From assembly GCA_902806205.1 (NCBI GenBank), contig CADCVR010000087.1, positions 1 to 48,104 on the forward strand: DNA of 48,104 bases, given 5' to 3'. The position numbers were made by a program, and so were the translations under genes. The notes under the pieces were generated by a model, which did not search any database, was not told the DNA's origin, and saw nothing but the letters and a program-made list of their open reading frames with translations. Positions within the stretch are counted from its first letter, which is position 1, and each line of letters begins with the position of its first letter. The DNA comes from an uncultured Solirubrobacteraceae bacterium (GTDB taxonomy: Bacteria; Actinomycetota; Thermoleophilia; Solirubrobacterales; Solirubrobacteraceae). Shown here piece after piece: positions 1 to 48,104 of the stretch.

Positions 1-89
1 AGTACGCCGTCGTCTGCTTCATCCAGGACCGCAAGGGCGGCAAGCCGCACGTCGCCCAGGGCATGATCGACGAGCTCACCATCGAATAG
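1..89 (+). CDS. C-terminal end of an unidentified protein (5' end outside window)
   Basis: An open frame runs from base 3 to a TAG at 87-89 and gives 28 residues beginning YAVVCFIQD and ending in DELTIE. Its codon use is GC3-rich, like real genes here. The start lies outside the window, so no family can be assigned. The VVCFIQD stretch could be a beta-strand of a redox-type fold, but this is only a resemblance. Confidence 0.5.
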   Translation, partial: YAVVCFIQDRKGGKPHVAQGMIDELTIE

Positions 90-166
90 CAACGCGATCG
101 GGTCGGCGCGCGCTGCATCGCGCCGGCCCCTGCCCAGCTCAACCCGCTGGATGGACGACGGCCCCG

Positions 167-374
167 CTACCGAGACGACGACACCGGCACCGCCCCGGCG
201 TCGATGACCTCGTGCCAGGGCGTCAGGATGCGCGGACCGTCCTCGGTCACCGCGATCGTGAACTCGAAATGCGCCGCATTCGAGCCCGTCCTGGGAACAG
301 ATCGCCCAGCCGTCGTCCCCCGTGCGGACCATGTGACGCCCCGCGTTGACCATCGGCTCCACCGCCAGAACCAC
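167..374 (-). pseudogene. methionine aminopeptidase (Map) C-terminal remnant, frameshifted
   Basis: Read on the minus strand, two frames together give the C-terminal part of a type I methionine aminopeptidase. The first has VVLAVEPMVNAGRHMVRTG and DDGWAICSQDG. After a one-base shift at about 284-288 the second continues with NAAHFEFTIAVTEDGPRILT. In the family these segments surround the last metal-ligand glutamates (E in VEPM and E in HFEFT). The first two thirds of the enzyme, including the HGxGR region, are absent upstream. It therefore cannot encode an active enzyme; a complete map is presumably elsewhere. This marks the left part of the window as decayed sequence. Confidence 0.7.
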
Positions 375-802
375 GCGTCGGCGGCCAAGAAGTGCGGGAC
401 CTTCCGTGACCCTGATAGCGCGCGCATCGGGGTGCGGATTCTCAAAGGCAACCCGAGCTGCGCGAAGCCAAGTCGACGCTTCGCTCCTACGCGCTGGCCG
501 TCAAGCGCGGACGGCTGCTCAAGCAACGCCTGCCCCAAGCGGTTGGAGCATCGTGATCTCCAGCTCGCGACCGCCGGCGCCTTCCCGCGGCCTGTATGAT
601 TTCGCGGTCCTGGCCCCGAGTGGGCTCGGCCGAGATCACGAGCGTCGCGGGCGGCGCGGCGGCCGGTCGCTCGGCTGTCGCATCGTCAGTGTCTTCGCGG
701 CGCCGGCGACCGTGGCCGCGCCCAGCGCCAATCAAGAGGTGTGTCGCGACGTCCCCGAAAGCGCCGTCCGCTACGACCATCACATTCGAGACGGTCGCGG
801 CG
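375..802. other. intergenic or decayed sequence, no convincing gene
   Basis: Long open frames exist on both strands because stop codons are rare at this GC content. None shows a recognisable family or normal codon bias. A short frame around 440-555 on the plus strand, containing LREAKSTLRSYALAVKRGR, looks somewhat protein-like but has no start and ends in TGA. It could be another gene remnant. Confidence 0.4.
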
Positions 803-1948
803 TCACCCGGGAGGATGAGCCTGCGACGTCGTCCCCAAGGAGGATCGCTGCGCGACGAGGGCCTCGACCGCCGGGTGTCGTGGAAGGCTGGCGCGCAGGC
901 ACCAGCCGCCGTCGACCGTCGCCGCGGCCTCGAGCCGGCCGCCGGCGTGGTCGAGGCGCTCCCGCAAACCGCGCAGCCCGTTGCTGCTGCCGTGGCCGGC
1001 AAGCGGCGCCGACCGCGGCGCCGGGGCGTTGCGGACCTCCACTACGACCTCGTCGGAAGCGCTGCGCACGCGAACCCGGACGGGCGCGCCCGACGCGTAG
1101 CGCAGCGCGTTGGTGAGACCCTCGCGAACGACGAGGTATGCGCTCCGGGACACGTCCGCCGAGAGCAGGCCGAGGTCACCTTCGAGGCTCAGGGTCACGT
1201 CGAGCCCGGTCCTCGCGGCACCGGCGACGAGATCGTTGATGAGCGCGAGCTCGGGGTCGCTCGCGTCCGCGGTCTCGACGGTGAGCAGGGTGACCAGGCG
1301 GCCGAGGTCGGACTCGGCGTGGCGGGCGGCGTCCCTGATCGCATCGAACGCCGCCTGCGTTCGGGCTGGGTCTGCGGCCGCCAGTCGCTGTCCCGCGCTG
1401 GCCTGGACGACCATCACGCTGATTGCGTGCGCGATGATGTCGTGCAGTTCGGCGGATATGCGTGCGCGCTCGTAGCGGACGGAGAGCGCGGCGAAGACGT
1501 CGCGCTCGGCCTCCAGCTCGGCGCCGCGCGCTGCGAGATCACGCGCGACGGCGTCACGCTCGCCCAGGGCCCAGCCGATCAGCAGCGGGGCGACGACGAG
1601 GAACAGGTTCGGGACGAAGGCGTCGTCCCCCACTCCCAGCTCCGCAACGAGCACGGTCGTGAACGCGGCGATGATGCGCACCGCCACGCCCGTGTAGCGT
1701 CCGATCCCGAACGCGTTCCACGCGGCCAGGAACAGCGGCACCTCACCGATGGGCGTGTCAAACGCGATCAGCCCCAGCGCGGCGAGGACCCCCGCCGGGG
1801 CCGAGCGAGGATGGCGGTGATGCATGGTCGCCGCCGCCCCGAGCAGCCCCGCGCCCAGGCACGTCGGCCCGGGCGCTCCGGTGATCCACGTGACCAGCGT
1901 CGCCGCCCCGGCGAGGAGCGCGGCGGCGAACACCGGGCCGCCACGCAT
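803..1948 (-). CDS. membrane sensor histidine kinase (HisKA_3 / NarL-type partner)
   Basis: A 381-residue sensor kinase. The first ~130 residues hold several hydrophobic membrane segments. A short coiled linker leads to a HisKA_3 dimerisation box, RISAELHDIIAHAISV, with phospho-acceptor His169. The C-terminal HATPase_c domain has an N-box (REGLTNALRYA) and a G-box (GLRGLRERLDHAGG). The ATG at 1948 is chosen because it follows the stop of the upstream kinase by one base (TGAGATG), which implies translational coupling; a longer start at 2053 would overlap that gene. The probable partner is the divergent response regulator at 3515-4735. The signal sensed cannot be read from the sequence. Confidence 0.88.
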   Translation of the reverse strand: MRGGPVFAAALLAGAATLVTWITGAPGPTCLGAGLLGAAATMHHRHPRSAPAGVLAALGLIAFDTPIGEVPLFLAAWNAFGIGRYTGVAVRIIAAFTTVLVAELGVGDDAFVPNLFLVVAPLLIGWALGERDAVARDLAARGAELEAERDVFAALSVRYERARISAELHDIIAHAISVMVVQASAGQRLAAADPARTQAAFDAIRDAARHAESDLGRLVTLLTVETADASDPELALINDLVAGAARTGLDVTLSLEGDLGLLSADVSRSAYLVVREGLTNALRYASGAPVRVRVRSASDEVVVEVRNAPAPRSAPLAGHGSSNGLRGLRERLDHAGGRLEAAATVDGGWCLRASLPRHPAVEALVAQRSSLGTTSQAHPPG

Positions 1949-1949
1949 C

Positions 1950-3164
1950 TCAGACGCCGGCGCGCAACGGCAACGCCACGGCGGCCGTCGCCCACCCGCC
2001 GTGCGTGCTGGTTTCAAGCGACCCGCGGTGCAGCTCGACCCGCTCGCGCGCACGGCTCAGCGCAGTGGTGACTTCACTGCGGCGACGAGCCGGCCCCTCC
2101 ACCAAAAGCTCCAGGGCGTCGGGAGCGAAGCGCACCTCGACCTTCACACCGGAGGCGTTCTCCAAGGCATCGAGCAGATGCTCGACGACCCGGTAGGCGG
2201 ACAGCTCGACGCCGGCCGGCAGCGCCCGCGGACTACCCTTCACGCTCAGCTGGCCGCCCTTGGTGCTCAAGAGCAGCGCGTCGAGCGAGATCAGCGTCGG
2301 CTGCGGGGCGACGCTGGCGCGCCCATCGTCACTGCGCAGGACGCCTACGAGCGTGCGCATCTCGTCGAGGGTGGCGCGGCTCTCATGCTCGATTTCGAGG
2401 AGGACCGCGGCGGCGGTCCCGTCGGCCACGCTTTCGGCGCCGCGGTCGGCGAGCTGCGCGAGCGCGCCGAGCCGACGCTGGAGCAGCGCGTCTAGCTCGC
2501 CCGACAGCTGGGCGCGGTCGGTCGCGACCTCCAGGCGCGCGCGCTCGTCGCGGGCGCTCCGCAGCTGCTGGTTGCGGGCGCGAAGCTCACCGGCCAACTG
2601 CCCGCGGGAGCGGGCGACCCGGCCGAACGCCCAACTCGCGAGGGCGAGCGGCACGCCGACCACGAGGACTCCCGGCCCCAGGAACTCGCTGATGCCCACG
2701 ATGACCGCGGCCACCACGCCGATTGCAAGCGCGACCAGTGCCTCCTGGCGGCCGCAGCGCGCGCCGGCGGAGAAGGTGAGCAGCGCAATCACCGCGAACG
2801 CAACGCCGCAGCGCACGACTTCGCCGAACACCGCGAAGTGCACGACAAGCGCCAGGACCACCGCGCCCAGGGCGCGCGTCGGGTCGCTTGATCGCCACAG
2901 CAACGCCAGCGGGATGGGAAGGAACGCGGGGATCGCGAACACCGACAGGTTCGGCGGCCCCTCGTCGCCTTGCACGTTGCTGTACATCAAGAGGAGGCCG
3001 AGCGCGACGAGCACCAACGTGAAGCTGACGTCGAGCCGGCCGATACGGTTCTTGACGGGAAGTGCTGCGACGGCCACGGTGGCCCCTTTCTCTGGTGCCA
3101 ATCTGCGAAGCATGTCACCGATCAACCGGCGCGGCGAAGCCCCAAAAGGAGTTGGTGTGAGCAT
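1950..3164 (-). CDS. degenerate histidine kinase-like membrane protein (probable pseudokinase)
   Basis: A 404-residue protein with the layout of a HisKA_3 sensor kinase. It has membrane segments at about 47-62, 75-90, 97-135 and 142-182, a coiled coil around 190-220, and then the dimerisation and ATPase-like regions. The conserved catalytic signatures are altered. Where kinases have E-L-H-D it reads GELDALLQRR, so Asp225 stands in place of the phospho-acceptor His. The N-box position reads VVEHLLDALENAS, and the glycine-rich G-box is ALSRARERVELHRG without the glycines. It is co-transcribed with the intact kinase immediately downstream, so it may act as a regulatory heterodimer partner. The start at 3164 has a weak GAGG upstream; Met18 is an alternative. 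Confidence 0.75.
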   Translation of the reverse strand: MLTPTPFGASPRRLIGDMLRRLAPEKGATVAVAALPVKNRIGRLDVSFTLVLVALGLLLMYSNVQGDEGPPNLSVFAIPAFLPIPLALLWRSSDPTRALGAVVLALVVHFAVFGEVVRCGVAFAVIALLTFSAGARCGRQEALVALAIGVVAAVIVGISEFLGPGVLVVGVPLALASWAFGRVARSRGQLAGELRARNQQLRSARDERARLEVATDRAQLSGELDALLQRRLGALAQLADRGAESVADGTAAAVLLEIEHESRATLDEMRTLVGVLRSDDGRASVAPQPTLISLDALLLSTKGGQLSVKGSPRALPAGVELSAYRVVEHLLDALENASGVKVEVRFAPDALELLVEGPARRRSEVTTALSRARERVELHRGSLETSTHGGWATAAVALPLRAGV

Positions 3165-3173
3165 TCGGGCGCC

Positions 3174-3359
3174 TCAGCTCAGCCGTCGATCGTCAGAATG
3201 CGGGCGAGGGTTGACATCCCGGTGGCGACGATCCAGCCGTCGGCCGTGAAGGCGCCGGCTGGAGGGAGCCGGCGCGCCGTAGAGGACGGGAACGGCGATC
3301 GCGACGGACGGTGCGGTCGCGGTGCCGATGGCGACGAGGCTTGCGGGGCTGCGCTTCAT
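3174..3359 (-). CDS. small exported peptide, possibly frameshifted
   Basis: The ATG is preceded by a strong ribosome binding site, AAGGAGA, five bases upstream. The N-terminus (MKRSPASLVAIGTATA, then PSVAIAVPVLYG) looks like a signal peptide. In the annotated frame the C-terminal half is arginine-rich and unlike a protein. Shifting by one base at about 3255-3262 gives PPAGAFTADGWIVATGMSTL and a stop at 3179-3181, which reads better. Either the gene carries a frameshift or the sequence has an indel error. It sits just upstream of the two kinases and could be co-transcribed with them. No family recognised. Confidence 0.45.
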   Translation of the reverse strand: MKRSPASLVAIGTATAPSVAIAVPVLYGAPAPSSRRLHGRRLDRRHRDVNPRPHSDDRRLS

Positions 3360-3514
3360 GGATGTCTCCTTCGGGGCATGTGATGCGGGTCCGCCGAAGC
3401 ATCGACTCAGCCATCCCGGGCCGCGTCCCTCGCGCGGATGAACCTCGAAGAGGCGGCTCCTCCGGCAGGAGGAGCCCGGAACGAAGCGACAGCGGGGATG
3501 ATGGGAACCGTCGC

Positions 3515-4735
3515 ATGAGTCAGCCGTTCCTCACGATCCTGTTCGCCGAGCTCACCGCGGCCGCCGCGGGGGTGCGGGGAAGCGCGGGCGACGGGCCAGC
3601 GGCGACGCGACGCGCCCACATCGCGCTGCTGCGCCAGGCCGTCGTCGAGGGTCACGGAAGGGAGGTGCGGCCGACCGAGAGCGGCCTGGTCGCCGCGTTC
3701 CCGAGCGCGGTCGCGGCGGTGCGCTGCGCCGTCGCGATGCAGCGGCGCACGATCGCCGCGGCGGGCGTACCCGTGCTGCGCGCCGCCCTCGACGCCGGCG
3801 AACCCCACCATGACGGCGAGAACCTCCACGGCGCGCCGGTGACCATCGCCGCCCGGCTCTGCGACCGCGCCGAGGCAGGGCAGGTCTTCACTTCCGGTCT
3901 CGTCGCGCAGATCGTGCGGCCACGCATCTCCGAGCCGCTGCAGACGCTGGGTGCGTTGCGATTGCGCGAGGTCCCCGATCCCGTCGACGCCTTCCTAGTG
4001 CAGTGGGAGCCGACGACCTCGGGCACGCCCGCCGAGACGGAGGACACCAGGACCGCCGACCCGATAACCGTCGTGATCGTCGACGACGAGCGGCTGCTGC
4101 GATCCGGCTTCCGCGTCATCCTCGAGACCGAGCCCGACATCACCGTCGTCGGCGAAGCGCCCGACGGGCGCGCCGCCCTCGATATCACGCGCCGCCGCCG
4201 GCCCGACGTCGTGCTGATGGACATCCGCATGCCCGTGCTCGACGGGATCCAGGCCGCGGAGCTGATCCTCGACGATCCCGATCTGGAGACTGCCGTGCTG
4301 ATGCTCACAACCTTCGACCGCGACCAGCACGTCTACGACGCGCTACGCATCGGCGCCAGCGGCTTCCTGCTCAAGGACACACCGGCCGACCGCCTGCTGG
4401 ACGCCATCCGCGTCGCCGCGGCCGGCGAGGCGCTGCTAGACCCGTCGATCACGCGCCGCCTCATCGAGCAGTTCACCGACGCCGCCCGGCCCGCCCCCGA
4501 CACCATCCCCACCGCGATGACCGAGCTCACCTCCCGCGAGCTCGAGGTCCTGCGCCTCGTGGCCCGCGGCCTCTCTAACGCCGAGATCGCCGAGCAGCTC
4601 ACGCTCGGCGAGAGCACGGTCAAGACCCACGTCGCGCACCTCCTCGCCAAGCTCGGTCTGCGCGATCGCGTGCAAGCCGTCGTACTCGCCTACGAGACCC
4701 GGCTCATCACCCCCGAACACACGCGCCCGACATAG
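3515..4735 (+). CDS. response regulator with N-terminal nucleotide-cyclase-like domain, receiver and LuxR HTH
   Basis: A 406-residue three-part protein. Residues ~6-165 resemble the class III nucleotide cyclase homology domain, but the metal-binding and substrate residues are altered: FAEL replaces F-x-D-I, and RPTESGLVAAF replaces the K-x-x-G-D-G-F segment, so it is probably not catalytic. Residues ~185-300 form a CheY-like receiver with acidic pair D190/D191, phospho-acceptor D236 (VVLMDIRMP) and K287. Residues ~336-395 form a LuxR/NarL helix-turn-helix (TSRELEVLRLVARGLSN, then STVKTHVAHLL). The start is at MSQPF because sequence before it is not protein-like. It is divergent from the two kinases and is probably their output regulator. 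Confidence 0.85.
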   Translation: MSQPFLTILFAELTAAAAGVRGSAGDGPAATRRAHIALLRQAVVEGHGREVRPTESGLVAAFPSAVAAVRCAVAMQRRTIAAAGVPVLRAALDAGEPHHDGENLHGAPVTIAARLCDRAEAGQVFTSGLVAQIVRPRISEPLQTLGALRLREVPDPVDAFLVQWEPTTSGTPAETEDTRTADPITVVIVDDERLLRSGFRVILETEPDITVVGEAPDGRAALDITRRRRPDVVLMDIRMPVLDGIQAAELILDDPDLETAVLMLTTFDRDQHVYDALRIGASGFLLKDTPADRLLDAIRVAAAGEALLDPSITRRLIEQFTDAARPAPDTIPTAMTELTSRELEVLRLVARGLSNAEIAEQLTLGESTVKTHVAHLLAKLGLRDRVQAVVLAYETRLITPEHTRPT

Positions 4736-5171
4736 TCGGCCCCGCAGAAGGCACTTCGAACGCTCGCCATTCCTGGCGCCGCGCTCACGGTTCCTCCATA
4801 GGAACCCCATCCTCGGGCAGTGTGTACCGGCGCGCGCCGCTCGACAGCTCGTTGTCGCCGTCAGCGGGCTGCCAGCAGCACAGCTCGAAATCCTAGACGT
4901 CGATCAAATCAGGCGCCGGTTCATCGCCGGCTTCCCGGCGCCCGCGGCCACGGCTCAAGTCGTCCGCGCCATCGAAGGGCGCATCGGAGCGCTCTTCGGC
5001 CGAAGCGAGCGTCGCGAGCTCCCGCACAGTCTCCACCGGCCTGCCGCGCTCGTCCGCGCCGTCGAATCGATTGCGGCAGATGGCACGATCACTTTCGACG
5101 ATCGTTCACCGGCCAACGCCACGAGGTCGAGATGCTTCGGACGCTCGCGCGGCGGACGGCTCACGTGCACG
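4736..5171 (+). pseudogene. region with a possible gene remnant cut by the IS256 element
   Basis: No complete gene is present. From about 4803 to 5155 one plus-strand frame without a usable start reads like real protein: QLVVAVSGLPAAQLEILDVD, FIAGFPAPAATAQVVRAIEG and AADGTITFDDRSPANA. It then loses protein character shortly before the insertion element begins at 5172. I read it as the C-terminal part of an unknown gene, truncated at its 5' end and disturbed near the insertion. No family is recognised. Confidence 0.4.
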
Positions 5172-5198
5172 TCGGTCATGTCGGTAGAAGTGGTGTAG
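5172..5198 (+). repeat. left terminal inverted repeat of the IS256-family element
   Basis: An imperfect partner of 6556-6582. The innermost nine bases GTGGTGTAG are identical to the reverse complement of the right end, and TCGGTCATGTCGG differs from it at only a few positions. Confidence 0.75.
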
Positions 5199-5289
5199 GA
5201 GGCACCAGGCGGTCGCGGCGCTGAGTCCGACCGCCGTGGTGTCCAAGCTCGTCGGCTTCGCCAGAAGACCGATGAGAAGGAGCACCACG

Positions 5290-6537
5290 ATGGCCGAGGA
5301 CCGGATGATGACCCCTGCTGATGTCGTCGCGAAGGCGATGGCCGGCGAGCAAGGAGACATGCTGCGCGACGCGGTCGCGATGATCGTGCGCGAGTTGATG
5401 GAAGCCGAAGTCGCCCAGCTCACTGGCGCCGCCCGGGGGGAGCGCGCCGACGGGCGGGTGACACACCTCAACGGGTACCGCCAGCGGGCCTGGGAGACGC
5501 GGGTCGGCGAGGTCGACTTGGCGATCCCCAGGGCCCGGTCGGGCCCGTCCTACTTTCCGTCGTTCTTGGAGCCGCGGCGGCGCTGTGAGCAGGCGATCGT
5601 GGCGGTCGTGATGGAGGCCTACGTCAACGGCGTCTCGACCCGGAAGGTCGACCGGCTCGTCGAGCAGCTCGGCATCCAGGGCATGAGCAAGGACCGCGTC
5701 AGCCGCCTGTGTCGCGAGCTCGATGAGCACGTCGAGCAGTTCCGCCAGCGTCCACTCGAGGGCGCCTACCCTTACCTCTGGCTCGACGCCAAGCACGTCA
5801 AAGTCCGCGACCGAGGCCGCGTCGTCTCCAAGGCCTTGGTCGTCGCCTACGCCGTCGCAGAGGCCGGCCACCGTGAGGTGATCGGCCTGGACATCGGCGA
5901 AGTTGAGTCCGAGGCGTTCTGGACGGAGTTCCTGCGCGGCCTGCGGGCCCGCGGCCTGCACGGCCTCAGGCTGGTCGTCTCCGATCACCACGAAGGCCTC
6001 AAGAACGCAATCGTCCGGGTCCTCGACGCGCCCTGGCAGCGCTGCACCGTCCACTTCGTCCGCAACATGCACGGCCACTGCCGACCGGCCCAACGCGGCC
6101 TGGTCTCCGCGGCGTTGCGGGAGGTCTTTAACGCCACCGATCGCGCGGAGGCGCGGCGCCGTGTCGGTGACGTCATCGAGCGTCTGCAGCCGTTGGCTTC
6201 GAAGGTCGCCGAGCTGCTCGAGGCTGCCGAGGAGGACCTGCTCGCGTTCTTCGCTTTCCCGCCCTCGCACTGGTCAAAGCTGCGCTCGACGAACCCGCTC
6301 GAGCGCGTCAACCGCGAGATCGGCCGACGCGCCGATGTCGTCGGAATCTTCCCCAACGACGCCAGCGCGCTGCGCCTCACCGGCGCTTTGCTGATCGAGC
6401 AGAATGACGAGTGGCTCGTCTGTCGCCGCTATCTCTCCGAAGAGTCCATGCGCCTGATCCTCGACGCGGTGACAGAGCCGATCATCTCTCTCCCCAACGA
6501 CAACGAACAGGAGGACCACGCGGCGCTCGCCGCCTGA
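5290..6537 (+). CDS. IS256 (Mutator-like) family transposase
   Basis: A 415-residue DDE transposase of the MULE/IS256 superfamily that moves the surrounding element. Conserved features are the first catalytic Asp in YLWLDAKHVKVR, the second in LVVSDHHEGLKNAI, and the catalytic Glu in the C-terminal motif STNPLERVNREIGRR. The CTVHFVRN segment between them is typical of the family. The start at MAEDRMMTP is preferred over an in-frame start 54 nt upstream because AGAAGGAG lies eight bases before it. The frame is intact and of normal length, so the enzyme is probably functional. Confidence 0.93.
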   Translation: MAEDRMMTPADVVAKAMAGEQGDMLRDAVAMIVRELMEAEVAQLTGAARGERADGRVTHLNGYRQRAWETRVGEVDLAIPRARSGPSYFPSFLEPRRRCEQAIVAVVMEAYVNGVSTRKVDRLVEQLGIQGMSKDRVSRLCRELDEHVEQFRQRPLEGAYPYLWLDAKHVKVRDRGRVVSKALVVAYAVAEAGHREVIGLDIGEVESEAFWTEFLRGLRARGLHGLRLVVSDHHEGLKNAIVRVLDAPWQRCTVHFVRNMHGHCRPAQRGLVSAALREVFNATDRAEARRRVGDVIERLQPLASKVAELLEAAEEDLLAFFAFPPSHWSKLRSTNPLERVNREIGRRADVVGIFPNDASALRLTGALLIEQNDEWLVCRRYLSEESMRLILDAVTEPIISLPNDNEQEDHAALAA

Positions 6538-6555
6538 GCAGCACCCGACGAGCAG

Positions 6556-6582
6556 CTACACCACATCACGCGACTTGACTGA
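6556..6582 (-). repeat. right terminal inverted repeat of the IS256-family element
   Basis: It starts 18 bp after the transposase stop codon. It begins CTACACCACATC and ends TTGACTGA, and pairs with the repeat at 5172-5198. Confidence 0.75.
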
Positions 6583-6585
6583 GCC

Positions 6586-6630
6586 TGACCACACCCCCCC
6601 ACCATGCATGGAAGCCAGGGGGTGTGGTCA
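6586..6630. repeat. perfect 13-bp inverted repeat (hairpin) next to the IS256 element
   Basis: TGACCACACCCCC at 6586-6598 is exactly complementary to GGGGGTGTGGTCA at 6618-6630, with a 19-nt spacer. There is no T-run, so it is not a standard intrinsic terminator. It starts four bases outside the IS end. Confidence 0.7.
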
Positions 6631-6946
6631 GCAACCAGTCGAGACAGAGCAGGTGCAGAGATCGGGCTCAGGCGGACGGCAAACAAGCAAGCAGAAAGCA
6701 GGGTCAGAGCAGAGAAACGAACGAAATGGATCGGAATGTGGAGGTATCGAGACGAGCAGGGCGGGAGCCGGCGGGAAACGGGGGGCGGCGGTGAGCAGCG
6801 AGCAGAAAGGAAGGGCTGATGGATGAGTTGGCGGGGCCGGGCGGCGAGCGGGAGCAATGGGAGGCAAGGTCGGCGAAGAAGCGGGCGTGGGTCGTGGCGG
6901 CGAGAAGCGGATCGGGGGACCAAATTGGAGGTAGGCCGGGAAGGGG
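6631..6946. other. purine-rich intergenic stretch, no gene seen
   Basis: The plus strand is unusually rich in A and G, with runs such as CAGAGCAGAGAAACGAACGA, and is less GC-rich than its surroundings. The short open frames have no recognisable content. The composition suggests foreign or non-coding DNA. Confidence 0.5.
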
Positions 6947-7105
6947 TGAGGCGGGGGCCGGGTGATGGAGTAAGTGGCCGGAGGGGTCTGCAGGACAGAC
7001 GCGTCCCCGCCCTCGCGGCTGTTTTTGGTGCGGCGCGGCGTTTTTGACCCCCGCTCAGGCGCTCAGGAGGGCGCGTAGCGCCCCACGGACCGCCGCACCG
7101 AGGGG
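6947..7105 (+). repeat. dispersed ~160-bp repeat, copy A
   Basis: It begins TGAGGCGGGGGCCG and ends CCGCACCGAGGGG. It is highly similar, in the same orientation, to 8392-8551. Shared blocks include GCAGGACAGACGCG, CCCCGCCCTCGCGGCTGTTT and CGCTCAGGCGCTCAGGAGGG. Copy A adjoins the terminal end of the IS21-family relic. Confidence 0.8.
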
Positions 7106-7109
7106 AAAC

Positions 7110-7289
7110 TGTCAACGATCGTGAGAATTCCCCAGTTGCGATCGTGAGAATTCCCCACCGTCGGCGGGACGCGATGCCGCGGTTGGTGGTCAGGATGATC
7201 GAGCCGTGCTCGTAGCGGCGCGAGATGACTTGGAAGAGGTGCGCGGCGGCTTCGCCGGGCATCGGCAGGTAGCCGAGCTCGTCGATCAC
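7110..7289 (-). mobile_element. IS21-family relic: terminal repeats plus truncated istB
   Basis: A terminus beginning TGTCAACGATCGTGAG contains two copies of the 18-mer GATCGTGAGAATTCCCCA at 7117-7134 and 7140-7157. Multiple repeats of this kind are characteristic of IS21-family ends. A fragment of the istB helper gene runs straight into them. The transposase istA and most of istB are missing, so the element is dead. Confidence 0.7.
7164..7289 (-). pseudogene. istB (IS21 helper ATPase) fragment
   Basis: About 42 codons of IstB remain: the Walker B region MIDELGYLPMPGEAAA followed by FQVISRRYEHGSIILTTNR. In a full IstB these lie in the middle of a ~250-residue AAA+ protein. Here the Walker A half is missing upstream and the C-terminal part is replaced directly by the element's terminal repeats, so both ends were deleted. 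Confidence 0.8.
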
Positions 7290-7367
7290 CCCGTGGCTTC
7301 GCCATGAGCTGCTGCTTTCGTCCAGCAGGACTCACCGAGGTTCTCGGTGGCGTCGGCGAAGCTTCGT

Positions 7368-7832
7368 TCAGGTCGCCGCGCCGCCGCGCGCGGCGGCCAC
7401 GTGCCTGTTCAGCCGAGTGAGGATGTCGCGCAGGGTCTCGAGGTCCGCGCGCCCGAGCGCGCCGGCCCACTCGTCCTCGAGCGCGCGCACCGCGGCGCGG
7501 GCGACGGTTATGAGATCCTCGCCGCGCTCGGTCGCGTAGACGCGCTGACCTCGGCCGTCGTCCTCGTCGGGGCGCCGCTCGATGTAGCCCAGCGACTCCA
7601 GTTGGCCGAGAAGGTAGTTCATCGCCTGGCGTGACAGGTTGGCGTCGGCCGCGAGCTGCACCGGACGCCGACCGCTAGGGCCCGGATAGCGCAGGACCGC
7701 GAGGTGAGCCGGCACGACGTCTGTGAACCCCTCCGCGTGGAGCGCGGCGATGAGCCGCTCATAGGCGTAGTCGAGCGGCACGCGCATCAATGCGCCGAGC
7801 AGTGGGGGCGGTTTGGGCACGGCGTCACTCAT
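7368..7832 (-). CDS. MarR-family transcriptional regulator
   Basis: A 154-residue winged-helix regulator. The central part contains the recognition region (LAADANLSRQAMNYLLGQLESL) and the wing (GYIERRPDEDDGRGQRVYAT), followed by a C-terminal helix for dimerisation. MarR proteins bind palindromic operators as dimers and usually release on binding small aromatic ligands. The ATG at 7832 is preferred to one 42 nt upstream, because the longer start would place the promoter and operator inside the gene. It is divergent from the cupin gene and probably represses both genes from the shared intergenic region. Confidence 0.88.
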   Translation of the reverse strand: MSDAVPKPPPLLGALMRVPLDYAYERLIAALHAEGFTDVVPAHLAVLRYPGPSGRRPVQLAADANLSRQAMNYLLGQLESLGYIERRPDEDDGRGQRVYATERGEDLITVARAAVRALEDEWAGALGRADLETLRDILTRLNRHVAAARGGAAT

Positions 7833-7835
7833 GGC

Positions 7836-7881
7836 TTGACAGATGGTCTCAATAGCCTTAGATTGTAAAGCCACTGTACAA
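7836..7881 (+). promoter_or_regulatory. divergent promoter with probable MarR operator
   Basis: For the cupin gene there is a consensus -35 TTGACA (7836-7841), a 17-bp spacer and a -10 TAGATT (7859-7864). The inverted repeat TTGTA-N9-TACAA (7863-7881) overlaps the -10. On the other strand TACAAT (7862-7867) could be the -10 of the marR gene. A MarR dimer bound here would block both directions. Confidence 0.65.
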
Positions 7882-7897
7882 CAACGGGAGGACGACC

Positions 7898-8332
7898 ATG
7901 ACCGAGGAACTCGAGGTAGGGGGAATGCGTATGAGCTTCCTCCTCAATACGACGGACACTGACGGCAGCGCATCCGCGTTTCGCGCCGAGATGAAGCCGG
8001 ACTCGCTCGTGCCGCCGCCCCACAGCCACGACACGTTCGACGAGACCGTCTACTGCGCGGCCGGCGCCATCACCTTCGCCGTGAACGGCAAGCCCGTCCC
8101 GCTGAGCGCAGGCGACGCGCTCTTCATCCCGCGCGGGGCAACCCACGGCTTCCGGCCCGATCCCGAGCGGGGCGCCACGCTCGTGTGCGTCTCCACGCCG
8201 GGGTCGGACTACTTCCGTGCGGCGATGCAGTTCTTCGTCGACACGGGCGACGGGCCGCCCGATCGCGAGGCGTTGTTCGAGCTGATGCGGCGCCACGGTG
8301 TCACCCCTGCAGTGCCGGCCGGGGCCCCATGA
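7898..8332 (+). CDS. cupin-domain protein
   Basis: A 144-residue single-domain cupin. Motif 1 is HSHDTFDETVYCAAG, matching HxHx4Ex6G, and motif 2 is GDALFIPRGATHGF, matching Gx5PxGx2H. The two His, the Glu and the final His would bind one metal ion, so a small dioxygenase or isomerase activity or ligand binding is possible; the substrate is unknown. GGGAGGA lies six bases before the ATG. It is divergent from the MarR gene, so expression is probably induced by the MarR ligand, perhaps an aromatic or quinone-like compound (inference). Confidence 0.88.
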   Translation: MTEELEVGGMRMSFLLNTTDTDGSASAFRAEMKPDSLVPPPHSHDTFDETVYCAAGAITFAVNGKPVPLSAGDALFIPRGATHGFRPDPERGATLVCVSTPGSDYFRAAMQFFVDTGDGPPDREALFELMRRHGVTPAVPAGAP

Positions 8333-8391
8333 GATTCTGGCCGGTGCCCCCGCGACTCCTCTTGAACAGAGCAGTTACCCCCTCGCGGGCA

Positions 8392-8551
8392 TGAGGCGGG
8401 GGCCGAGGTGATGGATTACGTGGCCGGAGATGTCCGCAGGACAGACGCGCCCCCGCCCTCGCGGCTGTTTGGGTGCGGCGCGGGCGTCTTTGAGCCCCGC
8501 TCAGGCGCTCAGGAGGGCGCGTAGCGCCCCCGGACCGCCGCACCGAGGGGG
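8392..8551 (+). repeat. dispersed ~160-bp repeat, copy B
   Basis: The same unit as 6947-7105 in direct orientation with scattered substitutions. The two copies bracket the IS21 relic, the MarR gene and the cupin gene. It contains short internal palindromes around AGGAGGGCGCGTAGCGCC but no plausible gene. Confidence 0.8.
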
Positions 8552-9265
8552 AAGGGGGGCGGGTCGCGTTTCATGGGGCGGGAGAACGCCCTCGGGGAGG
8601 CGCCGGCGGCTTTGCGGGCCTGGCGGTTGAGCTGTGCTCGATCAAGGGGGGAGGCCCGTGAGGGCCGTTCTCCGCGGCCCGCACACTTCTCCTGCGGCCA
8701 CGGGTCGCCGGGGCGCTGACCCGGCTCGCCCGGCCTGAGCGGTCCCTTGCCGCGACGAGCTGCCCTCCCCACCCAGCCGCTGTCGCCTCGTCGAGCCTTG
8801 GGCCCGCCACCGCTGCTGCTCCTTGGAGGCACAAGAAGACTCTCCAGCCCGGCGACGCCGTCTGGCGCCGACGGGCTGCCGCGCTCGGCGGCCACGCGGG
8901 ACCACCGCGCAGTGCCGGTGGAGGTTCCGCTTTGGGCGCCGGCTCTTCGGTGACCCACCGCTGCTCAGCCGCCGCGAGCGGCCGCGCCTGGTCTCGGTTC
9001 GACACCCGCCGCGAGTGATCCTGACCGTGGCTCTAGCCGATGAACCAGTGCGGGCTTCCGGCGCGCCGGCACGGCGAACATTGGCGGCGCGCTTGGAGCC
9101 TCCGCCCCGAGTCCCGCCGAAGGACCGGCATGCGGGGACGCCTCTCAGGCTCCGCGCGTCAGCACGGACGGAGCCAGTCTTGTTCAGGGCACGAGCTGGG
9201 AACGTCGGTGGCAGGATGGGGCGGTTAATCGGCCCCGTGGGGCCTCACGATGACGAGGCAAAGCG
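8552..9265. other. intergenic region, no convincing gene
   Basis: Open frames occur on both strands but are rich in Arg, Pro and Ala and lack any recognisable domain, as expected of shadow frames. A minus-strand stretch reading RAQLNRQARKAAGASPRAFS near 8582-8645 looks slightly protein-like but is too short to assign. A small GGGGC/GCCCC palindrome lies about 45 bp before the next gene. Confidence 0.4.
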
Positions 9266-9769
9266 ATGCGCTTCGAGAGGGCCACAGTCCATATCCGACC
9301 GTTCACGCCAGCGGAGGCCGTCATCGCTGCCTCGTGGCGCTACCCCGGTGAGCTCTCGATGTACGACGGCGAACCACGCAACTGGCACGAGTTTCTGGCG
9401 GTGACGGAGGCAGGCCACGGCTACTACGCGATCGTGGATGAAGAGCAACTGCTTGGGTTCTCCTGCTTCGGACTGGAAGGGAGGGTTGTCGGCCAACCCG
9501 CCAATAGGAACGACCTGCTGGATCTCGGAGGAGGCATGCGACCCGATCTTGTCGGTCAGGGTCTTGGTGCCGTTGGCATGACCGCGATCCTCGCTTACGC
9601 GCGAGAGCGCTTCTCACCCGCGGGCTTCCGGACGGCCGTCGCCTCCTTCAACCGTCGATCCCTGGTCCTTTGCCGGTGGGCCGGGTTTCGCACAACTACC
9701 ACCTTCGAGGGGCCCAACGGGCGAGACTTCACGGAACTCGTGCTCATCGAAGCACCAGGCGTCAGCTAG
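9266..9769 (+). CDS. GNAT-family N-acetyltransferase
   Basis: A 167-residue acetyltransferase that would move an acetyl group from acetyl-CoA to an amine. The fold is recognisable from the early strand TVHIRPFTPAEAVIAASW, the central strands (YYAIVDEEQLLGFSCFG), the CoA pyrophosphate-binding loop (MRPDLVGQGLGAVGM, the Q/RxxGxG/A type) and the late motif ASFNRRSLVLCRWAGFRTT. The WRYPGELSMYD segment is common in a RimJ-like subgroup. The substrate cannot be predicted. Confidence 0.85.
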   Translation: MRFERATVHIRPFTPAEAVIAASWRYPGELSMYDGEPRNWHEFLAVTEAGHGYYAIVDEEQLLGFSCFGLEGRVVGQPANRNDLLDLGGGMRPDLVGQGLGAVGMTAILAYARERFSPAGFRTAVASFNRRSLVLCRWAGFRTTTTFEGPNGRDFTELVLIEAPGVS

Positions 9770-9774
9770 AGGCG

Positions 9775-9780
9775 TAGCCT
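9775..9780 (+). promoter_or_regulatory. -10 box TAGCCT, leaderless promoter
   Basis: It lies seven bases before the GTG of the small acidic protein gene, so transcription would begin at or next to the start codon. Confidence 0.4.
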
Positions 9781-9787
9781 TCGGGGG

Positions 9788-10018
9788 GTGACGGCGCGTG
9801 AGCAGCTGCGAGAGCAGGTGGAGGGCCTCTCAGAGGAGCAGACCCGCGATGTGCTGGCCGTGCTGGCTTCGCGCCGGCTGATCGCGCTGCACCAGGGCGC
9901 CCCCGTCGACGACGAGCCCGACGACGAGCCCGGCGAGCTCGACCAGGCGCGCGAGCAGGCTCGGCGCGGCGAGACGGTCTCGCTGGCCGACGCGCGCCGC
10001 GAGCTCTTCGGCGCATAG
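9788..10018 (+). CDS. small acidic protein, antitoxin-like
   Basis: A 76-residue charged, helical protein (REQLREQVEGLSEEQTRDVL, then an Asp/Glu-rich linker, then EQARRGETVSLADARREL). Short acidic proteins ending like this occur as antitoxins in type II systems, but no matching toxin frame follows directly; only a 31-codon open frame starts at 10059. It may be a solitary antitoxin next to the VapBC pair. The GTG start is favoured by a TANNNT box seven bases upstream. Confidence 0.5.
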   Translation: MTAREQLREQVEGLSEEQTRDVLAVLASRRLIALHQGAPVDDEPDDEPGELDQAREQARRGETVSLADARRELFGA

Positions 10019-10129
10019 CTCTTTCGCCGGCCGTCGGATAGTCCCTAAGTGTTGGCGCGTGCGCTACGAGCTCGAGCTGCAGCACGAGAAGCTCATCGTG
10101 CATAACCTGCTCCGTCCTGCGCTCCTACG

Positions 10130-10157
10130 CCTTTACTCAGGGCGAGTACCGTAAAGG
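10130..10157 (+). promoter_or_regulatory. vapBC promoter with inverted-repeat operator
   Basis: CCTTTAC (10130-10136) and GTAAAGG (10151-10157) form a perfect 7-bp inverted repeat with a 14-bp centre. The -10 box TACCGT (10147-10152) overlaps the right arm and lies seven bases before the antitoxin ATG. This layout fits autorepression by the antitoxin or the toxin-antitoxin complex. Confidence 0.65.
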
Positions 10158-10159
10158 TC

Positions 10160-10375
10160 ATGAGCGTGATCTCGTCGAAGAACCAGTTGACGCTGCCGGT
10201 GGAGGCGATGCGCGCGGCGGGGCTCTCTTGCGGCGATGACGTGCAGGTGGTCAGCTCGGGGCCGGGTCGCATCGAGATCGTGCGCACCGATGCGCTGATC
10301 GCCAAGTACGCCGGCAGCCTGCCCGGGGTCTACGACGAGAACTACCTCGAGAAGCTGCGCGGCGAATGGGAGTAG
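10160..10375 (+). CDS. vapB: AbrB/VapB-type antitoxin
   Basis: A 71-residue antitoxin. The N-terminal half has the swapped-hairpin AbrB/MazE DNA-binding pattern (SSKNQLTLPVEAMRAAGLS, then GDDVQVV). The C-terminal tail (KYAGSLPGVYDENYLEKLR) is the part that in this family wraps the toxin. It overlaps the start of the PIN toxin gene by 10 bp, the usual order and coupling. The start follows a -10 box by seven bases, so the message is probably leaderless, and the inverted repeat there is the likely binding site. Confidence 0.85.
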   Translation: MSVISSKNQLTLPVEAMRAAGLSCGDDVQVVSSGPGRIEIVRTDALIAKYAGSLPGVYDENYLEKLRGEWE

Positions 10376-10770
10376 TGGTCTTTGACTCCGACGTCTTGAT
10401 CGCCTTCATGAGCCCCGAGGACGCCCACCACGCCGAGGCGATCGAGTGGATGCGCCAGGCGACCCGGCCGCAGACCGAGCGGTGGATCAGCGCCGTCAAC
10501 TACTCCGAGCTGCTCATCGCGCCGCTGCGCGAGGGCAAGCAGGAGCACGTCAAGGCGATGCTCGGCCACTTCTCGATCACAACCGCCGTCGTCGACATGG
10601 CTTTGGCCGAGCGCGCCGCTTCTGTCCGCGCCCGCACGAACCTCAAGCTGCCCGACGCCTACGCCCTGGCGACCGCGATCGACCTCGAGCACCGCGGCCG
10701 CAGCGACGTGCGCCTAGCGAGCTTCGACAAAAAGGTCCTCAAAGCCCACGCCGACCTGCACCCCCACTAG
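10366..10770 (+). CDS. vapC: PIN-domain ribonuclease toxin, VapC family
   Basis: A 134-residue PIN-domain protein. The acidic metal-binding residues are visible: Asp in VVFDSDVLIAFM, Glu in NYSELLI, Asp in LPDAYALATA and a late Asp in SFDKKVL. VapC toxins cleave tRNA or rRNA with Mg2+ or Mn2+ and are blocked by the partner antitoxin encoded just upstream. Length and organisation are typical and no inactivating change is seen. Confidence 0.9.
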   Translation: MGVVVFDSDVLIAFMSPEDAHHAEAIEWMRQATRPQTERWISAVNYSELLIAPLREGKQEHVKAMLGHFSITTAVVDMALAERAASVRARTNLKLPDAYALATAIDLEHRGRSDVRLASFDKKVLKAHADLHPH

Positions 10771-10847
10771 CCCGCACACTTCCACCAACGGCGGGCCGGC
10801 CTCTCGCGGGCCCAGCTCCGGTCGCGCCGGGCGACACCGGTTTAGGA

Positions 10848-10896
10848 GACGGCGCGCTTCGCGCAGCTGTCGCAGGTTCAACTCCTGTCTCCCCGA
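10848..10896 (+). other. tRNA-like 3' fragment (variable arm, T arm, acceptor 3' strand)
   Basis: A canonical 17-nt T arm (GCAGG-TTCAACT-CCTGT, 10872-10888) is followed by a seven-base acceptor 3' strand CTCCCCG and A at the discriminator position. A long hairpin (10848-10871, GACGGC paired with GCTGTC) sits where a class II variable arm would be. No matching acceptor 5' strand or D arm is found upstream, and no CCA follows. It is probably the 3' part of a tRNA gene, as left at the edge of integrated DNA, not a working tRNA. Confidence 0.5.
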
Positions 10897-10909
10897 CAGG
10901 CCCCAGGGC

Positions 10910-10915
10910 TAGCGT
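10910..10915 (+). promoter_or_regulatory. -10 box TAGCGT, leaderless promoter
   Basis: It ends seven bases before the GTG at 10923 and decides the start chosen for the small membrane protein. Confidence 0.4.
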
Positions 10916-10922
10916 GCGGTTC

Positions 10923-11312
10923 GTGCCTAACCGACTCGCTGCGGGAGTCGTCGCTGCTCTTGGACTCGCAGTCCTCCTCACCGCTACAAGCGGCTCATAC
11001 GCCCCTGAGCCAGCACAGGTGCTCGGCCCGATTGGAGCTTTGCTGGGGTTCGCGTGTCTCGGTCGAGCCGCAGGTTGGAAATCGATACGCATCGCCACCG
11101 TCTGCGTCGTGGCTGTCGGCTACGCCGCTTCCGCGTTGTTCTATGACAATCAGGCCGATGTGCCGCCCGACCTCCGGGTGTCGGGAATGGACGAAATCAG
11201 CCGCAACCCGGGGAGCGTCATCTTCGTTCTACCGGCGGTTTGGATCGTCCTGCTGATCGGGATAGCGACCAGGCGTATCCGGTCATCCGCAGCCCAGACC
11301 TCAGAGATCTGA
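10923..11312 (+). CDS. small integral membrane protein, unknown
   Basis: About 129 residues with four likely membrane helices (LAAGVVAALGLAVLLTA, VLGPIGALLGFACLGRA, IRIATVCVVAVGYAASALF and VIFVLPAVWIVLLIGIA) and short charged loops. No family is recognised. The GTG at 10923 is chosen because of the TAGCGT box seven bases upstream; a GTG nine bases earlier is in frame. It is followed closely by another small membrane protein and lies to the right of the tRNA-like fragment, in accessory sequence. Confidence 0.6.
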   Translation: MPNRLAAGVVAALGLAVLLTATSGSYAPEPAQVLGPIGALLGFACLGRAAGWKSIRIATVCVVAVGYAASALFYDNQADVPPDLRVSGMDEISRNPGSVIFVLPAVWIVLLIGIATRRIRSSAAQTSEI

Positions 11313-11320
11313 GCGTTCGC

Positions 11321-11566
11321 TTGCTGCTCCGCGCGTGGGCGACGACGCTCAGCCTCGCTGTGGTCCTTGTCGTTCTCGGCGAGGTGGGCGGACGACAGAG
11401 GGGCCCGTGCGTACCCAGTGACCCAATTCCTGACTGCCCAGAGGCTTATGGGCTGGGCGAATGGACGTACGCGATCTTCGGGGCGTTGCTGCTGGTGCTC
11501 CTCGTATGGGGCGTCCTAACGCTCGCCCTCGTCGCACGCGAGATCCTGCGGCTGCGCCGCAGCTAA
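11321..11566 (+). CDS. small membrane protein, unknown
   Basis: About 81 residues with an N-terminal helix (WATTLSLAVVLVVLGEV), an outward loop with two cysteines (RGPCVPSDPIPDCPEAYG) that could form a disulfide, and a second helix (AIFGALLLVLLVWGVLTLA) ending in basic residues. The start is uncertain: TTG at 11321 follows the previous stop by eight bases, but the frame stays open upstream to 11240. The base composition is slightly less GC-rich than the core genes. Confidence 0.5.
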   Translation: MLLRAWATTLSLAVVLVVLGEVGGRQRGPCVPSDPIPDCPEAYGLGEWTYAIFGALLLVLLVWGVLTLALVAREILRLRRS

Positions 11567-11693
11567 GTCGAGCCCGACAGCGTGAGGCCGGAAGCGCGAG
11601 TCTCAACCCCCCTCTCGAGATCCCTCAGATCCGGGGAGATCGGGAGCCCCGCGACCGTCGTTTCTGTTCCTAGTCGTAAGAGGGACGTTTAAT

Positions 11694-11826
11694 GCGCGAC
11701 TCCGAGAACGTGGGTTAGGGCCAAAAGCGCGACTCCGAGAACGTGGGTTAGGCGCGACTCCGAGAACGTGGGTTGCGGTTCGCGACGTCTCGCGGCGGTC
11801 ACGGCTACCGCGACCCCGGGAACGTG
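11694..11826 (+). repeat. 24-bp direct repeat array, three good copies and one degenerate
   Basis: Copies lie at 11694-11717, 11727-11750 and 11752-11775 with the shared core GACTCCGAGAACGTGGGTT. The third differs only in the last base. A fourth copy at 11809-11826 matches the first 18 core bases at 16 positions. Spacers are 9, 1 and 33 bp, so this is neither a regular tandem repeat nor a CRISPR array. It lies in a gene-free interval before a nitroreductase remnant. Confidence 0.8.
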
Positions 11827-11863
11827 TCCGATGCGACTGGAACGCTCTCACCATGAGCAAGCG

Positions 11864-12058
11864 TCATGAGTTACCGACGTCGGTCCGTCCTGAGCGCACC
11901 CTCAGCCGAACCGGGCTCTGGTCGACTGGGCCGGTTTTGCGGCCCGTGGTCTCGAGGATCGCGTAGGACGGCGGCGCGAGCCCGCGCTCGACCAACGCTC
12001 TGACGATCGGGTTGACGACGTACGTGGCGAGCGCTGTCGTGAAGGCGCGTTTGTCCAT
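11864..12058 (-). pseudogene. F420-dependent (Ddn-like) nitroreductase N-terminal remnant
   Basis: From the ATG at 12058 the protein reads ALATYVVNPIVRALVERG, then LAPPSYAILETTGRKTG, the N-terminal signature of deazaflavin-dependent nitroreductases of the Ddn family (normally ~140-150 residues). After TGRKTG the sequence loses similarity and stops after 64 codons, so the cofactor-binding C-terminal part is missing. It is almost certainly non-functional. Confidence 0.6.
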
Positions 12059-12066
12059 GGTGAGGC

Positions 12067-12180
12067 TCAACTGGCGTCGTCGCCGGCCGGGGCCGCTCTG
12101 GCGCCGGGGAGCCTGGCGCCGACGACGAAGGATAGGTGACCAGCTTCCACGGCGGCCTCCTCGGACAGATGACTCGCTGA
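12067..12180 (-). pseudogene. possible IS4/IS1634-type transposase fragment
   Basis: A short minus-strand stretch reads HLSEEAAVEAGHLSFVVGAR and stops at 12067. It resembles the part of IS4/IS1634-type DDE transposases just after the second catalytic Asp (D-x-G-x-L-S-E, then FIVGAR). ADAKIS in an adjacent frame immediately before it could be the preceding piece after a frameshift. Only about 30 residues support this. Confidence 0.3.
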
Positions 12181-12336
12181 TCTTGGCGTCGGCGTTGCGG
12201 CCCGTCTTACGTGCGGTGGCGCTTTTTCGTAAGAGATCGGCCGCCTGCCAAGCGAAGGGGGCATGGGGCGCAGGCTGACAGGGTTCGGGGCCGATGCTGG
12301 ACGAGCAGCCGCTCGCCGCTGCTGAAGCGAAGACGG

Positions 12337-12585
12337 CTAGAGGCCGTCGATCGTGCGGGCGAGCTGGAAGTCCTTGTCGGTGAGACCGCCTGTCGAATGC
12401 GTCGACAGAGTCAGCCGCACGCGGTCGAAGCCGTGGATGAGGATGTCCGGATGGTGGTTGGCGGACTCGGCTGCCTCGGCGACGCGGTTCACGAACGCGA
12501 TGGCCGCCAAGAAATCGTCGCACTTGAGATCGCGCACGATCGTCGCTCCCTCGCGCCGCCAGTCGGTTCCGTCGAGCTTGTCCAT
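12337..12585 (-). CDS. pterin-4a-carbinolamine dehydratase-like protein, N-terminally short
   Basis: An 82-residue protein with the diagnostic segment ANHHPDILIHGFDRVRLTLS followed by THSTGGLTDKDFQLARTID. The adjacent histidines are the catalytic ones in PhhB/DCoH enzymes, which dehydrate 4a-hydroxytetrahydropterin. Family members usually have 95-105 residues, and about 12 residues of the first helix are missing: the ATG at 12585 falls just before LDGTDWRREG. Either the start was moved by a mutation or the gene is slightly truncated; the catalytic core is complete. Its neighbours on both sides are decayed genes. Confidence 0.75.
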   Translation of the reverse strand: MDKLDGTDWRREGATIVRDLKCDDFLAAIAFVNRVAEAAESANHHPDILIHGFDRVRLTLSTHSTGGLTDKDFQLARTIDGL

Positions 12586-12606
12586 ATTCGCGGAGGCTAG
12601 TAGGCG

Positions 12607-13150
12607 GTGACCGCGAGCGAGGCCGCGCGGCGCTGGTCGCGCACGCACACGTTCGGACACGACGAGTTCGGCGAGGAGTCGCTCCGCCCGCACCGCGAGC
12701 GGGCGTCTCGGTGTGCCTGCCCGCGCGTGAAGAGGCCGCCACGATCGGTCCAATCGTCACCGCGCTCGTGCGGTTGCGCCTGCGCGGGGTGATCGACGAG
12801 GTCGTGGTCGTCGACGCCCCCTCCGAGGACGGCACCGCGGCGCTGGCCACGGATGCGGGAGCCGATGTCCACCGGCAGGAGGCGCTGGGTCCCAGCCTGG
12901 GGCCGGTGCTCGGCAAGGGCGACGCGATGTGGCGCGCGCTTCCGGTCCTGCGCGGCGACATCGTCTGCTTCCTTGACAGCAACTCTGAAGGTTCGCTGCG
13001 CATTTCGCGACCGGCCTCGCCGGGTCGCTGCTGCGCCACCCAAATTTGCACTTCGTCTAGGCCACCTACCGTCGGCCGTTCAAGGCGGGCGGGGTCGAGC
13101 TGGCCGCCGGCGGCGGGCGCGTGCGAGGAACGAATGCCCAGGTTGTGGCG
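12607..13150 (+). pseudogene. glucosyl-3-phosphoglycerate synthase-like GT2 remnant (frameshifts plus nonsense codon)
   Basis: Pieces of a family 2 glycosyltransferase resembling GpgS occur in successive frames. The first is an N-terminus with EAARRWSRTHTFGHDEF. After a frame change comes VSVCLPAREEAATIGPIV, then EVVVVDAPSEDGTAALA and LPVLRGDIVCFLDSNSE. After another frame change comes AAHFATGLAGSLLRHPNLHF, then a TAG at 13060-13062 where a Lys codon would be expected, then ATYRRPFKAGGVELAAGGGRV. The C-terminal half is missing. In the family this enzyme makes the precursor of glucosylglycerate; here it is dead. Confidence 0.75.
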
Positions 13151-13249
13151 CGGCGGGGACGGTGCCAAAACCCCGAGGTGATCCTTGCGCTGGGGAGACG
13201 ACCAAGCGACCTCGCGAATAGTTCAACGGGCTCGAGGAGGGACGCGGCG

Positions 13250-13255
13250 TATCCT
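13250..13255 (+). promoter_or_regulatory. -10 box TATCCT before the aminotransferase gene
   Basis: It ends six bases before the ATG at 13262, implying a leaderless message. No clear -35 is seen at the expected distance. Confidence 0.5.
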
Positions 13256-13261
13256 GCGCTG

Positions 13262-14347
13262 ATGGCCATCGAGTACTCCGCGCGGGTCGCGCGCATCCCC
13301 GTCTACCCGGCGGCCGCGGGCTACGCGCTGCCCGAGGACGTCGCGCTCCTGGCCTCCAACGAGTCTCCCGACCCGCCGCTGCCACAGGTCGTCGCGGCGG
13401 TCACCCGGGTGCTCGGCGGGCTCAACCGCTACCCCGATCCGACGAACTCGAGCCTGCGCCGCGCGCTGTCCGACCGCTTCGGGATCCCGGCGAACCGCAT
13501 CGCGGTCGGCAACGGCTCGTGCGACATCCTGCTCGCCACGGGGGAGGCACTGCTCGAGCCGGGCGCCGAGCTCGTCTACGGCTGGCCGAGCTTCTCCGTC
13601 TACCCGCAGCTCGAGGCCGCCAGCGGCGCCACCGGCGTCCGCGTCGCGTTGAACTCCCGCCACGAGCACGACCTCGGCGCGATGGCCGCGGAGGTCACCG
13701 CCGCCACACGCCTGGTCATCGTCTGCAACCCGAACAACCCCACCTCCACGGCGGTGCCGCTCGCGGACATCAGGGCGTTCCTGGAGAAGGTGCCGCGCCA
13801 CGTCGCCGTCCTGCTCGACGAGGCCTACCGCGAGTACAACCTGCTCGAGGATCCCGACGACACCGTCGACCTCCTCAAGCGGCACGCGAACCTCGTCCTG
13901 CTGCGCACGTTCTCGAAGATCTACGGCTTGTGCGGTCTGCGCGTGGGCTATGCGCTGTGCGGTGACGAGCGCTTCGTCACCGCGGTCAACCAGGTGCGCC
14001 AGCCCTTCTTCTGCAACGCCGCCGCGCAGGCCGCGGCGATCGAGGCGCTCAAGCACCAGGACGCCGTGGCCGAGCGCGTGGAGCGCGCGATCTTCGCTCG
14101 GGTCGAGCTCGAGGCGGGGCTCGACGACCTCGGCATCGAGCCCGCGGCGTCCCAGGCGAACTTCTGCTGGTTCGACCTGCCGGAGGACGCCGTGGAGCAG
14201 GACGTCGTCGCCGGCCTGGCCGAGCGCGGCGTGCTCGTGCGCGCGGGCGGGGCGCTCGGCCGGGAGGGCGCGCTGCGCGTGACCTTCGGCACCCCGCACG
14301 AGAACGACCGCTTCCTGGCGGCGTTGCGCGCGACGCTCGGGTTGTAG
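13262..14347 (+). CDS. hisC: histidinol-phosphate / aromatic aminotransferase (HisC-like)
   Basis: A 361-residue fold-type I PLP aminotransferase. Visible features are LLASNESPDPPLP near the N-terminus, VGNGSCDILLATGEALL, the cofactor-contacting VIVCNPNNPTST, LLDEAYREY, and the PLP lysine in RTFSKIYGLCGLRVGYAL. A C-terminal RVTFGTPHENDRF provides the substrate carboxylate Arg. HisC enzymes act on histidinol phosphate, but members next to aroF-tyrA-aroA often transaminate the Tyr and Phe keto acids. The location suggests an aromatic role; sequence alone does not separate the two. The ATG follows a -10 box by six bases. Confidence 0.88.
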   Translation: MAIEYSARVARIPVYPAAAGYALPEDVALLASNESPDPPLPQVVAAVTRVLGGLNRYPDPTNSSLRRALSDRFGIPANRIAVGNGSCDILLATGEALLEPGAELVYGWPSFSVYPQLEAASGATGVRVALNSRHEHDLGAMAAEVTAATRLVIVCNPNNPTSTAVPLADIRAFLEKVPRHVAVLLDEAYREYNLLEDPDDTVDLLKRHANLVLLRTFSKIYGLCGLRVGYALCGDERFVTAVNQVRQPFFCNAAAQAAAIEALKHQDAVAERVERAIFARVELEAGLDDLGIEPAASQANFCWFDLPEDAVEQDVVAGLAERGVLVRAGGALGREGALRVTFGTPHENDRFLAALRATLGL

Positions 14348-14365
14348 CCCCGTCGGGTGCATCCT

Positions 14366-14395
14366 TTGGCCGTACGGCCGCAGCTGTGCCATCAT
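14366..14395 (+). promoter_or_regulatory. possible promoter for the aromatic leader
   Basis: TTGGCC (14366-14371), an 18-bp spacer and CATCAT (14390-14395) each match four of six consensus bases. Transcription would start close to the GTG of the leader frame at 14406. Confidence 0.35.
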
Positions 14396-14405
14396 CCCCT
14401 CTGAC

Positions 14406-14477
14406 GTGACGCGCCAGACCCTCATCATCCGTACCACTGGCACGTATCCGTCCTACGCCACCTGGCGATTTAGCTAG
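14406..14477 (+). CDS. 23-codon leader peptide rich in aromatic residues, upstream of DAHP synthase
   Basis: From GTG to TAG the peptide starts MTRQTLIIRTTG and contains Tyr14, Tyr17, Trp20 and Phe22 just before the stop, so all three aromatic amino acids are present. It lies 131 bp before the DAHP synthase ATG, in an interval otherwise without genes. No Shine-Dalgarno is seen; with a promoter just upstream it may be leaderless. Ribosome stalling at these codons when charged aromatic tRNAs are scarce would alter folding of the following RNA, as in classical trp and phe attenuators. The function is inferred from position and composition. Confidence 0.65.
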   Translation: MTRQTLIIRTTGTYPSYATWRFS

Positions 14478-14542
14478 GCGCTCGGCCGGCGTCCCCACGC
14501 CGTCTGACCTTCGAGGAGACCCACGGGTCGAGCGCCGTCTCC
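14477..14542 (+). promoter_or_regulatory. putative attenuator: mutually exclusive RNA pairings
   Basis: GGCGCTCGGCC (14477-14487, starting at the last base of the leader stop codon) can form 11 consecutive pairs with GGTCGAGCGCC (14526-14536), one of them G-U. GGAGAC (14515-14520) can pair with GTCTCC (14537-14542). The segments interleave, so in simple secondary structure only one pairing can exist at a time. A small hairpin GGCGT-CCCC-ACGCC (14488-14501) fits inside the first. There is no U-run, so the output could be Rho-dependent or translational. Confidence 0.5.
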
Positions 14543-14608
14543 CATGGCCGCAGTGGCCGCAGGATCCCGTTCAGAGCTCTCTCCAGGCAGTCGCGAAAGG
14601 ATCACCGA

Positions 14609-15640
14609 ATGATGATCGTCATGAAGCAGGACGCCGCCCCCGAACACGTCGACCGCGTGATCGCCCGCATCGAGGAGGCCGGGGCGCGCGCGCACCGCTC
14701 CGCCGGCGAGGCGGTGACCGTGATCGGCGCCATCGGCGACCTCGAGCACATCTCCGGCCTGCAGCTCGAGGCCGACCCCGGCGTCGACCGGGTGGTCCCG
14801 ATCACCAAGCCCTACAAGCTCGCCTCCAACCAGTTCAGGCACGGCGAGCGCTCCGTGTTGGAGATCGGCGGTCGGAAGGTCGGAGGCGAGCACTTCGCGC
14901 TGATCGCGGGCCCGTGCACCGTCGAGAGCCGCGACCAGCTGCTGCTCGCCGCCGACCAGGTGCTCGAGGGTGGCGCGACGATGCTGCGCGGCGGCGCCTA
15001 CAAGCCGCGCACCAGCCCGTACGCGTTCCACGGTCTCGGCGTCGAGGGGCTCAAACTGCTGCAGGAGGCCAAGGATCGCACCGGGCTGCCGATCGTCACG
15101 GAGTGCATGGACGCCCGCGACCTCGAGGCGGTCGCCGGGGTCGCCGACATGATCCAGCTCGGTGCGCGGAACATGCAGAACTACACGCTGCTGACCGAGA
15201 TCGGGCGCTGCGGCGTGCCCGTGATGATCAAGCGCGGGTTCTCCTCCACCCTGGAGGAGCTGCTGATGGCCGCCGAGTACGTCCTCAAGGAGGGCAACGA
15301 GAAGGTGCTGCTCTGCGAGCGCGGCATCCGCACCTTCGAGACGGCCTACCGCTTCACGCTGGACCTCACCGCGGTTCCGGTGCTCAAGGAGCTGTCGCAC
15401 CTGCCGGTCATCGTGGATCCCTCGCACGCGGCGGGCCGCCGCGACCTCGTCGAGCCGCTGTCCCTGGCCGCTGCCGCGGTCGGCGCCGACGGCATCGTCG
15501 TCGAGGTCCATCCGGAGCCCGAAGTCGCCGTCTGCGACGGCCCGCAGCAGCTGCGCGGCGAGGAGTTCGCCGCCTACGCCCACAAGGTCGAGCAGGCCGC
15601 CGCCCTGGCGGGCAAGGCGCTGAGCGCGGCCGCAGCCTAG
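14609..15640 (+). CDS. aroF: 3-deoxy-7-phosphoheptulonate (DAHP) synthase, AroF / type I-beta
   Basis: A 343-residue enzyme that condenses phosphoenolpyruvate and erythrose 4-phosphate, the first step of aromatic amino acid synthesis. An N-terminal ferredoxin-like regulatory domain (~1-70) precedes the barrel. Barrel motifs include [62 protein letters not shown] and [13 protein letters not shown], which carry the PEP and metal ligands. AAAGG lies before the ATG. The upstream leader peptide suggests attenuation by aromatic amino acid supply. tyrA and aroA follow. Confidence 0.95.
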
Positions 15641-15689
15641 GAGACTGCCGCCGCCGGCGAGCACGGGGTCGGACCTCGCTCGGCCGCGT

Positions 15690-15695
15690 TAGGTT
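15690..15695 (+). promoter_or_regulatory. -10 box TAGGTT before tyrA
   Basis: It ends seven bases before the GTG at 15703, so tyrA may have its own leaderless promoter in addition to read-through from aroF. Confidence 0.45.
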
Positions 15696-15702
15696 GGGCT
15701 GC

Positions 15703-16740
15703 GTGCGGATCGCGGTGCTCGGGGTCGGGCTCATCGGCGGGTCGGTCGCCCTCGCGGCCCGCCGGCGCCTGGACGCGCACGTCTCGGGCTGGGACCCCGA
15801 CCCGCGGGCGATCCGCACGGCGGAGGACCGTGGCGCGATCGACCTCGGGATCGCCGAGCTCTCCGAAGCCGTCGGGATCGACATCTGGGTCGTCGCCACG
15901 CCCGTCGCGACCCTCGAGGACCAGGTGCGCCGCGCGCTGGCCGCCGCCGGCCCCGAGGCGGTGGTCACCGACGTCGGCTCGACCAAGCGGGCGCTGGTGG
16001 AGGCGGTCGACGACCGTGCGTTCATCGGTGGACACCCGCTGGCCGGGGCCGAGACCACCGGGATGGCCAACGCACGCGGGGATCTCTTCGACGGGGCGAC
16101 GTGGTACCTGACGCCTCGCCCTGACTCGCCCGGAGACAAGTACGAGCGCCTGCACCGCTTCGTCACCGCTCTCGGCGCCGTGCCGGCCGCGATCGGCCAC
16201 GACGAGCACGACCGCGTCATGGCGGCCGTCTCGCACCTGCCGCACGTGCTGGCCAACGTGCTGGTCGGTCAGGCCCACGCGGCGCTCGGCGGCGACGCGA
16301 TGCCCGCGACGGGCGGCTCCTTCCGCGACGCCACGCGCGTCGCGGGCGCGAACCCGCCGCTGTGGGCGCAGATCTACGCGGAGAACGCGGAGGCGCTCGG
16401 GGCACAGATCGACGCGGTGCTGGCCGCGCTCGTCGACGTCCGCAGTCGCCTCGGCGACCTCGAGGCCTGGCAGCGCCAGGCGTCCGACCGGCGTCGCCTG
16501 CTTCTGGAAGCTGACCAGAACGGCGGCCCGCTGGCCGAGCTGCGCGTGGTGGTCCCCAACCGGCCCGGGGTCGTCGCGGACATCGCGCTGTCGCTCGGCC
16601 GTGCAGGGATCAACATCGCGGACATGTCGCTGGCCCCGGCGTCCGACAACTCCGTCGGGACCGTGGCGCTGTGGGTCGCCCTCGGGGATGCCGACCGGGC
16701 GCGGGCGCTCGTGGCCGGGAAGGGCCTGGCCTTCGCGTGA
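15703..16740 (+). CDS. tyrA: prephenate dehydrogenase with C-terminal ACT domain
   Basis: A 345-residue enzyme that oxidatively decarboxylates prephenate to 4-hydroxyphenylpyruvate using NAD(P)+. It begins with the dinucleotide-binding motif VLGVGLIGGSVALAAR. Further conserved parts are DIWVVATPVATL, VTDVGSTKRALVE, the FIGGHPLAGAETTG segment and AVSHLPHVLA with the active-site histidine. The last ~70 residues (LRVVVPNRPGVVADIALSLG) form an ACT domain, a usual site for feedback by tyrosine. The GTG start follows a -10 box by seven bases. Its stop overlaps the aroA start (GTGA), so the two are translationally coupled. Confidence 0.93.
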   Translation: MRIAVLGVGLIGGSVALAARRRLDAHVSGWDPDPRAIRTAEDRGAIDLGIAELSEAVGIDIWVVATPVATLEDQVRRALAAAGPEAVVTDVGSTKRALVEAVDDRAFIGGHPLAGAETTGMANARGDLFDGATWYLTPRPDSPGDKYERLHRFVTALGAVPAAIGHDEHDRVMAAVSHLPHVLANVLVGQAHAALGGDAMPATGGSFRDATRVAGANPPLWAQIYAENAEALGAQIDAVLAALVDVRSRLGDLEAWQRQASDRRRLLLEADQNGGPLAELRVVVPNRPGVVADIALSLGRAGINIADMSLAPASDNSVGTVALWVALGDADRARALVAGKGLAFA

Positions 16741-18029
16741 GCGTCTTCGTCGCACCGGTCACCCGGCTGCGCGGGACGATCCAGCCGCCGCCGGACAAGT
16801 CGATCTCCCACCGGGCGGCGATTCTGGGGGCGATGGCCGTCGAGCCCGTGACGATCCGCAACTACCTCGACGCGGCCGACACCACCTCGACGCTCAACGC
16901 CGTGCGCCGGCTCGGCGCGCTCGTCGAGGAACACCCCGAGCACGTCGTGGTCCGGGGCACGGGCCTGCGCGAAGCCGCTCCCGTGGCGGGACCGATCCAG
17001 GTCGGCAACGCGGGCACGCTCATGCGCCTGCTGCCGGGCTGGCTCGCCGGGCAGGAGGGCCGCTCCTACGTGCTCGACGGGGACGCGTCGATCCGGCGGC
17101 GCCCCGTCGACCGCATCGCCGACCCCCTCCGTCGGATGGGCGCGGCGATCGAGGCGACCGACGGTCGTCTTCCGCCCTTCACGCTGCACGGCCGGCGCCT
17201 GCACGCCACGGAGTACGTCCTGCCCGTCGCCTCCGCCCAGGTGAAGTCCTGCGTGCTCGTCGCGGGCCTGATCGCCGACGGCACCACCGTCGTGGTCGAG
17301 CCGGCCCCGAGTCGCGACCACACCGAGCGGCTGCTCTGCTCCGCCGGGGTTCGCGTCGAGCGCGCGGGAGGGCGGGTGAGCGTGACCAACCAGGACGAGC
17401 TCGTCCTCGACCCGATCGAGGTTCCCGGCGACCTGAGCTCGGCGGCCTTCATCATCGCCGCGGGGATCCTCGTCCGGGGCTCGCGCCTGCTCGTGACGAG
17501 CACGTCGGTCAACTGGACGCGGACGGGGTTCCTGCGCATCGTCGAGCGGATGGGCGCGATCGTCCTCGGCGACCTCGAGGAGCCGGCCGAGGCCGTCTGC
17601 CCGCGTGAGCCCGTCAGCGACCTGGACGTCACCGCCGGACCGCTGCGCGGGACCGTCGTCTCACCCGCAGAGGTGCCGCTGGCGATCGACGAGCTTCCGC
17701 TCGTGGCGCTGCTCGGCTGCTGGGCCGAAGGCACCACGGTCGTCCAGGGTGCGCACGAGCTGCGCCTGAAGGAGAGCGACCGCATCGCCCGCGTCGTCGA
17801 AGGACTGCGCGGTCTCGGCGCCCGCATCGAGGCGACCGCGGACGGCTTCGCCGTCGAAGGCACGGGCGGCCTGCGCGGCGGCAGGTTCACCGCCCACGGC
17901 GACCATCGCCTGGCGATGCTCGGTGCGGTCGCGGGACTGGCCTCGCGCGACGGCGTCGAGGTTGTCGGCATGGACGCCGCCGCGGTGAGCTACCCGCGGT
18001 TCCTCGACGACCTGGCGACCCTGGTCTGA
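16737..18029 (+). CDS. aroA: 3-phosphoshikimate 1-carboxyvinyltransferase (EPSP synthase)
   Basis: A 430-residue enzyme that joins phosphoenolpyruvate to shikimate 3-phosphate, step six of the shikimate pathway. Recognisable parts are PPPDKSISHRAAIL near the N-terminus (phosphate-binding Lys, Ser, Arg), VGNAGTLMRLLPGW (the NAGT loop, with Leu where many enzymes have Ala), SAQVKSCVLVAGL in the middle, LRLKESDRIARVV and the late GDHRLAMLGAV. The GTG start overlaps the tyrA stop by four bases. It is a class I or II enzyme by length, and all catalytic residues that can be placed are present. Confidence 0.95.
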   Translation: MSVFVAPVTRLRGTIQPPPDKSISHRAAILGAMAVEPVTIRNYLDAADTTSTLNAVRRLGALVEEHPEHVVVRGTGLREAAPVAGPIQVGNAGTLMRLLPGWLAGQEGRSYVLDGDASIRRRPVDRIADPLRRMGAAIEATDGRLPPFTLHGRRLHATEYVLPVASAQVKSCVLVAGLIADGTTVVVEPAPSRDHTERLLCSAGVRVERAGGRVSVTNQDELVLDPIEVPGDLSSAAFIIAAGILVRGSRLLVTSTSVNWTRTGFLRIVERMGAIVLGDLEEPAEAVCPREPVSDLDVTAGPLRGTVVSPAEVPLAIDELPLVALLGCWAEGTTVVQGAHELRLKESDRIARVVEGLRGLGARIEATADGFAVEGTGGLRGGRFTAHGDHRLAMLGAVAGLASRDGVEVVGMDAAAVSYPRFLDDLATLV

Positions 18030-18140
18030 AGGGGCGTCGCACCAAGGGTCTGGTTTGGGCTGCGCGCGCTGCGGAAACGACTCGACGGAGCACCACCCCG
18101 ACCCGATCGCTTGAGTTCGCGAGAAACGAGGAAGACCGAG

Positions 18141-18335
18141 ATGGAAGAGACCCCGCTCGACGTCACCCGGAAGTACGTCGACGGCATCGTCTGGCCGTGC
18201 AGCAAGGAGGAGGCCCTCGAAGCCCTCGCGCGAAACGGCGCACCCGACGACGTGATCGAGACGTTGCGCGCGTCCGACGACCAGCGCTTCGTGTCGCCCG
18301 CCGACCTCCACAGCTCGCTGTGGCTCGAGAGCTAG
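18141..18335 (+). CDS. DUF2795 family small protein, paralogue 1
   Basis: A 64-residue protein of the DUF2795 type: TRKYVDGIVWPCSKEEALEA is followed by NGAPDDVIETLRASDDQRF and SPADLHSSLW. The function of the family is unknown; it is a small helical domain with a conserved NGAP turn. GAGGAAG is placed correctly before the ATG. It is followed by a second paralogue; the two share the aromatic-Pro-Cys motif and the NGAP turn. Neither belongs to aromatic synthesis, so they probably form a separate unit between aroA and cmk. Confidence 0.8.
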   Translation: MEETPLDVTRKYVDGIVWPCSKEEALEALARNGAPDDVIETLRASDDQRFVSPADLHSSLWLES

Positions 18336-18430
18336 AAGGCCGAGACCTCCTCAGACCGGCGGCCGCCTCCGCGCATCCCCCGGACGCTGTGGCGAGCCCG
18401 GGTTCCCGCAACGGCGCCGCAGCCGTCGGG

Positions 18431-18436
18431 TAGGCT
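18431..18436 (+). promoter_or_regulatory. -10 box TAGGCT before DUF2795 paralogue 2
   Basis: A TANNNT box in the gap between the two paralogues. It would give a 5' leader of about 64 nt ending in GAGGAGAG before the ATG, unlike the leaderless pattern elsewhere. Confidence 0.35.
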
Positions 18437-18506
18437 GCTCGCGTCCGAGAACGGCACTGCACCGGCAGGTTGCCGGACCGCGTAAGCGAGGAGAGAGATC
18501 GTCACC

Positions 18507-18773
18507 ATGTCAGACACACCGCTTGAGATCACAGGGAAGTACTGCCACGGCATCACCTACCCCTGCAACAAGGAGCGGGCCATGGAGGTCATGTCGAGCA
18601 ACGGGGCGCCGTCCGCCGTGATCGAGCAGTTGCGCACGTCAACCTACGAGCGCTTCACGCAACAGAGCGAGATCCTCGCCGCGCTGTGGCACGAGACCAA
18701 GGGAAACCCGTTCCGGGGCGACACCAAGGGCAAGTCGCCCTACGCCCGTCGGGGCACCGCGGCCGAGCGGTAG
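18507..18773 (+). CDS. DUF2795 family small protein, paralogue 2
   Basis: An 88-residue paralogue of the preceding gene: ITGKYCHGITYPCNKERAME, then SNGAPSAVIEQLRTSTYERF. It adds a basic tail (GDTKGKSPYARRGTAAER) that the first copy lacks, which might bind nucleic acid (inference). The Cys after the aromatic-Pro pair is kept in both copies. It has its own purine-rich ribosome binding site and a putative promoter at 18431. Confidence 0.8.
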   Translation: MSDTPLEITGKYCHGITYPCNKERAMEVMSSNGAPSAVIEQLRTSTYERFTQQSEILAALWHETKGNPFRGDTKGKSPYARRGTAAER

Positions 18774-18867
18774 GAGCCCGGCTCGAGACCCCGGGGTGCG
18801 ATCCCCCGGCGGTCGATCTTCGCCGTCTGACGGGTCAGAAGGATGACAACGACCATGGAGCGCCATC

Positions 18868-19452
18868 ATGGGCTCCATGCTCGTCGCCATCGACGGCCCC
18901 GCAGGGGCAGGGAAGTCCACGGTCGCCCGCGCCGTCGCCGAGGCGCTGGGGTTCACCTACCTCGATACGGGCGCCATGTACCGCGCCGCGGCGCTCGCTC
19001 GAGCGGGGCGGGCCGAGGTCGACCTGGCGCAGGTCGAGATCGCCTTCGCGGGCGACCGCGTCCTGCTCGACGGTGAGGACGTGTCCGTCGCGATCCGCAC
19101 TCCTGAAGCCTCACAGGCCGCTTCGCGCCTGGCCACCGACCCCGCCGTCCGCGAGGCGCTCGTGGCCAAGCAGCGCGCGCTGATCGCCGGCGGCGACTGG
19201 GTGGCCGAAGGCCGCGACATCGGTACGGTGGTCGCCCCGGACGCAGAGGTGAAGGTCTGGCTGACGGCCGCGGCGGAGGAGCGCGCCCGCCGCCGCGAGA
19301 TCCCCGTGGCCGAGATCGTCGAGCGCGACGAGCGCGACGCCGGCCGTGCCGCCGCGCCGATGGTCGCCGCCGCCGACGCCGTGGAGGTCGACACCACCGG
19401 CCTGCCGGTCACCGCCGTCGTCCTGAGGATCGTGGGCCTGGTGCCCCGGTGA
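18868..19452 (+). CDS. cmk: cytidylate kinase, short form
   Basis: A 194-residue kinase that phosphorylates CMP and dCMP with ATP. The Walker A loop is [30 protein letters not shown], the NMP-binding [20 protein letters not shown], and the lid and Asp-rich [13 protein letters not shown] are all visible. It is shorter than the usual ~220 residues, mainly through reduced loops after the CMP-binding part. The start may be ATG 18868 or 18877; both lie within or beside a 7-bp inverted repeat. Its stop overlaps the der GTG, a pairing common in actinobacteria. Confidence 0.92.
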
Positions 19453-20786
19453 AGGTCGCCGTCGTCGGCTACCCCAACGTCGGCAAGAGCTCGCTGGTCA
19501 ACCGCCTGACGCAGACCCGCGAGGCCGTGGTCCATGAGCGCCCGGGGATCACGCGCGACCGCAAGGAGATCGCCTGCGAGTGGAACGGGCGCCGCTTCAC
19601 GCTGATCGACACGGGCGGGATGGACTTCCTCGACGACGACCCGATCAGCGGATCGATCCGGGAGCAGGCGCAGGCCGCGCTCAACGACGCACAGGTCGCG
19701 CTGCTCGTCGTCGACGCCAAGGCGGGCATGCGGCCGGGCGACGAGGAGATGGCCGACCTGTTGCGCCGCTCCGGGCTGCCGGTGATCGTCGCCGCCAACA
19801 AGATCGACGCCGTCGGTGACACGGCGCTCATGTACGAGTTCCACCGCCTCGGACTGGGCGACCCCGTCGCGGTGTCCGCGGCCCAGGGCCTCGGCAGCGG
19901 CGACCTGCTCGACGCGCTGGTCGAGCGGCTGCCCGAGGACGACGAGGCGCCCGAGGAGGAGCTCATGCGCCTGGCGGTCGTCGGGCGGCCGAACGTCGGC
20001 AAGTCGACGCTGGTCAACCGCTGGCTGGGGGAGGAGCGCGTGATCGTCTCCGAGGTCGCCGGCACCACCCGCGACGCGATCGACCTTCCGCTCGTCGTCG
20101 AGAACGGACCCCACCCGCCCCGCAAGCTGATCGTCGTCGACACCGCCGGCATGCGCCGCCAGGCCAAGGTCCAGGAGTCCGTGGAGTACTTCACGACGCT
20201 GCGGACCCAGCGCGCGGTCGAGCGCGCCGACGTCGCCCTGGTCGTCTGCGACGCGAAGGACGGCATCACCGCCCAGGACCTGCGGCTGGCCGAGCTCGCG
20301 ATGAAGGAGCACTGCGCCACCGCGCTCGTGCTCAACAAGTGGGACGAGCACCCGCTCGGCGAAGGAGACCTCGAGCACGAGCGCGCGCACGCGCAGAACA
20401 AGCTGCGCCTGCGGCCCAAGGTGCTGACCGCCAGCGCGAAGACGGGGCGCCAGGTCTCGCGGATCCTCGAGGAGGCGATCACGCTCGGGGACAAGATGTC
20501 CGGTCGCATCCCGACCCCGCAGCTCAACAAGTTCCTCTCCGAGGTCATCCAGGCCCGCCAGCCGCCCGCCCGGCAGGGCCACCGCCTCAAGCTGATCTAC
20601 ATGGCGCAGATCGGTGAGCGCCCGCCGCGCTTCGCGATCCAGGTCAACTCGCGCAGCCGCGTCACGCGCGACTACGCGTACTTCGTCGAGAACCGCCTCC
20701 GCGCGCGCTACGGCATGGACGGCGTCCCGCTGATCATCGACTTCAACGAGCGCGGCACCGCCCGCCGGGAGCTGCGCAGCCGGTAG
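19449..20786 (+). CDS. der: ribosome-assembly GTPase Der (EngA)
   Basis: A 445-residue protein with two tandem GTPase domains and a C-terminal KH-like domain, used in maturation of the large ribosomal subunit. Domain 1 has [23 protein letters not shown] and ANKID. Domain 2 has [23 protein letters not shown] and LNKWDEH. The KH-like end contains [20 protein letters not shown]. The order and length match the family. Translation is coupled to cmk through a GTGA overlap. Confidence 0.96.
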
Positions 20787-20839
20787 CGGCGGGTGGTCGG
20801 CCGGGCGCCGTGGCCGAGCGCCCGTGGCCGCGCTCCGGG

Positions 20840-20845
20840 TAGTCT
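20840..20845 (+). promoter_or_regulatory. -10 box TAGTCT before metK
   Basis: It ends nine bases before the metK ATG, so the message would have at most a few untranslated bases. No S-adenosylmethionine riboswitch fits in the 68-bp gap. Confidence 0.5.
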
Positions 20846-20854
20846 GACGAATCC

Positions 20855-22087
20855 ATGACGCCGCTGAACGACAACGAGTACCTGTTCACCTCAGAGTCCG
20901 TGACCGAGGGTCACCCGGACAAGATCGCCGACCAGATCTCCGACACGATCCTCGACGCCATCCTGGCCGAGGATCCCTACGGCCGCGTGGCCTGCGAGAC
21001 GCTGGTGAACACCGGGCTCGTCGTCGTCTCCGGCGAGATCACCACCACCACCTACGTCGACATCCCGGCGCTCGTCCGGGCCAAGATCAACGAGATCGGC
21101 TACGACAAGGGCGAGTACGGCTTCGACGGCGACGCCGTCGCGGTGATGTCCGCCATCGACAAGCAGTCGCCGGACATCGCCCGGGGTGTCGACACCGCCC
21201 ACGAGGTCCGCGAGCGGGGGGACCACGACAAGATCAACCTGGCCGGCGCCGGCGATCAGGGGATGATGTTCGGGTACGCCTCCGACGAGACCCCCGAGCT
21301 CATGCCGCTGCCGATCTCGCTGGCCCACCGCCTCGCGGAGCGCCTCGCGGCGGTTCGCAAGGACGGCACGCTGCCCTACCTGCGCCCCGACGGCAAGACC
21401 CAGGTGACCGTCCGCTACGTCGACGGCAAGCCCGTCGAGGTCGTGAAGCTCCTCATCTCCACCCAGCACGACCCGGGCGTCGAGCAGCCCCGGATCCGCG
21501 AGGACCTGTGGACGAACGTGGTGGTCCCGACGATCCCCCGCGAGCTCTTCGACGACGCCAGTCTCAAGACGGTCGAGGACTACCTCGTCAACCCGACCGG
21601 CATCTTCGTCATCGGTGGCCCCGTCGGAGACGCGGGCCTGACCGGCCGCAAGATCATCGTCGACACCTACGGGGGCATGGCCCGCCACGGCGGCGGGGCG
21701 TTCTCGGGCAAGGACCCGTCGAAAGTGGACCGCTCGGCCGCCTACGCGGCGCGCTGGGTGGCCAAGAACGTCGTCGCCGCCGGCCTGGCCCAGCGGTGTG
21801 AGGTGCAGGTCGCCTACGCGATCGGCGTTGCCCGTCCGGTCTCGGTCATGGTCGAGACGTTCGGCACCGAGACGATCCCCCGCAGCCGGATCGCCGAGCT
21901 CATCTCCGAGCACTTCGACCTGCGCCCCGGCGCGTTTCGCGAAGAGCTCCAGCTTCACCGTCCGATCTACGCCAGGACGGCCACCTACGGGCACTTCGGC
22001 CGTGAGCTGCCCGAGTTCACCTGGGAGCAGACGACGAAGGCCGACGCCTTGCGCGCGGCCGCCGGCCTCGAGGCCGCGGCGGTCTGA
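20855..22087 (+). CDS. metK: S-adenosylmethionine synthase
   Basis: A 410-residue enzyme that makes S-adenosylmethionine from methionine and ATP. The signatures are [17 protein letters not shown] near the start, [16 protein letters not shown] in the middle, and [20 protein letters not shown] followed by [16 protein letters not shown]. Metal and ATP ligands (His and Asp of GHPDK, Lys and Asp of GKDP) are present. Length is normal. It is a single gene with its own promoter box. Confidence 0.97.
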
Positions 22088-22132
22088 GGCAGAACCGCAG
22101 CTGAACCTCACGCCGGTCGGCCGTGCGGCGTC

Positions 22133-22996
22133 ATGAGTCCGATGACCCCGCGCCAGGCCGCGAGCCTCGTCGTCCTCGCGGCGATCTGGGGCTCCTCGTT
22201 CCTCTTCATCCGCATCGCGGTCGACGAGCTCGGCCCCGCGGTGCTGACCGAGGCCCGCGTGCTGCTGGCCGCCCTGCCGGTCGCTGCCTTCGTCCTGGCG
22301 CGGGGCGGGCGGCTCACGCTCGGCGAGCGCCGGCGCGACTTCCTGGTGCTCGGGACCTTCGCCGCAGCGCTTCCCTTCGGCCTGATCGCGGTGGCCGAGC
22401 TCGAGCTGCCCGCCTCGCTGGCCTCGATCCTCAACGCGACGCCGCCGATCTGGTCGGCGGTCATCGCGGCGCTGCTCTTCGGGGAGCGCTTCACCCCGCG
22501 CCTGGCCGCCGGGCTGGGGCTCGCGCTGGGTGGCGTCGCGCTCGTGGTCGGCCTCGCGCCCGTCGACGTCGACCTGCCGTTCGTCCTGGCGGCGCTCGCC
22601 ATGCTCGTCTCGGGCGCCCTGTACGGCGCGATGGGACTGTTCTCCGCGCGCCGGATGAAGGGGGTGGCGCCCCTGACGCTCGTGGTCGGCCAGCACGCGG
22701 CGGCCGCCCTGGTGCTGGTGCCGGCCGTGGCCCTCGTACCCGTCCGCGAGGCGCCGGACGTGGGGGAGTGGGGCGCGGTGCTCGCACTCGGGCTGATCTG
22801 CACGGCGCTGGCCTTCGTCCTCTACTTCCGGCTGATCGCCGAGGTCGGCGCCACCCGGACGCTCACCGTCACCTTCCTCGTCCCGGTCTTCGGTGTGCTC
22901 TGGGGCGCGGTCTTCCTCGGGGAGGAGCTCCGGCCCGCTCAAGGCCTCGGGGCGCTCGTGCTGCTGGCGGGCGTGTGGCTCGTCGTGCGCCGCTGA
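22133..22996 (+). CDS. EamA/DMT-family transporter
   Basis: A 287-residue membrane protein with ten predicted helices arranged as two EamA repeats (~8-140 and ~150-287). The N-terminal LAAIWGSSFLFIRIAVDELG and the GERFTPRLAAGLGLALGG / GEELRPAQGLGALVLLAGV pair, one per repeat, are typical. Such drug/metabolite transporters often export amino acids or other metabolites; the substrate is not predictable. It lies between metK and priA with no obvious coupling. Confidence 0.88.
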   Translation: MSPMTPRQAASLVVLAAIWGSSFLFIRIAVDELGPAVLTEARVLLAALPVAAFVLARGGRLTLGERRRDFLVLGTFAAALPFGLIAVAELELPASLASILNATPPIWSAVIAALLFGERFTPRLAAGLGLALGGVALVVGLAPVDVDLPFVLAALAMLVSGALYGAMGLFSARRMKGVAPLTLVVGQHAAAALVLVPAVALVPVREAPDVGEWGAVLALGLICTALAFVLYFRLIAEVGATRTLTVTFLVPVFGVLWGAVFLGEELRPAQGLGALVLLAGVWLVVRR

Positions 22997-23113
22997 TCTG
23001 CCGGCGTCGAACGGGCCCGGCGCCGGCGGCCGGTTGTGCCTGGGAGCTTGTTGAAGTTCGCGCGCCCGCCGGAGACCACCTCGCGCGCACCGGCGCGCCG
23101 CCGCGGGCGGGAC

Positions 23114-23119
23114 TACCCT
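23114..23119 (+). promoter_or_regulatory. -10 box TACCCT before priA
   Basis: It ends six bases before an in-frame TTG (23126) and 15 before the GTG (23135), so it limits the possible starts of priA to these two. Confidence 0.45.
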
Positions 23120-23134
23120 GGCCTCTTGCCCGGC

Positions 23135-25237
23135 GTGGTCAAAGTCGAGCCGATCACCACCGCCCGCGTGCTCCGCGGGCCGTTCGACTACTCAGCCCCG
23201 GAGGGCGCCGTGGTGGGGACCCGGCTCATCGTCCCGTTCGGCCGCCGGGACGTGCCCGGCGTGGTCACGGGGCTCGCGCACGACTCCGAGCACGAGCTCG
23301 TCGCGCCGCACCGGGTGCTCGACCCGCCGCTGCCACGCGACCTGGTCGAGCTGGCGTTCTGGCTGGCCGACGAGTACTGCTCCACGCCGGCTCGCGCGCT
23401 GGCGCTGCTGGCCCCGCACCCGGGGCAGCGGGCGAAGACCGCGCTCTACGCCGAGCCGGCGCCCGCCGTCGAGTCGTCGATCGCTCCCGCCCACGGGGGA
23501 CAGCCGACGACGCGACGTGCTGACGGTGCACCGGCCGCGCGGCTCACCGGCGCGCAGCGCGCGCTCCTGGCCTCCCTGCCGCGGTTCTGCGGCCCGGACA
23601 CCGCCGCGCTGCGGCGCCTGGAGGCGCGTGGGCTCGTGCGGATCGCGTCGCGCGTGGTGCGCCGTGCACCCGTCCACCTGACCGTCGGGGCAGAGCGCCC
23701 GCAGCCTGCCCTCAGCTGCGACCAGGACGCGGCGGTCGCGGCGATCGGGAGTGCTGCGCCCGGGGAGGCGCTGCTGCTGCACGGCGTGACGGGCTCGGGG
23801 AAGACCGAGGTGTACCTGCGCGCGGCCGCCGACACGCTCGCCGGCGGGCGGTCGGTCATCGTGCTCGTGCCGGAGATCGGGCTGACGCCGCAGATCGTCG
23901 CGCGGTTCGTCGCCCGCTTCGGTGACACGGTCGCGGTCCTGCACTCGCGCCTGGGGGCGGGGGAGCGCCACGACGAGTGGCTGCGCCTGCGCCGCGGGGA
24001 GGCGCGCATCTGCGTCGGGCCGCGCTCCGCGGTGTTCGCGCCGCTCGACGACCTCGGCCTGGTCGTCGTCGACGAGGAGCACGACGCCTCCTACAAGCAC
24101 GAGGGCGACCCCCGCTACGACGCCCGGCGCGTCGCCGCCTTCCGCGCGCGGCAGGCCGGCGCGGTGCTCGTCGCCGGCTCGGCGACGCCGCGGCCGGAGT
24201 CCTTCTCGCGCCTGCGGCGGATCCGCCTCCCCGCCCGCGTCGACGGCCAGGAGCTGCCGCCCGTCGAGGTCCTCGACATGCGCCGCGCGCCGCGCGCATT
24301 GCACCCGCGGGTCCACGACGCGCTGGCGAGCGCCCGCAAGGCGATCGTCCTGCTCAACCGCCGGGGCTGGTCCAACTTCCTCACCTGCCGGAGCTGCGGC
24401 CGCGCCTGGGAGTGCCCAAACTGCGACGTCACCCTGGTCCTCCACCGCGCCGAGGCGGCCGTCGCCTGCCACCACTGCGGCCACCGCGAGCGCGTGCCGG
24501 GCAGCTGCCCCGACTGCCGGAGCACGTCGATCGCGCGGCACGGCACCGGCACCGAGCGCCTGGCGGACGAGCTGTCCGCCTCCCTGCCGGCCGGCGTGCG
24601 CGTCTTCCGCCTCGACGCGGACGTCGGTCAGGCCGCCGGGGTCCTGCAGGCGTTCGGAACGGCGCGGCAGGGCATCCTCGTCGGGACGCAGATGGTCGCC
24701 AAGGGGCACGACTTCCCGGACGTCGAGCTCGCCGTGGTCGTCGACGCCGACGCGACGCTGCGCTTCCCGGACTTCCGCGCGGAGGAGCGCACGTTCGCCC
24801 TCGTCGCCCAGCTCGCCGGGCGCGCGGGACGCTCGGCCGCGGGCGGCCGCGTGATGGTGCAGACGCTGGCGCCCGGCGCCGAGGCCATCCGGTTCGCCGC
24901 CGCCCACGACGCCGACGGCTTCCTGGCGTCCGAGCTCGAGCGGCGCGAGGCGCTGCGCTACCCGCCGTTCTCGACGCTCATCCGGATCGTCTGCTCGGCG
25001 GGGGAGGTGGGGCCCGCCCTCGCGGCGGCGGAGGCGGTCCGCGACCGTCTCGGCCCCCAGCCCGCGCTGGGGCCCGCCGCGCTGTTCCGCCTGCGTGGAC
25101 GCGAGCGCGCCCAGCTCGTCGTCAAGGCCGCCGACCGGCGCGGCGCCATCGATCGCGTCCGGTCGGCCGTGGAGGCCGTGAGCGCCGACAAGCTTCACCG
25201 CGCCGCGGCGTTCTCGGTCGACGTGGACCCGCAGTAG
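23135..25237 (+). CDS. priA: primosomal replication restart helicase PriA
   Basis: A 700-residue superfamily 2 helicase that reloads the replisome at stalled forks. The N-terminal DNA-binding region (VLRGPFDYSAPEG, then VGTRLIVPFGRRD) is followed by Walker A LLHGVTGSGKTEVYLRA, the DEEH box VVVDEEHDASYKHE, a zinc module of eight cysteines (CRSCGRAWECPNC, CHHCGHRERVPGSCPDC) and the late helicase motifs GTQMVAKGHDFPDV and AQLAGRAGR. Catalytic motifs are complete, unlike the degenerate PriA described in some actinobacteria. The start is at GTG 23135 or TTG 23126, judged from the promoter box; a further upstream start would be transcribed poorly. Confidence 0.93.
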   Translation: MVKVEPITTARVLRGPFDYSAPEGAVVGTRLIVPFGRRDVPGVVTGLAHDSEHELVAPHRVLDPPLPRDLVELAFWLADEYCSTPARALALLAPHPGQRAKTALYAEPAPAVESSIAPAHGGQPTTRRADGAPAARLTGAQRALLASLPRFCGPDTAALRRLEARGLVRIASRVVRRAPVHLTVGAERPQPALSCDQDAAVAAIGSAAPGEALLLHGVTGSGKTEVYLRAAADTLAGGRSVIVLVPEIGLTPQIVARFVARFGDTVAVLHSRLGAGERHDEWLRLRRGEARICVGPRSAVFAPLDDLGLVVVDEEHDASYKHEGDPRYDARRVAAFRARQAGAVLVAGSATPRPESFSRLRRIRLPARVDGQELPPVEVLDMRRAPRALHPRVHDALASARKAIVLLNRRGWSNFLTCRSCGRAWECPNCDVTLVLHRAEAAVACHHCGHRERVPGSCPDCRSTSIARHGTGTERLADELSASLPAGVRVFRLDADVGQAAGVLQAFGTARQGILVGTQMVAKGHDFPDVELAVVVDADATLRFPDFRAEERTFALVAQLAGRAGRSAAGGRVMVQTLAPGAEAIRFAAAHDADGFLASELERREALRYPPFSTLIRIVCSAGEVGPALAAAEAVRDRLGPQPALGPAALFRLRGRERAQLVVKAADRRGAIDRVRSAVEAVSADKLHRAAAFSVDVDPQ

Positions 25238-25256
25238 GAGGGCGGACACTCGCGGC

Positions 25257-25262
25257 TACTCT
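25257..25262 (+). promoter_or_regulatory. -10 box TACTCT before def
   Basis: It ends nine bases before the def ATG; probable near-leaderless promoter for def-fmt. Confidence 0.5.
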
Positions 25263-25271
25263 GGACCCCGG

Positions 25272-25901
25272 ATGAGCGACCAGGCCGAAGCCACCCAAGA
25301 GCGCTCGACGCCCGAGAACGTCGAGGGGGAGACGCCGCGCCCGCGACCGCTCCCGCCCGAGGTCGCCGCGCGCCGCGACGCCGCGCTCAAGCAGGTCCGG
25401 CGCTACGGCGACCCCGTGCTCAAGACCAAGGCGATCGCGATCACCCGCTTCGACGACGAGCTGCGCGCGGAGGTCCAGCGGATGGGCCAGCTCATGGACG
25501 AGGCGCTCGGCATCGGCCTCGCCGCGCCCCAGGTGGGCATCTCCCACCGGCTGGTGATCTACCGCGTCGTGCACGGCGGCCCCTTGAGCGTGCTCGTCAA
25601 CCCCGTCCTCGAGTGGTCCTCCAAGGAGGACGAGTGGATGGAGGAGGGCTGCCTCAGCCTGCCTGCGGTCCACGTGGATGTCGAGCGGCCCGTGCACGTG
25701 CGCGTCGTCGCCCAGGACCCCTACGGCGCCGAGCAGACGATCGAGGCGTCGGGCCTGGAGGCGCGGGTCATCCAGCACGAGATGGACCATCTCGACGGCG
25801 TCCTGATCCTGGACCGCACGCCGCGCGGGCAGCGCAAGGAGGCCATGCGTGCGTTGCGTGAGGCCCTCGCCGCTCCCGCCGCCCCCGTCGCCCCCGTGTG
25901 A
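25272..25901 (+). CDS. def: peptide deformylase
   Basis: A 209-residue metalloenzyme that removes the formyl group from nascent proteins. All three motifs are present: GIGLAAPQVGI, EEGCLSLPAV (metal Cys) and QHEMDHLDGVL (two metal His and the catalytic Glu). The first ~35 residues are a charged, Pro-rich extension absent from many deformylases. Its stop overlaps the fmt start, linking the enzymes that remove and add the formyl group. Confidence 0.95.
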   Translation: MSDQAEATQERSTPENVEGETPRPRPLPPEVAARRDAALKQVRRYGDPVLKTKAIAITRFDDELRAEVQRMGQLMDEALGIGLAAPQVGISHRLVIYRVVHGGPLSVLVNPVLEWSSKEDEWMEEGCLSLPAVHVDVERPVHVRVVAQDPYGAEQTIEASGLEARVIQHEMDHLDGVLILDRTPRGQRKEAMRALREALAAPAAPVAPV

Positions 25902-26731
25902 GGGTCGCCTACCTCGGGACTTCAGCCTTCGCGGCGGGAATCCTCGTCCGGTTGGCCGACAGCCCGCATCGTCCGGTCCTCGTCGTCACGCGCCCCGACC
26001 GGCCCGCGGGCCGCGGGCGCCGGCTCACCTGCCCACCGGTCGCCGACGCCGCCCGCGAGCTCGGCCTGGAGCTCGAGCAGCCCGCGTCGGTCAACGACCC
26101 CGAGGCGGTCGAGCGGATCGCCGCGGCCGCGCCCGACGTGGTCGTGGTGTGCGCGTTCGGGGCGTTGATCAAGGAGCCGCTGCTCTCCGCGCATCCGATC
26201 CTCAACGTCCACCCGTCGCTGCTGCCGCGCTGGCGCGGGGCGGCGCCCGTGGAGCGCGCCATCATGGCCGGTGATCTCGAGACCGGCGTCTGCATCATGC
26301 GCCTGACCGCGGGCCTGGACGCGGGGCCGGTCTGCCTGCGCGGCGTCGAGCCGATCGCCCCCGGCGATACGTACGGGACGCTCGCCGCGCGCCTGGAACG
26401 GCTCGGTGCCGACCTCCTGCTCCGCGCGCTCGACGCCGGCCCGGCGGGCTGGGCGTGGGAGGAGCAGCCCGACCAGGGCGTGACCTACGCGGACAAGATC
26501 GGCCCGGAGGACCGGACGCTCGACGCGGCGGCGAGCGCCGTGGAGCAGGAGCGCGTCGTCCGCGCGCTCGCACCGCACATCGGCGCCCGGGTGGCGCGGG
26601 AGGACGGCTCGTTCCTCGGCGTGCGGCGCGCGCGCGTCGGAGCGGACGGGACGCTCGAGCTCCTCGAGGTGCAGCCCCCGGGTGGCCGCTGGATGCCGGT
26701 CGCGGACTATGCGCGCGGTCGGATAGGGTGA
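25898..26731 (+). CDS. fmt: methionyl-tRNA formyltransferase
   Basis: A 277-residue enzyme that formylates initiator Met-tRNA with 10-formyltetrahydrofolate. It has VAYLGTSAFAAGILVRLADS at the start, NVHPSLLPRWRGAAPVERAI with the catalytic Asn-His pair, and TGVCIMRLTAGLDAGPV. The C-terminal tRNA-binding domain is shorter than usual (family about 310 residues), but its core (AREDGSFLGVRRARVGADG) is visible. The GTG start overlaps the def stop codon. Confidence 0.94.
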   Translation: MRVAYLGTSAFAAGILVRLADSPHRPVLVVTRPDRPAGRGRRLTCPPVADAARELGLELEQPASVNDPEAVERIAAAAPDVVVVCAFGALIKEPLLSAHPILNVHPSLLPRWRGAAPVERAIMAGDLETGVCIMRLTAGLDAGPVCLRGVEPIAPGDTYGTLAARLERLGADLLLRALDAGPAGWAWEEQPDQGVTYADKIGPEDRTLDAAASAVEQERVVRALAPHIGARVAREDGSFLGVRRARVGADGTLELLEVQPPGGRWMPVADYARGRIG

Positions 26732-26877
26732 CCGGGAGGCGGCGCTCCAGGGCGCTCGCCTCGTATATCCGTCCACCCGCGCGGTCGTAGCGCACGACTT
26801 CGTGGGGATCGATACGTTCCCTCCGACGCGCCGGTTCTGCCGGCGAGACCGCCCGACCCCGTCTGAGCAGGAGAGCC

Positions 26878-28404
26878 ATGCACCGCCGCCTAACCCCCGT
26901 CATCTTCGTCATCGCCGGCCTCGCGGCCGTCGCCGGGCCGGCCACGGCGCAAGCGGCGCCGGTCACGTTCACGTGCGAGGGGTCCGCCCTGCGCGGCACC
27001 GTTCTCGGACAGCCTCTCGAGCCGAGCGTCTTCGGCCGTGGCCAGGAGTGCAGGACCGGACAGACCGTCCCGTCCATCACGCTCCCGGGTCTGCTCAGGG
27101 CGGACGTCCTGATCGCCGCCGGCCAGAAGAACAACGACGCGATGAAGCCCTCCGCGACGGGCGTCGGGGGCCTGGCGGGCGCCCGGCTCATGCTGCTGCC
27201 CGACACGCCGCTTCCCCTCCCGACCGATCAGATCCTCGCGAACATCGATGCCGTCCCGCCGATCTCGCTGCCGGGTCTGGTGACCGTCGACATCCGCGAG
27301 GCGCTCAGGGCGCTGATCCCGCTGCCGCAGGCCAACCTGCTCTCCGTCGGGGTGCTGAGCTCGGTCGCCGGCGCCAGCTGCGACGGGACGACCACCACGC
27401 CGAAGTTCGCGGGTGTCTCGTCGATCACGGGCCTGAGCGTGCTCGGCAGGGCGATCGACGTCGACACGCCTCTGCAGGACAACATCAACCTGTTCGACAC
27501 GGCGAGCATCAGACCCTCGGACATCGACATCTCGAAGCTGAACGCCACCGGTCCGCTGGGTGTCTCCGTGCCCCTCACCCAGACGTTGCAGGACGCGCTC
27601 CGGCCGATCCTCGCCGGACTGCCGCCCATCGAGATCCCGCCGGCCCTCGCCCAGGTGAAGATCTCGACCAGGGAGCAGGTGAGGGACGCGACCTCGCTGA
27701 CCCAGCGGGCGCTGCGCCTCCAGGTCTCGCTGGCCGGTCAGTCCCTGCTCGACCTTGTCGTCGGCGAGGGGAAGGTCTCGGCGGTCGGCGACTGCCCGGT
27801 GGCCGCCGCCGACGAGCCGGCCGAGCTGCAGTGCACCGACCGCAAGCTCGTGCTGCTCGACGTCTTCGAGGAGCGTGGCCGCGTGCGGCTGCGCGGCGCG
27901 GCCGACCGTGACCTGGTCGGCAAGACCGTGCTGATGAAGTACCGCGCCGACGGGAACCGCGTCGTCGCACGTGCGAAGGTCCGCAACAACGGCTCCTTCG
28001 TGACCACGGCGCCCCTGCCTCGCGCGAGCGTCCGCAACACGAACCTCTCCCGCTACACCGCGACCAACGGCAAGGAGCGCTCGCTGCCGCTCAAGCTCGT
28101 CCGGCGAATGCGAACGTCGTCGGTGCAGCCCGCGAACGGGTTCGTGACGATCCGCGGTCGCATCACCCTGCCGCTGGCCAAGCCGGCCCAGGAGATCCGC
28201 CTGGTCCGTCGCGTCGCGTGCGGCAAGGCGCAGGTCATCAAGCGCTTCAAGGCGAAGTCCGACGGCACGTTCGCCGTGCGGGTCAAGGGGTCGACGCGGC
28301 CGGCGGTCTACCGCGCGACGACGCGCGTGCGCAAGAACACGACCAACCCGAAGACCTACCCGACGTTCACGCTGCCGCGCGGCATCGACCTCGATCGCCG
28401 CTAG
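26878..28404 (+). CDS. secreted protein with repeated beta-rich domains, unknown function
   Basis: A 508-residue protein with a clear signal peptide (VIFVIAGLAAVAGPATAQA, cleavage near AQA-AP). Residues ~27-290 are rich in Leu, Pro and Gly with recurring LPGL and LPP motifs. The segment VSSITGLSVLGRAIDVD resembles the domain of choice-of-anchor P surface proteins. Residues ~310-505 form two beta-rich, basic modules ending in PKTYPTFTLPRG. Four cysteines could form disulfides. AGGAG precedes the ATG. It interrupts the common fmt-rsmB order and has no evident link to translation. Confidence 0.75.
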   Translation: MHRRLTPVIFVIAGLAAVAGPATAQAAPVTFTCEGSALRGTVLGQPLEPSVFGRGQECRTGQTVPSITLPGLLRADVLIAAGQKNNDAMKPSATGVGGLAGARLMLLPDTPLPLPTDQILANIDAVPPISLPGLVTVDIREALRALIPLPQANLLSVGVLSSVAGASCDGTTTTPKFAGVSSITGLSVLGRAIDVDTPLQDNINLFDTASIRPSDIDISKLNATGPLGVSVPLTQTLQDALRPILAGLPPIEIPPALAQVKISTREQVRDATSLTQRALRLQVSLAGQSLLDLVVGEGKVSAVGDCPVAAADEPAELQCTDRKLVLLDVFEERGRVRLRGAADRDLVGKTVLMKYRADGNRVVARAKVRNNGSFVTTAPLPRASVRNTNLSRYTATNGKERSLPLKLVRRMRTSSVQPANGFVTIRGRITLPLAKPAQEIRLVRRVACGKAQVIKRFKAKSDGTFAVRVKGSTRPAVYRATTRVRKNTTNPKTYPTFTLPRGIDLDRR

Positions 28405-28415
28405 GTCGACGGGCC

Positions 28416-28421
28416 TAGGCT
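28416..28421 (+). promoter_or_regulatory. -10 box TAGGCT before rsmB
   Basis: It ends nine bases before the rsmB ATG, consistent with a separate near-leaderless transcript after the inserted secreted-protein gene. Confidence 0.5.
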
Positions 28422-28430
28422 GACGGGCGG

Positions 28431-29627
28431 ATGCCGCCCGTCAGCCCCGCCCGTACCGCTGCCTTCGCCGTCGTCCGCCGCGTCTTCGAGTCCGGCGCCT
28501 ACGCCGATCGGGCGTTGCGCGCAGAGCTCGAGCGCCTGGAGGATCCGCGCGACCGCGCGCTGGCCAAGCGCCTCGCGTTCGGGACGGTGCAGCGCAAGGG
28601 CACGCTGGAATGGGTGGTCGGACGGCTGACCAGCGGGCACCTCGAGCATCAGGTCCGCGCCGCGCTCTGGCTGGGGCTCTACGAGCTGCTCTTCTCCGGC
28701 GCCGGCCAGCACGCCGCCGTCAGCGCCGCGGTCGAGCTGGCCAAGCCCAGTCCGGGCCACAAGGTCGTCAACGCCGTCTTGCGGCGCGTTGCCCGCGAGG
28801 GCGTCGAGTTGCCCGACGACGTGCACCCGGCGGGCGCCGCCGTCCGCCACTCCCATCCCGAGTGGATCGTGCGGCTCTGGTGGAAGGCGCTCGGCGCCGA
28901 GGAGACGCGGCGGCTGCTGGCGGCCGACAACGAGCCGGCCGAGTCGGTGCTGCGGATCAACCCGCTCGTGCCCTTCGACGAGGCCGAGCTGCCGCCGGGC
29001 CGCCGCGAGGGCGACGCGCTCGTCCTCGACGCCCCCTTCGACGTCGCCGGCTCGGAGCTCTTCGCCCGCGGGGCGATCACGCCGCAGTCGCGCGCCGCGC
29101 AGCGCGTGAGTGTCGTGGTCGATCCGCAGCCCGGCGAGCGGGTCCTCGACCTGTGCGCCGCGCCCGGGGGCAAGACGACGCACCTCGCCGCACTGATGGG
29201 CGGCGAGGGAACCGTCGTGGCGGTCGAGCGTCATGCGGGCCGCGCGTCGGCGCTCGAGACCACCGCGAAGCGGATGGGGGCGCACAACGTCGTGGTCGTC
29301 CTGGGCGACGCGGGCGCAGAGCTCGGCCACCACGCGCTCCGTCAGCCCTTCGACCGCGTGCTCGTCGACCCGCCGTGCTCCGGCCTGGGCACCCTGCGCT
29401 CGAACCCGGACCTGCGCTGGCGGATGACTCCGGAGACCGTCGAGCGCCTGATCGTGGAGCAGGACAAGCTCGTGGCCGCGGCCCGCGCCCGCCTGCGACC
29501 CGGCGGGGCGCTCGTCTACTCCACCTGCACGATCAACCCGGAGGAGGAGCGGGTGCGCGGCGCCGAGCGCGAGCAGACGTACCCCCACCGTGACGGCACC
29601 GACGGGTTCTACACTGCGCGGGAGTGA
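28431..29627 (+). CDS. rsmB: 16S rRNA (cytosine-5)-methyltransferase RsmB (Sun/Fmu)
   Basis: A 398-residue RNA methyltransferase expected to methylate C967 of 16S rRNA. An N-terminal NusB-like RNA-binding domain (~5-130) precedes the Rossmann domain. The SAM site is VLDLCAAPGGKTTHLAAL. The two functional cysteines lie in VDPPCSGLGTLRSNPDLRW and LVYSTCTINPEE. The C-terminus is short compared with typical 430-residue forms. Its stop overlaps the GTG of the next zinc-ribbon gene. Confidence 0.94.
   Translation: MPPVSPARTAAFAVVRRVFESGAYADRALRAELERLEDPRDRALAKRLAFGTVQRKGTLEWVVGRLTSGHLEHQVRAALWLGLYELLFSGAGQHAAVSAAVELAKPSPGHKVVNAVLRRVAREGVELPDDVHPAGAAVRHSHPEWIVRLWWKALGAEETRRLLAADNEPAESVLRINPLVPFDEAELPPGRREGDALVLDAPFDVAGSELFARGAITPQSRAAQRVSVVVDPQPGERVLDLCAAPGGKTTHLAALMGGEGTVVAVERHAGRASALETTAKRMGAHNVVVVLGDAGAELGHHALRQPFDRVLVDPPCSGLGTLRSNPDLRWRMTPETVERLIVEQDKLVAAARARLRPGGALVYSTCTINPEEERVRGAEREQTYPHRDGTDGFYTARE
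29610..29615 (+). promoter_or_regulatory. -10 box TACACT before the zinc-ribbon gene
   Basis: It lies within the 3' end of rsmB, eight bases before the GTG at 29624. Confidence 0.4.
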
Positions 29628-29848
29628 CCGCCGAGGCGAACCTCGGGCCCGTCTGTCCGAGCTGCAACGAGCCCTGGCTTCGCCCGTCGACGCTGCCCGG
29701 ACGGTACCGCTGCGTCTTCTGCCTGCACCGCTTCGAGCTGCGCTCGGTCTGCCCCGACTGCGGCGAGCACGGGACGATCGTGCGCATGTCCGAATCGAAG
29801 GTGATGACCTGCAACCACTGCGGCGGCTCACTGCTCGCCGAGTGCTAA
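29624..29848 (+). CDS. small double zinc-ribbon protein
   Basis: A 74-residue protein with four CxxC knuckles (CPSC, CVFC, CPDC, CNHC), spaced as two zinc ribbons; YfgJ-like proteins have a comparable layout. It probably binds two zinc ions; a nucleic-acid or protein partner is unknown. The GTG start overlaps the rsmB stop (GTGA) and the gene ends 17 bp before rpe, so the three may be co-expressed. Confidence 0.75.
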   Translation: MTAEANLGPVCPSCNEPWLRPSTLPGRYRCVFCLHRFELRSVCPDCGEHGTIVRMSESKVMTCNHCGGSLLAEC

Positions 29849-29865
29849 AGCGTTAGAACTCACGT

Positions 29866-30510
29866 ATGCCCGCGCCCCGGATCGCTCCCAGCATTCTCTC
29901 CGCCGACTTCGGCCGCGTGCGTGAGCAGGTCCGTGAGATCGTCGACGCGGGGGCCTCGGTCGTCCACATCGATGTCATGGACGGCCACTTCGTCCCGCCG
30001 CTGAGCATGGGGCCCCCGGTGGTCAGCGCCCTGCGCGAGCTCGACGTCCTGCTCGACGTGCACCTCATGATCGATCATCCCGAGCGCCAGATCGCCGACT
30101 TCGTCAAGGCCGGCGCGAACCAGATCACGATCCACGCCGAGGCCACGCCGCACGTCCACTACACGCTCGCGGCGATCCGCGACGCGGGATGCCTCGCCGG
30201 GCTGGCGCTCAACCCGGGCACGCCGGTCGGCGCGCTCGAGGGCATCGAGCTCGACTGCGCGCTGGTCATGACCGTCAACCCCGGCTGGGGCGGGCAGAAG
30301 TTCATCCCGACGTCGCTGGAGAAGGTCCGCCGCGTGCGCGAGCTCATCGGCCCCGACGCCGACCTCGAGGTCGACGGCGGCGTCGACGCCTCGACCGCCG
30401 GGCCGTGCGCCGAGGCGGGGGCGACGCTCTTCGTGGCCGGCTCGGCGATCTTCGGCACCGACGATCCCGTCGCGGCGTACGCGGAGATCGCCGCCGCCGC
30501 AGGGGCCTGA
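29866..30510 (+). CDS. rpe: ribulose-phosphate 3-epimerase
   Basis: A 214-residue TIM-barrel enzyme that interconverts ribulose 5-phosphate and xylulose 5-phosphate in the pentose phosphate pathway. Recognised by APSILSADFGRVREQV, VVHIDVMDGHFVPPLSMGP, DVHLMIDHPERQIADF, MTVNPGWGGQKFIP and LEVDGGVDASTAG. The catalytic Asp pair and metal-binding His residues are all present and length is typical. TAGAAC, six bases before the ATG, may serve as -10. Confidence 0.96.
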   Translation: MPAPRIAPSILSADFGRVREQVREIVDAGASVVHIDVMDGHFVPPLSMGPPVVSALRELDVLLDVHLMIDHPERQIADFVKAGANQITIHAEATPHVHYTLAAIRDAGCLAGLALNPGTPVGALEGIELDCALVMTVNPGWGGQKFIPTSLEKVRRVRELIGPDADLEVDGGVDASTAGPCAEAGATLFVAGSAIFGTDDPVAAYAEIAAAAGA

Positions 30511-30584
30511 CAGCCACGGTCGCAAGGTGCTGCAGCGCGTCGCCGGTCAAGCGGCTGCGAGGGACGACGTCCGAGCGCTGCCGC

Positions 30585-30899
30585 TCAGCCGGCGCTCCGG
30601 ATCACGAGCCCCGGTGCCGAGACGACGACCCTGACGCGCGCGGGGCGCGAGGGCGTCGCGAGCGAGAGGAAGTCGCGCACCGCCCCCGCGTGGGCGCAGA
30701 CGGGGCAGCTCATCGCCTCCGACGGCGAGAGGGCGCGGCCGCCGGGACTCACGGGCGCGTCGCACTCCGGGCAGGCCAGCGTGCCCATGGCGACGACGGT
30801 CGCGCGCGTCGCCCGCCGCTCCTCCGCCGAACCGCTCATGCGGCCCACGGGCTCCCCCGGGACGCCTTCTGCGCCCGCTCCGTTGCGATGGAGGCTCAC
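30585..30899 (-). CDS. small zinc-ribbon protein, unknown
   Basis: About 104 residues, with four cysteines in two CxxC pairs (GTLACPECDAPVSPGG, then MSCPVCAHAGAVRDFLSL) that would bind one zinc. The C-terminal strand PARVRVVVSAPGLVIRSAG follows. No family is recognised. The GTG at 30899 is preferred to a GTG 18 bases further out because TACACT lies seven bases before it on the minus strand. The gene is convergent with rpe. Confidence 0.65.
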   Translation of the reverse strand: MSLHRNGAGAEGVPGEPVGRMSGSAEERRATRATVVAMGTLACPECDAPVSPGGRALSPSEAMSCPVCAHAGAVRDFLSLATPSRPARVRVVVSAPGLVIRSAG

Positions 30900-30906
30900 C
30901 CCGACG

Positions 30907-30912
30907 AGTGTA
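30907..30912 (-). promoter_or_regulatory. -10 box TACACT (minus strand) for the zinc-ribbon gene
   Basis: It ends seven bases before the GTG at 30899, repeating the leaderless pattern on the minus strand. Confidence 0.45.
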
Positions 30913-31032
30913 GGCACGACTGGTGAAGAGGGGGCCGAACTCCAGCGTGGCCGCGCCAGGGTGGTCAGGCCTTACGGCGCTAGGGCGACCGCCACTTCAA
31001 CCCGAATGCGGTGCACGTCAGGATGAGCGCGC

Positions 31033-31755
31033 ATGATCGTCACCGCCACCGGCCTGACCCGCTCCTACGGCACGGGGGAGGCGACCGTCCGCGCCCTCGC
31101 CGGCGTCGACGTCGAGTTCCCCGCAGGGGCGTTCACCGCCATCATGGGGCCGTCGGGCTCGGGCAAGTCGACGCTCATGCACCTGCTCGCCGGCCTCGAC
31201 CGCCCGACTTCGGGTTCGGTGGTGCTTGCGGGAACCGAGCTGGCCGACCTCGGCGACAAGGAGCTGACGACCCTGCGCCGCGACAAGGTCGGGTTCATCT
31301 TCCAGTCGTTCAACCTCCTCCCGGTCCTCAGCGCGGAGGAGAACATCCTGCTGCCGCTGTCGATCGCCGGCCGCGAGGCCGACCAACCCTGGGTCGACCG
31401 GCTGATCGACGCGATCGGCCTGCGCGATCGGCTGGGGCACCGGCCCGCGGAGCTCTCCGGCGGCCAGCAGCAGCGGGTCGCGGTGGCCCGAGCGCTGGCC
31501 TCCCGGCCCGCGGTCGTCTTCGCCGACGAGCCGACGGGCAACCTCGACTCGAAGACCTCCACGGAGGTGATGGAGCTCCTGCGCCGCTGCGTCGACGAGT
31601 TCGGCCAGACCATCGTCATGGTCACCCACGACCCGCGGGCGGCGGCCTACGCCGACCGGCTCGTCCAGCTCGAGGACGGCAGGATCGTCCGCGACGGCGC
31701 CCCGGGGGCGGCCGCAGGGACGTCGCGCTCGGACGCCGTGACCCACGGAGTCTGA
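31033..31755 (+). CDS. ABC transporter ATP-binding protein, MacB/LolD type
   Basis: A 240-residue ATPase subunit. Walker A is IMGPSGSGKSTLMHLLAG, the Q-loop is VGFIFQSFNLLPVLSAEENI, the signature is ELSGGQQQRVAVARAL, Walker B is VVFADEPTGNLDSKTS and the H-loop is IVMVTHDPRAAAYADR. The FNLLP motif and GNLD are typical of the MacB/LolD/FtsE group, which works with FtsX-like permeases by mechanotransmission. Its stop overlaps the permease ATG. Confidence 0.93.
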   Translation: MIVTATGLTRSYGTGEATVRALAGVDVEFPAGAFTAIMGPSGSGKSTLMHLLAGLDRPTSGSVVLAGTELADLGDKELTTLRRDKVGFIFQSFNLLPVLSAEENILLPLSIAGREADQPWVDRLIDAIGLRDRLGHRPAELSGGQQQRVAVARALASRPAVVFADEPTGNLDSKTSTEVMELLRRCVDEFGQTIVMVTHDPRAAAYADRLVQLEDGRIVRDGAPGAAAGTSRSDAVTHGV

Positions 31756-34274
31756 TGCGCCGCGTCGCCCTTCGCGGCCTGCTGGCCCGCAAGACCCGCC
31801 TGGCGCTCACCGCGCTGGCGGTCGCGCTCGGCGTGACGCTGATCAGCGGCACCTACGTCTTCACCGACACGATCGACGCGTCCTTCGACCGGATCTTCTC
31901 CGCGGCCTACAAGGGCGCGGACGTGGTGATCACGCCCAACGACGACGTCGCCCTGTCGGAGTCCAGCGACGACCTGCCGCCGATCGAGGGCGCCGTGCTC
32001 GACCGCATCGAGCGCATCGAGGGCGTCGAGAACGTGGAGGGCTCGATCTTCGATCAGGGCGGCACGTTCCTGACCAAGAAGGGCGAGCCGTTCGCCGCCC
32101 AGGGGCCCAAGTTCGTCGCCTCGGCCTTCGACGACGAGCGCTTCGGCGGCTTCTCCTACGCGGAGGGGCGTCGCCCGCGCACCCCCGACGAGGTCGCCAT
32201 CGACAAGGCGACGGCGCGCAGGGAGGGCTTCTCGGTCGGGGACTCCTTCGAGATCCAGGCCGAGGCCCCGAAGCAGGCCTACACGATCTCCGGCCTCACG
32301 CAGGTGGCCGGCGTCGACTCCTACGGCGGCGCCGCCGTCGCGCAGCTCACGCTCCCCGAGGCCCAGCGCGTCACGGGCAAGCAGGGCAAGTACGACGAGA
32401 TCGACTTGGCGGTCGCCAAGGGCCAGGACGCCGACGCGGTCTCCGCGGCGATCCGCGCGGCCCTGCCCAAGAACGTCGACGTCCGTACGGGTGCGGCCGA
32501 AGCCGCCGACCGGACGGGGGAGATCAGCGACGACCTGGGCTTCCTGCAGACGGGGCTGCTCGCCTTCGCGGGCGTCTCGCTGTTCGTCGGCGCGTTCATC
32601 ATCTTCAACACGTTCTCGATCACCGTCGCCCAGCGCGCGCGGGAGTTCGCGCTGTTACGCACGCTCGGCGCGTCGCGCCCGCAGGTGCTCCGCGCGGTCC
32701 TGGGCGAGGGCGTCGTGCTCGGCGTCCTCGGCAGCGTCGTCGGGCTCGGCCTCGGCATTCTCGTGGCCTCCGGGCTGCGCGCGCTGTTCAAGGCGTTCGG
32801 CTTCGAGCTGCCCTCCACCGGGACGGTGCTGGAACCCCGGACGGTGTACGTGTCGCTCGGGGTCGGCGTCGTCGTGACGCTGGCCGCGTGCCTGACGCCC
32901 GCCCTGCGTGCCACGCGCGTGCCGCCGGTCGCCGCGCTGCGCGAAGGGGTGGCCCTCCCCGCGTCGCGCTCCTCTCGCCTGGCCTTCCCGCTCGCGCTCG
33001 TGCTGACCGGCCTCGGCGTGGCGGCGATGTCCGTCGGGCTCTTCGCGGGCCTCGAGGAGTCGCCCGCCTTGCTGCTCGTCGGCCTGGGAGCGGGCGCCAC
33101 GTTCCTCGGGGTCGCGCTCCTCTCGCCGCGCCTGGTCGGTCCGATCGCCTCCGTGATCGGGCGGCCGATCGAGGCGCTGTTCGGCGTGACGGGCCGCCTG
33201 GCGCGGGAGAACACCGTCCGCCAGCCGGGCCGCACCGCCGTGACCGCGGCGGCGCTGATGATCGGCGTCGCCCTGGTCACGTTCGCGACGATCTTCGCCG
33301 CGGGAGGCAAGTCGACGATCGACGCGGCGATCGACGCGGGGCTGCGCGGACAGGCCGTGCTGCAGAACCAGGACGGGTTCTCCCCGTTCGCCGCGGGCGC
33401 CACCCGACGCGTCGCCGAGCTCGATGGGGTCGAGCGCGTGGCGGCCGTGCGCTTCGTCCAGGCGCGGGTGGAGGGGGAGGGGCTGGCGGTGTCGGGGGTC
33501 GACACGGAGGCGTTCCCCGCGCTCTACCGGACCGCCCTTCCGCCGCTCGGGGACGACTCGGTGGCCGTCTCCGAGGACTACGCAGAGCAGCAGGGGATCC
33601 GGGTGGGGGACACCGTCGCCCTGACGACGGCCACGGCCAAGCGGCTCGAGCTCCGCGTCGCGGGCATCGTCGAGGACAAGGGACGGCTGCTCGACGAGCT
33701 GACGGTCTCCAACGATGTCGTGGCTCGGGACTTCGGGCAACGCAAGGACTCACTCGTGATCGTGGGCTACTCCCCGGGCAAGGCGACCAAGGCGGCGATC
33801 GACAACGCGATCAAGGCGGACTTCCCGCAGGTCGAGGCGCTGACCGCCGAGGAGTTCAAGGACGATGCCGCCGGCCAGGTCGACCAGCTGCTCGTGCTCG
33901 TCTACGCGCTGCTGACCCTGACGGTGATCGTCGCGATGTTCGGGATCGTCAACACGCTCGTGCTCTCGGTCACCGAGCGCACCCGCGAGCTCGGGATGCT
34001 GCGCGCCATCGGCACCTCGCGTCGCCAGATCCGGCGCGTCATCCGCTACGAGGCGGTGATCACCGCGCAGATCGGCGGGGTGCTCGGCATCCTGCTCGGG
34101 CTCCTCCTGGCGCTGCTGGTCACCCGGACGATCGACGACTTCTCGCTGGCGATCCCCTACGGCCTGCTGCTCGGCCTGTTCCTCGCGGCGGGGGCGGCCG
34201 GAATCCTCGCGGCCGTCCTGCCGGCCCGCAGGGCCTCGCGGCTGAACGTGCTGGAGGCCCTAGCGTACGAATGA
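31755..34274 (+). CDS. ABC transporter permease, FtsX/MacB-like, double domain
   Basis: An 839-residue membrane protein with two MacB-PCD/FtsX halves. An N-terminal helix (LALTALAVALGVTLISGTYV) is followed by an extracytoplasmic domain (~40-255), three helices around 270-385, a central hydrophobic block (~410-470), a second extracytoplasmic domain (~500-700) and three last helices (~715-835). TERTRELGMLRAIGTSRRQI in the second half and AQRAREFALLRTLGASRPQV in the first are the FtsX coupling segments. With the ATPase it probably exports lipoproteins, peptides or drugs, or drives envelope remodelling. Confidence 0.9.
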   Translation: MRRVALRGLLARKTRLALTALAVALGVTLISGTYVFTDTIDASFDRIFSAAYKGADVVITPNDDVALSESSDDLPPIEGAVLDRIERIEGVENVEGSIFDQGGTFLTKKGEPFAAQGPKFVASAFDDERFGGFSYAEGRRPRTPDEVAIDKATARREGFSVGDSFEIQAEAPKQAYTISGLTQVAGVDSYGGAAVAQLTLPEAQRVTGKQGKYDEIDLAVAKGQDADAVSAAIRAALPKNVDVRTGAAEAADRTGEISDDLGFLQTGLLAFAGVSLFVGAFIIFNTFSITVAQRAREFALLRTLGASRPQVLRAVLGEGVVLGVLGSVVGLGLGILVASGLRALFKAFGFELPSTGTVLEPRTVYVSLGVGVVVTLAACLTPALRATRVPPVAALREGVALPASRSSRLAFPLALVLTGLGVAAMSVGLFAGLEESPALLLVGLGAGATFLGVALLSPRLVGPIASVIGRPIEALFGVTGRLARENTVRQPGRTAVTAAALMIGVALVTFATIFAAGGKSTIDAAIDAGLRGQAVLQNQDGFSPFAAGATRRVAELDGVERVAAVRFVQARVEGEGLAVSGVDTEAFPALYRTALPPLGDDSVAVSEDYAEQQGIRVGDTVALTTATAKRLELRVAGIVEDKGRLLDELTVSNDVVARDFGQRKDSLVIVGYSPGKATKAAIDNAIKADFPQVEALTAEEFKDDAAGQVDQLLVLVYALLTLTVIVAMFGIVNTLVLSVTERTRELGMLRAIGTSRRQIRRVIRYEAVITAQIGGVLGILLGLLLALLVTRTIDDFSLAIPYGLLLGLFLAAGAAGILAAVLPARRASRLNVLEALAYE

Positions 34275-35027
34275 GTGCTGCACACCGCCGCCCACCACGA
34301 CGGGGTCTCAGACCGGGTCGCGATCGAGGAGCCGCTCGAGATCCGCGTGGGCGGCACGGCGCTGGCGGTGACGATGCGGACGCCGGGCCACGACGAGGAG
34401 CTCGCGGTCGGCTTCCTGGTCTCCGAGGGGCTCATCGCGCCGGGGGCGGTGACCACGGGGCCACCCGCGGACCTGGCGGGGAACATCGTCGAAGTGGTGG
34501 CGGAGCTCGTCCGCAGCCCCGATACGCGGCGCTTCTACGCCACCTCGTCGTGCGGGATCTGCGGCAAGGGCGCCCTGGAGGAGGTCGCGGTGCTCGCCGC
34601 GCCCCTGCCGCCGACCGCCGCGGGCCCGCGCGTGTCCCGCGCGCTGCTGGCCGGACTGCCTGACCGCCTGGTGCAGCCGGGGTTCGCGGCCACGGGCGGG
34701 CTGCACGCCACGGGCCTGTTCACCCCCGAGGGTGAGGTGCTGCTCGTGCGCGAGGACGTCGGGCGTCACAACGCGATGGACAAGGTCATCGGCCGGCGGG
34801 GGCTCGACGCGGCCCTGCCGCTGCACGGGCTCGTGCTCTGCGTGTCAGGCCGGCTCTCCTTCGAGCTCGTGCAGAAGGCGGTGGTGGCGGGCGCTCCGGT
34901 GCTCGTCGGGGCGGGCGCCCCGACGTCGCTGGCGATCGCCCTGGCCGCCGAGCGCGGCCTGACGCTCGCGGGCTTCGCGCGCCGCGGGCGCGTGAACGTC
35001 TACACCGCGCCGGAGCGGGTGGCCTGA
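34275..35027 (+). CDS. fdhD: formate dehydrogenase sulfurtransferase FdhD
   Basis: A 250-residue protein that passes sulfur from a cysteine desulfurase to the molybdenum cofactor of formate dehydrogenase. The reactive-cysteine loop is TSSCGICGKGALEEV. Other conserved parts are EEPLEIRVGG, PGHDEELAVGFLVSEGLI, VREDVGRHNAMDKVIG, VSGRLSFELVQKAVVAG and VGAGAPTSLAIALA. The GTG start follows the permease stop directly. No formate dehydrogenase gene is in the window, so the client lies elsewhere. The gene overlaps the convergent DUF2243 gene by 28 bp. Confidence 0.94.
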   Translation: MLHTAAHHDGVSDRVAIEEPLEIRVGGTALAVTMRTPGHDEELAVGFLVSEGLIAPGAVTTGPPADLAGNIVEVVAELVRSPDTRRFYATSSCGICGKGALEEVAVLAAPLPPTAAGPRVSRALLAGLPDRLVQPGFAATGGLHATGLFTPEGEVLLVREDVGRHNAMDKVIGRRGLDAALPLHGLVLCVSGRLSFELVQKAVVAGAPVLVGAGAPTSLAIALAAERGLTLAGFARRGRVNVYTAPERVA

Positions 35028-35509
35028 CCGAGATCGCGCTGGCCGCCGCGGGAGTGTGAGGTCCCCATCGCCAGGCCGCCGAGCAGGACGCCGACGCTCA
35101 CCGCGAGGTACACCACGTCGGACAGCAGCTCATAGCTGCCCTGGTGGATGTGGTGCAGGCCGAGCACCCAGTGGGCGGCAAGGGCGTCGAAGATGTTGAA
35201 GGCGGCAACCCCCACCACCACCGAGCCGGCGAACGCGCGCCCCGGTGGGACCCCTCCGGTGCGGGCGCTGCGGTGCAAGAGCACGAGGCCCCCGACGAGC
35301 GCGAGAAGAGCAGCGACATGGAACAGGCCGTCGGCCAGGGTGTTGGCGTCCAGGCCGGCCACGGTGTTCGTCCGCTGCTCGTCGGAGATGAAGTGGTGCC
35401 AGCGCAGCACCTGGTGGAAGAGGATGCCGTCGACGAGCGCGCCGATCCCGACCCCGAGCAGCAGGCCGGGCCGGTACCGCACGGCGGGATTTCGTTCGAG
35501 CCGTCCCAT
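35000..35509 (-). CDS. DUF2243 family membrane protein
   Basis: A 169-residue membrane protein with four helices. The N-terminal GVGIGALVDGILFHQVLRWH and the later AFNIFDALAAHWVLGLHHIHQ are hallmarks of DUF2243; their conserved histidines suggest metal or heme binding, but the function is unknown. The ATG at 35509 overlaps the stop of the upstream gene (ATGA), so the two are co-translated. The C-terminal tail is hydrophilic. Confidence 0.85.
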   Translation of the reverse strand: MGRLERNPAVRYRPGLLLGVGIGALVDGILFHQVLRWHHFISDEQRTNTVAGLDANTLADGLFHVAALLALVGGLVLLHRSARTGGVPPGRAFAGSVVVGVAAFNIFDALAAHWVLGLHHIHQGSYELLSDVVYLAVSVGVLLGGLAMGTSHSRGGQRDLGQATRSGAV

Positions 35510-36018
35510 CAGCTGAAGCCCTTCATCCGCAGCCCGAGCCCGCGACGCTCGGCAGAGCTGCCCTTCCGCGGGGAGATGAGCGCGTCGGCGACGGCGCCCG
35601 TGGCGAACGCGTAGACGGCCTTGCCCATCACGTCGATCGCGAGCTCGTCCCGCGGCCAGGTCGGCGGCGGCGCGCCGGCGCCCGTGCCGTTCTCGAGCGT
35701 CTGGTCGACGCTCAGGCGCACGCCGGTGAACAACAACGAGGCGGCCGGGCCGCGGAGGTTGGCGTGGGCCATGATCCCGCGCAGCACCCCGACCGACACC
35801 CCGGTGCCGTAGTGCATCGCCCAGTTGCGCAGGACGCTGTCGCTGTCGGGAGAGCGCAGGCCGAGCAGCCGCCCGAGCGTGTGCGCCGGCACGAACGAGT
35901 TCGGCCGGCCCGTGATCTTCTGCTCGACCTTCGTGACCAAGGTCATGACGGTCGCGCCGGCCAGCCCGGAGGTGGCGCTCAGCAGCACGGGGTGCAGGGA
36001 AGCGGGAACGGGGGACAT
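35509..36018 (-). CDS. small membrane-associated protein, unknown
   Basis: A 169-residue protein with weak hydrophobic stretches (VLLSATSGLAGATVMTLVT, GVSVGVLRGIMAHAN and AVYAFATGAVADALISP) and basic termini. No family is recognised with confidence; the pattern resembles small inner-membrane proteins made of a glycine-rich bundle. It is translationally coupled to the DUF2243 gene downstream, which suggests a shared membrane role. Confidence 0.6.
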   Translation of the reverse strand: MSPVPASLHPVLLSATSGLAGATVMTLVTKVEQKITGRPNSFVPAHTLGRLLGLRSPDSDSVLRNWAMHYGTGVSVGVLRGIMAHANLRGPAASLLFTGVRLSVDQTLENGTGAGAPPPTWPRDELAIDVMGKAVYAFATGAVADALISPRKGSSAERRGLGLRMKGFS

Positions 36019-36117
36019 CTCCCGTCGTTACCCGGCCCGGTCCGCCTGACCCGCGTGCGCGCCTCCTTCGGCGGCGGCTCTGAGCTTCTCGCGTGCCCCG
36101 GCGTTCCGCTCCACTGC

Positions 36118-37419
36118 TCAAGCCCGGGGTGTCACGGCAGCCTCCCAAGAACCGGAGCCCACTGCGCCGCCCCGGTACAGTCCGTAGAGGGCGAGCGCGA
36201 GCGCTGAGGTGGCGCCGAGGTATCCGACCTCGGCCCGCACGAGCGCGTCGCCGATCGGCTCGAGGAGCATCCACGCCGTGAACGCCGTCGCCGCCGCCAG
36301 CCACAGCGCGGCCGCCGCCGTGGCCCGTCCGCGGGCGAGCGCGGCCTGGTTGAGGGTCGCCGCCGCGAGGTGCCCGCCCATCCCGAGCGCCACGGCCGCG
36401 AGGCCGAGCCCGGAGTAGCCCGGCCGGTTCAGCAGCAGCTCTAGGGCGAACGGGCCCAGCACCAGCAGGCCGACCGCCACGGCGAGGGCGAAGCCCGCGA
36501 CGGCCACTAGCGTCGTGCGGATCGCCCGGGCGAAGGCGGCCGCGCCCTCCGTGGCCTCGAGCCCGGCGAGGTGCGGCAGCAGCGACGTCTGCACGGACTG
36601 AAAGAGCTGAAGCGGGATCCGGGTGATGAGAAAGGCGTTGAACACGACCCCCGCGGCGTCGCCGGCGGGCACCAGCAGCACCGCGACGTTCAAGAGCGCC
36701 TGCTCGCCCAGCCCGATTCCCGCGACGGCGACCGCGAAGCGCCCGTCCTGGCCGGCCGCAGCGGCGTCCCGGGCCGGCGCGGCCGGATCAGGCGCCCGCG
36801 CGGCGTGGCGGCGCACAGCGAAGGGCACGACGGCCAGCGAGGCCACGGGCGCGGCCAGGATGCCCAGCGCGACCCACGTGCGACCCGAGGCCAGCCCGAG
36901 GACCGCCGCGAGCGGGAAGCAGACACGCGCGAGCGCTTCGAAGAAGACCAGCCCCCCGTAGAGTCCGAACCAGCCGTGCCCCGCGCAGTAGCCCCGGGCG
37001 AAGTAGGAGGCCGCGTAGGCCAGCGCGCTTGCGACGAGCACCCAGAACAGCGTCGAGCCGCCGAGCGCCGTCTCCAGCGTCCCGCGAAGCGCGAAGGCCG
37101 CCGCGAGGAACAACCCCGCGAAGGCGGCCTGGATGAGCACCGGGCCCCGAAGCGGGTGCGCCTCGGCCAGCCCTCGGGCGCGGCGATCGGCGATCGTCCG
37201 CGAGAGCAGCTGCTCCACGGGCCGGTAGATCACCGAGATCGTGATGAAGAGCATCGCCCAGAGGGTCGAGATGAACCCGTACTCGACCCTGCCCAGGTGG
37301 TAGGAGGCCAGCGAGAAGTACGCGAACGTGACCAGCCCGGTCGTCGCGATTCCGACGCTCAGGACCCGCGCGCCACGCCCGTACCCGGCTTGGGTGGCGA
37401 CTTCGCTCTCAGCCCCCAA
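36118..37419 (-). CDS. polysaccharide flippase-like membrane protein (MOP superfamily)
   Basis: A 433-residue protein with about 12 membrane helices, for example VLSVGIATTGLVTFAYFSLA, VLIQAAFAGLFLAAAFALRG and VALGILAAPVASLAVVPFAV. The region RIPLQLFQSVQTSLLPHLAG is characteristic of Wzx/MATE-type lipid-linked oligosaccharide flippases. The start overlaps the methyltransferase by 11 bp, so it is the last gene of the GT2-methyltransferase-flippase operon. It is likely to move a lipid-linked glycan precursor across the membrane. Confidence 0.82.
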   Translation of the reverse strand: MGAESEVATQAGYGRGARVLSVGIATTGLVTFAYFSLASYHLGRVEYGFISTLWAMLFITISVIYRPVEQLLSRTIADRRARGLAEAHPLRGPVLIQAAFAGLFLAAAFALRGTLETALGGSTLFWVLVASALAYAASYFARGYCAGHGWFGLYGGLVFFEALARVCFPLAAVLGLASGRTWVALGILAAPVASLAVVPFAVRRHAARAPDPAAPARDAAAAGQDGRFAVAVAGIGLGEQALLNVAVLLVPAGDAAGVVFNAFLITRIPLQLFQSVQTSLLPHLAGLEATEGAAAFARAIRTTLVAVAGFALAVAVGLLVLGPFALELLLNRPGYSGLGLAAVALGMGGHLAAATLNQAALARGRATAAAALWLAAATAFTAWMLLEPIGDALVRAEVGYLGATSALALALYGLYRGGAVGSGSWEAAVTPRA

Positions 37420-38044
37420 GCCGCACGAGCAGCATCGTCCAGGGGAACGGCGAGCGGGCCTCGACGACCTCCCCGTGACGGCTGAGCAACTCGACGAAGG
37501 ACCGCTTGGACCAGTGGTTGACGTGGCCCGGCGTGTTGCCGATCTGCTTGACGTAGGCGCCGCGAACGAGGTTCAGCCCGCGCCACAACGGCTCGCGCGG
37601 CACGGAGACCAGCAGGTGACGCCGGGCGACACGGGCCATCTCGGCGACCGTGTGCACAGGATCCGGGACATGCTCGAGGACCTCGATCGCCGAGGCGGCG
37701 TCGAACTCGTCCTCGGCGAAGGGGAGCTCCTCCGCCTTCATGACCTTGTACTCGAGGTTCTGCGCCTGGCGCTCGGCCCAGCCCGCCTGGATCGAGGGCT
37801 CCTCGAGGTCGATGCCCACGACCCGCGCCGGGGCGATCGCGGTAGCCCACTCGTGGACGAGCACCCCCTCCCCGCAGCCCACGTCGAGCAGCGACGTCGG
37901 CGCCGCCCGGCGGAAGAGCTCCTCGAGCGTGGCCTCGAAGTTCGCCATCAGGCGCTTGACGACGGGGTTGCTGGAGCCGTACTTGTCGTAGGTGTTCCCG
38001 GTGACCACGCCGGACTCGTCGACGGTGACGGGTGGCGGGCTCAC
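37409..38044 (-). CDS. class I SAM-dependent methyltransferase
   Basis: A 211-residue methyltransferase. The SAM-binding motif I is SLLDVGCGEGVLVHEWA, followed by the acidic VVGIDLEEPSI and motif EFDAASAIEVLEHVPDP. This resembles the UbiE/Methyltransf_11 group. The C-terminal part (LVRGAYVKQIGNTPGHVNHW) is common in methyltransferases within glycan gene clusters. GTGA overlap with the upstream glycosyltransferase and 11-bp overlap with the flippase indicate one operon. The acceptor is unknown, perhaps a sugar or lipid. Confidence 0.85.
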   Translation of the reverse strand: MSPPPVTVDESGVVTGNTYDKYGSSNPVVKRLMANFEATLEELFRRAAPTSLLDVGCGEGVLVHEWATAIAPARVVGIDLEEPSIQAGWAERQAQNLEYKVMKAEELPFAEDEFDAASAIEVLEHVPDPVHTVAEMARVARRHLLVSVPREPLWRGLNLVRGAYVKQIGNTPGHVNHWSKRSFVELLSRHGEVVEARSPFPWTMLLVRLGG

Positions 38045-39090
38045 AGGCGGACGGCCTCCCGGTCCTCGGTCTTCTGCCCGGCGTTGGCCCCCGTGGTCGG
38101 CCCCTGGCCCGTGGGCTGGGCGCCCGGCTCGTAGTGCGAGGGCGGGATCTTCAGCTCGAGCTCGATCCGGCGGATCTTCTCGAACGTGCGCTGGGCGATG
38201 ACCCGCTGGCTGTAGAGCACGTCGCCGAGGATGCCGAGGGCGCCGAGCACCACCGCCGCGTTGAACAGCACGGCGCCGAAGATCAGCGACTGCACGTGCC
38301 CCGCGCCGTCGCCGGAGAGGTAGGCGACCAGGAAGCGCGTGAACGGGATCAGCGACAGCACGAACGTCGCGAGGGCCATCATCGAGAAGACCTTGAGCGG
38401 CTCGTACTGCGCGTAGATCCGGGTGATCGCCACGGCATTGCGCCGCACGTAGGCGCCCATGGAGGGAAACAGCTTGGACTCGCGCGTCTTCGCGTTCGTG
38501 CGGATGGGGACGTGGGTGAGGGCCACGGTCAGCTTGCCCGCCTGGATGATCGTCTCCAGGGTGTAGGTGTACTTCGAGACGACCGCGATCTGCAGCGCGG
38601 CCTCGCGGTTGTAGGCGCGAAAGCCCGAGGTGGTGTCGGGGACGTCGGTGCCCGAAGCCGCGCGCACGACGCCCGAGCCGAGCTTCTGCAGGCGCTTCTT
38701 CAGCGGGGAGAAGTGCTCGATGCTGTCGGTCTCGCGATCGCCGACGACCATGTCGGCGCGACCCGCGACGATCGGCTCCACGAGCGTCGGGATGTCCAGC
38801 GCGGAGTACTGGTTGTCGGCGTCGGTGTTGACGATGACGTCGGCTCCGAGCTTCAGGCAGGCGTCGAGGCCGGCCTGGAAGCCCGCGGCCAGCCCCTTGT
38901 TGTTCGTGAGGCGGACGATGTGGTCGACGCCCTCGTCGCGGGCGACCTCGATCGTGCGGTCCGTGGAGCCGTCGTCGATGATCAGCCACTCGACCACGTC
39001 GAAGCCGGGCACCTCGCGCGGCAGGTCGCGCAACGTACCGGGCAGCTGCTCCTCCTCGTTCCAGCAGGGGATCTGGATGATGAGCTTCAT
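38041..39090 (-). CDS. family 2 glycosyltransferase, polyprenyl-phosphate sugar synthase-like
   Basis: About 349 residues. The GT-A domain has IQIPCWNEEEQLPGTL, LIIDDGSTDRTIEVA and the nucleotide-sugar motif VIVNTDADNQYS. Two membrane helices follow (VFSMMALATFVLSLIPF and LIFGAVLFNAAVVLGALGIL). This layout fits dolichyl- or polyprenyl-phosphate mannose/glucose synthases, which make lipid-linked donors for GT-C enzymes such as the two divergent genes next door. The ATG at MKLIIQ is preferred, as the sequence before it is not conserved-looking. Confidence 0.87.
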   Translation of the reverse strand: MKLIIQIPCWNEEEQLPGTLRDLPREVPGFDVVEWLIIDDGSTDRTIEVARDEGVDHIVRLTNNKGLAAGFQAGLDACLKLGADVIVNTDADNQYSALDIPTLVEPIVAGRADMVVGDRETDSIEHFSPLKKRLQKLGSGVVRAASGTDVPDTTSGFRAYNREAALQIAVVSKYTYTLETIIQAGKLTVALTHVPIRTNAKTRESKLFPSMGAYVRRNAVAITRIYAQYEPLKVFSMMALATFVLSLIPFTRFLVAYLSGDGAGHVQSLIFGAVLFNAAVVLGALGILGDVLYSQRVIAQRTFEKIRRIELELKIPPSHYEPGAQPTGQGPTTGANAGQKTEDREAVRL

Positions 39091-39167
39091 GGGTGGCGTC
39101 CGCTGCATGGAGGGCAAGGTGAAGGAGACCCCGGACGGCACGCGGGGTTACGAGCCAGGCGGTGCCG

Positions 39168-39173
39168 TACACT
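39168..39173 (+). promoter_or_regulatory. -10 box TACACT in the divergent envelope promoter region
   Basis: It lies in the 154-bp gap between the glycosyltransferase operon and the GT-C genes, about 70 bp before the ATG at 39245, implying a leader of around 65 nt. Confidence 0.35.
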
Positions 39174-39244
39174 CGGCGGGAGATCATCCCAGACACCCGG
39201 CCGGAGTGCTACGCCGGGTCCGGGTGGATGATCCTCTGCACGCA

Positions 39245-40732
39245 ATGGAGACCGCGACGCTCACCCGCCACCGGTCGGGCACCGAACCCGCGCCCGTCGA
39301 CCCGCCGCCGGAGCCCCGCGCCTCGCGCCTGCCCGCCGCCGCCCTCGCCGGGCTCACGCTCCTGGCCGTCGTCGGCTTCTTCGTCTATCCGACGTTTCCG
39401 AACTACGACAGCTACTACTCCCTGCTCTGGGGCCGCGAGCTGCTCGAGGGCCAGAAGCCGAGCTTCGACGCCTACCGCGCGCCGACCCAGCATCCGCTGG
39501 CGGTCTTCTTCGGCGCGGGGCTGAGCCTCGTCGGCGACGGGGCCGACCGGCTCCTGGTCGCCGCGTCGCTTGCGAGCTTCGTCGTCCTCGCTGCCGGGCT
39601 CTACCGCCTCGCGCGCATCGCGTTCACGCCCGCGGTCGGCCTCGTTGCCGCCGTGCTGCTGTGCACCCGCTTCGACTTCCCGTTCCTCGCGGCCCGCGGC
39701 TACGTCGACGTCGCCTACCTCGCGGTGGTCGTGTGGGCGGCAGCGCTGGAAGCCGAACGCCCGCGGCGCGGCGTTCCGGTCTTCGTCCTGCTGATGCTCG
39801 CCGCGCTCATGCGCCCCGAGGCGTGGCTGCTCTCAGGGGCCTACTTCCTGTGGATGCTCCCCGGCGCGACGTGGCGCCGGCGCGGGCTGTACGCGGTGCT
39901 GACCTGGGCGGGACCCGCGATCTGGGCGGGTCTCGACTTCTTCGCGACGGGTGACCCCATGTTCTCGCTCACCCACACGAGCGGCCTGGCCGAGGAGCTC
40001 GGGCGCCAACGGCCCGTCTCGGAGGTGCCGGCGCTCTCGGTGGAGTACCTCAAGCAGCTCGACAAGCTGCCCGTGTTCCTCCTCGGCCTCGCCGGGTTCG
40101 CCGTCGCGCTCTACGCCGCTCCGCGACGGCTCGCGGTGCCCTTCGCCCTCCTGGCCCTCGGGCTCGGGACGTTCTTGCTCGTCGGCCTGGCGGGGCTCTC
40201 GGTGATCGACCGCTACCTGCTGGTCCCCTCGCTCATGGTCATGGTCTTCGCCGGCGTCGCGCTCGCGGGCTGGAGCATGCTCGAACGCGGACGGGCGCGG
40301 ACGGGCTGGATGGCCGTGGCGGCGCTGCTCGCGGTCGGCGCGGTCGCGTTCACCGCGACGCGGGTGAACCTCGGATCCTTCGACACCGACCTGCGCTACC
40401 GCGGCGAGGCCCACGCCTCGCTCGAGCAGGTCCTCGCCGCACCTGCCGTCCGGTCGGGCCTGGCCTGCGGGCCCGTCTCCGTACCGAGCCACAAGCTCGT
40501 CCCCGACACGCGCTGGGTGCTCGGCGCCGGCGCCGGCGACGTCTACGCGCGCGCCGACGACCAGGCCGCCGGGAAGCTCTCCGCGGGCGTGGCCCTCTAC
40601 GTCACCAACCGCACCGCCCTGCTGCGCCAGGCGCTCGTGGAGCCCTCGGACGACCCGCTGAACTCCGTCCCGCTGCCGGGTTACGTGCGAGCGGCGACCT
40701 CCTCCTACTACGCGGCGTACGTCAAGTGCTGA
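39245..40732 (+). CDS. multi-membrane glycosyltransferase-like protein (GT-C type)
   Basis: A 495-residue protein with a basic, Pro-rich N-terminus and about ten helices. After the first helix comes FPNYDSYYSLLWGRELLEG, whose Asp is at the position of the catalytic Asp of GT-C enzymes; YRAPTQHPLAVFFGAG, DFPFLAARGYVDVAYLAVVV and the C-terminal extracytoplasmic portion (~390-495) follow. GT-C enzymes use polyprenyl-phosphate sugars outside the membrane. The next gene starts within its last codons (GTGCTGA). Substrate unknown. Confidence 0.75.
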   Translation: METATLTRHRSGTEPAPVDPPPEPRASRLPAAALAGLTLLAVVGFFVYPTFPNYDSYYSLLWGRELLEGQKPSFDAYRAPTQHPLAVFFGAGLSLVGDGADRLLVAASLASFVVLAAGLYRLARIAFTPAVGLVAAVLLCTRFDFPFLAARGYVDVAYLAVVVWAAALEAERPRRGVPVFVLLMLAALMRPEAWLLSGAYFLWMLPGATWRRRGLYAVLTWAGPAIWAGLDFFATGDPMFSLTHTSGLAEELGRQRPVSEVPALSVEYLKQLDKLPVFLLGLAGFAVALYAAPRRLAVPFALLALGLGTFLLVGLAGLSVIDRYLLVPSLMVMVFAGVALAGWSMLERGRARTGWMAVAALLAVGAVAFTATRVNLGSFDTDLRYRGEAHASLEQVLAAPAVRSGLACGPVSVPSHKLVPDTRWVLGAGAGDVYARADDQAAGKLSAGVALYVTNRTALLRQALVEPSDDPLNSVPLPGYVRAATSSYYAAYVKC

Positions 40733-42525
40733 TCGAGGGCTCCGGCACCGTGGAGCGGACTTCGGTGCGATCCGGCCTGCCCAAGCCCGTCCGGGGCTGG
40801 GGGCTCGCCGTCGGGGCGCTGCTGCTCGGCGCGTTCCTGGTGCGCATCTGGGGGGTCGGGCACGGCCTGCCGTACGCCTACAACGCCGACGAGAACGCGC
40901 ATTTCGTGCCGAAGGCCATCGGGCTCTTCGGGCACGACATGAACCCCCATTACTTCGTCAACCCGCCCGCCTACACCTACGTCCTGCACGTCGTCTTCCA
41001 GGTCTGGTTCGGGGGCCGCGAGGGCGTCTCTGCGACCTACGCGACGAACCCCACCGAGGTCTTCGTCGCCGCGCGCGTCACCGCCGCGGTGATGGGGACG
41101 CTCGCGGTGTGGCTGCTGTACCTCGCGGGCACACGGCTCTTCGACCGGCGCGTCGGCCTCCTGGCCGCGGGCCTGCTCGCGGTCGCCTTCCTGCCGGTCT
41201 TCTACTCCAAGCTCGCGCTCAACGACGTCCCGACCCTCGCGCCCGTCTGCCTCTGCCTCTGGGCCTCGGCGGGCATCCTGCGCTTCGGCCGCACGCGCGA
41301 CTACGTCGTCGCCGGGCTCGCGCTCGGCCTCGCCGCCGCCACGAAGTACACGGGAGGCATCGTGCTGCTGCCGCTGGCGGGCGCCGCCCTGGTGCAGTTC
41401 CGCGCCCCGGGAGGTCGCGGTCCCGCGCTGAAGGGCGTCGCGATCGCGGGCGGCCTGGCGCTGACCGGCTTCGTCCTGGCCAACCCGTACGCCGTACTGA
41501 GCTTTTCCGAGTTCCTCGACGGCCTGGCCCACCAGAACGACGCGGCCGCCGACACGGCAGGCAAGCTCGGCCTGTCGCAGGAGAACGGCGTCCTCTACTA
41601 CCTCTGGACGCTGACCTGGGGTCTCGGGTGGATCCCCGCTCTCCTGGCGCTCGGCTCGCTGCCGCGGCTGTACCGCGACGAGTCCCGGCTGGTCTGGGTC
41701 CTCGCCCCGGCGCCACTCGTCTTCCTCGTCTTCATGGGCATCCAGGGGCGGTTCTTCGGGCGCTGGGTCATCCCGATCCTTCCGATCCTCTGCGTGCTGG
41801 CCGCGTACCTCGCGGTCGAGCTGGCCGAGTGGGGCGCGCGCCGCCACCCGCGGCTGCGCCCGACGCTCATGGCGATCGCGGTCATCGCGGTCTGCGGGCA
41901 GGGAGCGGTGGCCGTGCTGCACAGCGGTCAGGTGCTCTCGCGCGGGGACACGCGCAACTCCGCGCGCGCCTGGATGGTGGCCAACGTGCCGGCGACCCAG
42001 GTGGTGCGCGACGGGCAGACGAACGGCACGAAGGTCGTCGCGACCCGCATCGTCGCCGAGCCCGTGGTGCCCGACGGCTGGGCGCAGGACATCGGCCGGC
42101 CATCCGAGCTGACCTCGAACGGCAACCGGTGGGTGAAGTTCCCCACGTCGCGCTCGAACTTCGAGAACGACGGCACGCTGATCCCAGGGCCGGGGCGGAT
42201 CGTGAACATCGAGGACTACGAGCGGACGCTGCGCCCGGAGCTCATCGACGCCTACGAGGAGCAGGGCTACTGCTGGGTGGTCTCCGGCTCGACCCAGCGC
42301 GGACGCGCCGAGGTCGACGCGCAGGCGGTGCCGCAGGCCATCGCGTACTACGCGGCGCTCGAACGTCGCGGGCGCCTCGTGCACGTGTCCTCTCCGTTCG
42401 CCAAGGGAGAACGGGCCGTGCCCTTCAACTTCGACTTCTCCTTCAACTACGCGCCGCTGGCCTACGAGCGGCCGGGGCCCGTCATGCGCGTCTACCGCCT
42501 CCGCGGCGGGCAGTGCGCGAGCTGA
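40726..42525 (+). CDS. dolichyl-phosphate-mannose-type glycosyltransferase (GT39/PMT_2)
   Basis: A 599-residue GT-C enzyme. The first extracytoplasmic loop has YAYNADENAHFVPKAIGLFG with the Asp-Glu pair used for catalysis in PMT and ArnT families. About eleven helices follow, with LALNDVPTLAPVCLCLWA and TKYTGGIVLLPLAG typical of PMT_2. A large C-terminal extracytoplasmic domain (~425-599) contains repeated aromatic residues. It is translationally coupled to the previous gene. Together with the divergent GT2 enzyme they could glycosylate a protein or an envelope glycan. Confidence 0.85.
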   Translation: MLIEGSGTVERTSVRSGLPKPVRGWGLAVGALLLGAFLVRIWGVGHGLPYAYNADENAHFVPKAIGLFGHDMNPHYFVNPPAYTYVLHVVFQVWFGGREGVSATYATNPTEVFVAARVTAAVMGTLAVWLLYLAGTRLFDRRVGLLAAGLLAVAFLPVFYSKLALNDVPTLAPVCLCLWASAGILRFGRTRDYVVAGLALGLAAATKYTGGIVLLPLAGAALVQFRAPGGRGPALKGVAIAGGLALTGFVLANPYAVLSFSEFLDGLAHQNDAAADTAGKLGLSQENGVLYYLWTLTWGLGWIPALLALGSLPRLYRDESRLVWVLAPAPLVFLVFMGIQGRFFGRWVIPILPILCVLAAYLAVELAEWGARRHPRLRPTLMAIAVIAVCGQGAVAVLHSGQVLSRGDTRNSARAWMVANVPATQVVRDGQTNGTKVVATRIVAEPVVPDGWAQDIGRPSELTSNGNRWVKFPTSRSNFENDGTLIPGPGRIVNIEDYERTLRPELIDAYEEQGYCWVVSGSTQRGRAEVDAQAVPQAIAYYAALERRGRLVHVSSPFAKGERAVPFNFDFSFNYAPLAYERPGPVMRVYRLRGGQCAS

Positions 42526-42550
42526 CCCCTGGGCGGGCTCGACGGGCTCC

Positions 42551-42556
42551 TAGACT
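42551..42556 (+). promoter_or_regulatory. -10 box TAGACT before the rib operon
   Basis: It ends 19 bases before the ribD ATG. The leader would be about a dozen bases, too short for an FMN riboswitch. Confidence 0.45.
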
Positions 42557-42575
42557 CACGGGCGGGTTTCAACGC

Positions 42576-43694
42576 ATGCTGCGGACGCAGACCGATCACA
42601 TCTTCCTCACCCGGGCCATCGAGCTCGCCCAGCGCGGCCGGGGCCGCGTGCAGCCCAACCCCGTGGTGGGCGCCGTGGTCGTCCGTGGCGACGAGATGCT
42701 GGGCGAGGGCTGGCACGACGATTTCGGCGGTCCGCACGCCGAGGTGCAGGCCATCGCCGCCTGCGACGGCGCAGACCTCACCGGCGCGACGATCTACGTC
42801 TCGCTCGAGCCGTGCTGCCACCACGGCAGGACGCCGCCGTGCACGGACGCGATCCTGGCGGCGCGGCTCGGCCGTGTGGTGGTCGGCTCGGACGATCCGA
42901 CGGAGAAGGCGGCAGGCCGCGGGCTGGGCATCCTGCGCGACGAGGGGGTCGACGTCGACATCGCCGACGGCGAGCTCGCCGCCCGTGCGCGGCTGCTCAA
43001 CCAGGGCTTTCGCAAGCGTGCGCGGACGGGCCGGCCGTGGGTGCTCTTCAAGGCGGCGATGACGCTCGACGGCAAGGTCGCCACCGCCAACGGTGACTCC
43101 AAGTGGATCTCCTCGGAGCGCTCGCGCGAGCTCGCGCACCGGTGGCGCTCGAGCGTCGACGCCGTCGTGGTCGGCATCGGCACCGCGCTGGCCGACGACC
43201 CGCAGCTCACCGCGCGGGTCGACGGCGTGACGCGCCAGCCGCGGCGGGTCGTCTTCGACTCGCTCGCGAGGCTGCCGCTGGACTCCCAGCTCGTGGCCGG
43301 CACCGGGGAGCTCCCACTCTCGGTCGTCGTCTCGCGCGCTGCGCCGCGCCAGGCGACCGACGCGCTCGAGATGGCCGGCGTCGACGTCCTCGTGGCCACG
43401 GGGGAGAACGAGCCCGCCCGGGTGCGCTCGGCGCTCGGCCAGCTCGGCGACCGTGACGTCCACGCGCTGCTGCTCGAGGGCGGCCCCCACCTGGCGGGGG
43501 CGTTCTTCGACGCGGGTGAGATCGACGAGGTGCGCCTCTTCCTCGCGCCCCTGCTGCTCGGCGGCCGCACCGCCCGTGACCCGCTGGAAGGCGAAGGGGT
43601 CGAGCGGATCTGCGAGGCGCTGCGCGCGCTCACGCTGGACTGCGAGCGCTCGGGTGAGGATGTCCTCGTCTCGGCCCGGCTCAAGGAGTGGTGA
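42576..43694 (+). CDS. ribD: bifunctional riboflavin deaminase/reductase RibD
   Basis: A 372-residue enzyme catalysing deamination and then side-chain reduction of the pyrimidine intermediate in riboflavin synthesis. The N-terminal deaminase has the zinc site PHAEVQAIAAC and VSLEPCCHHGRTPPCTDAI. The reductase (~150-372) has KAAMTLDGKVATANGDSKWI, VDAVVVGIGTALADDP and LLLEGGPHLAGAFFDAG. First gene of ribD-ribE-ribBA-ribH. An in-frame opening far upstream lies over the preceding gene and is not coding. Confidence 0.95.
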   Translation: MLRTQTDHIFLTRAIELAQRGRGRVQPNPVVGAVVVRGDEMLGEGWHDDFGGPHAEVQAIAACDGADLTGATIYVSLEPCCHHGRTPPCTDAILAARLGRVVVGSDDPTEKAAGRGLGILRDEGVDVDIADGELAARARLLNQGFRKRARTGRPWVLFKAAMTLDGKVATANGDSKWISSERSRELAHRWRSSVDAVVVGIGTALADDPQLTARVDGVTRQPRRVVFDSLARLPLDSQLVAGTGELPLSVVVSRAAPRQATDALEMAGVDVLVATGENEPARVRSALGQLGDRDVHALLLEGGPHLAGAFFDAGEIDEVRLFLAPLLLGGRTARDPLEGEGVERICEALRALTLDCERSGEDVLVSARLKEW

Positions 43695-43695
43695 C

Positions 43696-44289
43696 GTGTT
43701 CACGGGACTCGTCGGGGACCTGGGGACCGTCGGAACGGTCGAGACGACGGCCGGCGGCGCGCGGCTGACGGTCAGCACGCGGCTGGCCACGCAGCTCGGG
43801 GCGGGTGACTCGGTCGCCGTCAACGGCGTCTGCCTGACGGCGGTCGAGCGGACGCCGGACGGTTTCACCGCGGATGTGATGAACGAGACGCTCGACCGCT
43901 CCTCGCTCGGTGCTGCGGCCGGCGGCGTCCGGGTCAACCTCGAGCTCGCGCTGCGCGCCGACGGGCGCCTCGGTGGGCACATCGTGCAGGGCCACGTCGA
44001 CGGCGTGGGAACCGTCGGTGAGGTGCGCCAGGACGGCCTGGCGCGTCGGGTGACCGTTCGGGCCGAACCGGGAATCCTGCGCTACGTCGTGGAGAAGGGC
44101 TCGATCGCGATCGACGGCGTGTCGCTCACCGTCGCCTCGGTGGAAGACGAGCACTTCAGCGTCTCGCTGATCCCCGAGACCCTGACGCGAACCACGCTCG
44201 GCGGGGCCGAGCGCGGCACGCGGGTCAACCTGGAGGTCGACATCATGGCCAAGTACGCCGAGAAGCTGCTCAGGGCGCACACGGGATGA
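43696..44289 (+). CDS. ribE: riboflavin synthase alpha subunit
   Basis: A 197-residue enzyme that dismutates two 6,7-dimethyl-8-ribityllumazines to riboflavin. It starts MFTGLVGDLG and consists of two lumazine-binding repeats: VAVNGVCLTAVE with HIVQGHVDGVG in the first, and IAIDGVSLTVASVED with VDIMAKYAEKLL in the second. AAGGAG is placed seven bases before the GTG. Its stop overlaps the ribBA ATG. Confidence 0.95.
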   Translation: MFTGLVGDLGTVGTVETTAGGARLTVSTRLATQLGAGDSVAVNGVCLTAVERTPDGFTADVMNETLDRSSLGAAAGGVRVNLELALRADGRLGGHIVQGHVDGVGTVGEVRQDGLARRVTVRAEPGILRYVVEKGSIAIDGVSLTVASVEDEHFSVSLIPETLTRTTLGGAERGTRVNLEVDIMAKYAEKLLRAHTG

Positions 44290-45590
44290 GCACGCACGCC
44301 GGCACGGCGGCTGCCAGCCCGGACGCGTTCGCGACGATCGAGGAGGCGCTGGAGGACATCGCTGCGGGCAGGATGATCGTGGTCGTCGACGACGAGGATC
44401 GCGAGAACGAGGGTGACCTGGTGATGGCGGCCGAGCACGTCTCGCCGGACGACGTGAACTTCATGACCCGTCAGGCGGGCGGCTGGATCTGCCTCGCGCT
44501 GACGTCGAAGCGCTGTGACGAGCTCGGTCTCGAGCTGATGTCACTGAAGAACGAGTCGGCCTACGAGACGCCGTTCACCGTGACGATCGAGGCCCGCGAG
44601 GGCGTCACCACGGGCATCTCGACCGCGGACCAGGCGACGACGATCCGCACCGCGGTGGACCCCGCCAAGGGCAGGGGGGACATCGTCGTGCCCGGCCACG
44701 TCCACCCGCTGAAGGCCAAGGACGGCGGCGTGCTGGAGCGCACCGGGCACACGGAGGCGTCCGTGGACCTGGCTCGGCTCGCCGGCTGCGTGCCGGCCGG
44801 CCTGATCTGCGAGATACAGAACGAGGACGGTTCGATGGCGCGCCTCGGCGATCTCGAGGCGTACTGCTTCAAGCACGGCCTGAAGCTCGTCACGATCGCC
44901 GATCTGATCGCCTACCGCCGGCGGTACGACAAGCTCGTCGAGCGCGTCGTGGTGACCGGCATGCCGACGTCGTTCGGCGAGTTCACGGCGATCGGCTACC
45001 GCTCGCTCGTCGACGACAAGCATCACGTCGCGATGGTCAAGGGCGACGTCGACGGCCAACAGGACGTGCTCGTGCGCGTGCACTCCGAGTGCCTGACGGG
45101 CGACGTGTTCCATTCCCTGCGCTGCGACTGCGGCGAGCAGCTCGAGAGCGCGCTGGCCGTGATCGAGTCCGAGGGCCGCGGCGTGCTGCTCTACCTCTCC
45201 CAGGAGGGGCGCGGCATCGGCCTGCTGAACAAGCTGAAGGCCTACAAGCTGCAGGAGGAGGGCTATGACACCGTCGACGCCAACCTCAGGCTCGGCCTGC
45301 CCGCCGATCTGCGCGACTACGGCATCGGCGCGCAGATCCTCGTCGACCTGGGACTGACCTCCATGCGCCTGCTGACCAACAACCCGAAGAAGATCCGCGG
45401 CCTCGAGGGCTACGGCCTCGCGGTGACCGCCCAGGTGCCGATCGAGCAGCTCCCGAACCCGCACAACGAGGCTTACCTGCGCGCCAAGGCACAGCGAATG
45501 GGCCACATCCTCCATCACCAGGGTCTCAACGTGGACGCGGAGATGCTGGCGAAGGAGCGCAAGGCCGATAACGACCGGTTCAGGGCGTGA
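44286..45590 (+). CDS. ribBA: bifunctional DHBP synthase / GTP cyclohydrolase II
   Basis: A 434-residue fusion that supplies both precursors of the lumazine. The N-terminal DHBP synthase (~15-215) has VVVDDEDRENEGDLVMAAE, HVHPLKAKDGGVLERTGHTE and ICEIQNEDGSMAR. The C-terminal GTP cyclohydrolase II (~220-415) has the zinc motif SECLTGDVFHSLRCDCGEQL, YLSQEGRGIGLLNKL, and the later NNPKKIRGLEGYGL. Both active sites appear intact. Coupled to its neighbours by ATGA and GTGA overlaps. Confidence 0.96.
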   Translation: MSTHAGTAAASPDAFATIEEALEDIAAGRMIVVVDDEDRENEGDLVMAAEHVSPDDVNFMTRQAGGWICLALTSKRCDELGLELMSLKNESAYETPFTVTIEAREGVTTGISTADQATTIRTAVDPAKGRGDIVVPGHVHPLKAKDGGVLERTGHTEASVDLARLAGCVPAGLICEIQNEDGSMARLGDLEAYCFKHGLKLVTIADLIAYRRRYDKLVERVVVTGMPTSFGEFTAIGYRSLVDDKHHVAMVKGDVDGQQDVLVRVHSECLTGDVFHSLRCDCGEQLESALAVIESEGRGVLLYLSQEGRGIGLLNKLKAYKLQEEGYDTVDANLRLGLPADLRDYGIGAQILVDLGLTSMRLLTNNPKKIRGLEGYGLAVTAQVPIEQLPNPHNEAYLRAKAQRMGHILHHQGLNVDAEMLAKERKADNDRFRA

Positions 45591-46015
45591 GCCGCTACGC
45601 GATCGTCGCCGCGACGTTCTACCGCGAGCTGGCCGACCAGCTCATCGCGTCGGCCAGCGCGGTCTTCGCCGAGACCGGCGCTGAGGCGGTCGACGTCTAC
45701 GAGGTGCCCGGCGCCTTCGAACTGCCGCTCGGGGCCAGCTACTGCGCCGGATCCGGCCGCTATCACGGGGTGGCGTGCGTCGGCGCGGTGATCCGCGGCG
45801 AGACGAGCCACTACGACCACGTCTGCGGCGAGGCGGCACGCGGGATCATGGACGTGCAGCTGGCCACGGGCGTCCCCTGCGGCTTCGGCGTCCTCACGGT
45901 GGAGACCATGGAGCAGGCCCGCGCCCGGGCCGGCGGAGGCAAGCGCGACTCGGGTCGTCATGCGGCCGAAGCGGTCCTCGCGGTGGCCGCCGTGCGCCGC
46001 CGAGTCGGCGCGTAG
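45587..46015 (+). CDS. ribH: 6,7-dimethyl-8-ribityllumazine synthase
   Basis: A 142-residue enzyme that joins the diamine intermediate with dihydroxybutanone phosphate. Conserved parts are VAATFYRELADQLIASA, VYEVPGAFELPLGA, GVACVGAVIRGETSHYDHV with the catalytic His, GVPCGFGVLTVETMEQARAR and the RHAAEAVLAVAAVRR end. It is slightly shorter than the usual 155, mainly at the N-terminus. The GTG start overlaps the ribBA stop. It forms icosahedral or pentameric assemblies in the family. Confidence 0.95.
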   Translation: MSRYAIVAATFYRELADQLIASASAVFAETGAEAVDVYEVPGAFELPLGASYCAGSGRYHGVACVGAVIRGETSHYDHVCGEAARGIMDVQLATGVPCGFGVLTVETMEQARARAGGGKRDSGRHAAEAVLAVAAVRRRVGA

Positions 46016-46032
46016 GGTCCGCGGCAGCGGGG

Positions 46033-46038
46033 TACGCT
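46033..46038 (+). promoter_or_regulatory. -10 box TACGCT, leaderless promoter
   Basis: It ends six bases before the GTG at 46045, separating the small membrane protein gene from the rib operon. Confidence 0.5.
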
Positions 46039-46044
46039 GACCGC

Positions 46045-46380
46045 GTGGATATCGGTGTGGACATGGAGATCCTGGCCATCCTGCTGACGCTCTTCGTCCA
46101 CGTCATCGGCGCCGGCGTCCTCGTCTGGGCACTGATCGACTCAGACGAGGCGGACGCCGGGTCCTGGCGGGACTGGTGGCCCACGGACGGTCGCGGCCCC
46201 GAGCCGCCCCTCGAACCCACGCCGCCGAGCGGCGGCGGTGTCGATCACCCGGTGCTTCCCGACGCCGAGCTCTCGCCCGTCCGCCTCCGCGAGCCCGGCC
46301 GCATCGGCGACCACAAGCCTCCCCCGGCGCGCCGCCCCACGCATCCGGCGGTGCCCGAGCGCGAGCGCGAGCCGACGTAG
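46045..46380 (+). CDS. small single-pass membrane protein, unknown
   Basis: A 111-residue protein with one N-terminal membrane helix (ILAILLTLFVHVIGAGVLVW) followed by an acidic patch and a Pro-rich tail (EPPLEPTPPSGGGVDHPV) that is probably cytoplasmic and disordered. No family recognised. The GTG at 46045 is supported by the promoter box six bases before it; a GTG and an ATG follow closely in frame. Confidence 0.65.
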   Translation: MDIGVDMEILAILLTLFVHVIGAGVLVWALIDSDEADAGSWRDWWPTDGRGPEPPLEPTPPSGGGVDHPVLPDAELSPVRLREPGRIGDHKPPPARRPTHPAVPEREREPT

Positions 46381-46447
46381 CCCGGGCGAGGCGAGGCCGC
46401 GGAGGCAGACCCTGCGGGCGGGTGCGGGGGGCCGGGCCGCCTCGCGG

Positions 46448-46453
46448 TAGGTT
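46448..46453 (+). promoter_or_regulatory. -10 box TAGGTT before the alcohol dehydrogenase gene
   Basis: It ends six bases before the ATG at 46460; leaderless pattern. Confidence 0.5.
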
Positions 46454-46459
46454 CGCTGC

Positions 46460-47491
46460 ATGCGCGCCACGCTGATGTACGCCGCCGGTGACGTCCGGGT
46501 CGAGGACGTCCCCGACGCCACCCTGGCCGAGCCCACCGACGCCCTCGTGCGCATCACGCGCTCGTGCATCTGCGGCAGCGACCTGTGGCCGTACAAGTCC
46601 TACGGTGCCGGCGACGGGCCCATGCGGATGGGTCACGAGTTCGTCGGCGTCGTCGAGGACGTCGGCGGCGAGGTGCGCACGCTCGCGGCCGGCGACGTCG
46701 TCGTGGCGCCGTTCGTCGCCTCCGACGGCACGTGCACCTTCTGCCGCGAGGGGCTGCAGACGTCGTGTCGCAACGTCGCGTTCTGGGGCGCGGGCGGCAA
46801 CGACGGCGGCCAGGGAGAGGCGGTACGGGTACCGCACGCCGACGGGACGCTCGTCGTGCTGCCGGTCGGAGCCGACGATGCGCTCATGGCGTCGCTGCTG
46901 ACGCTCTCCGACGTCCTGCCCACGGGGCACCACGCCGCGGTCTGCGCGCGCGTCGGGCCGGGCCGCAGCGTCGCGGTGGTCGGCGACGGCGCGGTCGGCC
47001 TCTGCGGGGTCATGGCGGCCAAGCGGCTCGGCGCGGAGCAGATCATCCTGCTCGGCCGGCACACGGACCGCACGGACCTCGGCCGCGAGTTCGGCGCGAC
47101 CGACGTCGTGGCCGTCCGCGGCGAGGAGGCGGTCGCCGAGGTCCGTGACCTGACGGGCGGCGACGGCGTGCACTGCGTCCTGGAGTGCGTGGGCGAGGAG
47201 GCGTCGTTTCTGACCGCCGCGAAGATCGCCCGGCCCGGCGGGGCGATCGGCCGCGTCGGGGTTCCCCAGTTCGAGGCGCTCGCCGCCGCCCGGCCGACGT
47301 TCCTGCGCAACGTGACCGTCTCGGGCGGCATCGCGCCCGCCCGCGCCTACATCGAGGAGCTGCTGCCCGACGTGCTCGAGGGTCGCCTGCAGCCCGGCCG
47401 CGTCTTCGACCGCACGGTCGGCCTGGAGGAGACGCCCGACGGCTACCGCGCGATGAACGACCGTGAGGCGATCAAGGTGCTGATCGCGTAG
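46460..47491 (+). CDS. zinc-dependent alcohol dehydrogenase family oxidoreductase
   Basis: A 343-residue medium-chain dehydrogenase. The catalytic zinc site is indicated by TRSCICGSDLWPYKSYG and MGHEFVGVVEDVG. The structural-zinc lobe is reduced (CTFCREGLQTSC, three Cys). The NAD(P)-binding motif is VAVVGDGAVGLCGVMAAKRL. C-terminal NVTVSGGIAPARAYIEELLP and YRAMNDREAIKVLI match a subgroup of actinobacterial ADH-like enzymes. The substrate is unknown. It is convergent with the gene at the right edge. Confidence 0.88.
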   Translation: MRATLMYAAGDVRVEDVPDATLAEPTDALVRITRSCICGSDLWPYKSYGAGDGPMRMGHEFVGVVEDVGGEVRTLAAGDVVVAPFVASDGTCTFCREGLQTSCRNVAFWGAGGNDGGQGEAVRVPHADGTLVVLPVGADDALMASLLTLSDVLPTGHHAAVCARVGPGRSVAVVGDGAVGLCGVMAAKRLGAEQIILLGRHTDRTDLGREFGATDVVAVRGEEAVAEVRDLTGGDGVHCVLECVGEEASFLTAAKIARPGGAIGRVGVPQFEALAAARPTFLRNVTVSGGIAPARAYIEELLPDVLEGRLQPGRVFDRTVGLEETPDGYRAMNDREAIKVLIA

Positions 47492-47503
47492 GGCTCGCGA
47501 TCA
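47481..47503. terminator. bidirectional hairpin between convergent genes
   Basis: TGATCGCG (47481-47488) pairs perfectly with CGCGATCA (47496-47503) around a seven-base loop. It spans both stop codons, TAG of the dehydrogenase and TGA of the minus-strand gene. There is no T-run, so termination strength is uncertain. Confidence 0.5.
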
Positions 47504-48104
47504 GTCGTCCTTGCCCTTGCCCTTCCCCTTGCCGTTGCCCTGGCCGTTCCCGCCACCCCCGCTCGGCGCGACGCCGGCGGCCGCTTGCGCGGCGGCGAGC
47601 TCCTCGCGAACGGTGCCGACCTGGTTGTCGGAGATCTCGAGGCGCCGCTCGAGCAGCGGGATCGCCTCCGCCGGCCGGCCCGCCAGCCGGTAGGCCTGCG
47701 CGAGGTTGAAGAGCGCGAACGCGCAGTTGAGGTCGGACGTGTCCGTGCAGAGCCCGTCGACGGCCTCCTGCAACGGCGCGATCTGTCCGGCCGGGTCCCC
47801 CCTGGTCGCGGCGTAGGCCTCGTTGTTCTGCGCGATCAGCGCCGCACGGGACTTCGTGGTCGCCGGCGTCTTCTCGGCCGGCTTCTCGGCGGGGGCGGGC
47901 GCGGGGGGCGGTGTCGCATCCGCGGACGGCGTGGAGGAGCGCTCACGGGGCGCGGTGCGCTCACGCTCCGGTGGCGAGCTGCTCGTGCGCTCGCGCGATC
48001 CGGTGTTCTCCCCGCCCGTGAAGGCGGCCACCGCGATCCCGGCCGCCAGGAGCAGCGCCGCGAGCGCCAGCGCGACGAGGGCCTTCCCGCCGCGGCCCTC
48101 GCCC
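47501..48104 (-). CDS. membrane-anchored TPR protein, partial (possible C-terminus of a Ser/Thr kinase)
   Basis: The frame is open to the right edge of the window. It enters with GEGRGGKALVALALAALLLA, part of a membrane helix, then a Ser/Pro/Glu-rich linker (SSPPERERTAPRERSSTP, then PAPAEKPAEKTP), then two or three TPR-like helical pairs (LNCAFALFNLAQAYRLAGRP, AIPLLERRLEI) and a Gly/Lys-rich tail ending KGKGKDD. Such C-termini follow PknB-type kinases in actinobacteria, but the kinase domain, if any, lies outside. A linker between helix and TPR suggests an extracytoplasmic TPR domain. Confidence 0.7.
   Translation of the reverse strand, partial: GEGRGGKALVALALAALLLAAGIAVAAFTGGENTGSRERTSSSPPERERTAPRERSSTPSADATPPPAPAPAEKPAEKTPATTKSRAALIAQNNEAYAATRGDPAGQIAPLQEAVDGLCTDTSDLNCAFALFNLAQAYRLAGRPAEAIPLLERRLEISDNQVGTVREELAAAQAAAGVAPSGGGGNGQGNGKGKGKGKDD

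What the first reader, a model, noticed from the sequence alone, without database searches (positions are those of the whole stretch)
11694..11826. Irregular array of a 24-bp direct repeat
Three near-identical copies and one degenerate copy of GACTCCGAGAACGTGGGTT-type units lie in a gene-free gap with spacers of 9, 1 and 33 bp. Possible roles are protein-binding iterons, transposase ends, or recombination debris.
Basis: seen in the sequence. Interest (0 to 1): 0.5.

Follow-up and report, generated by a model that had tools for sequence, protein, structure and literature searches.

The report
Orphan plasmid replication-origin repeats in chromosome
The repeats look like the leftover "start copying here" signals (iterons) of an undescribed small plasmid of soil actinobacteria, stranded in a chromosome without the protein that would read them.

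Summary
The array is real. Three identical 23-bp units (GCGCGACTCCGAGAACGTGGGTT) start at 11694, 11727 and 11752. A degenerate fourth (16 of 23) starts at 11808. The unit occurs nowhere else in its genome.

The same layout occurs in three other Solirubrobacterales-type genomes: three direct repeats 33-34 and 24 bp apart, then a fourth copy with an altered centre, with an AT-rich stretch in front. In all three it sits just upstream of a gene for a 340-349 aa protein that resembles plasmid replication initiators (sub-threshold Pfam RPA). One of these contigs closes into an 11.3-kb circle. A model trained only on those three arrays picks out the window array as its best non-training hit in 146 genomes.

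Best explanation: the Rep-binding iterons of a theta-type plasmid origin. Here they are orphaned: there is no Rep gene in this genome, the array lies in a chromosomal stretch, and it abuts a truncated gene. It is probably a relic of an integrated plasmid, replication-silent unless a cognate Rep enters.

A new member of a known kind, pointing to an apparently undescribed plasmid lineage. No binding or replication has been tested.

The parts
11661..11690 (+). AT-rich stretch in front of the first iteron, candidate DNA unwinding element
   Evidence: Lowest-GC 30 bp (43%, mean 65%) of 11501-11950; the minimum lies just upstream of the first repeat in all 4 loci examined. Role inferred.
11694..11716 (+). 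Iteron 1, GCGCGACTCCGAGAACGTGGGTT
   Evidence: aligned with L037, L078, L090 arrays
11727..11749 (+). Iteron 2, identical; preceded by AAAAGCG as in the homologous arrays
11752..11774 (+). Iteron 3, identical
11808..11830 (+). Degenerate fourth site (16 of 23): arms GCGAC and GAACGTG kept, centre changed; candidate operator or weak site
   Evidence: a fourth copy with altered centre also follows the arrays in L037, L078, L090. Role inferred.
11909..12058 (-). 5' part of a gene like a 160-aa protein of G186 (family name F420/deazaflavin-dependent nitroreductase recalled), cut off next to the array
   Evidence: tblastn 68% identity to residues 1-50 of 160; clear similarity ends near 11930; rest of the gene not found in the window

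Best explanation
The repeats are iterons: the binding sites for a plasmid replication initiator (Rep) in the origin of a small theta-type plasmid lineage found so far only in this family of Solirubrobacterales-type actinobacteria. In a complete plasmid, Rep would bind the three iterons cooperatively. The neighbouring AT-rich stretch would melt and the host helicase would load. Rep on the fourth, altered site between the iterons and the rep start could repress its own gene. In this window only the origin piece is left. It is joined to a truncated chromosomal gene and no Rep gene is detectable in the genome, so it is most likely a relic of a plasmid that integrated and decayed, inert unless a related Rep protein is supplied. 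Shown: the array, its homology and layout, the Rep-like gene next to it in other genomes, one circular contig, absence of a detectable Rep here. Inferred: Rep binding, melting, autoregulation, and relic status.
For: The BLAST of window 11540-12200 against 146 family genomes hit L037 over the array (77%, E 7.6e-6). L037 has three GCGCGACTCGCCGAACGGGCTT repeats (spacings 33 and 24) and a degenerate fourth; the array begins about 150 bp upstream of a 347-aa ORF. A search with that ORF, independent of the array, found L078, whose ORF (72% identical) also has three repeats (34, 24) and a fourth in front. A model of three arrays found L090, with the same arrangement and a 59% identical ORF. All 3 of these ORFs hit Pfam RPA, Replication initiator protein A, sub-threshold (best E 5.5e-5). 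The L037 contig has an exact 147-bp terminal overlap, so it is circular at 11,313 bp, and carries a phage-integrase-family gene. Leave-one-out: model R3, built from L037, L078 and L090 only, hits window 11674-11770 at 31.1 bits (E 9.7e-9 in 48 kb); in 146 genomes it is the best non-training hit, next 22.4 bits. The AT-rich minimum sits at the same place in all 4 loci. No Rep homologue in G000. Chromosomal context: DAHP synthase, prephenate dehydrogenase and EPSP synthase genes follow.
Against: No plasmid with the window's own unit was found. The Rep-like ORFs stay below Pfam's cut-off, have no NCBIfam match (L037's ORF only) and no meaningful PDB sequence match; a fold attempt failed (pLDDT 44.5). 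Apart from the array and fourth site, homology of the window is weak: the upstream block reaches L090's score in 36 of 1000 shuffles, and the leader and the Rep N-terminus are not supported. R3 also gave a 13.7-bit hit with E 0.0026 elsewhere in the window, so its E-values are optimistic. Circularity rests on an assembly overlap in one contig of three; the other two show none of note. The 'chromosomal relic' reading rests on one MAG contig.
Confidence: 0.8

Rival explanations
1. The array is the multi-site end of a transposable element of the IS21/Tn7/Mu type, whose transposase binds several about 20-bp repeats at each end.
For: Three direct repeats just inside a TG dinucleotide (11693-11694) look like such an end (resemblance recalled). 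An IS21 remnant with two end repeats and an istB piece lies at 7116-7290, and an intact Mutator-type transposase gene at 5236-6537.
Against: No inverted partner within 3 mismatches in the window or genome; the IS21 remnant has different end repeats; the three homologous arrays lie next to a Rep-like gene, one on a circular contig. The integrase-family gene on that contig is of a tyrosine recombinase family, which does not use such ends (recalled).
Confidence: 0.06
2. The array is an operator or other chromosomal regulatory or structural site that only happens to resemble the plasmid arrays.
For: Regularly spaced identical sites are also typical of regulator binding. The three copies show no decay, which could mean they are maintained.
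Against: It lies between convergent reading frames, with no gene reading away from it; unit, 33/25 spacing and AT-rich neighbour match the Rep-linked arrays; a model without the window retrieves it first among non-training sites of 146 genomes; none of the 7 other genomes of the genus has the unit with up to 3 mismatches as an array (one single hit, G173).
Confidence: 0.08
3. The array is a live chromosomal decoy or incompatibility site: it titrates the Rep of incoming related plasmids, or lets the locus replicate when a helper supplies Rep.
For: Three undecayed iterons without their own rep; iteron copies in trans cause incompatibility in known plasmids (recalled). The chromosomal island SGI1 carries an iteron origin linked to incompatibility with its helper plasmid (PMC7433901, abstract read). 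Rep and iteron pieces occur in other genomes of the family.
Against: Those pieces look like decay, not a preserved array; the array is absent from the other members of the genus; nothing shows selection.
Confidence: 0.05

Closest known systems
Iteron plasmid origins such as pSC101, R6K, pPS10, RK2
   Same: Direct repeats of about 17-22 bp, 2-7 copies (three in pSC101), with an AT-rich unwinding element; Rep binds cooperatively (passages of PMC4980987). In L037, L078 and L090 a Rep-like gene follows.
   Different: Window copy has no rep gene; unit 23 bp; no DnaA box found with up to 2 mismatches in 11501-11950; the Rep-like protein of the relatives matches RPA only below cut-off.
Actinobacterial theta plasmids (Streptomyces pWTY27, pFP1, pFP11, SCP2)
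   Same: Rep gene plus adjacent repeat or non-coding region bound by Rep (passages of PMC3583192).
   Different: pWTY27 repeats are 7-8 bp plus long inverted repeats, proposed to be bound as a stem-loop; here 22-23 bp direct repeats. Rep-like proteins of L037 and L090 have no tblastn match in 72,556 plasmid records.
SGI1, a genomic island with an iteron origin
   Same: Iteron-type origin sitting in a chromosome (PMC7433901 abstract).
   Different: SGI1 is intact, excises and has its own rep; the window locus has neither.

Membership tests
Iteron-type plasmid origin | Several near-identical direct repeats of about 17-22 bp | tested here: met
   Three identical 23-bp copies plus a degenerate one; size range from PMC4980987 passages
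Iteron-type plasmid origin | AT-rich unwinding element beside the repeats | tested here: met
   GC minimum 43% vs mean 65% directly upstream; same position in L037, L078, L090. A modest dip, function not tested
Iteron-type plasmid origin | Cognate rep gene next to the repeats | tested here: not met
   In the window no rep, none in G000; met in L037, L078, L090. So the window is called an orphan origin piece, not a complete replicon
Iteron-type plasmid origin | Initiator of the winged-helix Rep class | tested here: inconclusive
   Pfam RPA hit in 3 of 3 homologues, below the cut-off where the score was shown; fold job of low confidence
Iteron-type plasmid origin | Autonomous replication, Rep binding to the repeats | not testable with these tools
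   One homologous contig is circular by a 147-bp terminal overlap; no experiment
IS21/Tn7-type transposon end | Inverted partner end and a transposase gene between them | tested here: not met
   No minus-strand copy within 3 mismatches in window or genome
CRISPR array | Repeats separated by unique spacers of similar, roughly 30-bp length | tested here: not met
   Spacers of 9 and 1 bp; definition recalled
Genome-wide interspersed repeat (REP-like) | Many copies across the genome | tested here: not met
   Only these three copies in 3.38 Mb with up to 3 mismatches

The most novel reading that the evidence does not exclude
The orphan iterons are kept because they act in trans: a chromosomal decoy that soaks up the initiator of incoming plasmids of this lineage and blocks their establishment, i.e. 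a protein-free anti-plasmid defence, or that fires as an extra origin when such a plasmid enters.
Probability: 0.06. Interest if true: 0.75.

Novelty: new member of a known kind. Interest (0 to 1): 0.4.

Why it matters
Iteron origins are well known, but I found no description of one from Thermoleophilia in the library searched, and the associated Rep-like proteins (L037 and L090 queried) have no match in 72,556 plasmid records. If right, this gives a recognisable origin signature and an initiator family for plasmids of a common soil group with few genetic tools (recalled), which could be turned into shuttle vectors. It also gives a signature for chromosomal plasmid scars. The window locus itself is a scar.

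Tried and rejected
CRISPR, a genome-wide repeat and Rfam RNAs were considered and dropped (no Rfam match in the window). A transposon end was my first idea, because of an IS21 remnant at 7116-7290; it was dropped when L037 and L078 showed the Rep-like gene.

Exact two-copy pattern in genome contigs: nothing. The looser pattern found 10 stretches. On reading the repeats only L076 has the layout, and it is the L037 contig; the other 9 look like coding or unrelated tandem repeats and were dropped. Viral contigs gave 1 unrelated stretch and no Rep relatives. The plasmid DNA search gave 3 weak hits, E 0.3-0.9, none covering most of the query; one was looked at and is not informative.

Claim tried and not kept: that ATG 11853 starts a truncated rep. 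Shuffles do not support it (in the best case 224 of 500 shuffles reach the score).

Model hits dropped. From: L088, L089 and L091 (judged chance, probably coding sequence); L092, a single iteron in G128, was kept as a possible relic. From, 17 of the 21 matching genomes had only matches of 24.5 bits or less, treated as background except that G128 piece; L109 (G133) was read and is a regular 24-bp tandem array without a Rep match. From: G133 at 22.4 bits and G176 at 22.1 bits; G176 was not read.

The A4 Rep profile in 346 genomes of the phylum gave nothing; this sample probably held few or none of the positive genomes, so it shows little. The fold of the L076 Rep alone was useless, so no fold search was run. 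ARAGORN's tRNA-Ser at 11919-11996 overlaps protein homology and has no Rfam support, so I treat it as false. The nitroreductase-like fragment was searched in the 8 genomes of the genus and found only in the window's own, so the ancestral state of the junction stays unknown.

Full report
Observation. The 23-mer GCGCGACTCCGAGAACGTGGGTT starts at 11694, 11727 and 11752 without a mismatch, and a 16-of-23 copy starts at 11808. With up to 3 mismatches, 0 of 100 shuffles of the window reach three matches. The whole genome of 3.38 Mb in 108 contigs has no further copy, so it is not a dispersed repeat.

Surroundings. Left of the array are a MazE-like antitoxin ORF (sub-threshold Pfam match) and a PIN toxin ORF (10160-10770) and small unassigned ORFs. 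Farther left are a 40-residue piece of IstB with two IS21-like end repeats (7116-7290) and a Mutator-family transposase gene (5236-6537). Right of it a gene on the minus strand is cut off. Residues 1-50 of a 160-aa protein of G186 match at 68%, clear similarity stops near 11930, and the rest was not found in the window. Beyond lie a pterin-4a-carbinolamine dehydratase and a run of aromatic amino-acid genes (DAHP synthase, prephenate dehydrogenase, EPSP synthase). I therefore read the contig as chromosomal.

Homologous arrays. A DNA search of 146 family genomes with 11540-12200 gave matches in 36, the window's own among them; the one that covers the array over its length is L037 (77%, E 7.6e-6). 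It has three identical repeats with spacings 33 and 24, then a degenerate copy, then a 347-aa ORF. Searching 399 genomes of the class with that ORF gave matches in 6. The best, L078, has three repeats (34, 24) and a degenerate copy in front of its ORF. A sequence-only model of the window, L037 and L078 arrays, run over 232 genomes of the order, gave matches in 7, three of them the training genomes. One new one, L090, again has three repeats (34, 24), a degenerate copy and a homologous ORF. The Rep-like ORF was thus found next to the array in 3 of the 3 array-bearing genomes other than the window's. Conversely, the A4 Rep profile matched 8 of 232 genomes: 3 are these; G129 has a broken Rep-like gene with no array in the roughly 245 bp available in front; G140 has only a fragment; G131, G150 and G179 have distant matches. 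G131 and G179 have other repeats upstream of, or near, their distant ORFs.

Fourth copies. In L037, L078 and L090 the fourth copy keeps most of the outer arms of that element's own unit while its centre is changed to a run of A; in the window the centre is changed too, but not to A. Each unit matches its own element's fourth copy at least as well as any other's (window 16, L037 16, L078 17, L090 15, ungapped and by my own placement). This fits one protein reading both the array and the fourth site in each element. That is inference.

Leave-one-out test. Because the window was in the first models, I built R3 from L037, L078 and L090 only. It hits window 11674-11770 at 31.1 bits, E 9.7e-9. The second hit in the window, 13.7 bits with E 0.0026 at 28048-28160, shows that these E-values are optimistic. 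Over 146 genomes the window array is the best non-training hit, 31.1 bits against 22.4 and 22.1.

Is the ORF a replication initiator? All 3 members match Pfam RPA, best E 5.5e-5, but the scores shown (18.7 and 18.4 bits) lie below the cut-off of 27. NCBIfam has no match for the L037 ORF and the solved-structure search found only chance matches. The L037 contig, 11,460 bp, has an exact 147-bp overlap of its ends, as expected of a circular molecule of 11,313 bp, and carries a phage-integrase-family gene and a gene with a sub-threshold HTH_17 match. The record shown for the same contig calls it Solirubrobacterales bacterium isolate CP_BM_RX_R8_18. The other two contigs are 5,093 and 5,735 bp without notable end overlap. 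A replication initiator is the simplest reading of the ORF.

Origin anatomy. In all 4 loci examined the lowest-GC 30 bp sits directly upstream of the first repeat (window 43%, L037 40%, L078 40%, L090 50%). No DnaA box was found in window 11501-11950 with up to 2 mismatches; L078 has one 2-mismatch site beside the array.

State of the window copy. No Rep homologue is found in G000, and the window leader does not resemble the leader or Rep N-terminus of the homologues beyond shuffles. Other possible scars of the lineage occur: one iteron in G128, a fourth-site-like piece with the Rep start in G184 contig 82, and Rep fragments in G140 and G129. I therefore take the window as a plasmid scar. The undecayed repeats mean it is young or kept; I cannot say which.

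Literature. Searches for Solirubrobacter/plasmid/iteron, Thermoleophilia with plasmid replication, Solirubrobacterales with plasmid, orphan or integrated iterons, Thermoleophilia with iteron and Thermoleophilia with circular plasmid listed nothing on such replicons; of those I saw listings only, partly cut (15 of 442 papers, 12 of 50). General iteron facts come from passages of PMC4980987, Streptomyces theta plasmids from passages of PMC3583192, and SGI1 from the abstract of PMC7433901.

Noticed in passing
window 6947-7108 and 8392-8553: Two copies of a roughly 160-bp sequence, 91% identical, about 1.4 kb apart, on either side of a MarR-like and a cupin ORF; a dispersed element or end of one.
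   Followed up: no
window 7116-7290: IS21 remnant: 40 residues of IstB and two direct end repeats (CGATCGTGAGAATTCCCCA type) 22-23 bp apart.
   Followed up: partly
window 10160-10770: MazE-like antitoxin and PIN-domain toxin pair about 0.9 kb left of the array; a PIN-like ORF also lies in front of the array on L103, but the two do not match by blastp beyond chance.
   Followed up: partly
window 11919-11996: ARAGORN calls a tRNA-Ser(cga) here, overlapping protein homology on the other strand and without Rfam support; probably false.
   Followed up: partly
L083 1498-2660 and L082 300-760: Distant Rep-like ORFs of G179 and G131 have other repeat families nearby (GGTGGTCCAAAGTCCCCCCT and ACCGTGGGG types), suggesting more iteron replicons in this family.
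   Followed up: partly
L109 around 1400-1560 (G133 contig 232): Five-copy regular 24-bp array (AAGCGCCACGCGGGGACCTGGGCG type) next to a palindrome-like stretch, no Rep match nearby.
   Followed up: no
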